Origin: Lunularia cruciata
Lineage: Eukaryota; Streptophyta; Marchantiopsida; Lunulariales; Lunulariaceae
Assembly: GCA_948567375.1 (NCBI GenBank)
Contig: OX419756.1
Coordinates: 74,848,333 to 74,912,332 of the forward strand
Length of the DNA stretch: 64,000 nt
Direction of reading: 5' to 3'
Numbering within the stretch: position 1 is the first letter of the stretch; each line of letters starts with the position of its first letter. The translations under genes and the position numbers were made by a program. Shown piece after piece: positions 1 through 64,000 of the stretch. A model generated the notes under the pieces. The model was not told where the DNA came from and ran no database searches. It was given only the letters and a program-made list of their open reading frames with translations.

Positions 1-1389
1 CTGTGTAGATCGAGTAACTTACCATAATACCCTGCCCTGGTTCATACTCATTCACAAGGACATGATTGATAGGAGACGGGAAAAGGCCGGTTTCGTCAGC
101 AATTCTCTCCGTGAGTGACTTCAACCATGTTGGCACTGAGGAAAATCATACTAGTCAGTATATTGAAACCTAGGTCCAAAAGTTTGTAATGTAACTCTCA
201 TCATTGCCTGCACAAAAGGTTTCCACAAGGAAGCAGCACCCAGGAGGACGCCTTACGACCTCCACCTCAACATCCAGATAAACCCTTCGCAAAACAAGGA
301 TTGAACTTGAAATGTTAGGGTGGTTTGGATTAGTGGAGTGACTCTAAAGCCGATCAGTCAAATGCCATTATAAAATATCTCCGAAACCTAGCATTTTTTT
401 CTTTTTTTTCCAGCGGTCCTGTACGGACGTCCGTTCCTACTTTTGAAATCGTAATTTGTCAAATGATTTACTGCGCTAATTCACATCAAGTCATGGGTAT
501 AAACAGGAAAGAGCGATACCGACAAGATTGAGGAATCAAGCCCTTCTCGTGAACAACGCCTCCTGGGTTCCAAACAACAGAGATTTGGGTATCAGAGCGC
601 TGCCGCCACATACGATGACAAGATTAAAGAAGCGCACATAGTTGCACAGCATATTCAAGATCTCAATTCACTTCATCTACTTCAGCTCGATTACCCCAAT
701 TTTGCAACCTCCGGTTTTTAAGAGACTTCCACTTCGCAACCGGGGCACTTCTGACCTGATGACCATACAAACCAAAATTAAGAGATGTTTCCATACAGCA
801 GAGTACTATGCACACCGATAGTAGACGACATTAGCACTGCTGGCCCGTATATCCAAAGCATAATCACGTAGCCTTGAACCTCTCGTGATCCTGATATATA
901 CTCCAAATTCTCCACAGAGATGCCCTAAAACAGAAGTGAATATATTCACAATCACCAAATTCGGCACTTCCTCCGGTGCATAAACTGTTCATTTCGTTAA
1001 AGCCTCTGCTCTGTAAACAGCGAAGTATTCTTATTTCCGCCGAACAGTGAGCTCATCTTTAACATGCATCGCATGCCATTATGCGGCAAATCGGTGATAC
1101 TAAAATGAACCCCAAGCGTTACTCAGAGGATCAAAGAAACATATATATAGGGGAAAGCGAGTACACATCTATGCCAACTAACTTTCAAAAATCTTAAATC
1201 GAAATGTACTGGATCTTGTGCAAAACTACAAAGCAGGGCGGGAGCGAATGCGAAAATAACCAAAATTCTGCCTACCTGACGGAAAATCGATTCCTGTTCA
1301 GCTGCGGTGAGGAACTCCGGAATGTAGAAAATCGTGTCTAAGGATCCCACAGCAAAATTTTGAATCTTCTCCATTCTATTCTCCAACAT
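1..1389 (-). CDS. ALKBH6: ALKBH6-like 2-oxoglutarate/Fe(II) dioxygenase, 5' exons only
   Basis: Minus-strand gene cut by the window edge. I join four coding exons: 1276-1389, 695-755, 524-562 and 23-135. All have GT/AG borders and keep one reading frame. Exon 1 gives MLENRMEKIQNF then FYIPEFLTAAEQE; exon 2 gives APVAKWKSLKNRRLQNWG; exon 3 gives GGVVHEKGLIPQ; exon 4 gives LPTWLKSL and HVLVNEYEPGQGIM. In this order these match the N-terminal half of plant and animal ALKBH6 as I remember it (YxPDF, LQNWGG, HEKGL, LPPWL, VLxNEYxPxQGIM). The HxD iron-binding motif should begin the next exon, which lies outside the window. The family is AlkB-like, acting on alkylated nucleic acid; the substrate is uncertain. 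The start is the first ATG of the open frame; a second Met, residue 6, is an alternative. The exon 3 donor is GTCGGT, chosen because it alone preserves the frame into exon 4. There is no premature stop. Confidence 0.85.
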
Positions 1390-2285
1390 GAAATCTCGCG
1401 ATCTGTCCTTTTCGTCACCTTTCTCTCTTTCTTCCGTCTACTTCAGCAACACAGCTTCTTTCGTTCTCTCTCTTTCTCTTCTACTTTCTGTTTGGTACAG
1501 CACTCATGGGAAGCAAGCAGGAGACATTGTGGGAGAATGTCTTGTAGAGGGTGTGCTTGTACCAAGCCTGACTAACAGCAGTAGCATGTAGTGCTACTGT
1601 AGTGCACGTAGGGCATGGTTACATGTGGTTCTTTGGGATAACGTTACGAGAAATGAGCTTAGGACAGCCTTCAGGAAGAACTGCGCGGGGTACAGAGTAC
1701 TATCAAACGTGGCAATGATGCAAACCTTGCAAGGTGCATATCCGCTACTGGGTACTGCCCTTTTATTACAGCAAGAAATGTAGAAGAGACGTAGATCAAG
1801 TTCTCATCGAGTCAATGCAAAATGTATGCGGTGTACTATACTAGAAGGGGAAGAGTGCATAGAGAGACGACCTTTAGATATTGTTGATTTCGAAGGGAGA
1901 TTGGACCATCCTATTCGTTAGTGGGGTTGCGGGTTGCACATCATAGGAGATAGATTTAACCATAAATGTCCCAGATTTCACTTGCATATGTTGGTGTAAG
2001 ACATTGAATCATGTTTTTGTCTGAGTAATTGAATTATCTTTTCCTTATATTCATTACATTTCATGGTAAGAAAAAGAGTACCATTAGAGATTTTAGATTA
2101 TTAGTTCAAACAACTTTTATATCTTGATAGTTCACTTTTTGCACAAATATTGTGCACTACCACTCATCTCTTCTAAAGAGAATTGTCAAGGATGACATAT
2201 AAATGTCTTAGATATTGTTTTCAGGCAAATGATCATTCTAGAGGATTCATTGAGTTATTTCATGGGATTGTAACAATAGCAAGGA
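1390..2285. other. ALKBH6 upstream region and intergenic DNA
   Basis: Presumed 5' UTR and promoter of the minus-strand ALKBH6 gene, followed by anonymous sequence. Short open frames near 1360-1591 on the plus strand are CT-rich, overlap the ALKBH6 start and look like chance frames. I see no other gene. Confidence 0.5.
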
Positions 2286-3107
2286 GAGATATTCCTACGT
2301 TAGTCGAGTATTAGATGCTAATCTACTTCTCTTGATGGAAAAGACCATAGGGGACACTATACTAGTTCCTATACAACAAATTTTTTTAAGCTTGGTTAAT
2401 CACACCATTGTCCTTCAATATCGTTTTCATTTCTGAGAACACTTTAGTCCACATTAGTTTGGAGTAGCTACATCTAGAGGTTGTGATGCTATATCTTTAG
2501 GCATCAAAGTATTCTTAGATATCCATCCAAAGTGGATTGTCCTATAGGTGGATATTGAAAACACTTTTAATAGTGTTTCTTGGACATCCACCTTTAGAGA
2601 GCTTAAAGAAGTTGGTGGATCCTTGGCAAATCTTATTCTTTTGTGCGGTTGTTCTATGACTCTCTTGCTTCCCTTTACCACTAGCATGATTGGTCACAAG
2701 AGGGAGTCACCATCTTGGATTCAATTGTTGATACACAACAAGGAGATCTTTTTGGGAGACCTTTGTTTGTCATGGTCACTTCAGAGCTCTCTTATCTACT
2801 ACTTTGGCCATGTCAGGTGGTGTATTTCACTCTTTTGCAAATGATACATATCATAGGCCTCGCCCATAGATCAAATTAAGCAAGCCTTTGATTGCTTGAC
2901 TATCAAGCTACATCTTATAGACTTGAAAGTCAAGGTGTCAAGGTTTAGAGCTTGGTCTCCTTCTAGTATCCTTAAGCTTCTAGAGGGATGCATCATATCT
3001 ACAAATGGACTATGTATTCTTGGAGTGCCAATAAGATCCAAGGATTTTGTCTTAGATGCTACTCTTGTAGTGAATTTTCTCCATGTGGATGACCTTCTTT
3101 AGCATCA
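2286..3107 (+). pseudogene. Decayed reverse transcriptase of a non-LTR-like retroelement
   Basis: Broken plus-strand frames read, in order: LDANLLLLMEKT (about 2313), HFSPHQFGVATSRGCDAISL (about 2440), VDIENTFNSVSW (2548, motif A with its Asp), QQGDLFGRPLFVM (about 2735), FANDTYIIGLAH (about 2838, the FADD-type catalytic box, here ANDT) and LKVKVSRFRAWSPS with LCILGVPIRS (2930-3040). The order and spacing are those of an RT palm domain. The QQGD...P and ILGVP blocks resemble a class of non-LTR-like RTs I associate with streptophyte genomes. Several frameshifts and stops show it is dead. It abuts the truncated LTR of element C, so C may have inserted into it or been joined to it by deletion. 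Exact ends are uncertain. Confidence 0.7.
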
Positions 3108-3149
3108 TGGATGAGCTTCTTTAGCATTTTGTTAAAGAAGGTCACAGGG

Positions 3150-3249
3150 CTTTGGTATTTATATAGAGCATATTTGGAGTTTTCTCACATTCAAGCATCT
3201 CTACGATCTTCCATTCTTTTATTTCTCTCCTCAGTCTTGGTCTTTTACA
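3150..3249 (+). repeat. Element C 5' LTR, 3'-end remnant
   Basis: The sequence from about 3150 to the terminal TCTTTTACA at 3249 aligns to the last ~100 bp of the B LTR, including the tail TTTCTCTCCTC. The upstream U3 with its heat-shock-like modules is missing. The left limit is approximate. Confidence 0.65.
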
Positions 3250-3250
3250 T

Positions 3251-3262
3251 TAGTATCAAAGC
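3251..3262 (+). other. Primer-binding site of element C (initiator Met tRNA)
   Basis: TAGTATCAAAGC lies one base after the LTR end and is a two-mismatch version of TGGTATCAGAGC, complementary to the 3' end of plant initiator tRNA-Met. Confidence 0.7.
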
Positions 3263-3529
3263 AAGAATGGGATGGATGGAATTATGGACCATCAAATCCA
3301 TTACCACCAAACCATTGGGATTTTTGTGTCCAAGTACTACCTAAGCATCAATGCACACAATTCATCACCTCACGTTTTGGGTAGGATTTTTTGCATACGA
3401 TCACCTTGTCCAAGGAACCTTTGATACTTTCCATTTGTAACTTATGGAGAATGATGGACTTGAGGCATCTATGTGTTAATAAATTAGATCAATTAAGGAT
3501 AGTGTGTTAGAGTAGTAGCCATGGCGATG

Positions 3530-4430
3530 ATGCACAAAGTTATCCTTGCTATGCAATAACAAATTAAGCACCTTACTCAATTGTTGGATGAACTAGACCG
3601 TCAACGACAAGAGCAAGTAGAGAGAGCACTAGTTTGAGAGAGAGAAGAGCAAATCCAATTTCCAAAGCCTAAGGTATTTGAAGGCAAGAACCTTCCAAGT
3701 GTAGTGGAAAATTTTGTGTTTGATTGTGAACATTACTTTGAAGCAACAAACCTTCAAGATGAAAGGAGACAAATTTTATTGGCCTCAAGCCAAACGGATG
3801 GAGTGGCAAAACTATGGTGGCAATTTTAAGTGGAGTGAGCAGAGTGGCAGTTTGTTATACCAATCTTGACATGGATAGAATTCAAGAATGCAATACTTGG
3901 TTGATTCCAAGCTATAAATGTCACACTAGCTGCAAGAGATAAGTTGGCAAAGTTGAAGCAGGTTGGCTCGGTAAGGAGCTACATCATGCAATTCCAAAAC
4001 ATCATGCTGATTCCAGACATACAAGAAGGCAAAGTTCTAGATTGATTTGTGAGGGGCTTGAAGTCATGAACCAAATTGGAGGTGACCATGTAGGAACCAC
4101 AAAATATGGAGGAAGCCATGCAATTGGTTGAGCGCTTTGATTCCTTGGTAACAACAACTTGGTCTTGACCTTGACCTACAAAAAATGTACCAATATACTA
4201 CAAACAGGTGGAGGAACTGACACCAATGGAGATTGATGTTATCCAATAGAGACCAATTGGTGCAATGGAGAGATAAAGATTGCGACAAAATGGTGGTTTT
4301 TTTTTGTCGCCAAGTTGGACATTGTGTTGCTAAATGTCCACTTAGGAATGAGTGACCTCAACAAATTGCCCACATGGAATCTATGGAGTAGATTGATCAA
4401 GGAAATGAGGAATCCTAGTATGAGATTTTG
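3530..4430 (+). pseudogene. Element C gag remnant
   Basis: Degenerate capsid gene. Readable blocks include FPKPKVFEGKNLPS and FDCEHYFEATNLQD (3660-3765), QFQNIMLIPDIQEG-like residues (about 3990-4035) and a CCHC knuckle-like block with QVGHCVAKCPLRNE near 4280-4350. It is collinear with B gag. Stops and indels interrupt every frame. The product would have been the retrotransposon capsid and nucleocapsid. Confidence 0.75.
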
Positions 4431-4945
4431 TGTCACCTATTGGGAACTTGATTAATTCCAATGGAATCAAAGGCTTGACCTATGCAAGTTTGCTTCACTT
4501 GTAAGGTATGATATATGATCGTGGTTGTAGCATTTTGGTTGATTTTGGAAGTTCATAGGATTGCATGTCCGTGCAATTAGTAGAGGAATTACATATTCCT
4601 ATCAAGCTAGTAATTGGAAGCAAATTGATGATGGTGGATGGTAAAAAGGGTTCTACATTTTGTACCTCACATCTTGTTACATTGAGGATTGGAAAGGAGT
4701 ATTTGGAGTGTATGAGGTCTATAATGACACCTCTACACTTTGATATCATTTTGGGTTTGCCTTGGCTTGCACATCATAAGGTTCAATTTGATTAGAACCA
4801 ACAAAAAAATTAAGTACAACACCAAGATAGAAATTTCCAATTAGGTTGTCTAGCACCTTTGAGTAAGACACCTAAGAATAGTCAATCCCATGATGTGAAG
4901 TTTGTTGCGAAGGTAACTATAGAGCAAGCTTTGAATAAAGATGAG
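4431..4945 (+). pseudogene. Element C aspartic protease remnant
   Basis: Encodes GCSILVDFGSS, a stop, DCMS near 4525-4568, then an open stretch 4565-4795 ending with LGLPWLAHHKVQFD. This is the retropepsin region of Ty3 pol; the ILGLPWL block is characteristic. The active-site triad reads Asp-Phe-Gly instead of Asp-Ser/Thr-Gly, as in element B. The frame decays after 4800 and is interrupted by solo LTR S0 at 4946. Confidence 0.75.
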
Positions 4946-5684
4946 TGTAACACTCCGAGGACAAGAGAAGAGACAGAAACACAAATTACACACTCAACAT
5001 TTGGTGCCCCAAAAGAGCACCTTCTCTTTATTATATAGACAAAGAGGATCTCCTCCAAGGAAGCTTCACCATAGGATTAGGCACACAGATAGGTGACATG
5101 TCAGCAAGCTCCACCCTTGGATTACTTACTTGGATGGGTGACATGTCGGTCTAGATCCTATCTGGTTGGTCAAACAAGCTTTGACCAGAAGGAATCTTTT
5201 AGGGAATCTTCTTGTAGGAGTCTCAGAATCACGTAAGGTACTATTGGAAAGCTCTGGATAAGACAAACCAGGGGGAGGGAAAGGCCAGCCTTTGCTCCAT
5301 TGGAAAGGGGGGGGGGATTTGCATATTTTGTAGACCTAATTCATCCGTTTAGGCCTCCAAAATTGCCTTCAAAGATTTTAGGCATATTTTGATTCCTACT
5401 CTATTAGTAGAAGTCCACTTTTGGTGATATCTCTTTCTAATCTATTTAGTCCATCATGTGTAACATCTTCCAGATGTTACCAAACCAATTCTCACCTTTA
5501 AATCATATGTCTAGCTATTGGTTCTAAGGTTCTCAAGTTTATTTTGGTTTCTGCTCTATTAGTAGAAGTACTCTTTTGGTGATGCTTTTATCTGATCTAT
5601 TTTGACCATCATGTATAACATCATTCTTGATGTCACCAAACCAAATTTCACATCTAGATCATATGGCTAGCTCTTGGTATTACA
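4946..5684 (-). repeat. Solo LTR S0 (family A) inserted in element C
   Basis: Full-length family-A LTR in reverse orientation, from TGTAACACTCC to GGTATTACA. It is flanked by ATGAG on the left (4941-4945) and ATAAG on the right (5685-5689). The matching uninterrupted stretch of B reads GATGAGCCCC, so the duplication was ATGAG with one later change. No internal region is present. Confidence 0.85.
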
Positions 5685-7245
5685 ATAAGGCCCAAGATGG
5701 GAAGTTTGTTAAGAAAGCAACCATGGAGCAAGCTTTGAAGGGAGATGAGTCCCTACATGGGAAGTTTATCAATGAAGTAGCCATATTTTTGCGGTGTTGA
5801 TCAAGCCAATTACACAAGGAAAATTTGAGGAGAGTCAAGAGCCTCATCAAGCAATGGTTGATCAAATAGTTCAAGAGTTTGCGGATGTGTTTGCGGATGA
5901 TTTGCCAGAGGGATTACCCTTTGATCGTGGTATGCTTTTCAAGATTGAGTTATTGCCAAGGAGTACTCCAGTGAGTAGACCAATCTATTGGTTCTTACCA
6001 AAGGAGTTGGAGGAATTGAAAACAACACTTATAGAGTTGCTGGAGAAGGATTTCATATGACATAGTACATCTCCTTGTGAAGCACCAATATTATTCATTC
6101 CAAAGAAGGATGGAGGACTTCATTTCTATATCAACTACCGTGGGCTCAATAAACAAAAAATGAAGAATGCATATCCCTTGCCCAAAATCAATGACTTGCT
6201 TGATCGATTGAGTGGAGCATGATACTTCTCCGAGTTGGATCTTTGTAAGGGCTATTGACAAATCCACATTCATAGGGAGGATTTGCAAAAGACTACCTTT
6301 CGTATAAGGTATGGACACTTTGAGTGGCAAGTTCTACCTTTCGTATAAGGTATGGGCACTTTGAGTGGCGAGTTCTACCTTTCAAGCTCACTAATGCTCC
6401 AACAATCTTCATAGATTAGATGCATCAAGTGTTGGATGGACTATAGGATCAGTATGTGGTGTTGTTCTTGGATGATATCATAATCTATGCAAGACAAAGG
6501 CAAACCACATAAATTGCATGCAAAAAGTCCTAAGATGACTACAATAATGGAAATTAAGTACAAAAATCAAAGTGTACCTTTTGGCAGAAGGAAGTTACCT
6601 TCTTGGGCCATAAGATCTCATCGGAGGGGATCAAGATGGAAGATGAGAAAATCAAGGCCATTATTGATTGGCCTACTCCAAAGGATGCTATAGAAGTATG
6701 GGCATGTAATGGATTGGCCAACTTTTACCAACTGTTCATCCACTACTATGCTCATGTAGCCGCACCTTTGACTAACCTCTTGGGGAAGACCTCAAGCTTT
6801 TAGTGGACCACCAAACACAAAGAAGCATTCCAAAAGTTGAAACATATGGTGTTTTCAAGATCCATTCTTCAACCTTATGATCCTCAACTACCTTGTGTGG
6901 TTGATTTTGATGCTTCTAACTTTGCCATTGGAGCTATGTTGCAATAGGAATTTCATGATGGGTCACATCCCATTGCCTTTGTGTCTTGTCAACTAAACAC
7001 TACAGAAAGGAATTACTCTACTTGAGATTAGGAACAACTAGCAATGGTATATGCCACCAAAGTATGGAGGCATTATTTTTTGGGGAAACAAGTGGTCATG
7101 CCACAAACCATTGTTGTAGACAATACACTTGGAGCACATGAAAAGTCAATATCATAGATGGGAGGAAAAACTACAATTGTTTGACCTCAAACTTGAGTGC
7201 AAACCTTGCCGGTTCCATGTCATCCCCAATGCCCTATCATGATGA
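5685..7245 (+). pseudogene. Element C reverse transcriptase and RNase H remnant
   Basis: An open stretch 5794-6060 covers the start of RT (FADVFADDLPEGLP, then RPIYWFLPKELEEL). It stops at a TGA (6058-6060) that element B shares. Further blocks: FLDDIIIYA near 6465, the connection region GHKISSEGIKMEDEKI (6603), then RNase H with VDFDASNFAIGA near 6900 and NALS before a double TGA at 7240-7245. A 41-bp tandem duplication (6293-6374) and many stops are present. Dead. Confidence 0.8.
6293..6374 (+). repeat. 41-bp tandem duplication in element C RT
   Basis: Two adjacent 41-bp units (6293-6333, 6334-6374), both beginning CTACCTTTCGTATAAGG, differ at two positions. B and A2 have a single copy at this point, so the duplication is private to C. 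Confidence 0.85.
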
Positions 7246-8790
7246 CCTAATTTGAAGTCTCTTCCTCTCATCATGGTGGCAATTACAACGGTGTCAGTCA
7301 ACCCAAAATTCCAGCTCAAGTTCAGGATAGCTTTACAACAAGATCCCTTCTTTTAGATGGTACAAGGTTGTCTTGCAATAGGTAGAAAGGAGTACAACAC
7401 CTTCTCCTTCAAGGAAGGCTTCTATTTTGTGAGAACCAGATTATGTTCTAGCCAAGGGTGATCTCCAACTTATGCACCTTCAAGAAGCTCATGACTTACC
7501 AATTACTAGTCACATGGTGTGGATAAGACTTTGGGTACCCTCCAATGCCAAAAGTGGTGGCCCAACATGGCACGAGATTTTTGAGAGTTTGTCCGATCTT
7601 GTGGAAGCTGCCAATGCAACAAAATGAGCAACCAAAAACCAAATGGACTCCTTCAACCACTCCTCATCCCATCTACTCTATAGGAACATATGAGCTTCAA
7701 TTTCATTACCTCCTTGCCCAAGACAAAGCAAGGTCACACAACAATCATGGTATTTGTGGATAAGCTTAGCAAGCAAATCCATTTGGCACCAACCTTTGAT
7801 ACCATAGATGCTCCAACCTTGGCATAGATCTATTTCTACAATATCTTCAAGCATCATGAGATGCCTTGTATACTCATCTCTAAAAGTGACCCTTGATTCA
7901 TCAGAAAGTTTTGGCAAGCATTCTTTGAGATAGTTGGCACCAAGCTTGCTTTGTCCATCATCCTCAAACTGATAGACAAACCAAATGTGCCAATTGCACC
8001 TTGGAGGATATGCTTCATGCCTTTCTCAATATTCACCATACCGATTGGGATGAATGTCTTGCAGCTGTTGAGTTTACATATAGTAATTACATATAATAAT
8101 TCCATACATGCAAGCATCGGCTTCTCTCCTTTCTTCTTGAATTTTGGCCAAAACCCACTTGTTCCAATTCCCTTCTTGCTCCTCCTCTATCACATGTCCC
8201 TCATACTTCTATCTTCTTGACCACTATATCTCAATCCCTCCAACAAGCTAAATCTCATCTCCTTATTGCTTAGAATTGTCAAAAATAATATGCAGACCAC
8301 CATCATTGTGATCTCACCTTCCAATTTGGTGATAAGGTCATACTCTCCTCGGATAGCCTACCCCTCCCACTTGATACTCAAGTTAGTAAACTTACCCCAA
8401 ATTGGATAGGACTCTTTGATGTCACCCAAATCATTTCTCATGTTGCTTATCAACTTGCCTTGCCTCCACATATGCAAATCCACCCTACCTTCTATATTTC
8501 CAAGTTAAAACCCTTTGTTCCAAATACATCTTATTTTTCCTCTTGTATCCAACCTCCTCCTCCTCCAATGCCTATCAATGATCATGAGGAGTATGAAGTT
8601 GATCATATCCTTGCACATCAGCATATTCAATGTGGCTGCCAATGACACACTAAGTAGAAGGTCCTTTGGAAAGGGTATTATCTTCATGATGCCACTTGGA
8701 AGCCTCCTTCTCATCTCCAAAATGCACAAAATGGCTCTCCAAGATTTTGAAGCTTCCATGGTGACAAGGATGTCACCAACTAGCGGTGGG
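7246..8790 (+). pseudogene. Element C integrase and chromodomain remnant
   Basis: Collinear with B integrase. Visible traces: CNKMSNQKPNGLLQPL-like residues in broken frame (7610-7670), a VDKLSKQIHLAPTFDT-like block (about 7755-7800), and HHEMPCILISKSDP with a TGA at 7894-7896 shared with B. Then KPNVPIAPWRICFM (7980) and LPPHMQIHPTFYISKLKPFV (8460), the start of the integrase tail before the chromodomain. The chromodomain-like core at about 8590-8790 has frameshifts. No frame is intact. Confidence 0.75.
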
Positions 8791-8796
8791 GGAATA

Positions 8797-8852
8797 TGTA
8801 ACAATATGGAGCTAACTACTAAATTACTCAAGCTAACAAAGTAGTGAATGGG
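8797..8852 (+). repeat. Element C 3' LTR, left piece
   Basis: Starts TGTAACAATATGGAG, directly after a purine-rich GGTGGGGGAATA tract, and is cut by the insertion of A1. The last five bases, ATGGG, are the A1 target duplication. Confidence 0.85.
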
Positions 8853-9575
8853 TGTAATACCAAGAGCTAGCCATATGATCTAGATGTGAAATTTGGTTTG
8901 GTAACATCTGGACTAATTTTATACATGATGGTCAAAATAGATCAGATAGAAGTATCACCAAAAGAGTACTTCTAATAATAGGGTAGAAACCAAAATAGAC
9001 TTGAAACCTTAGAACCAATAGCTAGACATATGATTTAAATATGAGAATTGGATTGGTAACATATGGAAGGATGTTACATATGATGGACTAAACAGATCAG
9101 AAAGAGGTATCACCAAAAGAGGATTTTTACTAATAGAGTAGGAATTAAAATATGCCTGAAATCTTTGAAGACAATTTTGGAGGCCTAAACAGATTAATTA
9201 GGCCTCAAAAATGTGCTAATTCCCTCCCCCCCACTATACGATAGTTTGGACTTCCTTCCTCCTTGGTTTGTCTCAATGGTACCTTACCCAAGTGATTTTG
9301 AGATTCCCTAAAAGATTCCCTAAAAGATTCCCTCTAGTCAAAGCTTGATTGACCAACTAGATAGGACCAGGACCAACATATCACCCATCCAAGTAGGGAA
9401 TCCAAGGGTAGAGCTTGCTGACATGTCACCTATCTGTGTGCCTAATGCTATGGTGGAGCTTCCTTGGAGGAGATCCTCTTTGTCTATATAATAAAGAGAA
9501 GGTGCTCCTTTGGGGCATCGGATGATTGAGTGTGAAATCTATGTTTCTCTCTTCTCTTGTCCTTAGAGTATTACA
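8853..9575 (+). repeat. Element A1 5' LTR
   Basis: TGTAATACC...GAGTATTACA, about 723 bp. It holds two copies of a ~150-bp unit in its first half, a C-rich tract, and TATATAATAAA at 9485-9495, which could serve as TATA box and/or poly(A) signal. Confidence 0.9.
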
Positions 9576-9576
9576 A

Positions 9577-9588
9577 TGGTATCAGAGC
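9577..9588 (+). other. Primer-binding site of A1 (initiator Met tRNA)
   Basis: Exact TGGTATCAGAGC, one base after the LTR end; complementary to the 3' end of plant initiator tRNA-Met. Confidence 0.9.
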
Positions 9589-9715
9589 GAGTGTTTAAGT
9601 CCAAGAGAGTGGATCACCCCTCGTGGAAAAACACAAACTACTGAAATTGAGTAATTTGAGATAGAGAACATAGAGTAATTGCTAGACTTAGGAAGGACTT
9701 TAGAGAGCGAATGGG

Positions 9716-11232
9716 ATGGATGCATTGAGAGGACAATTTCCCGCACCTAGCTTTCCATTCTTAACTCCATTCCACATCAAGGTTATGTACATCCAATGTG
9801 AGCAAATGAGAGTATTTCTAGTTTATCACTTTGGTGCAAAATTCATGGATAGGGTGATGAACTCACCAAACATGATGATTCTACCTATGGTGGTATACAA
9901 CAAAGAGTAAGATTTGAAAATCTACATTCTATTATGATATTATGGATGTGAATATCCCAAATCCTCTCTCTTTCAACACTCAAGTAGAAATTTGTTATGT
10001 AGTGAGACCAAAAGTGATATTTAGAGATTTTGTGGTTAGGAATTTTAGTAAAGAGTATTATCAATATGTGATAGCTTCTGAGGTCCTAATGGTAGTTTTG
10101 ATAGTCCGTGTGCCTTCAAGCGTGATCATATTAACTCTATTGAAGTAGACATTAGCAATTGAGTGTTGCAAGAACCATGCATCCGCAATTGCAAGAGCTG
10201 GTGCAAGGAATACAAGGGATGTTGAATTAATTTCAAGAGATGAAGATGACCATGGAGACATTACAAAGTCAAGTGCAGGATCCTCAGGAATGATCAAGCT
10301 ATGCAAGAAGAAGAACCATCTCAAAACCCAGTACTTGCAACTAAAGTACTTGGAGAGGCACTTGTGCCTACAAACACTATCAACGATGAAGCCACATTGC
10401 TACTCCGGGTGATGAAGACTTGCAACATCAAGCCTTACAAGGGGCAGCGTACAATGGGAGTAGTGGAAAACTGGATCTCGAGAATGAATCAATATTTCTG
10501 GCTGTTCTCAATAGAAATGATTGAGCATGTTGTAGGCGTATTTGCATGTGGGTACTTGATCAATAAAGCCCTCACATGGTACGATGCTTGGAAACAATCC
10601 ATGTTGGCAGAGAGAAGGGAGGTCACATGGACAACAATGCAAGAAGGATTGCTGAAGAATATCCAATCGGTGGATTCCGTGCAAATGGCCCAAATCTGAC
10701 TATGGGGATTGAGATAGAAGAACATTGTACAAGAGTATGTGGATGCATTCTTGGATCTACAAGTTGTAATAACCAACATGAGTCCAGCGGATGCCCTCAA
10801 AAATTTCAACCAGAGTTGAAGGAGTGGATTTGCCAAGAAGTCATGGTGCAAAATCCTTGCACAATATTTGAAGCCATTGTTTGTACGCAAAGAATAGCAG
10901 GAGCATTGGGTGGAGGTGAAGGATTAGTTCCACCTCAACATTATTGGGGGGAAATGCCACACATGGATGGACCAGTACCGATGATTTTAAGATTGAGGAG
11001 CATGAACGCTTCAAGGACGCATGGACAAGTAGAAGAACAAAGAAGGATGGAGTCCCACAAGGAGAAGGAACTCAAGGAAAACAACATTGTTGTTACAATT
11101 GTGACCGTATTGGGCACATATCTACCAATTTTCATGCTCGTTTCCCTAGAGGCCCTTGGCCTTCATATAGGCGATCTTTGAACAACATGGAGAGGCGCAC
11201 TGAAGAGGAAGAGGAGGTAGAAATCACTTAAA
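9716..11232 (+). pseudogene. Element A1 gag
   Basis: Capsid gene split over several frames. An open frame at 10301-10699 contains VVENWISRMNQYF and YLINKALTWYDAW, typical Ty3 gag blocks. A second frame from about 10944 ends in a zinc knuckle reading CYNCDRIGHISTNF, where the fourth ligand expected to be Cys is Phe. Frameshifts between 10576 and 10944 separate the two. The 9716-9910 open frame is upstream in the same gene. Non-functional. Confidence 0.7.
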
Positions 11233-11279
11233 AAAACAAAGATTGTCAGTAAATGTACCTCATGGCCTTATTGGCTCAA

Positions 11280-12267
11280 TAAAGAAGCAGAGAAGCAAGG
11301 GAAGGAAGAAGACCAACGTGCAAGGTCCCAAAAAACAACCTCAAAATTGATTGTCGTGAATGGAGTCCTAGAAGGCAATCAAGTCAGAGTATTAATAGAT
11401 CCGGGAGCAATAGAGAATCTCTTGTCTCGCTTTGTTGCAATAAGATTGGGAATGGATCTAGAGAGAGATGAAAGTGAAGAAGTAGAGTTACCTAATGGGC
11501 AAACGGAGAGGATTGAATCATTATCTAGATGGGTAACACTCTTTGTAGGAGAATATCAAGAAGTAATTGAGTGGTGAGTGAAACAATTAGCTTGTTATGA
11601 TGCAATCTTAGGCATACCATGGATGGAACATCACAACCCTATGGTAGATTGGAGGAAGAAAGTAGTGAGAACCCACCAATGGTCAATCATTAGGGTTAAA
11701 GAAAAATCACACATGCAAGAACTGCCTCTTTATGTCATAAAGACAACAACTGTCTGTAAGACCGATAGATGTTTCATGGGTCTAATAAGAGAAGTCCAGA
11801 GTGCACAACTTGATGGACAAATTCCTAAGAAATTGAAGGATGTGGTGGATGAGTTTCAAGATGTCATTCATGATGATCTACCCTCATGATTACCAAAAAA
11901 AGGAGAGGGGAAGGCACCTCCTTGTAAAGCCCCATATCGCCTATCACCTCATGAGTTGGAAGAGTGTGAGACTCAAATTGAGGAGATGCTGCAAAACGGG
12001 TTCATCCAACCTAGCATATCACCATATGGGGCTCCTATCTTGTTTGTGAAGAAGAAAGACAACACAATGCGCATGTGCATTACCTATTGGGGTCTCAATC
12101 AGCAAACAATGAAGAAAAAATACCCCTTACCTTGCATGGATGACCTATTTGATCAACTCCATGGAGCAAGATACTTCACCAAATTGGACTTATTGAGCGG
12201 TTACAATCAAATCCAAATTGTAGAGGAAGATGTGTACAAAACTACCTTTTAAACCAAGTATGGCCAT
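11280..12267 (+). pseudogene. Element A1 protease and RT N-terminal part
   Basis: Protease: LIVVNGVLEGNQVRVLIDPGA at 11347-11412; the triad reads Asp-Pro-Gly. A TGA at 11575-11577 stands where A2 has CGA. RT then continues through [44 protein letters not shown] and [13 protein letters not shown] (motif A Asp kept). It reaches TTTTAAACC (TAA) just before solo LTR S1. Confidence 0.8.
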
Positions 12268-12996
12268 TATAATACTCCAAGGACAAGAGAAGAGAGAAAA
12301 CACAAAATCACCTCTAACACTTGATGCCACAAAGGAGCACCTTCTCTTTATTATATAGACCAAGAGGATCTCCCCCAAAAGTTCCACCATAGGATCAGGC
12401 ACACGGAGAGGTGACATGTTAGCAAGCTCCACCCTTGGATCCCTTACTTGGATGGGTGACATGTCGGTCTAGGTCCTATCTGGTTGGTCAACAAGCATTG
12501 ACAGGAGGGAATCTTTTAGAGAATCTTCTTGTAGGAATCTCAGAATCACGTGGGTAAGGTACTGTTGGAAAGCTCTCGGCGAGACAAACCAACAAGGAGG
12601 AAAGGCCAGCCTTTATCCAATTGGGAGGGAGGATGAACACATTTTTTAGGCCTAATTCATCCATTTAGGCCTCCAAAATTGCCTTCAAAGGTTTCAGGCC
12701 TATTTTGGTTCCGACTCTATTATTAGAAGTCCCTTTTTGGTGATACCTCTTTCTGATTTGTTTAGTCCATCATGTGTAACATCCTTCTAGATGTTACCAA
12801 ATCAATTCTCACCTTTAAATCATATGTCTAGCTATTGGTTCTAAGGTTTTCACGTCTATTTTGGTTTTTGCCTTATTAGTAAAAGTACTCTTTTTGTGAT
12901 ACTTCTCCCTGATCTATTTTGACCATCATGTATAAAATCATTCTAGATGTTACTAAACCCAATTTCACATCTAGATAGTTAGCTCTTGGTATTACA
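12268..12996 (-). repeat. Solo LTR S1 (family A) in A1 RT
   Basis: Reverse-orientation family-A LTR, TATAATACTCC...GGTATTACA. It splits RT after GGCCA: flanks are GCCAT (12263-12267) and ACCAC (12997-13001), while A2 has uninterrupted GGCCACTTTG. The duplication was therefore GCCAC, with one change on each side. Confidence 0.85.
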
Positions 12997-14082
12997 ACCA
13001 CTTTGAGTATCTTGTGATGCCTTTTGGCTTCACCAATACACTTGCCACTTTCATGAGTCTAATCCATACTTGGATAAGTCTGTTATCGTCTTCTTGGACG
13101 ACATCTTAGTATACAGTAGCACAATGACATAACACAAACAACATCTACAAGAAGTCCTCCTAATTCTAAGACAAAATTGATTGTATGCCAAAATCTCAAA
13201 GTGCAAGTTTGGCAAGTCTAAAGTAGACTACTTGGGGCATAGAGTAAATGCAGAGTGCATTCAAGTATTGATGGATAAAATAGAGATCATTCAAAAATGG
13301 AGTGCCCCAGAAGATCAAAATCAACTCAAGAGCTTCTTGGGGTTGACGGGATTCTATCGTAGATTTGTTAAGGACTTCTCCAAGGTTGCACAACCTTTAA
13401 CGGCACTACTTGGCAAGGAGAAGAAGTGGACATGGGGAACCGCACAAGAGTTGGCCTTTCAAGAATTAAAAGCTGCCTTGCTACATGCACCAATCTTGAA
13501 ATGGTATGAACCAAAACATTCAATCAAGTTGGCTACAGATGCATCAGGCATAGCAATAGGAGCAGTGTTACAACAAGAGTAGCATTACGGATGGCATACA
13601 ATTGTATATTTTTCTCGAAAGTTGTTATCAAAAAAGTGCAACTACCACACCACAGAACAAGAAGAGTTGGCCATCATTCTTGAAACCAAGCATTGGAAGC
13701 ACTATCTGGGCGAGAAAGCATTTGTAGTAGAGACAGACTACAAATCTCTAATCTACCTCAAGATGCAAAAGGATCTATCTTGTCGCCAGATTTGGTGGGT
13801 AGAGTGGCAACAACACTTCAACATGACAATCACCTACGTGGAAGGTAAGAAGCAACTTGTAGTGCATTCAACCGCATGCCATTGGCAAACAACTTGGTGG
13901 CAAAGGTTAAGATTAACCCTGAATTTTGGCCCAAGATTTTGGCTGTTACAAAAACTGATCTATAGATTGTAGAAGCGCAATCATCTAAAGGCGTCACCAA
14001 CACCCAAGGACTCACCTTTTGTGATGGTAGATTATGGATCCCATTCTAGCGGAATGTCATGATTCGGCCATTGCAGGTCATG
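12997..14082 (+). pseudogene. Element A1 RT C-terminal part, RNase H, start of integrase
   Basis: Continues RT with the VIVFLDDI catalytic box (about 13083) and LGHRVNAECIQVL. The connection domain is [15 protein letters not shown]; RNase H follows with [17 protein letters not shown] (to 13579), then a TAG, HTTEQEELAIILETKHW and VETDYKSL. A TAG at 13963-13965 coincides with a TAG in A2 at the RNase H/integrase border. The integrase N-terminus runs into solo LTR S2. Confidence 0.85.
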
Positions 14083-14823
14083 TGTAATACTCTGAGGACA
14101 AAAAAGAGAGAAAACACAGATTTCACACTCAATCATTCGATGCCCCAAAGGAGCACCTTCTCTTTATTATATAAACCAAGAGGATCTCCTCCAAGGAAGC
14201 TCCACCATAGGATTAGGCACACAGATAGGTGACTTGTCAGCAAGCTCCACCCTTGAATCACTTACTTGGATGGGTGACATGTTTGTCCAAGTCCTATCTG
14301 GTTGGTCAAACAAGCTTTGACTGGAGGGAATCTTTTAGAGAATCTTCTTGTAGGAATCTCAAATCACATGGGTAAGGTACCATTGGAAATTTCTTGACAA
14401 GACAAACTAGGGAGGAGGAAAAGCTAGCCTTTCCTTTGTTGGAGGGAGGAGGGGGATACTGCACATTTTTTAGGCTTAATTCATCCGTTTAGGCCTCCAA
14501 AATTGCCTTCCAAGATTTCAGGCATATTTTGGTTCTTACTTTATTAGTAGAAGTCCCCTTTTGGTGATACCTCTTTCTGATTTTTTTAGTCCATCATGTA
14601 TAACATCCTTCTAGATGTTACCAAACTAATTCTTATTTTTAAATCATATGTCTAGCTATTGATTCTAAGGTCTTCAAGTCTATTTTGGTTTTTGCCCTAT
14701 TGGTAGAAGTACTTTTGGTGATATTTCTATCTGATCTATTTTGACCATCATGTATAACATCATTCTAGATGTTACCAAACCAAATTTCACATCTAGATCA
14801 TATGGCTAGCTCTTGGTATTATA
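14083..14823 (-). repeat. Solo LTR S2 (family A) in A1 integrase
   Basis: Reverse-orientation family-A LTR, TGTAATACTCT...GGTATTATA, flanked by a perfect duplication TCATG (14078-14082 and 14824-14828). Removing it restores collinearity with A2 integrase. Confidence 0.9.
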
Positions 14824-15370
14824 TCATGTTAGAGTGAACAAGACCTTGGATGCAGTCCAACGCCATTACTATTGGCCCAAGATGAGCAATGATGTGATGG
14901 ACTACGTACGTAGCTGCCTACTTTTTCAGTAGAACAAAGCTTCTAATCAAGCTCCTGTAGGGCTCCTTCAACCTCTCCCCACTCCTACCCAACGTTGGGA
15001 ACAAGTGAGTATGTATATCATTTTGTGAATTACCCAAGACCACCTTAGGGTTTGACTCCATCGTAGTCTTTGTGGACCAGCTCAACAAAATGATTCATGC
15101 ATGCCCTACCACCAAGGATGTGACCGCTCCACAACTAGCCCAATTATACTTAGATGTTGTCTTCTCTCACCATGGCTTGTCTCGGGTACTCATCACCAAT
15201 AGAGGCACTCAATTCACCCGTTTGTTTTGGTGAACACTCTTTGGTTTCTTTAAAACTAAGTTGGCCATGTCCACAGCTTACCACCCACAAAAAGATGGAC
15301 AAACAGAGCAGGCTAATTGCACTATTGAAGACATGTTACACAACTTCACAGAGCAAGAGAGGTGGGACAT
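14824..15370 (+). pseudogene. Element A1 integrase, N-terminal and core part
   Basis: Collinear with A2: VRVNKTLDAVQRHYYWPKM, SNDVMDYVRSCLL, LPTPTQRWEQ, the LITNRGTQF block (Asp of the catalytic D replaced by Asn in ATCACCAATAGAGGC), and TAYHPQKDGQTEQANC. Scattered stops and frameshifts. It ends in GAGAGGTGGGACAT, where element B inserted; the gene resumes at 25652. Confidence 0.8.
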
Positions 15371-15790
15371 TGTAACAATATGGAGTTTAGCAACAAAGTT
15401 AGTCGGGCTTACGAAGTAGAGAATAAGACAAAATAGCCTAGAATATTATAAAAGCATCTAAGAAGCTTCTTAGGAAGCTTCCCAACTAGTTAACTTGCGC
15501 CCTAAGCAGGTAGCTTCTAGAAGGAAGCTTCTAGAAGCTTCAAACTAGTTTAGCTTGCACGCCAAGTAGGCGGCTTCTAGAAGGAAGCTTCTTGAGAAGC
15601 TTCTTGGTTAACTTGGCTTGCACTCCAAGAAAGCGGCTCAAGGACTTCTTGAGAAGCTTCAAGGGTCTTGTATGCTACCTATAAATACCAAAGCCAAAGC
15701 TCATGCTGGGCATTCGGAGTTTTCCCTCATTCAAGTGTCCAATGTGAGTTTCCATTCTCCTATTTCTTTCCTCGGATTTGGTCTTTTACA
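15371..15790 (+). repeat. Element B 5' LTR
   Basis: TGTAACAATATGG...GGTCTTTTACA. U3 is built from repeated AAGCTTC and TTCTAGAA motifs (see the regulatory entry), followed by a TATA box at 15680-15687. Confidence 0.92.
15462..15687 (+). promoter_or_regulatory. Heat-shock-element array and TATA box in B LTR
   Basis: Perfect GAAnnTTC or TTCnnGAA modules occur at 15462-15469, 15474-15481, 15515-15522, 15524-15541 (GAA-GC-TTC-TA-GAA-GC-TTC, four units in register), 15575-15582, 15584-15591, 15596-15603 and 15653-15660. TATAAATA follows at 15680-15687. Three or more alternating units match the known heat-shock factor site. Comparable heat-responsive elements drive the Arabidopsis ONSEN (ATCOPIA78) LTR. 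That this array binds HSF is inference. The 3' LTR keeps the four-unit site at 25382-25399. Confidence 0.6.
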
Positions 15791-15791
15791 T

Positions 15792-15803
15792 TGGTATCAG
15801 AGC
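15792..15803 (+). other. Primer-binding site of B (initiator Met tRNA)
   Basis: Exact TGGTATCAGAGC one base after the LTR end. Confidence 0.9.
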
Positions 15804-17014
15804 AGGAATGGGATGGATGGAATTTATGGACCACCAAATCCACTTCCGCCAAACCATTGGGACTTTCATGTCCAGATATTACCAAAGCATTGTTTCACAC
15901 AATTCATCACCTTGCGCTTTGGGCAGGATTTTCTACATATGATCATTGTGTCAGAGGAACCCTTGATACTTCTAGTTGTAACTTATGGAGAACGGTGGAC
16001 GTGTTGTATCTATGTGTTAATCAACTAGATAAATTGAGGATAGTGGAATAGAGTAGTAGCGATGGTGGCAATATGGGATGTTATCCTTGCAATACAATAA
16101 CAAATTGAGCATCTTACTTGATTGTTGGATGAACAAGACCAGCAACGACGAGAACAAATAGACAGGGCACCAATTCAAGATGGAAAAGATTGCATTCAAT
16201 TTCCAAAACCCAAGGTGTTTGAAGGCAAGAATCTTCCAAACACAGTGGAGAATTTTGTGTTTGATTGCGAACGTTACTTTGAAGCCACCAATCTTCAAGA
16301 TGAGTGGAAACAAATTCTCTTGGCTTCTAGCCGACTGGATGGTGTGGCAAAACTTTGGTAGCGATTTCAAGAAGAAAGAGCTGAACAACAAATGGTTACA
16401 CCAATTTTGACATAGGCAGAATTAAAGATCCAATACTTGGTCAATTTCAAACTATAAATGCTCCCCGAGCCGCACGAGATAAATTAGCGGAGTTGAGGCA
16501 GATTGGCTCAATGAGAAGCTACATCACACAATTTCAAAACATCATCATGCAAATTCCAAATATCCAAGAAGGTGAAGTCCTGGATCGATTTGTGCGAGGA
16601 TTGAAGTCACAAACCAAATTGGAGGTGACCATGTGGGAGCCACAAAATGTAGAAGAAGCCATGCAATTGGCTGAGCATTTTGATTCCTTGGTTTTGACAA
16701 GTTGGTCTTGACCTTGACCTACACAAAGTCTACCAGTACACTATGCACAAGTGGAAGAACCGGTACCAATGGAGATTGATGCTATCCAACAAAGACCACT
16801 TGGCACAACAGATAGAGAAAGATTATGACAAAATGGAGATTGCTTTTATTTTCACCAAGTTGGACATCGCATTGCTGAATGTCCACTTAGGAATGGGTGA
16901 CCTCGACAAGTTGCCCAGATAGAGTTTGTGGAACAGAATAATCAGGGAAATAAAGAATCCCAATAGGAGATTTTGAGCCGCCTACTGGGAGCTTGATTAG
17001 TTCCAATGGGATTG
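15804..17014 (+). pseudogene. Element B gag
   Basis: Capsid gene with several open pieces. 16122-16361 contains FPKPKVFEGKNLPNTVENF and FDCERYFEATNLQDEWKQ; 16493-16711 contains MRQIGSMRSYITQFQNI and LDRFVRGLKSQTKLEVTMWE. A degenerate zinc knuckle (HQVGHRIAECPLRN) lies near 16850-16895. A GTAG stop at 16360 and frameshifts break it. The gene runs into A2, whose GATTG target duplication ends it at 17014. Confidence 0.8.
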
Positions 17015-17502
17015 TGTAATACCAAGGGTTAGCCATATGATCTAGATGTGAAATTTGGTTTGGTAACATCTAGAATGATGTTATACATGATGGTCAAAAT
17101 AGATCAGATAGAAGTATCACCAAAAGAGTACTTCTACTAATAGGGCAGAAACCGAAATAGACTTGAGAACCTTAGAACCAATAGCTAGACATATGATTTA
17201 AAGGTGAGAATTGGTTTGGTAACATCTAGAAGGATGTTACACATGATGGACTAAACAGATCAGAAAGAGGTATCACCAAAAGGGGACTTCTACTAATAGA
17301 GTAGGAACCGAAATATGCTTGAAATCTTTGAAGGCAATTTTGGAGGCCTAAACGGATGAATTAGGCCTTGAAAATGTGCAGATTCCTCCCCCCCCCCCAA
17401 TGGAGGAAAGGCTGGCCTTCCCTCCCCCCTGGTTTGTCTCGTCGAGAGCTTTCCAACGGTACCTTACTCATGTGATTCTAAGATTCCTACAAGAAGATTC
17501 CT
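17015..17502 (+). repeat. Element A2 5' LTR, truncated
   Basis: Begins TGTAATACC and follows the 3' LTR until CAAGAAGATTCC, then breaks off. It contains both copies of the internal ~150-bp duplication (units near 17032-17174 and 17187-17325) and a run of about ten C. Confidence 0.9.
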
Positions 17503-19506
17503 GGCTCAATAAGGAAGCAGAGAAGCGAGGGAAGGAAGAAGAATAATGTGCAAAGATCCAAAAAGGCAACCTCACAATTGATTGTCGTGAATGGAATCCT
17601 AGAAGGTAATCAAGTGAGAGTATTAATAGACCCGGGAGCAACAAAGAATTTCTTGTCTCGCTCTGTTGCAATCAGATTGGGAATGGATCTAGAGAGAGAT
17701 GGAAGTGAAGAAGTAGAGTTACCAAATAGGCAAACAGAGAGGATTGAATCATTACCTAGACGGGTAACCCTCTATGTAGGAGAATATCAGGAAGCAATTG
17801 AGTGGCGAGTGATATAGTTAGCCTGTTATGATGCAATTTTAGGCATGCCATGGATGGAGCAGTACAACCTAATGGTGGATTGGAGGAAGAAAGTAGTGAG
17901 AACCCACCAATGGTCAATCATTGGGGTTAAAGAAAAATCACACATGCAGAAACTGCCTCTATATGTCGTAGGGACGACAACTATCTGTAAGACCGATAGA
18001 TGTTTTCTGGGTCTAATAAGAGAAGTCTAGAGTGCACAACTCGCTGGACAAATTACTGAGAAATTGAAGGATGTGGTGGATGAGTTTCAAGATGTCTTTC
18101 CCGATGATCTACCCTCAGGATTACCACCTAAAAGGCGAGTAGATCACAAAATAGAGACACTCCCGGGGAAGACACCTCCTTGTAAGGCCCCATATCGCCT
18201 ATCACCTCATGAGTTGGAGGAGTGTAAGACTCAAATTGAGGAGATGCTACAAAAAGGGTTCATCCAACCTAGCGTATCACCATATGGGGCCCCTGTCTTG
18301 TTTGTGAAGAAGAAGGATGGTACAATGCGCATGTGCATTGACTATCGGGGTCTCAATCAGCAAACAGTGAAGAACAAATACCCCTTACCTCGCATGGATG
18401 ACCTGTTTGATCAACTCCATGGAGCGAGATACTTCACCAAACTGAACTTGCGGAGCGGTTACAATCAAATCCGAATTGCAGAGGAGGATGTGTACAAAAC
18501 TGCCTTTTGAACCAGGTATGGCCACTTTGAGTATCTTGTGATGCCTTTTGGCCTCACCAATGCGCCTGCCACTTTCATGAGCCTAATGAATGACATATTT
18601 CGTCCATACTTGGATAAGTCTGTTATCGTCTTCTTGGATGATATCTTAGTATATAGTAGCACGATCACAGAACACAAACAACATCTACAAGAGGTCCTCC
18701 AGATTCTAAGACAGAATCAGTTGTGCGCCAAAATCTCAAAGTGTGAGTTTGGCAAGTCTGAAGTAGACTACTTAGGGCATAGAGTAAGTGCAGAGGGCAT
18801 TCAAGTATTGATAGATAAAATAGAGGTCATTCAAAAATGGAGTGCCTCAGAAGATCAGACTCAACTTAAGAGCTTCTTGGGGTTGACGGGATTCTATCGT
18901 AGATTTGTCAAGGACTTCTCCAAGGTTGCACAGCCTTTAACGGCACTACTTGGCAAGGGGAAGAAGTGGACATGGGGAACTGCACAAGAGTTGGCCTTTC
19001 AAGAATTGAAGGCCGCCTTGCTACATGCACCAATCTTGAAGTGGTATGACCCAAAACGTCCAATCAAGTTGGCTACGGATGCATCAGGTGTAGCAATAGG
19101 AGCAGTCCTACAACAAGAGTGGCATGACGGATGGCATCCAATTGCATATTTCTCTCAAAAGTTGTTACCGGTAGAGCGCAACTACCACACCACAGAACGA
19201 GAAGAGCTGGCCATTGTTCTAGCAACCAAGCATTGGAAGCACTACCTGGGCAAGAAGGCATTTGTAGTAGAGACAGACCACAAACCTCTAGTCTACCTCG
19301 AGACGCAGAAGGATCTATCTCGTTGCCAAATTTGGTGGGCAGAGTGGCGACAATGCTTCAACATGACACTCACCTACGTGGAAGGTAAGAAGCAACTTGC
19401 AGATGCGTTCACCCGCATGCCAATGGCCAACAACTTGGCGGCAGAGGTTAAGATTAACCCTGAATTCTGGCAAGAGATTCTAGCTGCTACAAAAATGGAT
19501 CCATAG
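17503..19506 (+). pseudogene. Element A2 protease, RT and RNase H
   Basis: Best preserved pol copy. Protease: VRVLIDPGATKNFLS (17605-17655), triad Asp-Pro-Gly. RT: 18064-18510 with [19 protein letters not shown] and motif A reading [13 protein letters not shown], where the catalytic Asp is Asn (A1 keeps Asp); then [12 protein letters not shown] and the [12 protein letters not shown] box (18538 on). Connection and RNase [69 protein letters not shown]. In-frame stops: TAG 17815-17817, TAG 18028-18030 (A1 has CAG), TGA 18508-18510, TAG 19504-19506 (shared with A1). Dead despite long open frames. Confidence 0.9.
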
Positions 19507-20907
19507 ATTGTAGAAGCGCAAGCGTCCAAAGGTGTCACCAGCACCCAAGGACTCACTTTTCGGGAGGGCCGATTGTGGATCCCAAATGTCCCAGAATTAC
19601 GCACCACCATTCTAGTGGAATGTCATGATTCGGCCATTGCAGCTCATGTCAGAGTGGACAAGACCTTGGAGGCAGTCAAGCGCCATTACTATTGGCCCAA
19701 GATGAGCAACGACGTGATGGACTATGTGCGTAGCTACCTACTTTGTCAACAGAACAAAGCTTCTAATCAAGCTCCTGCAAGGCTCCTTCAACCTCTTCCC
19801 ACTCCTACCCAACGTTGGGAACAAGTGAGTATGGATCTCGTCTGTGAATTACCCAAGACCACCTCAGGGTTTGACTCCATTGTGGTCTTTGTGGACCGGC
19901 TCAGCAAAATGATTCATGTACGCCCTACCACCAAGGAGGTGACCGCTCCACAACTAGCTCAACTATACTTAGATGCAGTCTTTGCTCACCATGGCTTGTC
20001 TAGAGTACTCATCACCGATAGAGGCACCCAATTCACCAGTTTGTTTTGGCAAACACTCTTTGGTTTCTTCAAAACCAAGTTGGCCATGTCTACAGCTTAC
20101 CACCCACAAATAGATGGCCAAACAAAGCGGGCTAATTGCACGATTGAAGACATGTTACGCGGCTTCACCTTAGAAGAGCAAGAGAGGTGGGACACCCTAC
20201 TACCGTTGGTGGAATTCGCTTACAACAATTCAGTGAATGCCTCCACCCAGGTCACTCCGTTCTTCCTCATGTATGGTGAGCATCCCTTCACACCTTCTAG
20301 CTTGATGAAGATCCGTCCAGTGACTACCAAGGTTGATGCAGTCAACACATTTGTTTCTAGAATCCAACAAGGTGTGGAGAGCGCCAAGCACAGGTTATAG
20401 ATTGCGCAAAATCGACAAAAGCAGTATGCTGATGCACACCGTAGGCACATGGAGTTCAATGTTGGGGATCAAGTGTGGCTATCGACAACCAACCTCACAT
20501 TAGTTGGATCTTGTAAGCTCAGACCTCGTTTTATTGGGCCTTTCTCGATTCTTCGTCGCATCGGCGCCGTGGCCTATCACCTTGAGCTACCACCACACAT
20601 GAAGATCCATCTAGTGTTCCATGTCTCCATATTACGCAGATATGCTCCCCAATTAGGCCAAGGTACTTCCACACAAGACATTCGACCTTGTCCGACAGTC
20701 ATTGATGGCACAGAGGAATATGAAGTGGAGCGGATTCTCCAAAAGTGCATGCGTGGTACTCGCCATCCGCGGGTGGAATATCTAGTACAATGGAAAGGTT
20801 ACCCCCTCTATGAAGCAACTTGGGAACCCGCTGCCAATTTGGCACATGCATCGGTGTTGGTGCAAGCATTTGAGCAACAATTGCACAACGAGGACGTTGC
20901 GTCTTAA
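19507..20907 (+). pseudogene. Element A2 integrase and chromodomain
   Basis: Open frame 19573-20400: HHCC-type N-terminus (ECHDSAIAAHVRVDKTLE through LCQQNKA) and integrase core with Asp in WEQVSMDLVCEL, Asp in VLITDRGTQFT and Glu in NCTIEDML. After an in-frame TAG (20398-20400), 20449-20907 encodes MEFNVGDQVWLST, the GPF tail and a chromodomain (VEYLVQWKGYPLYEATWEP), ending at TAA. The chromodomain places the family among plant chromoviruses. The TAG between core and tail is also present in A1 and A'. Confidence 0.9.
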
Positions 20908-20919
20908 AAGGAGGGAGGT
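20905..20919 (+). other. Polypurine tract of A2
   Basis: TAAAAGGAGGGAGGT lies immediately before the 3' LTR and is conserved before the A1 3' LTR (26363-26378); it is the expected plus-strand primer site. Confidence 0.8.
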
Positions 20920-20920
20920 C

Positions 20921-21660
20921 TATAATACCAAGGGTTAGCCATATGATCTAGATGTGAAATTTGGTTTGGTAACATCTAGAATGATGTTATACATGATGGT
21001 CAAAATAGATCAGATAGAAGTATCACCAAAAGAATACTTCTACTAATAGGGCAGAAACCGAAATAGACTTGAGAACCTTAGAACCAATAGCTAGACATAT
21101 GATTTAAAGGTGAGAATTGGTTTGGTAACATCTAGAAGGATGTTACACATGATGGACTAAACAGATCAGAAAGAGGTATCACCAAAAGGGAACTTCTACT
21201 AATAGAGTAGGAACCGAAATATGCCTGAAATCTTTGAAGGCAATTTCGGAGGCCTAAACGGATGAATTAGGCCCTGAAAATGTGCAGATTCCTCCCCCCC
21301 CCCCCCTATGGAGGAGAGGCTGGCCTTCCCTCCCCCTGGTTTGTCTCGTCGAGAGCTTTCCAACGGTACCTTACTCATGTGATTCTAAGATTCCTACAAG
21401 AAGATTCCCTAAAAGATTCCCTCCGGTCAAAGCTTGTTTGACCAACCAGATAGGACCTAGACTAGACAGGTCACCCATCCAAGTAAGTAATCCAAGGGTG
21501 GAGCTTGCTGACATGTCACCTATCTGTGTCCCTAATCCTATGGTGGAGCTTCCTTGGATGAGATCCTCTTGTCTATATAATAAAGAGAAGGTGCTCCCTT
21601 GGGGCATCAAATGTTTGAGTGTGCAATCTGTGTTTTCTCTCTTGTCCTCGGAGTATTACA
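20921..21660 (+). repeat. Element A2 3' LTR
   Basis: TATAATACC (terminal TG changed to TA) ... GAGTATTACA, about 740 bp. Contains the internal duplication and a 14-15-base C run at about 21293. Confidence 0.9.
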
Positions 21661-22249
21661 GATTGAAGGCTCGACCTATGCAAGTTTGCTTCACTTGCAA
21701 GGTACAATATCTAATTGGGGTTGTAAAATTTTGGTTGATTTTGGAAGTTCAAAGAATTACATGTCTATGCAAGTAGCACAGACATTTGGTATTCCTATCA
21801 AGCCAGTGTTTGGAAGTAGTTTGATGATGGCGGATGGTAGAAAGGGTTCTACATTCCGCACCTCACATCTTGTTACCTTCAAGATTGGGAAGGAGTATTT
21901 GGAGTGTATGAGGTTTGTAGTGGCACCTCTACACTATGATATCATTATGGGTCTACCTTGGCTTGAACATCATAAGGTTCAATTCGATTGGACCCGACAA
22001 CAAATTTCCGATTAGGTTGTCTGGCACCTCCAAGTAAGACGATTGATTAAGAATAGTCAGTCCCAAGATGGGAAGTTTGTTGAGAAGGTAGCGATAGAGT
22101 GAATCTATAAGGGAGATGAGCCCCAAGATGGAAAGTTTGCTAAGAAGGCAACCATGGAGCAAGCTTGGAAGAGAGATGAGTCACTCAAAGGGAAGTTTGT
22201 TAATGAAACGGCCATAGAGCAAGCTTTGGAGGAAGATAAGTCTGTATTC
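21661..22249 (+). pseudogene. Element B protease region
   Basis: Resumes after A2 with CKILVDFGSSKNYMSMQVA near 21725-21775 and MADGRKGSTFRTSHLVT through LPWLEHHKVQFDW. Triad is Asp-Phe-Gly, as in C. The open frame closes at 22015 and is followed by degenerate linker sequence. Confidence 0.85.
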
Positions 22250-23680
22250 ACGATGTGGATCAAGCCAATTGCACAAGAACAATCTAAGGAGGGCCAAGAG
22301 CCTCATCAAGCAATGGGTTGATCGGATAGTTCAAGAGTTTGCAAATGTATTTCCGGATGATCTGCCAAAGGGATTACCCCTCAATCAAGGTATGTCCTTC
22401 AAGATCAAGTTATTGCCAAGGAGTACTCCAATGAGTAGACCAATCTATCGGCTCTCACCAAAGGAGTTGGATGAGTTGCAAACAACACTTATAGAGTTGT
22501 TTGAGAAGGATTTCATATGACATAGTACCTCTTCTTGGGAAGCATTGGTACTATTTGTTCCAAAGAAGGATGGAGGACTTTGTTTCTATATTGATTATCG
22601 GGGACTCAATAAGCAAACCGTGAAGAATGCATATCCCTTGCCTCAAATTGATGCCTGCTTTATCAACTAAGGGGCACATGCTACTTTTCCAAGCTGGATC
22701 TTTGTAGCGGCTATTGGCAAATTCCTATGGAAGGAGAGGACGTGCAAAAGACTACCTTTCGCACAAGGTATGGACATTTTGAGTGGAGAGTTCTACCTTT
22801 CGGACTCACTAATGCTCCAACAGTCTTCATGGATCAAATGCATCGGGTGTTGGAGGGACTATTGGATCGGTCCGTGGTGGTGTTCTTAGATGATATCCTA
22901 ATCTATAGTAGGACAAAGGCAGAACACATGAATCATGTGCAAGAAGTCCTAAGACGACTACGATAGTGGAAATTTTATTGCAAGAAGTCAAAGTGTGCTT
23001 TTTGGCAAAAAGAGGTTACCTTCTTGGGTCATAAGATCTCATCAGAGGGGATCAAGATAGAAGAAGAGAAGATCAAGGCCATTATTGATTGGCTTTACCC
23101 AAAGGATGCTATAGAAGTACGAGCATTCAATGGTTTGGCCAGTTTTTACCGATGATTCATCCATTATTATGCTCACGTGGCTGCACCATTGATTGACCTC
23201 TTGGGAAAGAACTCGAGCTTCTAGTGGACCACCAAGCATGAAGAAGCATTCCAGAAGTTAAAGCATATGGTGTCTTCAAGACCCATTCTTCAACCATATG
23301 ATCCTCAACTACCTTGTGTGGTTGATTTTGATGCTTCTAACTTTGCAATTGGAGTTGTGTTGCAACAAGAATTTCCAAATGGACTACATCCTATTTCCTT
23401 TGTGTCTCGCCAACTAAATACAATTGAAAGAAATTACTCTGCTCGAGATCGGGAACAACTTGCAATGGTATATGCCACCAAGGTATGGAGGCATTATCTC
23501 TTGGAGAAACAAGTGATCATGCAAACTGATCACAAGCCATTGTTGCAGACCTTACATTTGGAGCACATGAAGAGTCTGCATCATCGATGGGAAGAGCAAC
23601 TCCAATTGTTTGACATCAAACTTGAGTACAAACTAGGTTGGTTCTATGTCATCCCTGATGCTCTATCATGACGAGTTGAT
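22250..23680 (+). pseudogene. Element B reverse transcriptase and RNase H
   Basis: Open pieces: 22269-22520 (VDRIVQEFANVFPDDLP to LFEKDFI, closed by TGA 22518-22520, shared with C), 22727-22966 (TTFRTRYGHFEWRVLPFGL, SVVVFLDDILIYSRT, closed by TAG 22964-22966) and 23267-23671 (RNase H: VDFDASNFAIGVVLQQE, ARDREQLAMVYATKVW, MQTDHKPLLQ, PDALS, closed by TGA 23669-23671, shared with C). Motif A reads FSKLDLCSGYWQI near 22690, so RT catalytic Asp residues are kept, but stops inactivate the gene. Confidence 0.88.
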
Positions 23681-25214
23681 TTGAAGGCCCTTCCTCTCAT
23701 CACGGTGGCAATTACAACGGTGTCCATTGACCCTAAGGTCCATAATGAGTTTCAATCAGCTCTACAACAAGACCCTTTCTTCCAAATGGTACACGGTCAT
23801 ATGATAGCATGCGGCAAGGAGTACAACACCTTCTCCTTCAAGGAAGGCCTTTTATTCCATGCAAACCAGATCTAGGTTCCAGCCAAAGGTGATCTTTGAC
23901 TTGTGTGCCTTCAAGAAGCCCATGATTTACCAATAGCTAGTCATATGGGAGTGGACAAGACCTTGGGCACCTTCCAACGCCAATGGTGGTGACCCAATAT
24001 GACACAAGATGTTCAAGACTTTGTCCAATCATGTGAGAGTTGCCAATGTAACAACGCTAGCAACCAGAAGCCGAGTGGACTCCTTCAACCACTCGCCATT
24101 CCATCCGCTCACTGGGATCATGTGAGCTTGGATCTATTTCACATCCTTGCCAAAGATAAAACAAGGACACACCACAATTGTGGTGTTTGTGGATAAGCTT
24201 AGTAAGCAAATCCACCTGGCACCAACTTGTGATACCGTGGATGCTCCAACCTTAGTGCAAATCTACTTTGACAATGTCTTCAAGCATCATGGGCTGCCAT
24301 GTGTACTCATCTCTGACTATGATCCTTGATTTACTAGAAAGTTTTGGCAAGCACTCTTCCAGATACTCGGCACTAAGCTTGCTTTTTCCACGGCCTATCA
24401 TCCTCAAACTGATGGACAAACCAAATGCGCAAATTGTACATTGGAGGATATGTTGCGAGCCTTTGTCAATGTCCACCATACCAACTAGGATGAATGTCTT
24501 GCAGCTGCAAAATTTGCCTACAACAATTCCAAACAAGCAAGCACTTGATTTTCTCCCTTCTTTCTCAACTTTGGCCAAGATCCGCTTGTTCCAGATTCTC
24601 TTCTTGCTCCCCCTCCCTCTCAGGTTCCTCATACTTCCACATTCTTGACCACTATATCCCAATCTCTCCAACAAGCCAAGTCTCACCTCCTTGTTGCTTA
24701 GAATCACCAAAAACAATATGCATACCACCATCGTCATGATCTCACCTTTGAAGTTGGTGATAAAGTCATGCTATCCTCTAGTAACCTCCTTCTCCCACTT
24801 GATACCCAAGTTTGTAAACTTGCCCTTAATTGGATAGGACCCTTTGATATCACACACATTATCTCTTCTATTGGTTATCGACTTGCCTTGCCTTGCCTTG
24901 TCACATGCGTATCTATCCTATCTTTCATGTTTCCAAGTTGAAACCCCTTGTTCCTAACCCCTCTTCCTTTCCCTCTTGAGTCCAACCATCCCCTCTTCTT
25001 GTCTCTATCAATGATCATGAGGAGTACGAAGTTGATCGTATCCTTGCACATTGCCATATTCAACAAGGCCATCGCCAACATACGGAGTACAAGGTCCTTT
25101 GGAAAGGATATCCCCTTCATGATGCCACATGGGAACCTCTTTCCCACCTCCAAAATGCACAGACGGCCATCAAGGAATTCAAAGCTTCACTGGCGACGAG
25201 GACGTCACCAACTA
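23681..25214 (+). pseudogene. Element B integrase and chromodomain
   Basis: HHCC region: HDLPIASHMGVDKTLG and VQSCESCQCNNASNQ (23920-24070). Core: HWDHVSLDLFHILAKD, VVFVDKLSKQIHLAP, HHGLPCVLISDYDP with TGA 24327-24329 shared with C, then AYHPQTDGQTKCANCTLEDML (frame shifted). The tail has a chromodomain-like block with TEYKVLWKGYPLHDATWEPL near 25080-25140. Purine-rich GGCGGGGGAATA precedes the 3' LTR. Confidence 0.82.
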
Positions 25215-25228
25215 GCGGCGGGGGAATA

Positions 25229-25651
25229 TGTAACAATAAGGAGTTTAGCGACGAAGTTAGTCGGGCTTACGAAATAGAGAATAAGACAAAATAGCCTAGA
25301 ATATGATAGAAGCATCTAAGAAGCTTCTTGGGATGCTTCCCAACTAGTTAACTTGCGCCCTAAGCAAGTAGCTTCTAGAAGGAAGCTTCTAGAAGCTTCT
25401 AACTAGTTTAGCTTGCATGCCAAGTAGGCAGCTTCTAGAAGGAGGCTTCTTGAGAAGCTTCTTGGTTAACTTGGCTTGCACTCCAAGAAAGCGGCTCAAG
25501 GAGCTTTCTTGAGAAGCTTCAAGGGTCTTATATGCTACCTATAAATACCAAAGCCAAAGCTCATGCTAGGCAATCGGACTTTTCCCTCATTCAAGTGTCC
25601 CAATGTGAGTTTCCATTCTCCTATTTCTCTCCTCGGATTTGGTCTTTTACA
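25229..25651 (+). repeat. Element B 3' LTR
   Basis: TGTAACAATAAGG...GGTCTTTTACA, 423 bp; retains the four-unit heat-shock-like site at 25382-25399 and the TATA box. Confidence 0.92.
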
Positions 25652-26379
25652 GACACCCTACTCCTGTTGGTGGAATTCGCTTATAACAATTCAATGAATG
25701 CATCCACCCAGGTTACTCCGTTCTTTGTCATGTATGGTGAGCATCCCTTCACACCTTCTAGCTTGATGAAGATCCTTCTGGTGGCTACCAAGGTTGATGC
25801 AGTCAACACATTTGTTTCTAGAATCCAACAAGGTGTGGAGAGTGCCAAGCCTAGATTATAGATTGCACAAAATTGATAGAAGCAGTATGTTGATGCATAT
25901 TGTAGCCACATGGAGTTCAATGTTGGGGATCAAGTGTGGCTATTGACAACCAATCTCACATTAGTTGGACCTTGTAAGCTCATACCTTGTTTTATTGGGC
26001 CTTTCTTGATTCTTCGTCGAGGCGGCATTGTGGCCTATCACCTCAAGCTACCACCATATATGAAGATCCATCCAATGTTCCATGTTTCCCTACTACATAG
26101 ATATGCTCCTTGATCATGCTAGTGTCATTCCAGACAAGACATTTGACCTTGTCCAACACTCGTTGATGGCACGGAGGAATACGAAGTGGAGCATATTCTC
26201 CAAAAATGCATGCATGGTACTTGGCATCCATGGGTGGACTATCTAGTATAGTGGAAAGGTTACTTCCTCTATGAAGCAATCAATGCCCGCTGCAAATTTG
26301 ACACATACACTAGTGTTGGTGCAAGCTTTTGAGAAACAATTGCACAAAAAGGACATTGCATCTTAAAAGGAGGGAAGTT
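25652..26379 (+). pseudogene. Element A1 integrase C-terminal part and chromodomain
   Basis: Resumes A1 after B: LVEFAYNNSMNASTQVTPFF and MYGEHPFTPSSLMKI, then TAG at 25859-25861 (shared with A2 and A'), MEFNVGDQVWLLT, and a chromodomain with several lesions (TGG to TAG in LVQW; WEP lost). Ends with the polypurine tract 26363-26378. Confidence 0.85.
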
Positions 26380-27126
26380 TGTAATACCAAGAGCTAGCCA
26401 TACGATCTAGATATGAAATTTGGTTTGGTAACATTTGGATTAATTTTATACATGATGGTCAAAATAGATCAGATAAAAGTATCACCAAAATAGCACTTCT
26501 ACTAATAGGGTAGAAACCAAAATATACTTGAAAACCTTAGAACCAATAGCTAGACATATGATTTAAAGGTGAGAATTGGATTGGTAATATTTGGAAGGAT
26601 GTTACACATGATAGACTAAACAGATCAGAAAGAAGTATCACCAAAAGGGAACTTCTATGAATAGAGTAGGAACCAAAACACGCTTGAAATCTTTAAAGAC
26701 AATTTTGGAGGCCTAAACGGATGAATTAGGCCTCAAAAATGTGCAGATTCCTTCCACCCCCCCCCCCCAATTAAAGGAAAGGTTGGCCTTCCTTCCCCCT
26801 TGGTTTGTCTCGTCGAGAGCTTTCCAACAATACCTCACCCACGTGATTTTGAGATTTTTACAAGAAGATTCACTAAAAGATTCTCTCCAATCAAAGCTTG
26901 ATTTACAACCAGATAGGACCAGGACTAGCATATCACCCATCCACGTATATAATCCAAGGGTGGTGCTTGCTGACATGTCACCTATCTGTGTGCCTAATCC
27001 TATGGTGGAGCTTCCTTGGAGGAGATCCTCTTTGTCTATATAATAAAGAGAAGGTGCTCCTTTGGGCATCGGATGATTGAGTGTGAAATTTATGTTTCTC
27101 TCTTCTCTTGTCCTTGGGGTATTACA
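26380..27126 (+). repeat. Element A1 3' LTR
   Basis: TGTAATACC...GGGTATTACA, 747 bp; contains the internal duplication and a long C run near 26756-26769. Confidence 0.9.
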
Positions 27127-27489
27127 ATGGGGCCAAAATACCTAAAATATTCTAAAATTATCTATGAAGCTTCCTGACTAGCTTAGCTTGCACCGCAAGT
27201 AGATAGCTTCTAAAAGAAACTTCTTGAGAAGCTTCCGACTAGCTTAGCTTGCATGCCAAATAAACAACTTCTAGAATGAAGCTTCTTGAAAAGCTTCCCA
27301 ATTAGCTTGGCTTGCACTGCAAGAAAGCAGCTTGAGGGAGCTTCTTGAGAAGCTTCTCAAGGGCCTTGTTTGTTCCTTATAAATACCGGAGCCTAAGCTC
27401 ATGCTAGGCATTCAGAGTTTTCCCACATTCAAGCATCCCAATATGATCTTCTATTCTCTAATTTCTCTCCTTGGTCTTGGTTCTTTACA
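27127..27489 (+). repeat. Element C 3' LTR, right piece
   Basis: Continues the LTR begun at 8797; first five bases are the ATGGG duplication. It carries a perfect three-unit heat-shock-like site GAA-GC-TTC-TT-GAA at 27278-27290, other GAAGCTTC modules, TATAAATA near 27380, and ends TTCTTTACA. Confidence 0.85.
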
Positions 27490-27856
27490 AGAGAACCTTC
27501 CATCCTTTGCTTCACTAGAGTCAAATTGGACCTGAGGTTTGTAATCTTCCTTGATGGAGTGCCATTGTCAAGATACACTACATTGTTTCTTAGTTGACTT
27601 GTACATTCCTTGGGCCACTAGAGCATGTCTTTGCTCTTTCTCCAGCAAAGATTCAAGCTCTTGGATCCTAGCTTGACCATGCATTAAAGCATTTTGACTC
27701 ACACCAACTACCTTCTCTACATGGATGAGGTTCCACTTAGGTTTGGGTCATACATCTACATCTTCATTTCTCACTTGTGAATGTGTTTCTACACTAGATG
27801 TAGCAATGATCTATATGACACAATGTCCTTTTGGAGGACAACGGATAGCTATCCAT
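27490..27856 (-). pseudogene. Unrecognised coding-like fragment
   Basis: The minus strand reads a largely open, lysine- and glutamate-rich stretch: HVEKVVGVSQNALMHGQ, ARIQELESLLEKEQRHAL, VAQGMYKSTKKQ, one stop, then WHSIKEDYKPQVQFDSSEA. The ELESLLEKEQ segment suggests a coiled coil. I do not recognise it. It lies between the end of C and the left end of A', and is the unoccupied target of A' (continuing at 35104). It could be part of an unrelated retroelement or a captured gene fragment. Confidence 0.35.
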
Positions 27857-29173
27857 TGTAATATTCTGAGGAGAGGAGAACTTATAAGAGAAACACAACT
27901 TCACACTCAATACTTTGATGCCCCAAAGGAGCACCTTGTCTTTATTATATACCAAAGAAGATTCTCTCCAAGGAAGCTCTGCCCTCGGATCAGATGCATG
28001 GATTGGTGATTTGTTTGCAAAATCCACCCTTAGATTAGTTGCATGCATGAGTGACATGTTGGTTCTTGTCCTATCTAGTGGGTCAAACAATATATGATCA
28101 AAGGAAATCTTTAGGGAATCTTCCCATAGGAATTTCAAAATTGCATGGGTGAGGTATCATTGGAAAGCTCTTGATGAGACAAAGAGTAGAGAAGGCCAAC
28201 CTTCAAAACTTATGGGAAGTTAGGTGCACATTTTCAAGGCCTAATCAGCCGTCTAGGCCTTCAAAATTTGCTTTGACATTTTCATATTATTTTTGACTCC
28301 CACTTTATTAGTAAAAGTATTCTTTTGGTGATACCTCTATTTGATCTACTTAGTCCATCATATATACAATCCTTCTAGATGTTACCAAGTGTAATACCAA
28401 GAGCTAGCCATATGATCTAGATGTGAAATTTGGTTTGGTAACATCTAGAATGATGTTATACATGATAGTCAAAATAGATAAGATAGAAGTATCACCAAAA
28501 GAGTACTTCTACTAATAGGGCAGAAACCGAAATGGACTTGAGAACCTTAGAACCAATAGCTAGACATATGATTTAAAGGTAACAATTGGTTTGGTACCAT
28601 CTGGAAGGATGTTACACATGATGGACTAAACAGATCAGAAAGAGGTATCACCAAAAGGGGACTTTTACTAATAGAGTAGGAACCAAAATATGCCTAAAAT
28701 CTTTGAAGGCAATTTTGGAGGCCTAAACGGATGAATTAGGCCTCAAAAATGTACACATTCCCCCCCCCTCTCTCTAATGGAGGACAGGTTGGCCTTCCCT
28801 CCCCCCTGATTTGTCTTGTCAAGAGCTTTCCAATGGTACCTTACATGATTCTGAGATTCCTACAAGAAGATTCCCTAAAAGATTCCTTCCGGTCAAAGCT
28901 TGTTTGACCAACCAGATAGGACCTAGACCAGACATGTCACCCATCCAAGTAAGTAATCAAAGGGTGGAGCTTACTGACATGTCACTTATCTGTGTCCCTA
29001 ATCCTATGGAGGAGCTTCCTTGGAGGAGATCCTCTTTGTCTATATAATAAAGAGAAGGTGCTCCTTTGAGGCATTGAGTGTGCAATTTGTGTTTTCTCTC
29101 TCCTCTTGTCCTCGGAGTATTACACCAATCCAATTTTCATCTCTAGATAATATGTTTAGCTATTGGTATTATG
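27857..29173 (-). repeat. Element A' 3' LTR, interrupted by S3
   Basis: About 582 bp of LTR once S3 is removed (27857-28389, 29125-29173). Diverged from family A but collinear: TGTAATATTCTGAGG, a TATTATATACCA block, GAGGCCT-like pair, then a single duplication unit. The right end reads ATTATG instead of ATTACA. Confidence 0.75.
28390..29124 (+). repeat. Solo LTR S3 (family A) in the A' LTR
   Basis: TGTAATACC...GAGTATTACA, 735 bp, flanked by CCAAG (28385-28389) and CCAAT (29125-29129). Antisense to A'. Contains both duplication units and a short C run. Confidence 0.85.
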
Positions 29174-30065
29174 AACCTCTTCCCTTTTAAAATGTAACAT
29201 TCTCATTGCAAAGCTATTGCTCAAAAGATTTCACTAACAAGGGTGCATTAGTCAAGTTGGTTGTTGACTCCCATTTTGCTTAATACAATGGGAATCTTTC
29301 CAATGTACAATATATTCTTCATGTGGATGTTGAGTACCACAGATGCATTTCTAGAAAATATGCTTGACTTCATATTCCTCCATGTCATCAATGAGTGTTG
29401 GATAGGGTTGAATTTCTTGTATTGAAGGAAAGTGAGGTAGTCGGGGTGCATATCTACATAATAAAGAAACATGGAATACTTGATAGATCTTCATGGATAC
29501 CAAGGTAGCTCAAGGTGATAGGCCATCGTGTCGATTCAATGAAGGATGGGAAAAGGCCTAATAAAATGAGGTCTAAGCTTATGAGGGCTAACTAACATAA
29601 TGTTGGTTATTGACAGCCAGACTTGATCTCCAACACTAAACTCCATGTGTTGGCAATGTGCATAATATTTTTTTTCCAATTTTGGGCATTTTCAACCTAT
29701 ATTTGGTGTTCTGCTTGGAAACAAAAGTGTTGACAACATCAACCTTGGTATCCACTAGGCAAATCTTCATCAATCTCAAAGGTGTGAAAGGATGATCTCC
29801 ATACATGAGGAAAAGTAGTGTGACCTATGTGAATTCATTCATTGAATTGTTGTAAGCAAATTCTATGAATAGAAGTAAGTTGTCCCACCTTTCTTGCTCA
29901 TCTAAGATGAAGCTCCCAAGCATTTCTTCAATAGTGCAATTAACCCACTTTTTTTCTTCATCAATCCATGGATGGTAAGCCGTGGACATGGCTAAATTGG
30001 TTTGAAGAAACCAAAAATTTTTCTCCAAAAAAATAGTAAATTGAGTGCTTCTATCAATGATGAGT
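29174..30065 (-). pseudogene. Element A' integrase C-terminal part and tail
   Basis: Minus-strand frame 29825-30085 has LIIDRSTQFTIF, AMSTAYHPWIDEEKKWVNC, TIEEMLGSFILDEQERWDNL, matching A2 integrase. Below it, 29700-29640 carries the tail (MEFSVGDQVWLS-like) preceded by an in-frame TAG at 29697-29699, the same position as in A1 and A2. A degenerate chromodomain region lies at 29250-29470. The Leu-Ile-Ile-Asp block directly abuts the 3' LTR of element E. Confidence 0.75.
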
Positions 30066-30496
30066 TGTAAAAGACCAACACCCATGAGAGAAATTCATGT
30101 GTTCCAATAGACAATCACATTGGAACACTAGAATGTGAGAAAACTCCGAATTCTAGCATGAGCTTTAGCTTTGTTATTTATAGAGAGCATACAAGGCTCT
30201 TGAGAAACTTCTTAAAAAGATTCTCAAAGCTACTTTCTTGGAGTGCAAGCCAAGTTAACCAAGAAGGTTCCTTCTAGAAGCTACCTATTTGGCATACAAG
30301 CTAAGCTAGTTAGAAATTTCTAGAAGCTTCCTATTAAAAGCTATCTACTTGGAGTGCAAACTAAGCTAGCCAGGAAACTTCCCAAGAAGCTTCCAAGTAG
30401 CTTCTTAGATACTTCTATAATATTTTATGCTAATTTGGCCTATTTGCTACTTCATTAACCTTGAAAAAATTCATTGTTAAACTCCATATTATTACA
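30066..30496 (-). repeat. Element E 3' LTR
   Basis: Begins TGTAAAAGACC, ends CCATATTATTACA (plus strand). Has a perfect TTC-TA-GAA-GC-TTC module at 30318-30330. Confidence 0.8.
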
Positions 30497-31651
30497 CTAA
30501 TCATCATGCTCTACAATTTTCATTTGGGCTATTTGTTGGTGTCATCAATTCTTGAGTGTGCATTCAACAATGCAATACTCAATTTAGCAACAATAAAAGC
30601 AGCCATCATTTTTTTTGCAATCTTTCCTTACTTGTAGGCTCAAGTGGTTTCCACTGGACGGTATCAATCTCCATTGATATTGGCTCTTCCACTTGTGTAT
30701 AGTGTACAAGTAGATTCGATTTGGGTCGAGGTCTAGACCAAGTTGTTGCAACCAAGGAATCAAAGCGCTCAACCAACTGCATGGCTTCCTCCAAGTCTTT
30801 AGGCTCTCGCATGGTCACTTCCAATTTGGTGCATGACTTTAAGCCTCTCACAAATTGATCTAGAGCTTCATCTTCTTATATATGTGGAATTTTCATAATG
30901 GTGTTTTGGAATTGCATGATATAGCTCCTTACAAAGCCAATTTGCTTCAACTCTACCAACCAATCTCATGCAATTGGTGTGGCATTTATAGTTTGGGATT
31001 ATAGTTTGGGATTGACTAAGTATTGCACTCTTGAATCCTCTTCATGTCAAAATTGGTGCAACAATTTGCCATTCAGCTTGTTCCACTTGGAACCTCCACC
31101 ATAACTTTGCCACTCCATCCAATTGGCTTGAAGCCAAGAGGATTTATTTATGTTTATCTTGAAGGTTTGTAGCTTCAAAATGACATTCATAGTCAAACAA
31201 AAAGTTCTCTACTACATCCAAAAGATTCTTGCCTTCAAATACCTTGGGTTTTGGAAACCAACTTCTATCTTCTTCTTCTTGAATTGGTGCCCTCTCTACA
31301 CGCTCATTGTTGATGGTCTCATTCATCCAACAATCAAGGAAGGTGCCCAATTTGTTGTTGCATAGCAAGTATAAATTTGGGTATTGCCACCATGGCTATT
31401 ACTCTATCACACTACTCCTAATTTATCTAATTTATCAACATGTAGATGTAGGACATCCACCGTTCTCCATAAGTTACAATTGGAACTACCAAGGGTTCCT
31501 TAGACAAGGTGATTACATTCAAAAAAAATTGCCCAAAGCATGAGATGATGAATTGTGTAAAAAAATGCTTAGGTAGTATTTGGACACAAAAATCCCAATG
31601 GTTTGGCAAAAATAGATTTGGTGGTCAATAATTTCCATCCATACCATTGTT
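30497..31651 (-). pseudogene. Element E gag
   Basis: Minus-strand blocks: FPKPKVFEGKNLLDVVENF and FDYECHFEATNLQD (frame 31144-31368), MRGLKSCTKLEVTMRE and MQLVERFDSLVATTW (frame 30606-30851), then a decayed zinc knuckle. Collinear with B gag, with scattered lesions. Confidence 0.8.
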
Positions 31652-31663
31652 GCTTTGATACCA
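31652..31663 (-). other. Primer-binding site of E
   Basis: Plus strand GCTTTGATACCA, i.e. TGGTATCAAAGC on the minus strand, one mismatch from the initiator tRNA-Met site. Confidence 0.75.
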
Positions 31664-31664
31664 A

Positions 31665-32075
31665 TGTAAACGACCAAGATTGAGGAGAGAAATAGGAAAA
31701 TAGAAGATCATATTAGGACACTTGAATGTGGGAAAACTCCAACTGCCTAGCATGAACTTTAGCTCTAGTATTTATAAGGAGCATACAAGGCTCTTGAGAA
31801 GCTTCTCAAGAAGCTTTCTTAAGTCATTTTCTTGGAGTGTAAGCCAAGTCAATTGGGAAGCTTCAAGAAGCTTTTTTTCTTGAAGCCATCTACTTGGCAT
31901 ACAAGCTAAGCTAGTTGGAAACTTCTAGAAGCTACCTACTTGGGATTCAAGCTAAGCTAGCAGGGAAGCTTCCAAGTAGCTTCCTAGATGCTTCTAAATT
32001 ATTCTAGGTTAATTTGGCCTATTAACTACTTTGTTAGCCTTGACCAACTTCATCACTAAATTCCATAGTGTGACA
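31665..32075 (-). repeat. Element E 5' LTR
   Basis: Begins TGTAAACGACC, ends CCATAGTGTGACA (plus strand). Perfect three-unit heat-shock-like sites at 31857-31869 (GAA-GC-TTC-AA-GAA) and 31918-31930 (GAA-AC-TTC-TA-GAA). Confidence 0.8.
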
Positions 32076-34492
32076 TATAGTATATCCTTGATTTGAGCCT
32101 TACACTCCTCCAACTCATGAGGTAATAGGAATTATGGGGCTTTACAAGGAGGTGTCTTCCCAAAAATTATCTTGATTTTATTATCTACTTCCCTTTTGGG
32201 TGGTAATCTTGAGGGTAGGTCATCCAAGAAAACATCTTGAAACTCATTGACCACATCTTTCAATTTCTCAAGAATTTTTCCATCAAGTTGTGCACTCTAG
32301 ACTTCTCTTATTAGACCCATGAACATCTATTTGTCTTAAAGATAGTTATTTTCCCTATGACATAGAGATGCAATTCTTGCTTGTGTGATCTTTCTTTAAC
32401 TCCAATGATCTTCTATTAGCTAGTTCTCACTACTTTCTTCTTGTAATTGACCATAGGATTGTAGTGTTCCATCCATGGTATGCCTGAGATTGCATCATAA
32501 TGAGCTAACCATATTATTTTCCACTCAATTGCTTTGTTGTACTCTCTTATAGAGAGTGTCACCTTTCTAAGTAACAACTCAATCCTCTTTGTCTACCATT
32601 TTGGTAATTCTACTTCTTCATGCTCATCGTTCTCTAGATCCATCTCCAACCTTATTGCAATAGAGTGAGATTTTTTGTTTCTCTAAGGTCTATCAATACT
32701 CTCACTTGATTACCTTTTTCAACTCCATTTATGAAAATCAATTGTGAATTTGTCTTCCTCAACCTTTGTGCACTCATCCTCTTCCTTCTCTCATTTTTTC
32801 ACTTTTTCATTGAGCCAATAAGGCTGTGAGGTACATTTACTAGTAATCTTCATTTTCTGATGTGATTTTTGCATCTTCCTCTTCAATTCATCTGTCCATG
32901 TTGTTTAAAGATTGCCTATATGGAGGCTAGGGCCTCTAGGAAAACAAGCATAACAATTGATGGCTATGTGCTCAACTCGACCACAATTATAACAATGATG
33001 TTGTTTTGCTTGAATCTCTTCTCCTTGTGGGATTCTATCTTTGTTTTCTTTGACCCATCCAAGTTCTCCTTAGAGCGTTCATGCCTCAATCTTGAAACCA
33101 AATGTTGCCCAATTCCACAGGAATTGGTCCACCAAAGTGTTGTGTTTAAGCCCAATGTTAATGTTGAGTCTTGACACAACATTAACATTCACCTTCTCTA
33201 AGTTCAAGCAATGGCTTCAAAAACCCTAAGGGGGTTTTGTACCATTACTTCTTAGCAAATTTGCTCTTTTTATCCTTGTTTGAAATTGTCTAGAGCTTTT
33301 ATTGGACTCATGTTGGTTACTACAATCTATAGATCGAGAAATGCCTACACATACTCTTGTGTGCTATTTTTTTGCTTCAACCTCCATTATCGGGTTTTGG
33401 TCATTTGTACAAAATCCATTGATTGGAAATTATTTAGTAGCTTTTCTTGCATGGCCATCCAAGTGACCTCTCTTCCTTCTGCCGATATTGATTTTTCCCA
33501 AGCATTGTACCATGAGAGTGTTTTATCGATCAAGTACCCACATGCAAACACAACTATGGAATGATCGATGATCCCAATTTTGAATAATCAAAGTATCAAT
33601 TCATTCTTGAAATCTAATTCTCCACTACTCCTTTCACAGTTGTCCCTTGTGAATTTTGATATTGCATGCCTTCTTCATCCGTAGTAACAATGTGGCTTCA
33701 TTGTTGACCGGGAGTACATGTCATTGGCATGAGTGACTCCCTAGGTGCTTTGGCCATTGGATTTGGACTTGGGATGGTTTCACTCCTTGCATTCACTGAT
33801 TATTCTTGAAGGCATGTACTTGCTTTTTCAATGCTTCTATAGTCATCTTGATCTCTTGAAACTTGTTCAATATCCCTTGCATCAAATCTTGCAGATTCAT
33901 GATTTCTACACATAACAAATGCTCAATTACTACTTCCTACTTCAATAGAGGGTTAATATGATCACTCAAGAGGAGATATGGACTATTAGGACAACCATTA
34001 GGACTTTAGAGGCTGTTACTTGTTGATAACATTCCTCACTAAAACTATAGACTACTGAATCCCTAAACATTACTTTTGGTCTAAACACATAGTGGATTTC
34101 TATTTGAGTGTTAAAAGGGAGAGGATTTGGTATATTCATAACCATCATTAAAAAATGTAGATTTTCATATCCCACAGTCTACTATAGATCACCATAGGTA
34201 AACTCACCGGATTTGGTGAATTCATCACTATATCCATGATCTTTGTTCCAAAATAGAAACAAGATATACTTTCACTTGCTCACACTAGATTTACATAATC
34301 TTGATGTGGAATGGATTCAAGAATAGAACAAAAAGTGCAAGAAATTTTCCTCTAGGAACTTCCATCCCATCCTTTCTCTAAAACACTCCTAATCTATTGA
34401 TTGCACTATGGTTTCTCTCTTCAAAATTACTCAATCTTAGTAGCCCATGTTCTTCCAAGATGGGTGATCCACTCTCTTGGATTGAAACACCT
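32076..34492 (-). pseudogene. Element A' gag, protease and RT N-terminus
   Basis: Reading the minus strand from 34492 downward: gag with a frame near 33966-34175 (MNIPNPLPFNTQIEIHYV, as in A1) and capsid blocks at 33280-33560. The zinc-knuckle region is near 32960-33000, protease near 32500-32740 (decayed), and the start of RT ends with HELEECKAQIKDILY next to E. Stops and frameshifts throughout. Confidence 0.75.
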
Positions 34493-34504
34493 GCTCTGAT
34501 ACCA
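34493..34504 (-). other. Primer-binding site of A'
   Basis: Plus strand GCTCTGATACCA, the exact complement of TGGTATCAGAGC, next to the A' 5' LTR. Confidence 0.85.
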
Positions 34505-34505
34505 T

Positions 34506-35098
34506 TATAATATTCCAAGGAGAGTAGAACTTACAAAGAGAAACACAAGGGAAGAAACACAAAGCTTCAACTCAATACTCCGATGCCCCAAAGGAGCATC
34601 TTCTTTTTATTATATAGCAAACAAGATTCACTCTAAGGAAACTCCACCCTTGGATCAAGTACATGGATTGGTGATATTCTAGCAATCTCCACCTTAGATT
34701 AGTTGCATGCATGAGTGATATGTTGGTTCTTGTCCTATCTAGTGGGTCAAAAATGTTTGACCAGAAAGAATCTTTAGGGAATCTACCTATAGGAATCTCA
34801 AAATTGTATAAGTAAGGTACCATTGGAAAGCTCTCAATGAGACAAACATTGGGAAGAAAAGGCAGGTCTTTTTCCCCACAAGGTAATGTAATACATTTTC
34901 AAGGCATAATTCATCTGTTTAGGCCTTCAAAATTGGCTCTAAAGTTTTTAGGTTGCTTTGATTCCTACTCTATTAGTAGAAGTACTATTTTGGTGAAACC
35001 TCTATTTGGTTTACTTAGTCCACCATATAAAATATCCTTCCAAATGTTACTAAACTAATTTTCACCTCTAGATAATATGTCTAACTATTAGTATTACA
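34506..35098 (-). repeat. Element A' 5' LTR
   Basis: 593 bp, TATAATATTCC...AGTATTACA on the plus strand. Only one ~150-bp unit is present, versus two in the ~740-bp A1/A2 LTRs. Confidence 0.8.
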
Positions 35099-35436
35099 AC
35101 CATGATGCCATACAATCTTTACTATGGCACGAGAAAGCATGCTTTGAAGAGGACATATGCTAGAGAAAAATTATACTTGGTATAAGATAGTAAGGTAATA
35201 GTGACAATTGTTGTGGTTACAAGCCCTATGCATGATGTATTTTGGAGAGAGTGATTACTCATCCCTTGGATATGCAATGAGTGGAGCAACAACACAGCAT
35301 GCAAGGTACCCAAATATAAGGGTATGCAATGAGGTCACTCCTTTGTTCTTCTAGCCTTGGAGTTATATAAAGTGATGGACATGGTATTTGACAAATTTGT
35401 TTGGGAGTGCATGAGAGCTTATCATTTTAGACATTA
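35099..35436. other. Unassigned spacer between A' and the DNA transposon
   Basis: Pre-insertion DNA that was continuous with 27490-27856 before A' landed. Neither strand gives a convincing protein. The TA at 35435-35436 is the left target site of the DNA transposon. Confidence 0.4.
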
Positions 35437-35529
35437 GGGGTACTATAATAACCTCACTGTTAAGTACGCATCTTTTGGCAAAAAATTTAGGGTTCAATAT
35501 TTATCAGTTAAACATGTCATGAATCATCA

Positions 35530-37250
35530 TCTTGCACAAGTTTTGAAGTTTCTTGCATTTGGCTTTGACGGCAACCTCGTGGACCTTGCTCTAGAATATT
35601 TCAAATGATTTTTTGAGATCTTAAAAAGTTCCCTCAACTTCCATTTGAACTTCAGTGCAGAGCAACTGGTCCTCAATATCAAGAACCCGTTTATAAAGAG
35701 ATTCAAAACCCTAAAATATGGTTCCAATCTCTAAACTTGCATTCAGCTCTTGAGGATCAAGTTCCTCAGCATTATCCACTATAGTGTCAACAATCTTCAT
35801 CAACTCCAACAGCTCTTCAACATCTTTCAACACTGTTGTTGCATATTCTTCATGTTCTCATCATCAATATGATGAGAACATGAAGAAAGTCTTCCAACTC
35901 CGATGGATTAATAGAGAATTTTTCAATGGAATTTGCCAAATTGCTGAATATGTTCTCAACTTCATCAACAGCTTCTGATTCTTGCTCTAGTTACATTAGC
36001 TCTACCTTACTAAAAGTATTTTTGATCGAGCTGGAAGAGACCAAATCCCAGGCTTCTTTCACATAATCTGCAGTATCCAACATGTGTGCTAGATTTCCAT
36101 AGGAGACTTTTGCCACACCTTGTCGCAATCTTCCACCAAAATCTTTCTTTTGTTGCTTTGCCTCCTCATCAAGTTCATAAAAATCAAGGACATCCTTGAG
36201 GTAAAAATATTTGTATTGCTTTTTCAGTATTGCGATGATTCCAATATCACAAGGTTGTTTCCAACTTGTACAATTTGGTGGGAAGAAAATGACACAAATT
36301 TTGTTGCGCTCAAAGGCATCAAAGAGTCATGGGCCGTTATCCATCAGCAAAAGAACACAACATCTGGTTCATTTTTTGACTTCTAGAACAAAGACTTCAT
36401 TGAACCATTTTCAATAGGTTTCCATGTCCATCCAAGGCTTCACTTGATTGAAATATGGAACTGGCCATTATTTGTCCTTGACACAAGCTGGCTCTTTTGG
36501 TTTCCCAATCAATGGTCATGGAATTTTATGTGTTCCTGTTGTGTTAGCACAAATGATCAAAGAAGCTTGATCCTTGGCTTTCTTTTTGCCTCTTGTAGTT
36601 GAGATATCTTTGTTCGGCATAAGGAGGCTATATCTAGATAGCAACCAAAAAAACAAACCAGTCTCGTCCATGTTGTAAACATTTTTAGGGTCATATTGCA
36701 CAATGATTACGTAGAGACTTTCTAAAGCTGCTAATAATTTTGGATCTCTTCTGTCAACTTCTGCTCCTTCTCCATGAAGGAGTATCTTCTATAAACCACG
36801 CTGTGCTTTAAATTGTCTAAGCCATTGCCATGATGCCTAAAAGTGTGATTCCAAAATTGATATAGTAGAAACAATGTTTTTTGCTTTGGCAATGACAAGA
36901 GATGGTGGTACAAGAAGTTTGGCTCGGCACATGCTATCAATCTAGATGTAAAGCATATCTTCAAGCTCGGTAAATCGTTCCACTGAAGCGCGAAAGGTCT
37001 TCTTCTTTGCTTCTTCAGACAACAAGGCAGATCTCTCCAGAATTAAATCATGGTTTCCCCACATCTTTCGGATGGCACCTTCACTAACATAGTATTCTCA
37101 AGCTAAAGCCCATTTACTAAGAGGATTCAATTTGCTCAATTTAAAAATGATTTTGTAGCATTGTGACTCATTAAGACACTTGCTGTTCAATTTCCTTGAC
37201 ATTCTCTTTGAGTGCAAGCAATTTGCGACTGAGCAGTCTAAAGTACGCAC
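35530..37250 (-). pseudogene. Tigger-like DDD transposase
   Basis: Minus-strand blocks in order: SEEAKKKTFRASVERFTELED (about 37020-36960, N-terminal DNA-binding part), VVYRRYSF, then QYDPKNVYNMDETGLFF (36701 downward; first catalytic Asp at 36666-36668). Next: KDQASLIICANTTGTHKIP, LLLMDNGP (second Asp at 36339-36341), and ICVIFFPPNCTSW then QPCDIGIIAILKKQYKY (third Asp at 36246-36248). YNMDETGLF, the FPPNCTS block and QPxDxGII are diagnostic of the Tigger/CENP-B-like DDE family. C-terminal acidic tail at 35990-35530. Stops, frameshifts and a hairpin insertion make it non-coding. Confidence 0.8.
35846..35887. repeat. Perfect 19-bp inverted repeat, 4-base loop
   Basis: Arms 35846-35864 and 35869-35887 are perfectly complementary around CAAT; core CTTCATGTTCTCATCAT / ATGATGAGAACATGAAG. 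It interrupts the transposase C-terminal frame. Confidence 0.9.
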
Positions 37251-37607
37251 CTACCAATTAGGTATGCATAAACCCTCCCGGTTCAAGTTGCGCACTTAAG
37301 TGGGAGGTTATTGTACTCTTACTCTCAAATTTTGTAGTACACTTTAGATAATGTGTGTCCATTGTGCTACAAAGAGCATTGGACGGTGCAATCTATAGTA
37401 GAGCAGTCACATTAATGTGATTCTTATTGGTCTCCTATAAACTTTATTTACGGTCGCAAAATGGACTAACTAAAAACGCTAATGGAAACAACAAATCTTC
37501 CTAAGACTCTATTGTTAATACTTTCACAAGCATAAGCATTTTAATCTTGGCTAAAGTGAATTCCTTCTCATGTATATACCCTTCAATATTTACACAGTTC
37601 ACTAAGC

Positions 37608-37901
37608 ATTCTTCCCCTTATGTTTTTGGAGAGTGCTTGAAAATTTTAATTTTCTACCCTACAGTAGTGTCAAATTGAAGTCTCCATGAAATCTGGCGAT
37701 GTCCACAGATCGAGTGGTGCTATGGGCGACCAGTATTTATACTGTTCAGTAAGTCTCCTTCTTTTCTTCTTATGTTCAAAACAATGCTTGCAAATTGAAA
37801 TTCCTAGCCCACTGAGTGTCAAATGGAGGTCTCCATGAAAACTGGCGATGTCATCAAATCGAGGGATGGTATGGGCGACCAGTCCTTTAAACCATCCAGT
37901 G
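37608..37901 (+). repeat. Imperfect tandem duplication, ~150-bp units
   Basis: Unit 1 (37608-37749) and unit 2 (37760-37901) share CTTATGTT, TGCTTG.AAATT, GTGTCAAAT, GTCTCCATGAAA, CTGGCGATGTC and ATGGGCGACCAGT in order. Function unknown; unit 2 borders the GC-richer region upstream of the EXECUTER gene. Confidence 0.75.
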
Positions 37902-39079
37902 TCCAGTCGACAGTTCGACACACGCCAAGATTTTTAGAACCAGTCCTCAGAATATCGAAGACCGCAGTCGACACTCACAGTTCTGATCCTCAGGTTTACG
38001 AACCGGAACTAGTGTACACGAGACGACGAACACGGCCTGCGAGATATTTGGTGGTCCGATCTTTGCGAAGGGTAGTAAAGGGCGTAATGAGAGATCTCTG
38101 CTTCCTGGGAGGATAAAACTTGGTGTCTCGATCCCCGGGAAGGGTAAGAAGGGCCAAGACCTCAGATTCACCTGACCACCCGCCATTGGTGTAAGAAAGA
38201 GTTTGCACGAGGACCGGCAAGCAGAGTCAGATGTTCCGGTACTTTGGAGAGTTGCCGGTACGAGGATCATTAGTGCCGGGAGAATGAAGTGGGACCTCAG
38301 CACTATTCTTGGAACAGAGGACATTTACAGGACTTGCCTGTGAGTCATGAACTTTGCGGGTACATGAGATTTGAACATGGGCCGAGTAGACCGTCAGCGG
38401 TATGATAACAGGTAGTTGGGGAGAATCCGAGCAGGGGGGCATAAACTCTTGATGGACCGCCGATGTAAGGAGTGTAAGCACCCGGTCGCAGACAAGGAGC
38501 GAATCTTCTAGGATCCGGTCGCAGTGCTCCCTTGGGAACGGCCGGAGAGTGGATGGAGGCCACGTAGCCTTTGGGCCCTTCCATCCCGTAAGCAATATCC
38601 GCTTCGCTCGAGGAGGTCGCAATAATTTGGGAGCTCTTTGGGTAAAAGCTGAGGAGAAAGGACCGAACGATCTTTGAGGCAAACTTGATGAGAGAGAGAA
38701 CGACAAGTGATGAGGAGGAAGAACACTTTGGATGAGGTGAGAGACCTTTGAGAGGTGGTGCTCACGTCCGCCTCGTATTCATACATAAGCACACACCCGA
38801 AGAAGACAATTGATCCGAATTGGCGTGCCCTCGCTTCGGGGCTACCGAATGAACCGAACGAACAGGAATGCTGTGAAGTGTTGCAATATCTCTTCGTTGT
38901 CTTCTCCGGCGTTGCTTTCGCGGATAGGTGTTGGAGAGAAAGGAGTGTGGGGTTAGGGAGTGCGTTTGTGTGCACTGGATATGGTCACGGCCCGGGGCCA
39001 GCCGCGGTGTATACGTTGAGAGTGGAGAGGCTCGACAGAGAGTGGAGGAGGAGAAAAGAGCGAGCCAAGCTGTGGAAGC
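37902..39079. other. Upstream region of the EXECUTER gene
   Basis: GC-richer than its surroundings, with overlapping open frames on both strands and no recognised protein. One plus-strand piece (37823-38116) includes VYEPELVYTRRRTRPARY, which looks retroelement-like but is too short to assign. Presumed promoter and 5' UTR lie in the right part. Confidence 0.4.
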
Positions 39080-42000
39080 ATGAGAACGTCAGTCATTCAG
39101 GCGGGTAGTCCCTACAGGGCGGCCCTGCACGAATGTCACTCCTCGCAATCTTGTGGTACGAGTCTGCGGTCGTGTAAGATCCACCAGGGAAATTCCGCAC
39201 TTACAGCTTCTTTTGCTCAGTCTTCCCCAGATACAGGTGCCCCCATCGGTGCTGTTTGTAAACTCTCTGCTCATCGACCTTGTGCTGTCGGTCTTCTGGG
39301 AGTTAGGAGGCTAACGAAGGGAAAGGACCTAGGGAAGTTTGGGAGTAGATTCGGTGAACTTAGTGGAGGATGTTGCCAGGGTTCGGTTGGAGGCTCGGTC
39401 AATTCGAGTTGTAGGAAGCAGGGGATTAGGGCGGGTCTTGAGGCTGGAGCCAGTGGCAGTGATGAATCCAGAGGTGAAGGTGAAGATGCAGGATCTTCAT
39501 CGGGTTGGGACTTGCCTGCCCGACACAAACGCATACAGGCAGCAGCTGCAAAGGTCGGTGATCCTTTCCGGGACATGATGACGAACGCCAGTAAAAAGTT
39601 GCAGGATTATCTCGACAACATCAAAAGTTCGAGGACTAAGGAAAAGCCTGGGGAGCAAGAGAAACCTGAAACAGGCTGGGACCGGTGGCAAAAAGTCTTC
39701 ACGGATGCGGAGGAGCGAGAAAGTTTAGCATCTGTGCTGAAGGTAATTCTGGGATGTAGTAGCTGGGGATGAAATCCATCGCTTTGACCCCCAAATCATG
39801 GATGCATTGATTGTTAGCACAGATTGTCCTCCCAGATGAGTACATCAATTGAATGCATGAGGCACTATGCCTCATGCATTCGATGTGATGTACTCATGTG
39901 GGAAATTTGTGGACACGAAGCATTACCAAACTTTGTTTAGGTCAGGAATCTTGACCTGGATTAGAGTGTCAACCCATAGGGACAAGGTGAAGTTGGGAGA
40001 AATTCCGTTTGTTTTTCCTCTCAATTTGTAAGGGGAGCGCCTTAGGTTGCAAATATACACTCACATAATTATAGCTTATAAGTATAATTACAGCTTACAA
40101 TTTTAGACAAATATTCCCATTTTATAGTAGCTCAGACCAGCCCGGTTCTCAATCATCTCATCTCATCATTATCTGATCGTAGTGCTAGGTGCACCAGAGT
40201 TCTTTCAAGCAGTTCAGATGCAGTTGAGACCGACTAAAATACTACCTTGACTCTCGTACATTGACGAAAAAAATACTTGATAACTTTAAACTTATTTTGT
40301 GGGAATAATTCTGCAGTTCCAACTCGAGGAAGCTGTTGATAACGAGGACTTCCAGGAAGCAGCAGTTCTGAAAGATGCACTAGCCGCGGTCACAGCGGGT
40401 GACACTGTGTCTGAGGTTATGAAAGAGCTCAAGGTGTGAGTTCTAACGTAGTACCGACGAGAGTTGTAGAGATGGTACCCCTGTTTTCTACGTATAAACT
40501 GCAGTTCTTCTACATCATTACACTTCTCCCCTGTATTAGTTGATCTTAGCTGCTATTGGAATGTACATAAACACTTCTTCAAATTTTCATGGCATGTCGT
40601 TGTCGATTTCGTTACGCGCAGAGTGCGTTAACAGAAGAACGATACAACGATGCAGCAAGACTACGAGACAAGGCTGGAGCTGGATTGGTATGTTACCTGA
40701 TTCTTAGCCAGTGCATAGGTGAAGCACATGCAGCGATGAGTCAAGAATATCTGTACCGACGCCAAAGTGGAGTGTATCCTCTTCTTTTCTAATCTGCTCC
40801 CCGTTGATTGCTCTGCTCTCTCTGTTTTTGTTCTGGCAGGTAGGCTGGTGGGTGGGTTTAGCAGAAGCTCAAAACGACCCATATGGCCGTATTATTCACA
40901 TTTCCGCTGGTCAAGGCAGGTTCATCGCTAGAAGCTACAGCGCCAGGTACTTGGTGCACTTTCATCTTCTTCACTAGCTGGATATTTAGTTCTTCTAAAA
41001 TCGCACGACATCAGCATTGTAAGCGTCTATGCAATTTGCTAGCGTCCCTTCTTTAAGGTTTGCAAATAAGTATGTAGTTACTTCATAATGGCATGGCAAC
41101 TGTCAAGTGATCGTAGGGACACGTTAGTAGGACTGAGAACTCCATTTGCTGCATTTGGCACTGGTACATTGATAAGGGATATAGTATGTACGTGCAATCG
41201 CGTTTCGACCTGAAGTTTGTGTCAGCTGACACAAACTTATTTTGGAGACACATCTTGTGAGCTGTTATTGACTTTCTTACTTTGAATTAATGTGACAGGC
41301 AGCTTGCAACAGCAGCACCAGGAATCCCACTGTTTGAGGTGTTCGTTACAAAAGACGGAGATGACAACTACAATCAGCAGGTTTGAAGAACATTCTTGAG
41401 CCCCTTCCTTTTTGTGGATGTGTTTGAGGCCGTGTTCACAGGCGATCATCTGAGACGGAGAGTAGTGGATTGTGCCTACCATCGTGTTTGTTCATTCTTT
41501 CAATTTTCTTTTTCTAGGGCGGAACAGGAAAAGGGTTGCACTTCGACTACATGATCTGAGTTGAAAAATTGATGCATGGACTAATTCGCAACATCCTTGC
41601 AGGCTGCATACTTACAAAGGGATGGAAACGTGTCTCCCGATACTCTCTTAGGTCCGACCTCCAAGGAGATTGATATCAGTGAGCTGATTGACAATGAGAA
41701 AAACAAAGACCTTAAGGCAAGGGATGCTCCTGGCTCTACAGAAGAGAATGAAGGGAAGACCAAGGATCCGGACTTCATAGATGAGGGTTTAAACAATATA
41801 TTGAGCTTTCTGAAGGAAAGAATGCCGGACGTAAAGCTGAAAGTGTTTCAGGTTATTGCTCCGGAAGGTTTAGAGGCCGATATACCCAAAATAGTGGAGC
41901 AACTAAGAGCCGAAGGGACAGATGATCTGAATTCCGATAGTGATTCAGATACCGGTAGTACTGAGAGTCAATCAGAGGACGAAAAGATACCTGCCGGAAC

Positions 42001-44206
42001 AAGCAACAGCAACAACGTTGACGACCAGGAAACTCCCATCAGACTTGTGGTTGGGGGTGTTCTGCAGAATAGTTTAGATGACAAAGTTCCGAAAGCTCCT
42101 GTAAGGATGCCAGCGAAAATTGAGCGCAAGACGAGAGACTCCTTCTCTTTCAATATTGAAGAATTTGGGATACCCCCTGTGTCGACTTCGACATCAACTG
42201 CGACAAAAGAACCTTTGCCGCACTTTAAGATGGCAGCGATTGCAACGCAGGCATCAGCGGATTTGATGCCAGATGATGTTGCTAAGGTGTTTTGGAACTC
42301 TGAGAAAGCTCCAGTCAAGGTGAGATGAATTGAACTGAAGGTTGTGTGTGATGTTCGCCTTGTAACACATTTGATTAGGAGTAATTACCCTCCTCAAGAT
42401 ATCCGAGCGTGTGCGATCTGAAACCCCTCTTTCGTAAGCCCCTTGCTCCTCTGCGCAGTTCTATCGATGATTTAGCTTACTCTCTGCTACTTTTCATCAT
42501 CTGAGGGTGTATCCTGATAAATTATTAGTTGTTGATGATGGTGTCCTCTTTCTATAAGCTTTATATAGAAACAGGCATCTGTCGTAACTCGCAAGTCGCT
42601 GAAAGAGTAAGTGATTGAAGACCACTTCCAGTCTTTAGTTCACCTTCTGGTACGAGATGCTGACAATCCAGTTTAAGTGAACATTAGCATCACTAGCTTT
42701 CTCCTGTTTATTCAACCGTCGTCTCTTTCTTCAGGTATCTAAAGAGATGGGAGAAATCATTAGGCTGGCGGTTACTCAAGCACAAAGAAGGCGAGGCCTT
42801 TCTAAGAGTACCTCATTTCGCCGCATCAACGTATCCGAGGCCGGTGCAGATCCCCTCAGTGGTATGTCCTGAGTCAGATAATTGCGCTGAATACTTACGG
42901 GTATTAGTTATATTGTGTTCATACTCTGATTACTATGCTTGAACTTTAAGAACAGAGTTGAAACAGGTCTGATCTGCCCTAATTATTCCACTGAGAAGGA
43001 AACTACGATTGAGTTCAAACCTGAGTTGGAAGTCAATGCCTCAAGAGATATATTTCCATCTACAACATTTCTCACCTCGGGTTTTTTGTTTCTATGCTGT
43101 AGAATTCGGTATGTCTTTCACCTTATTCATGCCATTTGATTTTTGCTTGTATCTGTCGTCAGGTTTGTACATCGGAGCTTTTGGTCCTTACACGTCAGAG
43201 GTAGTTCAGCTACGTAGAAAATTTGGACAGTGGCAAGAAGACGATGGGAGTACCAATTCTGACAAGCTTGAGTTCTTTGAGTACGTGGAAGCTGTGAAGC
43301 TTACTGGTGATTTGAACGTTCCGGCTGGGCAGGTAAAGTTTTCAACTGCCTTCGATGTCAGTTATGCTTGCTATGCATAGGATTTTCGTGCTCGTAATCG
43401 ACAATTGAAACATTTTTAGCATTCTGTGACCCAGTATCAACGTGAGATACAGCGACTCTGAGGGGTCCAGTATATAATAGAAACCCCTCTTAGCAATTCA
43501 GTAGCGAGAGCACCTCCTACTGTGAAGATATGTAGTTTATTCAAACTCAAAACCTGACTGGAACACCAGTGACAGAGAAACTGACTCTAAATTGCATCTG
43601 CTGCACTCCTTCAGGTGACTTTCCGGGCGAAAATTGGTAGAGAAAGCAGATTATCACTACGTGGAGCTTACCCTGAAGAACTTGGAGTGGTAAGCTCATT
43701 ATCTTGTCAACCCGCGCGTAAGAATTGGAGTGTTTCTTTGTTCGTACGATAAAGCATTCAATGTATCTCATTTATTGAGCAGCAGGGATCAGCACTTTCA
43801 AGACTTGTAGCTTGGCACACCGACTGAGGGTTGCGGGCAATGTACAGATAATCTTAACTTTGCTCGTAAACTCTCGTGCAGGTTGGGAGATACAAAGGTC
43901 AAGGTAGATTGGCAGAGCCAGGGTTCCGGAATCCACAATGGATTGATGGAGAGTTGGTCCTTCTTGATGGGAAGGTGAGTGTTATGGTCCTAAGCTTCTT
44001 TTCATATTTTCATGTGAATCTTGGAGGTCACTTCAGGCCATGAACCGCATATGCTCATTACTTGTCGTGGCAGCTTTCTCTTAACTGCTGTTCAGTTGCC
44101 TGTCCAGGGTGGAGGTCACACCAATGGTGCAGAACTTGGATTTGTGTACTCTGTGCCAGAGCGCCACTTTCTTGTTCTTTTTAACCGACTGAAATTGCAA
44201 GAATAA
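39080..44206 (+). CDS. EX1: EXECUTER-type plastid singlet-oxygen sensor
   Basis: Eleven coding exons with GT/AG borders and one frame, 775 residues: 39080-39742, 40317-40433, 40622-40687, 40840-40946, 41299-41380, 41603-42319, 42735-42861, 43163-43332, 43615-43689, 43882-43974, 44096-44206. Residues 1-~55 are Ser/Arg-rich, fitting a chloroplast transit peptide. About 222-285 is the UVR-like helical pair ([44 protein letters not shown]). Exon 6 is a long acidic spacer. About 627-775 is the EXECUTER/DUF3506 sensor domain ([62 protein letters not shown]). EX proteins act in thylakoid margins and relay 1O2 signals to the nucleus after FtsH cleavage. Trp728 in NPQWIDGEL aligns, from memory, with Arabidopsis EX1 Trp643, whose oxidation triggers signalling. 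EX1 versus EX2 is not resolvable here. The start is the only in-frame ATG preceding a transit-like stretch. Confidence 0.9.
39836..39897. repeat. Foldback hairpin in EXECUTER intron 1
   Basis: Arms of about 29 nt pair around CTA: GAATGCATGAGGCA with TGCCTCATGCATTC, and ATGAGTACATCA with TGATGTACTCAT, with a small internal mismatch bubble. Could be a small foldback element or a structured intronic RNA. Confidence 0.8.
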
Positions 44207-44719
44207 ATTAGTCTTCTGCCCTTTTGGTTAAGTGATCACCTGTATAGGATAGGATGGCACCATCCCGAGAAACAAGCCAACCATTCACAGCATGTGCGTG
44301 AATTATGAGTATGAGCAACGAGGCAGTTGTTTCAAAGTAAGTGTTGGTTAGATATGGGCACGACTAAGTTGCCGGTGTAAAATTTTTATCCAAAAAGCGG
44401 TTCTCCTGAGTTCAACTAAGTTAGCGATTGTCGAAGTTAGTTAAAGTAATGTATAATACACCTGTCTTGGGTGAAGAGAAACTTCTTTCTATTTTGTTGC
44501 ACACCATCTGAGGATATGTTTGTGTAGTCATATTGTAGGGATCCATCATGGCAGCACACACATTTCGTCGCTGTATTTGTAATCTATATCCACACAAACT
44601 CTTTTCACTCCATCTCTCTAACAAGATGAGCGAGGAGACAAATTCTACTCATAAATTTGGACGTCCAGTGACTGTGTACGTATGTGAGATTAAGAAGACA
44701 ACGGAGGAAGAAATGGCCT

Positions 44720-45290
44720 CCTCGAAAAGAAATTCCTTCAAATAACCTTCCTTCCACTCCCCGTCAAGTAGTGCCAGGGTCATTGCCATCACCCCGGACT
44801 CGCCCATTCGCAGGACATGCACATATGACTAGACAGACCTCGTCGACAGTAGAACCGACATCGGATACTTCGATCAGTCCACATTGTCTGTTCCAGCCGA
44901 CTACAGCACCGAGTCTACCATCCTGTACGATGTTTACCTCTGCAGCAAAGTGACCACTTCTCTTGTCTCCACAACCATAAATGTCTGTAAACAACAATAG
45001 CGGACTTTGTAAGTAAATCTTGCTCTGGTCTTTACAGTGCTGCAGGGTAAACAAATGACATGCTGACTTCGATGACCATTGCAAGGTAACAGGAGATTAC
45101 CCTGGTTATGTCAAAAGCAATATAGCCGTGGATGTGCACTGCAACTTTCCACTCATTTTTGTTTGTGACTTTTGACCCCAGTAGGCCTCCACAATAGACT
45201 CGAGTTTTACTGCAAAGTGGGGAAATTTTGACGCTGCAGGATCCGCAGAGATGGGTGCAGTCAAAGGCTTTCCCCGGATGCTTAAAGGTT
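44720..45290 (+). pseudogene. Possible decayed small Cys-containing protein gene
   Basis: One plus-strand frame reads RVIAITPDSPIRRTCTYD, a TAG, TDLVDSRTDIGYFDQSTLS, VPADYSTESTILYDVYLCSK and TTSLVSTTINVCKQQ, then stops. After intron-like sequence ending TTTACAGTGCTGCAG, another stretch reads CKVTGDYPGYVKSNIAVDV, HCNFPLIFVCDF and, past two stops, STIDSSFTAKWGNFDAAG. The composition looks like protein rather than random DNA, but I do not recognise the family. It might be a relic or a gene with mis-read splice sites. It lies 0.5 kb downstream of EXECUTER. Confidence 0.3.
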
Positions 45291-45510
45291 AAACGCCCTT
45301 TATCCAACTCTCTTTACTCTGTCACCCACCTTCACCGAATCTAGTTGTTGCAACTCCTAATCGTCAGGATGTTCTGTGATCTTAAGAACAAGGTGAACTC
45401 TGTGATCCCGTTGCAACGTCATAAAGCACTTCATTTGATGTACAAGAAGATTCTCAACTGTTCGATTTCTAGACCGCTTTGAGCTGCAACTTCTATAATT
45501 TACTCTGCTT

Positions 45511-45639
45511 GCAACTTCCGCACATATCTTAGGAGCCTATGTCAACAACTTCAGAGAATGAGATCTGAACAAATTTATTGATATTACTTATTTGAGATAT
45601 TCTATCCTAAATTTATCCTGCTTGAGTGTGAGTGATGTT
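45511..45639 (+). repeat. Direct repeat, copy 1 (~120 bp)
   Basis: Shares with 45980-46107 the blocks AGGAGCCTATGTCAAC, AACTTCAGAGAATGAGATCTG, TTTATTGATATTACTT and CTGCTTGAGTGTGAGTGATG. Two copies ~469 bp apart; no coding content seen. Confidence 0.85.
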
Positions 45640-45979
45640 GAAGAAACCACTTCAAACAGTATTCCACTACATATTAGCCATTCTCAAACTCAGCATTTGT
45701 AACAGTTGTAGCCGGATTCATGCTCTTTACCTACTGACATTCTCAACAGTACTATTCCGAGTATTCAATGATCAACTCTTCTACAACCTTTTTGCTGACA
45801 ATTTGGTTGATAGATGAAACTAACCACCTCTTTAGTTCCCCAATTACTGACCGTACTCTCTCCCATCCTGATTTCAGCTTTCAAAACAATGGTTAATATG
45901 TTTTGAATTCCCGTCTGTGCATCTTTTTTCTGGAAAATAATTGTTAAATCCTCTCCAAGGAAGGACCCCAATTAAGCAC

Positions 45980-46107
45980 ACCAACTTCTGCCATATCTAG
46001 GAGCCTATGTCAACAACTTCAGAGAATGAGATCTGACAAATTTATTGATATTACTTATTTGAGATTTTCTATCCTAGATTTACCCTGCTTGAGTGTGAGT
46101 GATGTTT
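45980..46107 (+). repeat. Direct repeat, copy 2 (~120 bp)
   Basis: Second copy of the repeat at 45511-45639, differing at a few bases and small indels. Confidence 0.85.
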
Positions 46108-49100
46108 CTGAAATCTCTTCTGGACAATATCGACTTATCCATCCGTCGTTATGTCTTAAAACTTATTGCCAGAATATGCTGAGATACAAATACCTTTCCC
46201 AGAATATATTCAAAGTACATGCGAAGTGATACCTAAGACCCTTAGTCCGAGTTTCCAGGTGTGATGTACTTCATAAGGAATATATTCATCGAAGGACTTG
46301 TTTTGATTTCCTTGCCGAGTTTGGACTACTGGAGATGTCTAAAGGCTCTTTCTCGGTTGACTGCGATAGCAAGATCATTTATGGAGATTTATATGTTCTT
46401 GTATGTGACCATAGAGATGTATACTTACGGTTTGAGTTAATTGTCCTATCCCTTAAGGGCCAAACTTCTAAAGATGCAATCCCTATAATTAAACTCCTTT
46501 AGCGATAAGTTCACGCAAGCGTATTTTTCCAACTTGATGTGGAAGGGTGTAAGGTATATTGCTATAATTTCTTCATTTAGCAATAAGCAGGCCGATCCTC
46601 TATCCTTTAAGTTATGCGAATGAAAACAATTACGTGATGCCATATACAGTATCCTTTTGAATCTACATTTCAGGCATTTAGTCTTTGACAGGAAGTGAAT
46701 GAAATCTAAGAGAGTTCATAGAGAGATCCGAAAAGCAAAAACAACAAAAGTGATTAAAATGCCAATATACTTCATGGTCTTGTATCACTTTCCTATCAAT
46801 TTCAGCGTCAGAAGAGCTACCAGTTGTTGACTGCATCTGGAGCTAGTGCTTAGCATTTTTTATGTAATTCTGAGATATCAGGAAAAAAATTTAAATATTG
46901 CCTCATGAGCTGCTTTCGGACGAAATATTATCCTATCTCACCTACTCAGTCTAGTAGAGGCGGTGGAATCTATTAAAGACTCTTAGATGTAAATGTTGAC
47001 TTAAAATTGACAAAATATCTGACCGTGCTAAATAGAGAAGAGTAAACTTGTATTATATGAGACGTCAATGACATTTAGTATATAACCTTTCTTTTATATT
47101 AGAACCATATCATGTAAACTCTATGTAGTCATAAACTAAACTCCAATTTATGTATATAAGGTATAGAGATAAAATTTCATTAAGCTACGAAAAAATAAAC
47201 TTCGTAAGACTTGCCTGGTTTAGAACCAACAATTTGATTACTTTATCTTAGTGAAAACCTGATATTTTAATATAATATTAATTATTTTTAAATATATAAA
47301 ATAATATCTGTGTGTTCTGAACATTTATATGAAATTATATTTGATATATCTCATTCTTTATTTGACACTTTTTCTTCTTTTCTAATTCAAATATAGTAAA
47401 TCATATATCTAATGTATAGTAGTTGTTTGGAATCTACTTGTAGTTTTCGGTGTTGATATTTTCAAATTTATCAAAATTTCAGAAGGGACGAATATAAATC
47501 AAAATCGAAAGCAAGAATCTTCAATCACATTAAAATTGCTATCCGTGAACTTTTGTCTAGCGGCCCCACCTAAAGATATGACAGAAGTAAGTTGTGTCTG
47601 TCATTTAGTAATGTAGAGACACAGAATTTCTTCCCGAATTGAGAAAGTTCCTGTCTTATAAGCCATATTTTATATGATGAATCCCAGTATTTTAACATAT
47701 CTCTGCTCTGGACTTTATTAACTATAACATCTCTTTATCCTTATTTCATATCTGGCCATTGATAGGATCAGTTTCGCTCATGATAGGCCAAACACTTGAT
47801 TGCGGAATTTATTAAAAAAAAGAAAAGAAAGGAAAGCGATATTCTACCGTAATTCTTATAGACGTGATCTACCGATTATGCGAAAGCTACTTTTCCCTTC
47901 TTTAATTATTTAAACAGTTTACACCTAGCTTCAGAAACAAGCTGAGTAAGAATGTATACCAACTTTCCTAGGATATTCAGAAATGCTAATTTAATATCGT
48001 TTTCTTAGTGAATGGATCACTTCAAATATATCGTGCAGAAGCATAAGTCAAAAGCGTAATAGGTAGCTAGCTCAAAGCTGACAGATAACATCGATTGCGA
48101 AACTTTCATCCAGTTGCAATGAGAGAAAGTATTACGAGGGTAGGGCCCTTTTCCTGATAGTTTGTTGATAGCTGACTCATTCTTCATGACTTAGAATAAT
48201 AAAGTAAATAATTAATATTGATATTTAATATTCCTTGGCATAATTTACATATATAATCAGTGGAATATGTTAGACATTTCACTTTTCTAGGAGACAAAGC
48301 ATTAGGTTATTCTTTCAACAAAGTATTCTCTAATTACAGCAATCCAGAATGCACGAAAGTTCCTAAAATATAACATAAATGATTCAATTTTGTCATCCTT
48401 GTATCAATCTAAGCATTCTCATCTAAATGAAGCAATGAGATTATTTTACACATAAACCAAGGAATTTAATTTTGTGATTTCTATTGATATTGAAGTATCA
48501 ACCAAATATAAATGAGACAACTAAGAGTTACATTTTTTTAACTTCTACAAGTTTTAAAAATTATTTCTGCATCAATTTACTCTTTATTGATATTTCAATA
48601 TTTTGATTCTTTGGTCAAGATAGCTGCAACCGGTTATGATTTTTTGGCAAATCGCTATTAGACTATAAACATCAACATCGTATATTCTTTGGAGCTATAG
48701 ATGACCCGTTGAGAAAGTTCGGCAATTAAATCCTTTTAAAGCACCTTATGAGAAAGGAGTAGAATGCAACGGTAGATTTTATATATTTTGCTTGCCTTTT
48801 AATAAATTTAAAACTTACTTCTTGGCTTTATGCCTTGTGCATGTTCCACTAGGAGCTCAAAAGACATAAAGCTTGAGAGCAACCTCAATAATACAATGAT
48901 TGTAATAAAATAGAGAAAAACAAAACAAAACAAAACAAAATAAAATAAAATAAAATAGAAAAAAAACCACTCCTTCTCGAACAAAGTCAAAGCATCATTG
49001 CCACTTTGGGAGAGTGAGTTCAGAAGAAGTCTATAAATTCTCATATAAGACCAAATATCCTCAATCATCAACTGTAGATTTCAAACAAGTCTTGCATCAC

Positions 49101-49762
49101 ACTCCTACTATTACGGTTCATTATTCATGGTGATCTTGTTGTTGTTCTCTAAACTGAGCCCAACAGAATCTATTCACAGAACCGGACAGAGTAACAGTCA
49201 TGCTGTTCAAGCTTCAGGAAGTGAAGATATGGTATTCCGTCCAGTAAAAACCATAGGGGGTGAAAAGGGATAAAGCAGAACAGAAAGAAGTAAGGGTAAG
49301 GCTGATGGGCACACAGATCGAGAAAGAGGGGATTGGAGGCCGGGCACACCACTAACCAACGAGCTTAAAATAGTAACCAAAGCAGTTTAAAATATTGAAA
49401 CAAGAATCCTACATGAGCCGTGGATGATGTACGCCTGGGCTGATAACATGGTAAAAGCATGGGGTGAAAATAAAACTTGTGTAGTAGATTGGACGTAGAG
49501 TTATATCTATTCACTTGATCGGGCCCAGAACTTAGCACTACATCTGCCTCGGGCTTCGAACTTTACGAGAGTCTCTACTTCCTGGAGCCTTTGTCTTGAC
49601 CCCGGTATTGCCGGTAGACTTCCTTCTATGTGCTCTTCTAATAAGCCTAGGTCTGGTTTGTGAAACGTGCAGCTAAGATAGATAGAGGATTTATATGAGC
49701 CTTAAGGTAAAAGAGGACGCCACGTCAGCATTACGACGGGTAGAGCCTGTCACGGGGTCTGG
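46108..49762. other. AT-rich intergenic region
   Basis: No convincing gene on either strand. Long A/T-rich stretches between about 46900 and 48800, short chance frames only. Confidence 0.5.
48916..48956 (+). repeat. Microsatellite (AAAAC)n-(AAAAT)n
   Basis: About four CAAAA units followed by about three TAAAA units. Confidence 0.9.
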
Positions 49763-50245
49763 TTAAGAAATATTCAACTTTGGGATCCGAGGAAATCGTA
49801 GTGCCAAGTTTGAGGCCAGAGTTGTTTTGTTTGTTCTAGTAAGGGGAAACGGAGCTGGATATAGTGTCCACCGAAACCCTAAGACAAAGGAAATGACCGA
49901 TGAGAGAAGAGCACTTAAATTACCCCAGGCAAAGTCCCGTGCGCCGGGAATCCGTCCGATGCGCGATCCAACGATGGGAGCTAGTACAACTAAAATGAAG
50001 AAGCACTGCAGCTGTGGTTCAATTTTCTCGAGCAAGGCTTTCCTCATTTTATTGCTGTTGTTGCGTTGAGGCAAGCAATCGATTCGTTCGTGCTGAGGAG
50101 GAGCAATCGAAGAGAGAATGAGAAACAGAGCGAGCAGAGGCGAAAGACGTTCCCGTAGAGGATGAGTTGTCGATGATGTTATTGTTGTTATAAGGAATTC
50201 ACCTGATAACAACTGTTGGAGGATTCGTGTGTCGTGGTTCTCCAT
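49763..50245 (-). CDS. Uncertain 160-residue open reading frame
   Basis: Minus-strand frame from the ATG at 50245 (MENHDTRILQQLLSGEF). The open frame extends upstream to a TTG, but no earlier ATG exists. Contains a hydrophobic run (LLALFLILSS) and another (FFILVVLAPIVG). Not recognised, and no second exon is evident. It is divergent from VARICOSE, so it could be a small gene sharing its upstream region, or chance. Confidence 0.2.
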   Translation of the reverse strand: MENHDTRILQQLLSGEFLITTITSSTTHPLRERLSPLLALFLILSSIAPPQHERIDCLPQRNNSNKMRKALLEKIEPQLQCFFILVVLAPIVGSRIGRIPGARDFAWGNLSALLSSVISFVLGFRWTLYPAPFPLTRTNKTTLASNLALRFPRIPKLNIS

Positions 50246-51046
50246 CGCTCGGTTCCTCGCTCGTTCGTAGCTGCAGCAGTTTGCGAGTGTGTCACGTGGT
50301 CTTCTCAACGATTGGGGAATTAATTATAATTTTCTAGGTTAAGAGGTGTATATCGATTCATGCTTTGCTCTCTTCGGTTCCAATTTGTCGCTGCTTTTGA
50401 CGTCTGGTGGTCCGATGTGTTTGCTTATGTGCGAGTAGTCGACTGAAAGCGGTATGGTTCAACGATGTCGATGTAGGAAGGGATGTAGTGTACTTAGGGA
50501 GGCACGCAGGTGTAAAAGGATGTGGAATAATGGATGCGTGGAAGCTTGACGTGTTGACGAGGAGACTTGTGCTCTTCTTCTGCTTTGGGAGGAGTTTTGC
50601 TGGCCTAGTGGAAACATAGGATATCGCGGATTTGTCAGTGCTAGGCGATCAAACATTTTAGTGCCAGGCAGAGAGCAGTCTGGGCTCAATGCAAGAGCAG
50701 TGTAGGAAATAATAGCTGGTGACATGGGCAGAGCTCCTTTGAAGAGCTTTTGGATGGTGGTTATTTGCTGATGTGGCTATGGTGAATACTTTCTTCAGCA
50801 TTTCGTGTTCCCCAACAATTTCAAAAGGGTTGAGGAATGAGCAACGGGCCTGATGCTATGAGGTTACCGAGCTTGCATCGTCGCAGTCTCCTATCTCAGT
50901 ATGGACTAATTTGGTCCTTTGGAAGGCCTTATTGCAATCGAGACACAAACGGATGTCAAACCTTAGCTCTGAGTGACATCAAGGACGAGTGGCCTCAATC
51001 CGGAGATCGCAGACGAGTCGACGATACTTGTTGATCAGTTCGTTTT

Positions 51047-51130
<84 letters not shown>

Positions 51131-51433
51131 GTCCTCTCTTGTAGCTAGCTAGTTGGCAAATTGTCTACTCTGGCTCGGGTCATCGGGACGTAGACATAGA
51201 GGATTAGAAGTAGCTGAGATGGTTCTTTAAGTAGGTACTGTCTTGACGACGCTGTTTAAGGAATGTGATACTAGACGTGAAGCTTGATGGCAAGTCGAAA
51301 TCTGCAAAATGAAAACTGCGTCTTGAATTGAGTATGCGGGTGCGAACTTATTAGTTCCTCCAAACTGACTCCGTTTTATTCGTACGTGCAGCCGTAGAAC
51401 CTGCGTTTTCTGGCGGTGGTGGACACATATGCA
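50246..51433 (+). promoter_or_regulatory. Upstream and probable 5' UTR region of VARICOSE/EDC4
   Basis: Contains the long (AG)n tract and a possible upstream frame (ATG at 50837, 65 codons). A splice-acceptor-like TACGTGCAG ends at 51391, 42 bases before the start codon, so a 5' UTR intron is possible. No other gene seen. Confidence 0.4.
51051..51128 (+). repeat. Microsatellite (AG)39
   Basis: Uninterrupted 78-bp AG run about 300 bp upstream of the VARICOSE start codon. Confidence 0.95.
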
Positions 51434-54400
51434 ATGGGAACCTCCGGACCCTCGGGAAATTTTGACATTCAAAACTTTTTCAAACAGTCTCCAACCCCAT
51501 CATCACTTTCATCGTATACCCCACCTTCAGCACCCTATCCTCCCCCAAATCACCCGTATCAAACCTCCTCTTCTCACCCGTACCCTCTGAACAATTTTGC
51601 CCCATCGAACTCATATACCTCTGGAAATAGTTTCACATCCCTTCCGGGTTCATACCCTTACAACTCGCAACAAACTCCAGGAGTTCAATCACCCGGGCCT
51701 TACAACTCGCAACAAACATCAGGGATGTATCATCATTACATGCACTACTCTCAAGATCATGGCCCTCGACCGCCACCTTACCCGGCTACACCTTACCCAA
51801 CCACTTCTTATGCACCTCCGGGACCTCAACACGGATCATTCTCTCAGTCTCAATACTCTTCTAGTCAAACGCAGGGCCAATCTTTCAGCCAGTCTCAGTC
51901 TTCTTCCACGTCGAGTACTACCAGTGCACACACCATTCCACCAATCTCACCAGCAGCAACCTCTGCCCCACCCCCTGTCCATGCCCCAAGTCCAGTTTCA
52001 AGCCCTCCCTTAGATGGTGCACACCTCATGGCACTGCTCACCACACAATCTTCAGCAGAAGCATCTACCAGCAAAGAAGAGACATCTTCGATGCTCTTGG
52101 GACCTCCAAGTATGCTCGAGGTCCCTGCCCCTGGCATCATGCCCTCAGATACGTCTCAAGCCGCTTCACCTGAGGTCTCTGTTCCTCCTCCGGCAATAGC
52201 ACCTGCCCTGCCTACCGCTCCTCCTGTGAACCTGGCTCCTACCCCATCCAGGCTACCTGGGAGCAAGCCTCCTCGAGGTCGATCTCTTAAAGGAGAGCAT
52301 GTGGTGTACGATGTCGATGTGCGTCAGAATGGGGAGGCGCAACCTCAATTAGAAGTGTCTCCTATTACTGTTTATGGTTCGGACCCTGTCCTGGTACTCG
52401 GACGGCAAATTGCGGTGAATAGGAGCTACATTTGTTATGGCCTACGCGCAGGGACCATCCGGATTTTAAATATCAACACGGCCCTGCGCACCCTACTTAG
52501 GGGTCACTCGCAGGTGAGAGCATCAATTGAAAATTGAATTTTCTCATGGTCTGTGACCAGTTTTAGTTGAGCCTGTGGTTGATGAACGACTCCTTTCCTG
52601 CTCTCTCCCTCTCTCTTCCTACTTTTTCTGCTCTCTCTGTCTCTCTCTCTAGTTCCAAGTTTATGGATGCCACTTTTCCTTCTTGACTTAAATGGGTTCC
52701 TTCTGGTGCAGAGGGTAACAGACATGGTGTTTTTTGCTGAGGATGTCCATCTACTCGCCAGGTAAGGTTCTCGTTTCTTCTTTAGGTCGTCAATTTTCTG
52801 ATGGCATCTCCATCGTTTAAGAAAGTGGAGAATGTCACCTGATCTTCTGACCTTAAGGTCGGTTTTTTCATCTGGTCCAGTGGATGGGACCATACTAGGA
52901 GGGCCAATGTACAGGCAAATTCTCTTTATCTTTGTAAGCTTGTTACTGGCTACTAGAGGTAAGGACGGGACATCAACTAACATGCCTACTCTTGACATCT
53001 TGACAGTGCTAGTACGGATGGCCGAGTTTTTGTGCGGAAAGTAGTGGAAGGGAATTCGGATGATGGGAAAATGGAAATCAAGGATCACATTCTTGTAGCT
53101 ATGCAGATTATTGGGGATTGGGAGTCAGTGCACCCTCGTGTCTGCTGGCATTCGCAATCGCAGGTCCTTACCTCGCAAACTTTTCTGAGAGTTGCATCAT
53201 TGACATAGTCTCTGTTCTGTCTTTGACTTCATTTTACATTACCATGTAAAGTGAATTTACTTAGTGCACTATCATGCCGAGGGAAGATCAAGAATTTTAC
53301 TTTACCACCTTCAAATGTCAAGTCACTTCCTGTTCAGACGTAGATACGGGACCGACTCTTTATTCCATTACTCATATTATCATGCTATCGGTGAGGCTAT
53401 CCTCATGTTAGTCTGTGGAATGCAGGATCTTTTGGTGGTCGGCATTGGAAAGTTTGTGTTGACAATCGACTTGAACAAGTTCCGAGCCAATGCTCCTTCT
53501 GGTGGCTTCACAGCGGAGGACCCAGTAGTTTGTTATATGAAAAATCCACTGGAGGGTGTGCATGTAGTTGGCGAGCACAGCCAGGACGTCACAGATCTCT
53601 CAGTTCCGTTGTATAACCCGACTTGCTTCGCATCTGCTTCCCAGGACGGCTCGGTAATATTTTGTTCCTTTCCCTGATGCACGGGCACGATTTTCTTACA
53701 TGTAAACGTCTTTTCTACTTCATGCATTAGTCAGGTATGGTGGCCAATTTGGTTAGTTTTTGCTTGGGGGCATCCCTTAGAATTGTGGTAATCAGAATTC
53801 TGATGGGAGCAGCTTAAATCTTATCCACACCGAGGGGGTACTTCGTGTGTACCAAATGAGGAGTAAACGGTCTTTCTGAGCGGTCAACTTTGGTAATACA
53901 TATTTATCTTGTCAGACGCTTGAGATTTGCCAAGATTCATTGATCACAGTACCTTTTCCTGGTAAAGGCTGCCTAGAGGCTGCAGTTAGGTTGTTTTCAA
54001 CTTACATGCTTGGTAAAGCTGGAATAACACATATTTCGAGTCTAATGATGAATGTCGCCCTGTGCAGGTCAGTATATGGGGAGATAAGAAGAGCCAATTT
54101 ACCCCCCATCATTCGCACCCAGTACACTCTGTTGCCTTCGTTTCTGCGCCTCGACGTCCCGATCTTGCAGTTTTGGTCACCGCGGTAAGCGGCATGCGAT
54201 ATCTCTTGTTTCCTTGAAAGTGTTAGGACGTCGTTCTTCAGAGGGCGAAGTCTTTCCCCGTGCTCGTTTGAAATGACCTTGAGGCTGCTGTAATCAGAAT
54301 CCTATGTTAGAAGTAACTTATAACGGTAATCAGAATTCTATGTTAGAAGTAACTTATAAGAGTCTACATCTTTTGTAGGTGCTGTAGGTTGATGTCTGAG

Positions 54401-57400
54401 ATGCTATTCGTTGAGTCCGTCGAACCTTTCATTCGTTTCTGATTCATTTGAAATTAATATTTCTTCGCTTTAATCTTTCCAGGGCCCCTTGAACCGGGAG
54501 CTGAAGTTGTGGGCGCAGACAACTGGTGACGGACTACCTTCCAAACCTAGTGGTGGCAATTGGCAGTGCATACAGACACTGGAGCTTAAGAGTTCGTCTT
54601 TGGATGGAAAGTTAGAGAAGGCCTTCTTTAATCAGGTCCTAGTGGTACCGCGAGCTAGCCTCATACTTCTCGCAAATGCGAAAAAGAATGCAATCTATGT
54701 GGTGCATTTGGAATTCGGATCCACTGCTGCAGCCACTCGGATGGACTACATGTCGGAATTTTCAGTTACTATACCCATTCTAAGTTTGACTGCCACAAGC
54801 GAAGGTGTTTCGGATGGTGATGGCACAGTACAAGTTTATTGTGTCCAAACACAGGCTATTCAGCAGTATGCGCTGGACCTATGTCAGTGCTTGCCCCCAC
54901 CAGAGGAGCCTTCTATTGACATCGCTGGATTGGATAAGAATCTTCTCGGATCTCAAGTCAGCAGTCCGCTGGCAGGGCAGACGTTTACTCATGGGGATGC
55001 TGGTTATCCCACAATTCTCACTGAGCTGACGAGTGCTTCTATGGCAACGAGTTCCGCAACATCAGGTCCTAGCGGTAGTCCTGCTGGTCCGAGCCTGAGT
55101 TCTGCATACACAAATCAATCTGACGTATCGGTTTCATATGAACAAACCACTTCATTTTCCGAGACTACAGTTTTATTAGAGCCTAAGTTCCCAATCAAAC
55201 ATCAAGCTACTGAAGCTGATGTTCCTGAAGGTAATGATTCTTTAAGTCGCTTCAATGAGGCATCCAATGCGTCCAATGTGCGTCCTGTCAGCCCAGCCCA
55301 ACTACCCAGTTTCCTCAAGAGACGTCCCCAGGCGGATAGTCCAACCAAGGTTTCTGAAGATGGATATGTTCTAGTTTCGGCAAGTTCAGCAGGTTCAGCA
55401 GGTCTTCCGGAGCAGGCTGACAATGCCTTAGTTCAGGAGCAGCCGCAAGTAGACTCGTTACTGACAGAAGTAGGAGGATTGGAACCGGTCTCCACCAATT
55501 CTCAAGGTGGAGATGAGGTATATGAGAAAGAGGAAGATGCCGTGTTGGGTGCAACATCAAAGAGTGGCAAGTCATTAACTGCACAGCAAAAACCAAACTC
55601 AGGTTCTGTTCATCTGATCACTCCCTCAGAGCTAATGTCCATGGTAGCTCGGTCAAAGGCCTCTGAAGTAGATAGCAATGTGCCCAGCTCTCCTCCTGCT
55701 ACTACTGGAGCAGATGCTAGTAAAGTAGAAGCAAGTACTGATGAGGAGATTCCTACTTCGGATGCAGAATGTTTGAGAGCAGAGCTCACTGTCTCTACGG
55801 AGACTAGTCTTCTTGTCCAGGCAGAGAGTGCTGGTGTGAGGGATGGAGGTTACGATGAGGTTTCTGTTATGATCCCGGACGTGAAGGAAAAGATTCAAGG
55901 TACTCCAAGCGGAGAGTTCAGTAGTAAAGAGTTTAACTGGGATGGAAGTGCTACTGTTGAAAGCGGAGTAGGTGACGAATCACAACAAGTAGAGGATGGA
56001 GATACTCTAGACGAGAGGGAGCATTTGTCAAGTTCACCAGCTGATGAAGCACAGGAGCAAGCAAAAGATCTGAGTGCCAAGTCTGGGGAGGCTTCTTCCA
56101 CTACAATGGCACCTTCACAATCCCCCGCTGTGGTGAAAGGCAGGAAAAACAAAAACAAGACAAATGTAGGTGGTGTGGGGGTAGGGTCAGTCCCCCCTGT
56201 CACTCTGGGGGCCCCCTTGCCAATTTCAGTATCTACTGTTGGGAATACCACCGCCTCAGAAGGAGAAAGCAGCACCAATGCCAGATTGGACAATTCGGAT
56301 GCGGGTTTGGCATATCAAGTAGCCAGTATGCAAGAGTCGCTTAGCCAGGTCAGTAATCATGACTCTTTCGACATTAGTTGGTACTTTAAGCGGATACCTT
56401 GTGTTTGAAGAAACTTGGCAACTTCACAGTTTGTGCGTTGAATTTGAGTAGTTTGAGTAGCTGTTTAAGGTAGGTGCTTAATCAGCTTTTCCGCTTCTTT
56501 GTGTAGTTGGTGGCTATGCAAAAGGAGTTGCAAAAGCAGATGACTGTGACGGTCGCTACTCCTGTTTTCAAAGAAGGAAAGCGGATGGAAGGTGCTCTAG
56601 GTCAGCGGATGGAGAAGTTGCTCAAAGCACATGTAGATGCCATGTGGGCCCGAATTCAAGAAGAGAACGTGAAAAAGGAGAAGCTTGAACGAGATCGTGT
56701 GCAGCAGTTAACAAATCTGCTGTCAAACTCTCTCAATAAAGATCTTCCTGCAACGGTGGAGAGGATTTTCAAGAAAGAGTTGACCACTATTGGACCAGTC
56801 ATTGCTCGTCTAGTGACTCCAAGCGTGGAGAAAACCACCCTTACTGCTGTCTCAGAAGCTTTGCAGGTGCTTACCACATGTTATTCAAACCTTATGATTC
56901 AAATCCTTGGGTTTTGCCAGGCTTACCTACTCCTGACTTCAGTCAGTTCATGGCTTTGGAAGTTGCTGTTTGTATTTAACATCTTGTTAAGCACTCGTTT
57001 AAAATTGCATTGCTTGTTGAGAGTAACTTCTGAAAGAAAGAATTGTCTTGAGGTTCTGTATTTCACCAGCAGCTAGTCTTTCAAATAGTGAAACTTACAC
57101 CATTTTAGTTCCTCGGCCAGGTTCAGGTCCTCTTTTCTATTTATTACATTGAACATGGCGTTTTGAATTGTGCAGAAAGGCTTGTTAGAAAAGGTCACAC
57201 CTCAATTGGAGAAGGTTGTGGCAACAAAGCTTGAGGCTGCAGTGACGAGACAACTACAAACCCAACTCCAGATCGTATTGAGACCTGCCCTGCAGGTATG
57301 CAGCCTTTTGTTTTATGGAAGCTTGCAACTATTTCTGTTTAACACGGTGGCTGAATATGCAGCAAAATTTGTCGAGGGTGATGTGCGTCCCAACTTACAG

Positions 57401-59137
57401 ATCATATCTTTCATGGTTAGGAAGGCATTTGCATTGTGTATGCATGACTAGGACGCCGTGAAGAACACTTGAAAAATGTGAACATCGGGACATTGATCTG
57501 TAAATTTGTGTTCCTGTCTCCATTTACAGGATGCACTTCGGTCATCCTTCGAGACAGCAGTTATTCCAGGTTTTGAGCGATCTTGCCAAGCTATGTTTGA
57601 ACAAATAGATACTACGTTTCAGCGGGGTCTGGCTGAGCATACAGCTGGCGTTCAACAACAGTTTGAAGCTTCTCACTCTGCTCTAGCTTCTAGCCTTCAG
57701 GTCAGCTCCTCTTAAATTCAAAATTAGTGGTGTATGTGAGAACAAGAATTGCGTGGTCTAATTTAAAGAGGTACTATTATTGTTGGGACTGAAGAATCTA
57801 CGGTCGCATCTGCAAGAGGCGATTTACGTATCGCATTGTTGTAGGAAGCCGAAATTAGATTTAAAGTTGTCAGGAGAAATGGAACCTGAGTGAATGGATT
57901 ACGTACCATTGTAACCTGGACGAGTTAGATCAGCCGGTAGTGAGCAATAAAGCACTGGCACACACTTATCCGTCAGTACTGTTGTTCTACAGGACACCAT
58001 AATGTCAGCTTCATCTTTGGCGACGTCTCTGAAATCCGAGCTAAGTGAAGGTCAAAGAAAGTTGATAGCTTTGGCGGAGAATGCAGGAGCTAACGCCGCA
58101 AGAGCATCTTTAACTGCCGTGAAGCAGAGCAATGGAGGTCTTCCTGACAAGGTTTGTGAGATGGTCCCTTGAGCCACCATTTTAAAATGAAACAGAAGTC
58201 TGTAACCTAGGAGATGAACTCTTCATAGATGAGCCAGGTCATGAACTGGTATCCGCTTTCGTGAAGTTTCCAGCTATCTATCTTGTACTTGGTCAGTAAA
58301 AGGTTCATCAAAACCTGTTCTGGAGTGAAGTTTGTATATATTAGGAAACAATTGTTCTGCTTTCTGGAATCTCTTCTAGGTGACTAAACCGAACATCATT
58401 TAACGTGCAGGTCTTATCCCTTCAGCACCTGGAAGAGTCTCTCGATCCTACTATTGAGTTAACCAGATTAGTGAATGAGCGTAAACTTGAAGAGGCCTTC
58501 AACAAAGCTTTATCACTCAGTGACGTTGCCACTGTATCCTGGCTCTGCAATCAGGTATGGTTTTCACGTGATGGTTTTACTGCCATGGTCAGGGTACGTA
58601 ATGATGGATACGGTGTTTGTCCTCAACCAGGGGGATGTACATGCTGTTCAATCTTTTCAGTTGGTTTTACTCCTTACCGTGTATTAGTATGTGAAGAATT
58701 CAGACTCGATGTTATTACCTTGATGATGGACAAAATTACACATTTTACTTGAAATACTCTACCTTCATACTTCGTTTTTTATAACATTTCTCTAACGAAC
58801 TAACGAATAACGAATTGATGTCTGACAGGTTGACTTAAAGACACTCTTCTCCATGGTTCCTCTACCTTTGAGCCAAGGGGTACTTCTATCGTTGGTGCAG
58901 CAACTCGGTTGTGACCTTGGTAAAGACACAGCACACAAACTTGAATGGATCAGGGAAGGAGCCCTTGCCTTGAATCCGAAGGATCCTGTCCTTGCCCCTC
59001 ATATGCGACCTTTCCTGGAACAACTTTTTCAAAATCTGCACCGACAGATGCACCTAACCGCTACCGGTGGTGAACTTGCCAACTCCATGCGACTTGTCCT
59101 TCACGTGGTGAACTCGTTGCTTACAGCATGCAAATGA
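51434..59137 (+). CDS. VCS: VARICOSE/EDC4, mRNA-decapping scaffold
   Basis: Twelve coding exons, GT/AG borders, single frame, 1586 residues: 51434-52513, 52712-52761, 53007-53163, 53426-53653, 54068-54184, 54483-56348, 56507-56866, 57176-57295, 57530-57700, 57993-58151, 58411-58554, 58829-59137. Start ATG gives [17 protein letters not shown], matching the plant VCS N-terminus; an upstream GTG extends the frame but is not a start. Residues ~1-285 are Pro/Ser/Gln-rich. ~300-684 is the WD40 domain ([47 protein letters not shown]-like [41 protein letters not shown]). ~685-1160 is a long acidic Ser-rich linker, longer than in Arabidopsis (1344 residues). ~1167-1586 is the helical EDC4 C-terminus ([40 protein letters not shown]). 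VCS joins DCP1/DCP2 in P-bodies. Confidence 0.93.
54290..54361 (+). repeat. 36-bp tandem repeat in VARICOSE intron 5
   Basis: Two adjacent copies starting GTAATCAGAAT and sharing TATGTTAGAAGTAACTTATAA (54290-54325, 54326-54361). A related GTAATCAGAATTCT occurs in the previous intron near 53788. Confidence 0.9.
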
Positions 59138-60180
59138 ACGTACCCTCGAAATTGAGGATGTCATCCAGTGGATTCGGTTCAGGACCACACGCTATCCACT
59201 GACAGGTCCTGAAGTCCTGTAGGGTTGTATTAGTTTCTGGCTCAGAAATCCATGATTGAAACCACTTTGTACAGTTACGGGGAGATATGTGTACGAAAAT
59301 GCCCAAGCAGTGAGACTGTAGAATTTCCAGAGGAGAATCTCTTGGGTGATGGCAGTATAATTGTATCAATTTTGAAATCTAGTGTCTATCGCAGAAACTT
59401 CGTTTGCAAGACAGGCATACTCCCTGTTTTCTGTTGATATCATCTTCATTCAGTCACTGATGTAGGACTGCTGACGACAAGGGATTATGATGTCAAAATT
59501 AGAAGCCATGCGGGGTAATTCCACAGCAGACTTGCTTCGCGCACTGTCATAAAGTGTGCAGCTTTTGTTGGCTAGGAGGCTGACTGTAGAAGGCGATGTA
59601 GCAAAGTTAGATGTAGTATGTTTTAGATGTGACTTATATATGCTTTAGTGAGGAGATGGATCACTCCATTTCCATTCTCATAAACAACACCTTAACATGA
59701 CGCCTTATTCCGGATGCCAATTGAAGATCTAGCTCTCTTGGCAGTCCTGATAGGCAGTCGTCATACACTGATTTGTGGGTTGTGTAGGTTGGGTCGAATG
59801 ACGGAGTGGTGTAGGACTCATGTGTATATTGTCAGAAATCGACCATCCCTGCTTGTGGTGTCTTGAACTGATCCAGCTGTATTAGAAAAGTTGGTAAACG
59901 TATCTTCTTGCAGGAAGGTTTTGAGATCTTCGGGCTAAGTATGGGTGACATCACGTCTTGTAAAATTTCAGAAGTTTGATGAAGAAAGTCGAGTTTCTCG
60001 ATAAGGTCGTTATATGTGGTTCTCGATTATCAAGGATGCTTCTCCTGAAGTGATACACTTGCTCACACGCACAATGAGTTGCAGGTACCGAAGCATCAGA
60101 AACATCACGCTAACCCCTCTACGCAGATTTACGCATGCTTACCCTACATTTAATTGAAAGTTATGATGATCTTTAATAGG
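59138..60180. other. VARICOSE 3' flank
   Basis: Presumed 3' UTR and downstream DNA. I see no further gene. Confidence 0.4.
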
Positions 60181-60266
60181 TTACCACAATGAGTCAGTGT
60201 TAGTCTGGTAAGGCGTGGGTATGGAACTGGGTTGTTTAGAACGGGTTCCTGTTCCATTATAAAATA

Positions 60267-60580
60267 TGTGGGATTGGAAGAATTTGGAAATTTGTTGTAC
60301 TCCATTTGTTTTACCCGTAGGAGATAGCATCTGTCTTTGTAGAGCAGAAGTAGTCGGCCGAGTCGTGTGCTTCTTCAAATGTGACTTCAGGTTTTGAGTT
60401 CTTGTCAATTTTTGATAGACAGATTGACTTGTGGGATTGGAGTTTGGAAATTTATGTAACTCATGTTCTCGTAGCAAATAACATGTCCTTGAACAGCAGA
60501 AGTAGCCGGCCGAGTCGTGTGCATCTTCTAATGTGCTTTTAGGTTTTGAGTCAATCTGTGGAAGACGGATTGACCTGACA
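60267..60580 (-). repeat. Imperfect tandem repeat, two ~155-bp units
   Basis: Units 60267-60429 and 60430-60580 share TGTGGGATTGGA, AGCAGAAGTAG.CGGCCGAGTC, GTGTGC.TCTTC and AGGTTTTGAG. A 153-codon minus-strand frame (60181-60642, ATG start) spans both but reads them in different frames. It is therefore probably not a conserved protein. Both units can be read as KP..T.E.AHDSA.YFC, which hints at a duplicated coding relic. Confidence 0.7.
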
Positions 60581-60642
60581 GGCATGATTTTACTCGTGGC
60601 CGAGAGATTTACAAGCGGCAAAATGATACCGTTAGGTTTCAT

Positions 60643-63600
60643 TTTGGGGGTTCTGTCTTTGTTTCCTTATTCGTGACGGTGTGCAAGAAGCTGGAAGTGG
60701 TGGACGCATTCCTTATACCAGCTCAAGTATCAAAATTTTGTAACTTGTCATTCAAGAATTTTCAAGTTTCTTTAATACGATACGCAGTTCAGCCCTCAGT
60801 ATTGGACACTTATTTGGCTACTAGATGTTCCTTCACCTTTCTTCAGAAATATTCTTCTGGAGAAATTTCGCTCAATTTTCATTCTGGACCAAGAAACTCG
60901 AGTCTAATTGTAGAGGATCATTGTTTTACGAGACTTGGGAAGACATGGAGTAAAAATATCGATGTTTCGAGCGGAAACAGAGTTCGTACTCTGGAGAGTT
61001 GACACCTCCAAGAGTACCGTTTCAATGAGTATTCGATAAGTTACTTATGTGACAACTCTACCTTCGGTAAGTTGTATTACGAGCCTACCGATTCGTTATG
61101 CGGCGTATGCTCTACCGTCGTCAGAGCCTTAGTTAGGTGATATTCCTCGTCGTACACTGAATCAGACACTAGCGACTTGGGGCATGGTCTGGAAAGTAGG
61201 TCGGTAATAACCTAATAACTTTCTTCTATCGTTGGATCGCAAGTGTTGTTTCAGTTGAACACTACCCGAAAAAGAATACAAGGAGCTGACGGACAAAGAG
61301 ATGATTATGTCAAAGCAGTATGAGGGGAGAGAACTGAATGCTGGGACGCATGAATTTGGACGATGTTTGTCTCTGTCAAGCACTACTGTAGCATTAGTCT
61401 CTCGTTGGGCTAGTGGCCACGAAGTAAGCTCTTTAATCGAATACACCAGTGTGATTGTGAATGTATGTCATGCATTGCGAGTTGCCCGTTGACAAAGTTC
61501 GGAGAATTCTTTTCTAAGAGGGTACCGGACTAAAGACTGGCAATTAGCGGCTAAATGTGGGGAAATGGATTCACAATATTATGTTTTATGTATCGGATAT
61601 AGTTGGAAGCCTGAACGAATTTTTAAATATGCGTCCATCATTAATTTTGGACTCTTTACCATGCATTTACTGTTGATCCTGGAATGTAAAGTCTTGGGAC
61701 TTACATTGATTGATTGCAAAGTTAACTTGTCTTTTGCCACGTGAAGATTGGCATTTTTGAAGATAGAAGCCTGATCAAATCTTAAACCATGCATCTATTT
61801 CTGACTTTGGAGTATGAAGCCTTGGAATACATGGATTGATTGATGATGGTCGCAGATTGTTGTTTTGGCTAGTGAATATAGTCAAAGCATCCATATAAGA
61901 TCGGAGTGGAGTTCCAGTGTTCTATGTTGGCCAAGATCATAAGACAGTAACGGGGAGACTAACTAGTAACTGCTGAATTCAAAATGTAGAGTTCCAATGT
62001 AGAGTATTTGGTAGACCAAGGTTAGATGATGATTTGGGGATGTAATTAGTTACTAGGCATCCAAACCCGAGAACGGTCACGATTTTTTCTAGGCCCATAT
62101 ATAGGGGTGGTATTGTCTAGAATCTAAAACTTAAGGATGCCTCTCCAACATCAAGACTTGAAGATGATGTGAAGAGGAATCATTTACGAGGGTACGAGGA
62201 GTGTGGGTGGGCCAATTATATAAACTGGAATCAGAAAACCTAAAAAACTGCTGGCATTAAACTCTGACCTTCTTGAAGAATTCAGTAACAAGATTTAATA
62301 ATTATTTGGTTATAATATTCTGGTTTGAAGTCTGCCTGAGATCATCTTTGTATCATTTTAGAATCATCCAAGAAACAATGGGAGAAAAATAGTCACCTAC
62401 AAATGAAATTTTACAAAACATATATATGTTCTTGAGATAGCTTAGTTTTGCAATTTTAAACTCTAAAGGGTGAATGACTAGCAGCAAGGGTAAAAGCTCT
62501 ATTTTTTGGAGCTCTAGAATAGGAAACTTGGCAAGATATTTTGGAATATTACTTTCATTGAATATCTTGGTGTTTCTTCTTTTAGACTATTGGAGCTCTT
62601 GGTATGTTCATCCTACAAAGACAGTAATCACAAAACTGGTTGAGTATCATAGAGATTATACAGATTTTGATCTTCAATTGAGTTTCCATAATTTTTTAAT
62701 CTCAATAATAGATACTGCCATGATCTAAGTGATATAAAATTCAAAACCATAGAATGGTACATTTCAAAAAAATGTCAAGAATCTTCATATATTTTCCTCT
62801 TGGTTTAAATGTAGTTGCAACATTCATATTAAATATTGATATCTTAATTCTAAAGAGACAAAAATGATAAGATATCATATTGCTTATAAGTCATTTCAGA
62901 AGAATTTGTGAGTATAGTATATTTTAAAAAATATTTCTGGTCAAATATTATATGTATTAAATATTTATTATTATAGTTGGGGAAAATAAAAAAATTTATT
63001 ACAATCAATGTACTACTTGGACTTCAAATGCTTATGAGTGTAAAGTGGTAATTTTAAACTTAAAATTAAAATATAAAAATTAACTACTAAGGACAATAAG
63101 TCTATATTTTGGATATAAGTTCTCAATTACCTGCCATTGTAATCTTAGAACCTAATATTTTACTTAGGAATTTATATTTAGAATTTTTTGAGTTGTCTCT
63201 ATCATAGTTTTATTTTCTAGATAGATCAAGCTCTTAAGTTCAAAAATCACTTATCTCCATTGGTTATTCACTTTAATTTTAGAACATTCATTAATATGTG
63301 GTGGTCTAAGTACTGCAAGTTCAATTTTACTTCTTTTCTTAGTGGAACTCAACAAATTTACTTTACAACAAGGTAAATCTATCATTATGGATATTTTCAA
63401 ACATTTTGGTAGTATGTATGAAAATGAATTTGAATTTGACACAATTTGAGTTTGATTGTAAATTTTGGAATCAACGCTCATATGTATTAGAGCTTTTACT
63501 TATGTAGTTTTTATATGTTAATTTTTATTCAGCTAATAATGGTTTTCTGAATAATTTAAATTTTCCTTAGTATTAACCCATAATTTTTCCTTGTTACTTT

Positions 63601-64000
63601 CTTATTATTCATTGTCTTTGTCTATGTAACTCTTTTATTGAACTCTTCAAACAAATATAATTTTATGAAATTATAAGGAATAGTAAGAGAAGTAGTCAGA
63701 TCAATTTTGTAAATAAATATTATTTGGTTTTTATAAATTTTTGAACAATAAATTTATGATTGAATAAATATTAAATTATTTTTTTCATATTTCTTTTCAG
63801 AAACTCTATATCAGGGATGTCATATCTATTATGTTCTCTTAGTATATGTGGATGATTTTTTCATTTTGTAATATATTAATATTATCAAAATGAAAGCCAT
63901 TATTGATTATAAATATTAGACCTCCTAAATATAACATATTACTTACTATGGTTAAAAAAGAATTAATATATATTTTTACTCCTTTTTTAAGCTCGTATCA
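60643..64000. other. AT-rich intergenic region to the right edge
   Basis: No supported gene. The last ~1.7 kb is very AT-rich. Short frames (for example 62474-62728 on the plus strand) show no recognisable domain. Confidence 0.45.

Follow-up and report, generated by a model that had tools for sequence, protein, structure and literature searches.

The B element and its neighbours

The window, a stretch of 64,000 nucleotides at C2:74848333-74912332 of a 566-Mb plant assembly, contains a retrotransposon, B, whose two long terminal repeats (LTRs) are identical at 402 of 420 aligned positions (Table 1). Its recognisable domains follow the order gag, protease, reverse transcriptase and RNase H (Pfam) and a chromodomain (PF00385) lies at the C-terminal end, as in Ty3/Gypsy chromoviruses, the group in which the earlier note had placed it. 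A possible integrase piece at 24126-24329 has no Pfam match and resembles rve by eye. B is not ONSEN (COPIA78) itself, having the Ty3 order and a chromodomain instead of the Ty1/copia order. The primer-binding site is one which we take to be of the initiator-Met type. Scans with Rfam and for tRNAs gave no matches in the window.

Table 1. Features of the B element and of related LTRs, in window coordinates
Feature	Position	Strand	Remarks
B 5' LTR	15371-15790	+	420 bp, TGTAAC...TTTACA, then TTGGTATCAGAGC
HSE array in B U3	15462-15660	+	eight in-register perfect GAA/TTC runs
Four-unit (4P) HSE	15524-15541	+	GAAGCTTCTAGAAGCTTC; in B 5' LTR
TATAAATA box	15680-15687	+	20 bp past last HSE of B 5' LTR
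Primer-binding site	15791-15804	+	TTGGTATCAGAGCA; called from sequence; adjoins B 5' LTR
gag fragment	16385-16711	+	Pfam Retrotrans_gag
Open stretch with protease fragment	21584-22015	+	Pfam gag-asp_proteas; downstream of nested F
Reverse transcriptase fragment	22652-22966	+	Pfam RVT_1
RNase H fragment	23225-23671	+	Pfam RT_RNaseH_2
Open stretch with B chromodomain	24980-25294	+	Pfam Chromo PF00385, 6e-16; runs into 3' LTR
B 3' LTR	25229-25651	+	4P HSE 25382-25399
C LTR	27134-27489	+	lacks first ~60 bp; 3-unit HSE 27278-27290
E3 LTR	30066-30496	-	4-unit HSE 30313-30330
E5 LTR with PBS	31665-32075	-	3-unit HSEs 31857-31869 and 31918-31930

A second chromovirus, F, is nested in B at 17015-21660, between gag and protease, with ~740-bp LTRs and a pol that has its own chromodomain in 20401-20907; from 4946 to 29124 there are six more F LTR copies of ~740 bp. 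None of the eight F LTRs (one partial) contains a run of three or more heat shock element (HSE) units. The F-like sequence around E5 and E3 (30066-32075) is missing ~1.76 kb.

Differences between paired LTRs give an indication of age. The least diverged pair belongs to an element (L003-L018) spanning 5.64 kb with 423-bp LTRs, dimensions which presumably indicate the Reina lineage. Its LTRs differ at 2 of 423 positions, those of the pair L023/L021 at 14 of 423 and those of B in the window at 18 of 420, corresponding, at substitution rates of 1.3e-8 and 6.5e-9, to ~0.2-0.4, 1.3-2.6 and 1.7-3.4 My, respectively. The B-family chromovirus is young in places.

The HSE array of the B LTR

Across U3 of the B 5' LTR (B5), perfect GAA/TTC units follow one another in register as seven two-unit runs and one four-unit (4P) run. 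These start at 15462, 15474, 15515, 15524 (the 4P site), 15575, 15584 and 15596, the last occupying 15653-15660; scored as overlapping two-unit modules, the array counts 10. The earlier note had described at least eight perfect modules within 200 bp, among them a four-unit site in register at 15524-15541, and an array ending 20 bp ahead of the TATAAATA box, all of which is present as described. 3P or 4P sites placed within U3 and ahead of a TATA box are the arrangement of an ONSEN-type LTR promoter driven by heat shock factors (HSFs). Within the first 300 bp of B5, GAA/TTC pairs are found at a spacing of 2 (10 times), 4 (three times), 6 (four times) or 12 (once), and at no other value between 0 and 12.

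In one copy, L002, the only one in which the repeat was measured, U3 positions 92-292 form an HSE-bearing ~60-bp tandem repeat of ~3.3 copies, and 18 of the 30 best B-LTR matches in the assembly have an extra 3P site, GAATATTCTAGAA, near position 71. Tandem duplication of a ~60-bp unit of U3, beside this upstream 3P site, is the probable way in which the B array expanded. CHG sites are few, averaging 1.4 per 300 bp of U3 in B and 1.5 in E, with 7.5 in the window and 10.8 in shuffled L002; the corresponding figures for CG sites are 5.1, 1.8, 5.9 and 13.8.

Over the whole window, runs of three or more units are concentrated in the B, C and E LTRs, these five copies (2,041 bp) accounting for six and the remaining 61,959 bp for two. 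The sites that had been noted in the other copies all exist, one of them under-called, since 30318-30330 is part of the four-unit run 30313-30330. Retention in four separately inserted or diverged LTRs had also been noted, and the number of insertions is about right: B5 and the B 3' LTR are one insertion, C is another, and E5 and E3 are probably two because the identity between them (82.6%) is about that of each with B5 (82.1 and 82.6%). Together with the ~1.76 kb missing from the surrounding F-like sequence, this gives 'E' the look of two insertions joined through a deletion, not one element.

Comparison with shuffled sequence, based on 1,000 shuffles of B5 per k-mer order, had a divided outcome. 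The 10 two-unit modules exceed the shuffled mean at every order reported, at 0.41 with dinucleotides kept, 4.66 with pentamers and 8.41 with hexamers, 10 being reached in 0, 0 and 25 of the 1,000 shuffles, respectively. Chain length fares less well: the observed level of three- and four-unit chains is attained in 4 and 3 shuffles with 4-mers kept, in 154 and 84 with 5-mers and in 882 and 545 with 6-mers, the last two orders being ones at which shuffling alters the B5 sequence little. At these two orders chain length, taken alone, falls short of the shuffling criterion that the earlier note had set for refutation. As hexamer shuffles reproduce the three- and four-unit chains, the case rests on genome-wide data.

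Copies of the LTR in the assembly

A first look with the B LTR as query gave 3,390 candidate places; the E LTR gave 8,873 and B gag 5,984, 40 of each being scored. Among the best 30 B-LTR places, which include B5 itself (L001) and two LTR pairs (L003/L018 and L021/L023), the equivalent of the four-unit site is present in 29, the other (L027) having three units. Of 30 E-like places, E5 itself (L031) included, 28 contain a run of at least three units, L051 and L059 being without one and L043 alone reaching four.

Both of these sets were picked by LTR similarity; further samples were drawn independently of U3. Where LTRs were located through the sequence from TATA box to U5 (R/U5) alone, all 10 full U3s had at least three units and six had four, a further four flank matches without a full U3 being set aside. 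All four LTRs fetched by linkage to gag, out of at least 39 gag matches outside the window, likewise had at least three units. More extensively, a 19-mer spanning the LTR end and PBS, a junction chosen blind to U3, occurs 2,427 times (1,221 + 1,206), a number that may include other families. In a slot 31 bp wide, 231-261 bp upstream of it, a perfect three-unit HSE is found at 1,704 of these junctions (854 + 850, 70%); in the same slot the reversed motif gives 0, and units at a spacing of 3 instead of 2 give 7. Among the matches listed, which cover C1 up to 4.4 Mb, a 4P site lies within the LTR at 9 of 15 junctions, and six pairs of 4P sites are 5.0-5.25 kb apart, as expected of the two LTRs of one element. 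The proposal that the array belongs to the family is thus upheld by the B and E sets, the U3-blind samples and the junction count alike, these copy counts being non-independent since LTR copies descend from common masters.

The abundance of the sites is visible in the 566-Mb assembly as a whole. The GAA-first 4P pattern has 7,083 occurrences and its reversal 117, over a background of one to two hundred. In the opposite, TTC-first phase the count is 208 against 154, near chance, and the excess is therefore confined to one phase, that of the B-family LTR. For five GAA-first units, both strands together yield 138 matches (67 + 71), against 9. Among the matches listed, the centre reads TTC(T/C)AGAA in 49 of 50 distinct 4P places. 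As an estimate over the whole count rather than a site-by-site assignment, we infer that most of the 7,083 sites belong to the B/C/E family. Of 30 five-unit matches, including single places seen on both strands, 16 are contained in the best B- or E-LTR match, as is L074 by separate comparison, and four loci (L067, L077, L087 and L088) show no match to any LTR used in the comparison. Four diverged relatives (L066, L069, L071 and L072), selected for having five-unit sites, carry them with different spacers, their longest matching piece to B5 being 45-145 bp at 73-80%.

Conservation of HSE cores

The earlier note had also suggested that the sites are retained across diverged LTRs, and the aligned cores are indeed held between the B and E subfamilies. 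Comparing majority letters of 29 B and 29 E copies over aligned U3 columns, with gapped columns omitted (10 at cores, 8 elsewhere), none of 61 HSE-core columns differs, against 28 of 236 others. When core labels were shuffled within context classes, a mean of 4.8 core differences resulted and 76 of 20,000 shuffles reached zero. Within E, too, the cores change less than sites of matched context (18/5,000). Within B they are no better kept (1,048/5,000), as young drifting copies would give; conservation beyond chance across the family, gapped core columns excluded, goes with a non-significant result for B alone. The E set is without the first unit of the 4P site, so that E-like copies are mostly 3P. 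Among 16 hand-picked U3s, three of which (L074, L079 and L090) were selected for five units, the four-unit site shows two departures in 12 core columns and seven in 6 spacer columns, and in eight of the 16 its first unit lacks the two leading columns. As a separate observation, L074 and L079 have six in-register units, so that array length differs among LTR copies.

A candidate heat-shock promoter

We consider it likely, with a probability of roughly 0.7, that host HSFs drive the B-family LTR upon heat, the LTR functioning as an ONSEN-like promoter in an unrelated and far more abundant family. U3 of this Ty3/Gypsy chromovirus family would be a heat-shock-type promoter with ~10 in-register nGAAn modules, among them a perfect 3P/4P site located ~140-160 bp ahead of the TATA box, further modules reaching to within 20 bp of it. 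Under heat stress, trimers of host HSFs would bind the modules and, once bound, would drive genomic RNA from the LTR; a promoter of this kind may also have aided the spread of the family. Plant HSFs have a preference for GAAGCTTCTAGAA in DAP-seq.

Several lines of evidence argue for this reading: the one-phase excess of 4P sites (7,083 against 117, with the opposite phase near chance); the HSEs in the junction slot (1,704 of 2,427, controls 0 and 7); the U3-blind copies with at least three units (10/10 and 4/4) and the 4P sites at C1 junctions; the invariant aligned cores, the pairs at spacing 2 and the young LTR pair. To these may be added the heat-shock promoter layout and precedents from other systems. 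HSFA2 is reported to bind the ONSEN LTR in Arabidopsis (PMC3907296; PMC5059998); heat induction of ONSEN across Brassicaceae goes with 4P heat-responsive elements (HREs), the strongest HRE class (PMC5059998); ONSEN's 4P site is traced to duplication of a proto-HRE (PMC3907296; PMC5059998); and most HSEs tested in a C. elegans study, four- and five-unit ones included, were bound cooperatively (PMC9148306). The same paper has, as a target for HSF-1, a nematode gene probe that contains the 13-mer, GAAGCTTCTAGAA or TTCTAGAAGCTTC (PMC9148306). Weighing against the HSF-driven promoter are the hexamer shuffles, the gapped core columns, the null result within B, the non-independence of copies and a strong U3 RNA fold. 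In a positive control, the 441-bp stretch upstream of one candidate small-HSP gene of the host (L095, drawn from 28 HSP20 matches) contains no HSE run, so that the control either failed or lay outside the promoter.

Some of these opposing points are what would be expected were the GAAGCTTC and TTCTAGAA modules by-products of tandem duplication in U3 and of a word-rich composition, with no role for HSFs: the L002 array does sit on a ~60-bp tandem repeat, hexamer-preserving shuffles yield equal chain numbers, core conservation within B is not significant and the alignment of the subfamilies leaves 10 core columns gapped. Such an origin, which we regard as unlikely, sits poorly with aligned cores that are unchanged between subfamilies (0/61 against 28/236; 76/20,000) and better kept within E, with perfect spacing already inside the duplicated unit, and with the five-unit sites of the four diverged relatives, which have other spacers, though they were picked for those sites. 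The strong fold could instead mean that the palindromes have a structural role within the 3' UTR when transcribed into genomic RNA, in packaging, dimerisation or 3'-end formation. As a single sequence, U3 RNA folds at -97.7 kcal/mol against a shuffle mean of -68.2 (z -6.5). Across the 16 hand-picked U3s, RNAalifold nevertheless gives an unfavourable covariation term (+1.18) with a compensatory double change in one of 45 pairs, and pairing alone needs no 5-bp register of GAA/TTC; we consider this role very improbable.

Binding by HSFs, or by other factors that recognise GAA/TTC, might also serve constitutive, developmental or other-stress expression, not heat. Plant HSFs are numerous and part of them are not heat-specific, a point in favour of such a role; 21 are reported in Arabidopsis (PMC3907296). 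The 4P architecture, in contrast, is reported as the one that goes with heat induction among COPIA families (PMC5059998), and expression unconnected with heat appears distinctly unlikely beside a heat-driven promoter.

Relation to known heat-responsive elements

The B-family LTR resembles that of ONSEN/COPIA78, which is 440 bp long and contains nGAAn units clustered as a 4P site (PMC3907296; PMC5059998). The two differ in class, ONSEN being Ty1/copia and B a Ty3 chromovirus; in copy number, with 8 full-length ONSEN copies in A. thaliana against thousands of B-family LTRs; in the number of modules, higher in the B-family LTR; and in the CG sites present in B-family U3. HSF binding and heat induction have been demonstrated for ONSEN; the B-family LTR is a putative HSF-driven promoter, proposed from sequence.

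That a Ty3 chromovirus with such an array would be an independent case of a heat-responsive retrotransposon, as had been proposed, needs qualifying. Among plant Ty3/Gypsy elements, bamboo PHRE1 and PHRE2 are reported to be heat-induced (PMC8656106), as the B family is proposed to be, and so are Cryptomeria Ty3 elements (review, PMC9780303). The main text of the PHRE1/PHRE2 paper contains no words beginning 'HSE' or 'HSF'; the factors that it names include TCP, DOF and GATA (PMC8656106). In Cryptococcus, TCN3 (Ty3/gypsy) and TCN12, mobilised at 37 C, have putative HSEs in their LTRs, two and one respectively; these are fungal elements for which, unlike the B family, the part of the report consulted describes no large array (PMC12810828). 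HSEs in Ty3 LTRs are hence not wholly new, those of TCN3 being putative, and what is notable in the B family is HSE density together with thousands of copies. Among the matches listed in a search of the open-licence literature, covering titles and the beginnings of abstracts, no HSE array in a plant chromovirus LTR was found. Helitrons in C. elegans are reported to hold the majority of that genome's HSEs, often clustered; unlike the B family, the Caenorhabditis Helitrons are animal DNA transposons for which HSF-1 binding has been shown (PMC6927752).

A wider reading, tentative and somewhat doubtful, is that nearly all of the strongest HSEs of this plant lie in one chromovirus family which, if the sites are accessible, both launches itself on heat and acts as a genome-wide sink for HSFs and a dispersed supply of heat enhancers. 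Were that true, ONSEN and the Caenorhabditis Helitrons would have a counterpart among Ty3 elements. If the LTRs are HSF-driven, chromoviruses evolved heat-responsive LTRs independently, and such LTRs can accompany expansion to thousands of copies, unlike low-copy ONSEN. Most strong HSEs of a plant genome would then be transposon-borne, and HSF titration and heat-regulatory rewiring would therefore be directly testable.

Five-unit sites also occur in a different repeat (L076 and L077, near 1501), in which the site, GAATTTTCAAGAATGTTCAAGAA, stands beside a PBS-like CCCCGGCAG stretch; among the matches listed, the 23-mer of this five-unit site is present in 10 of 100 five-unit entries.
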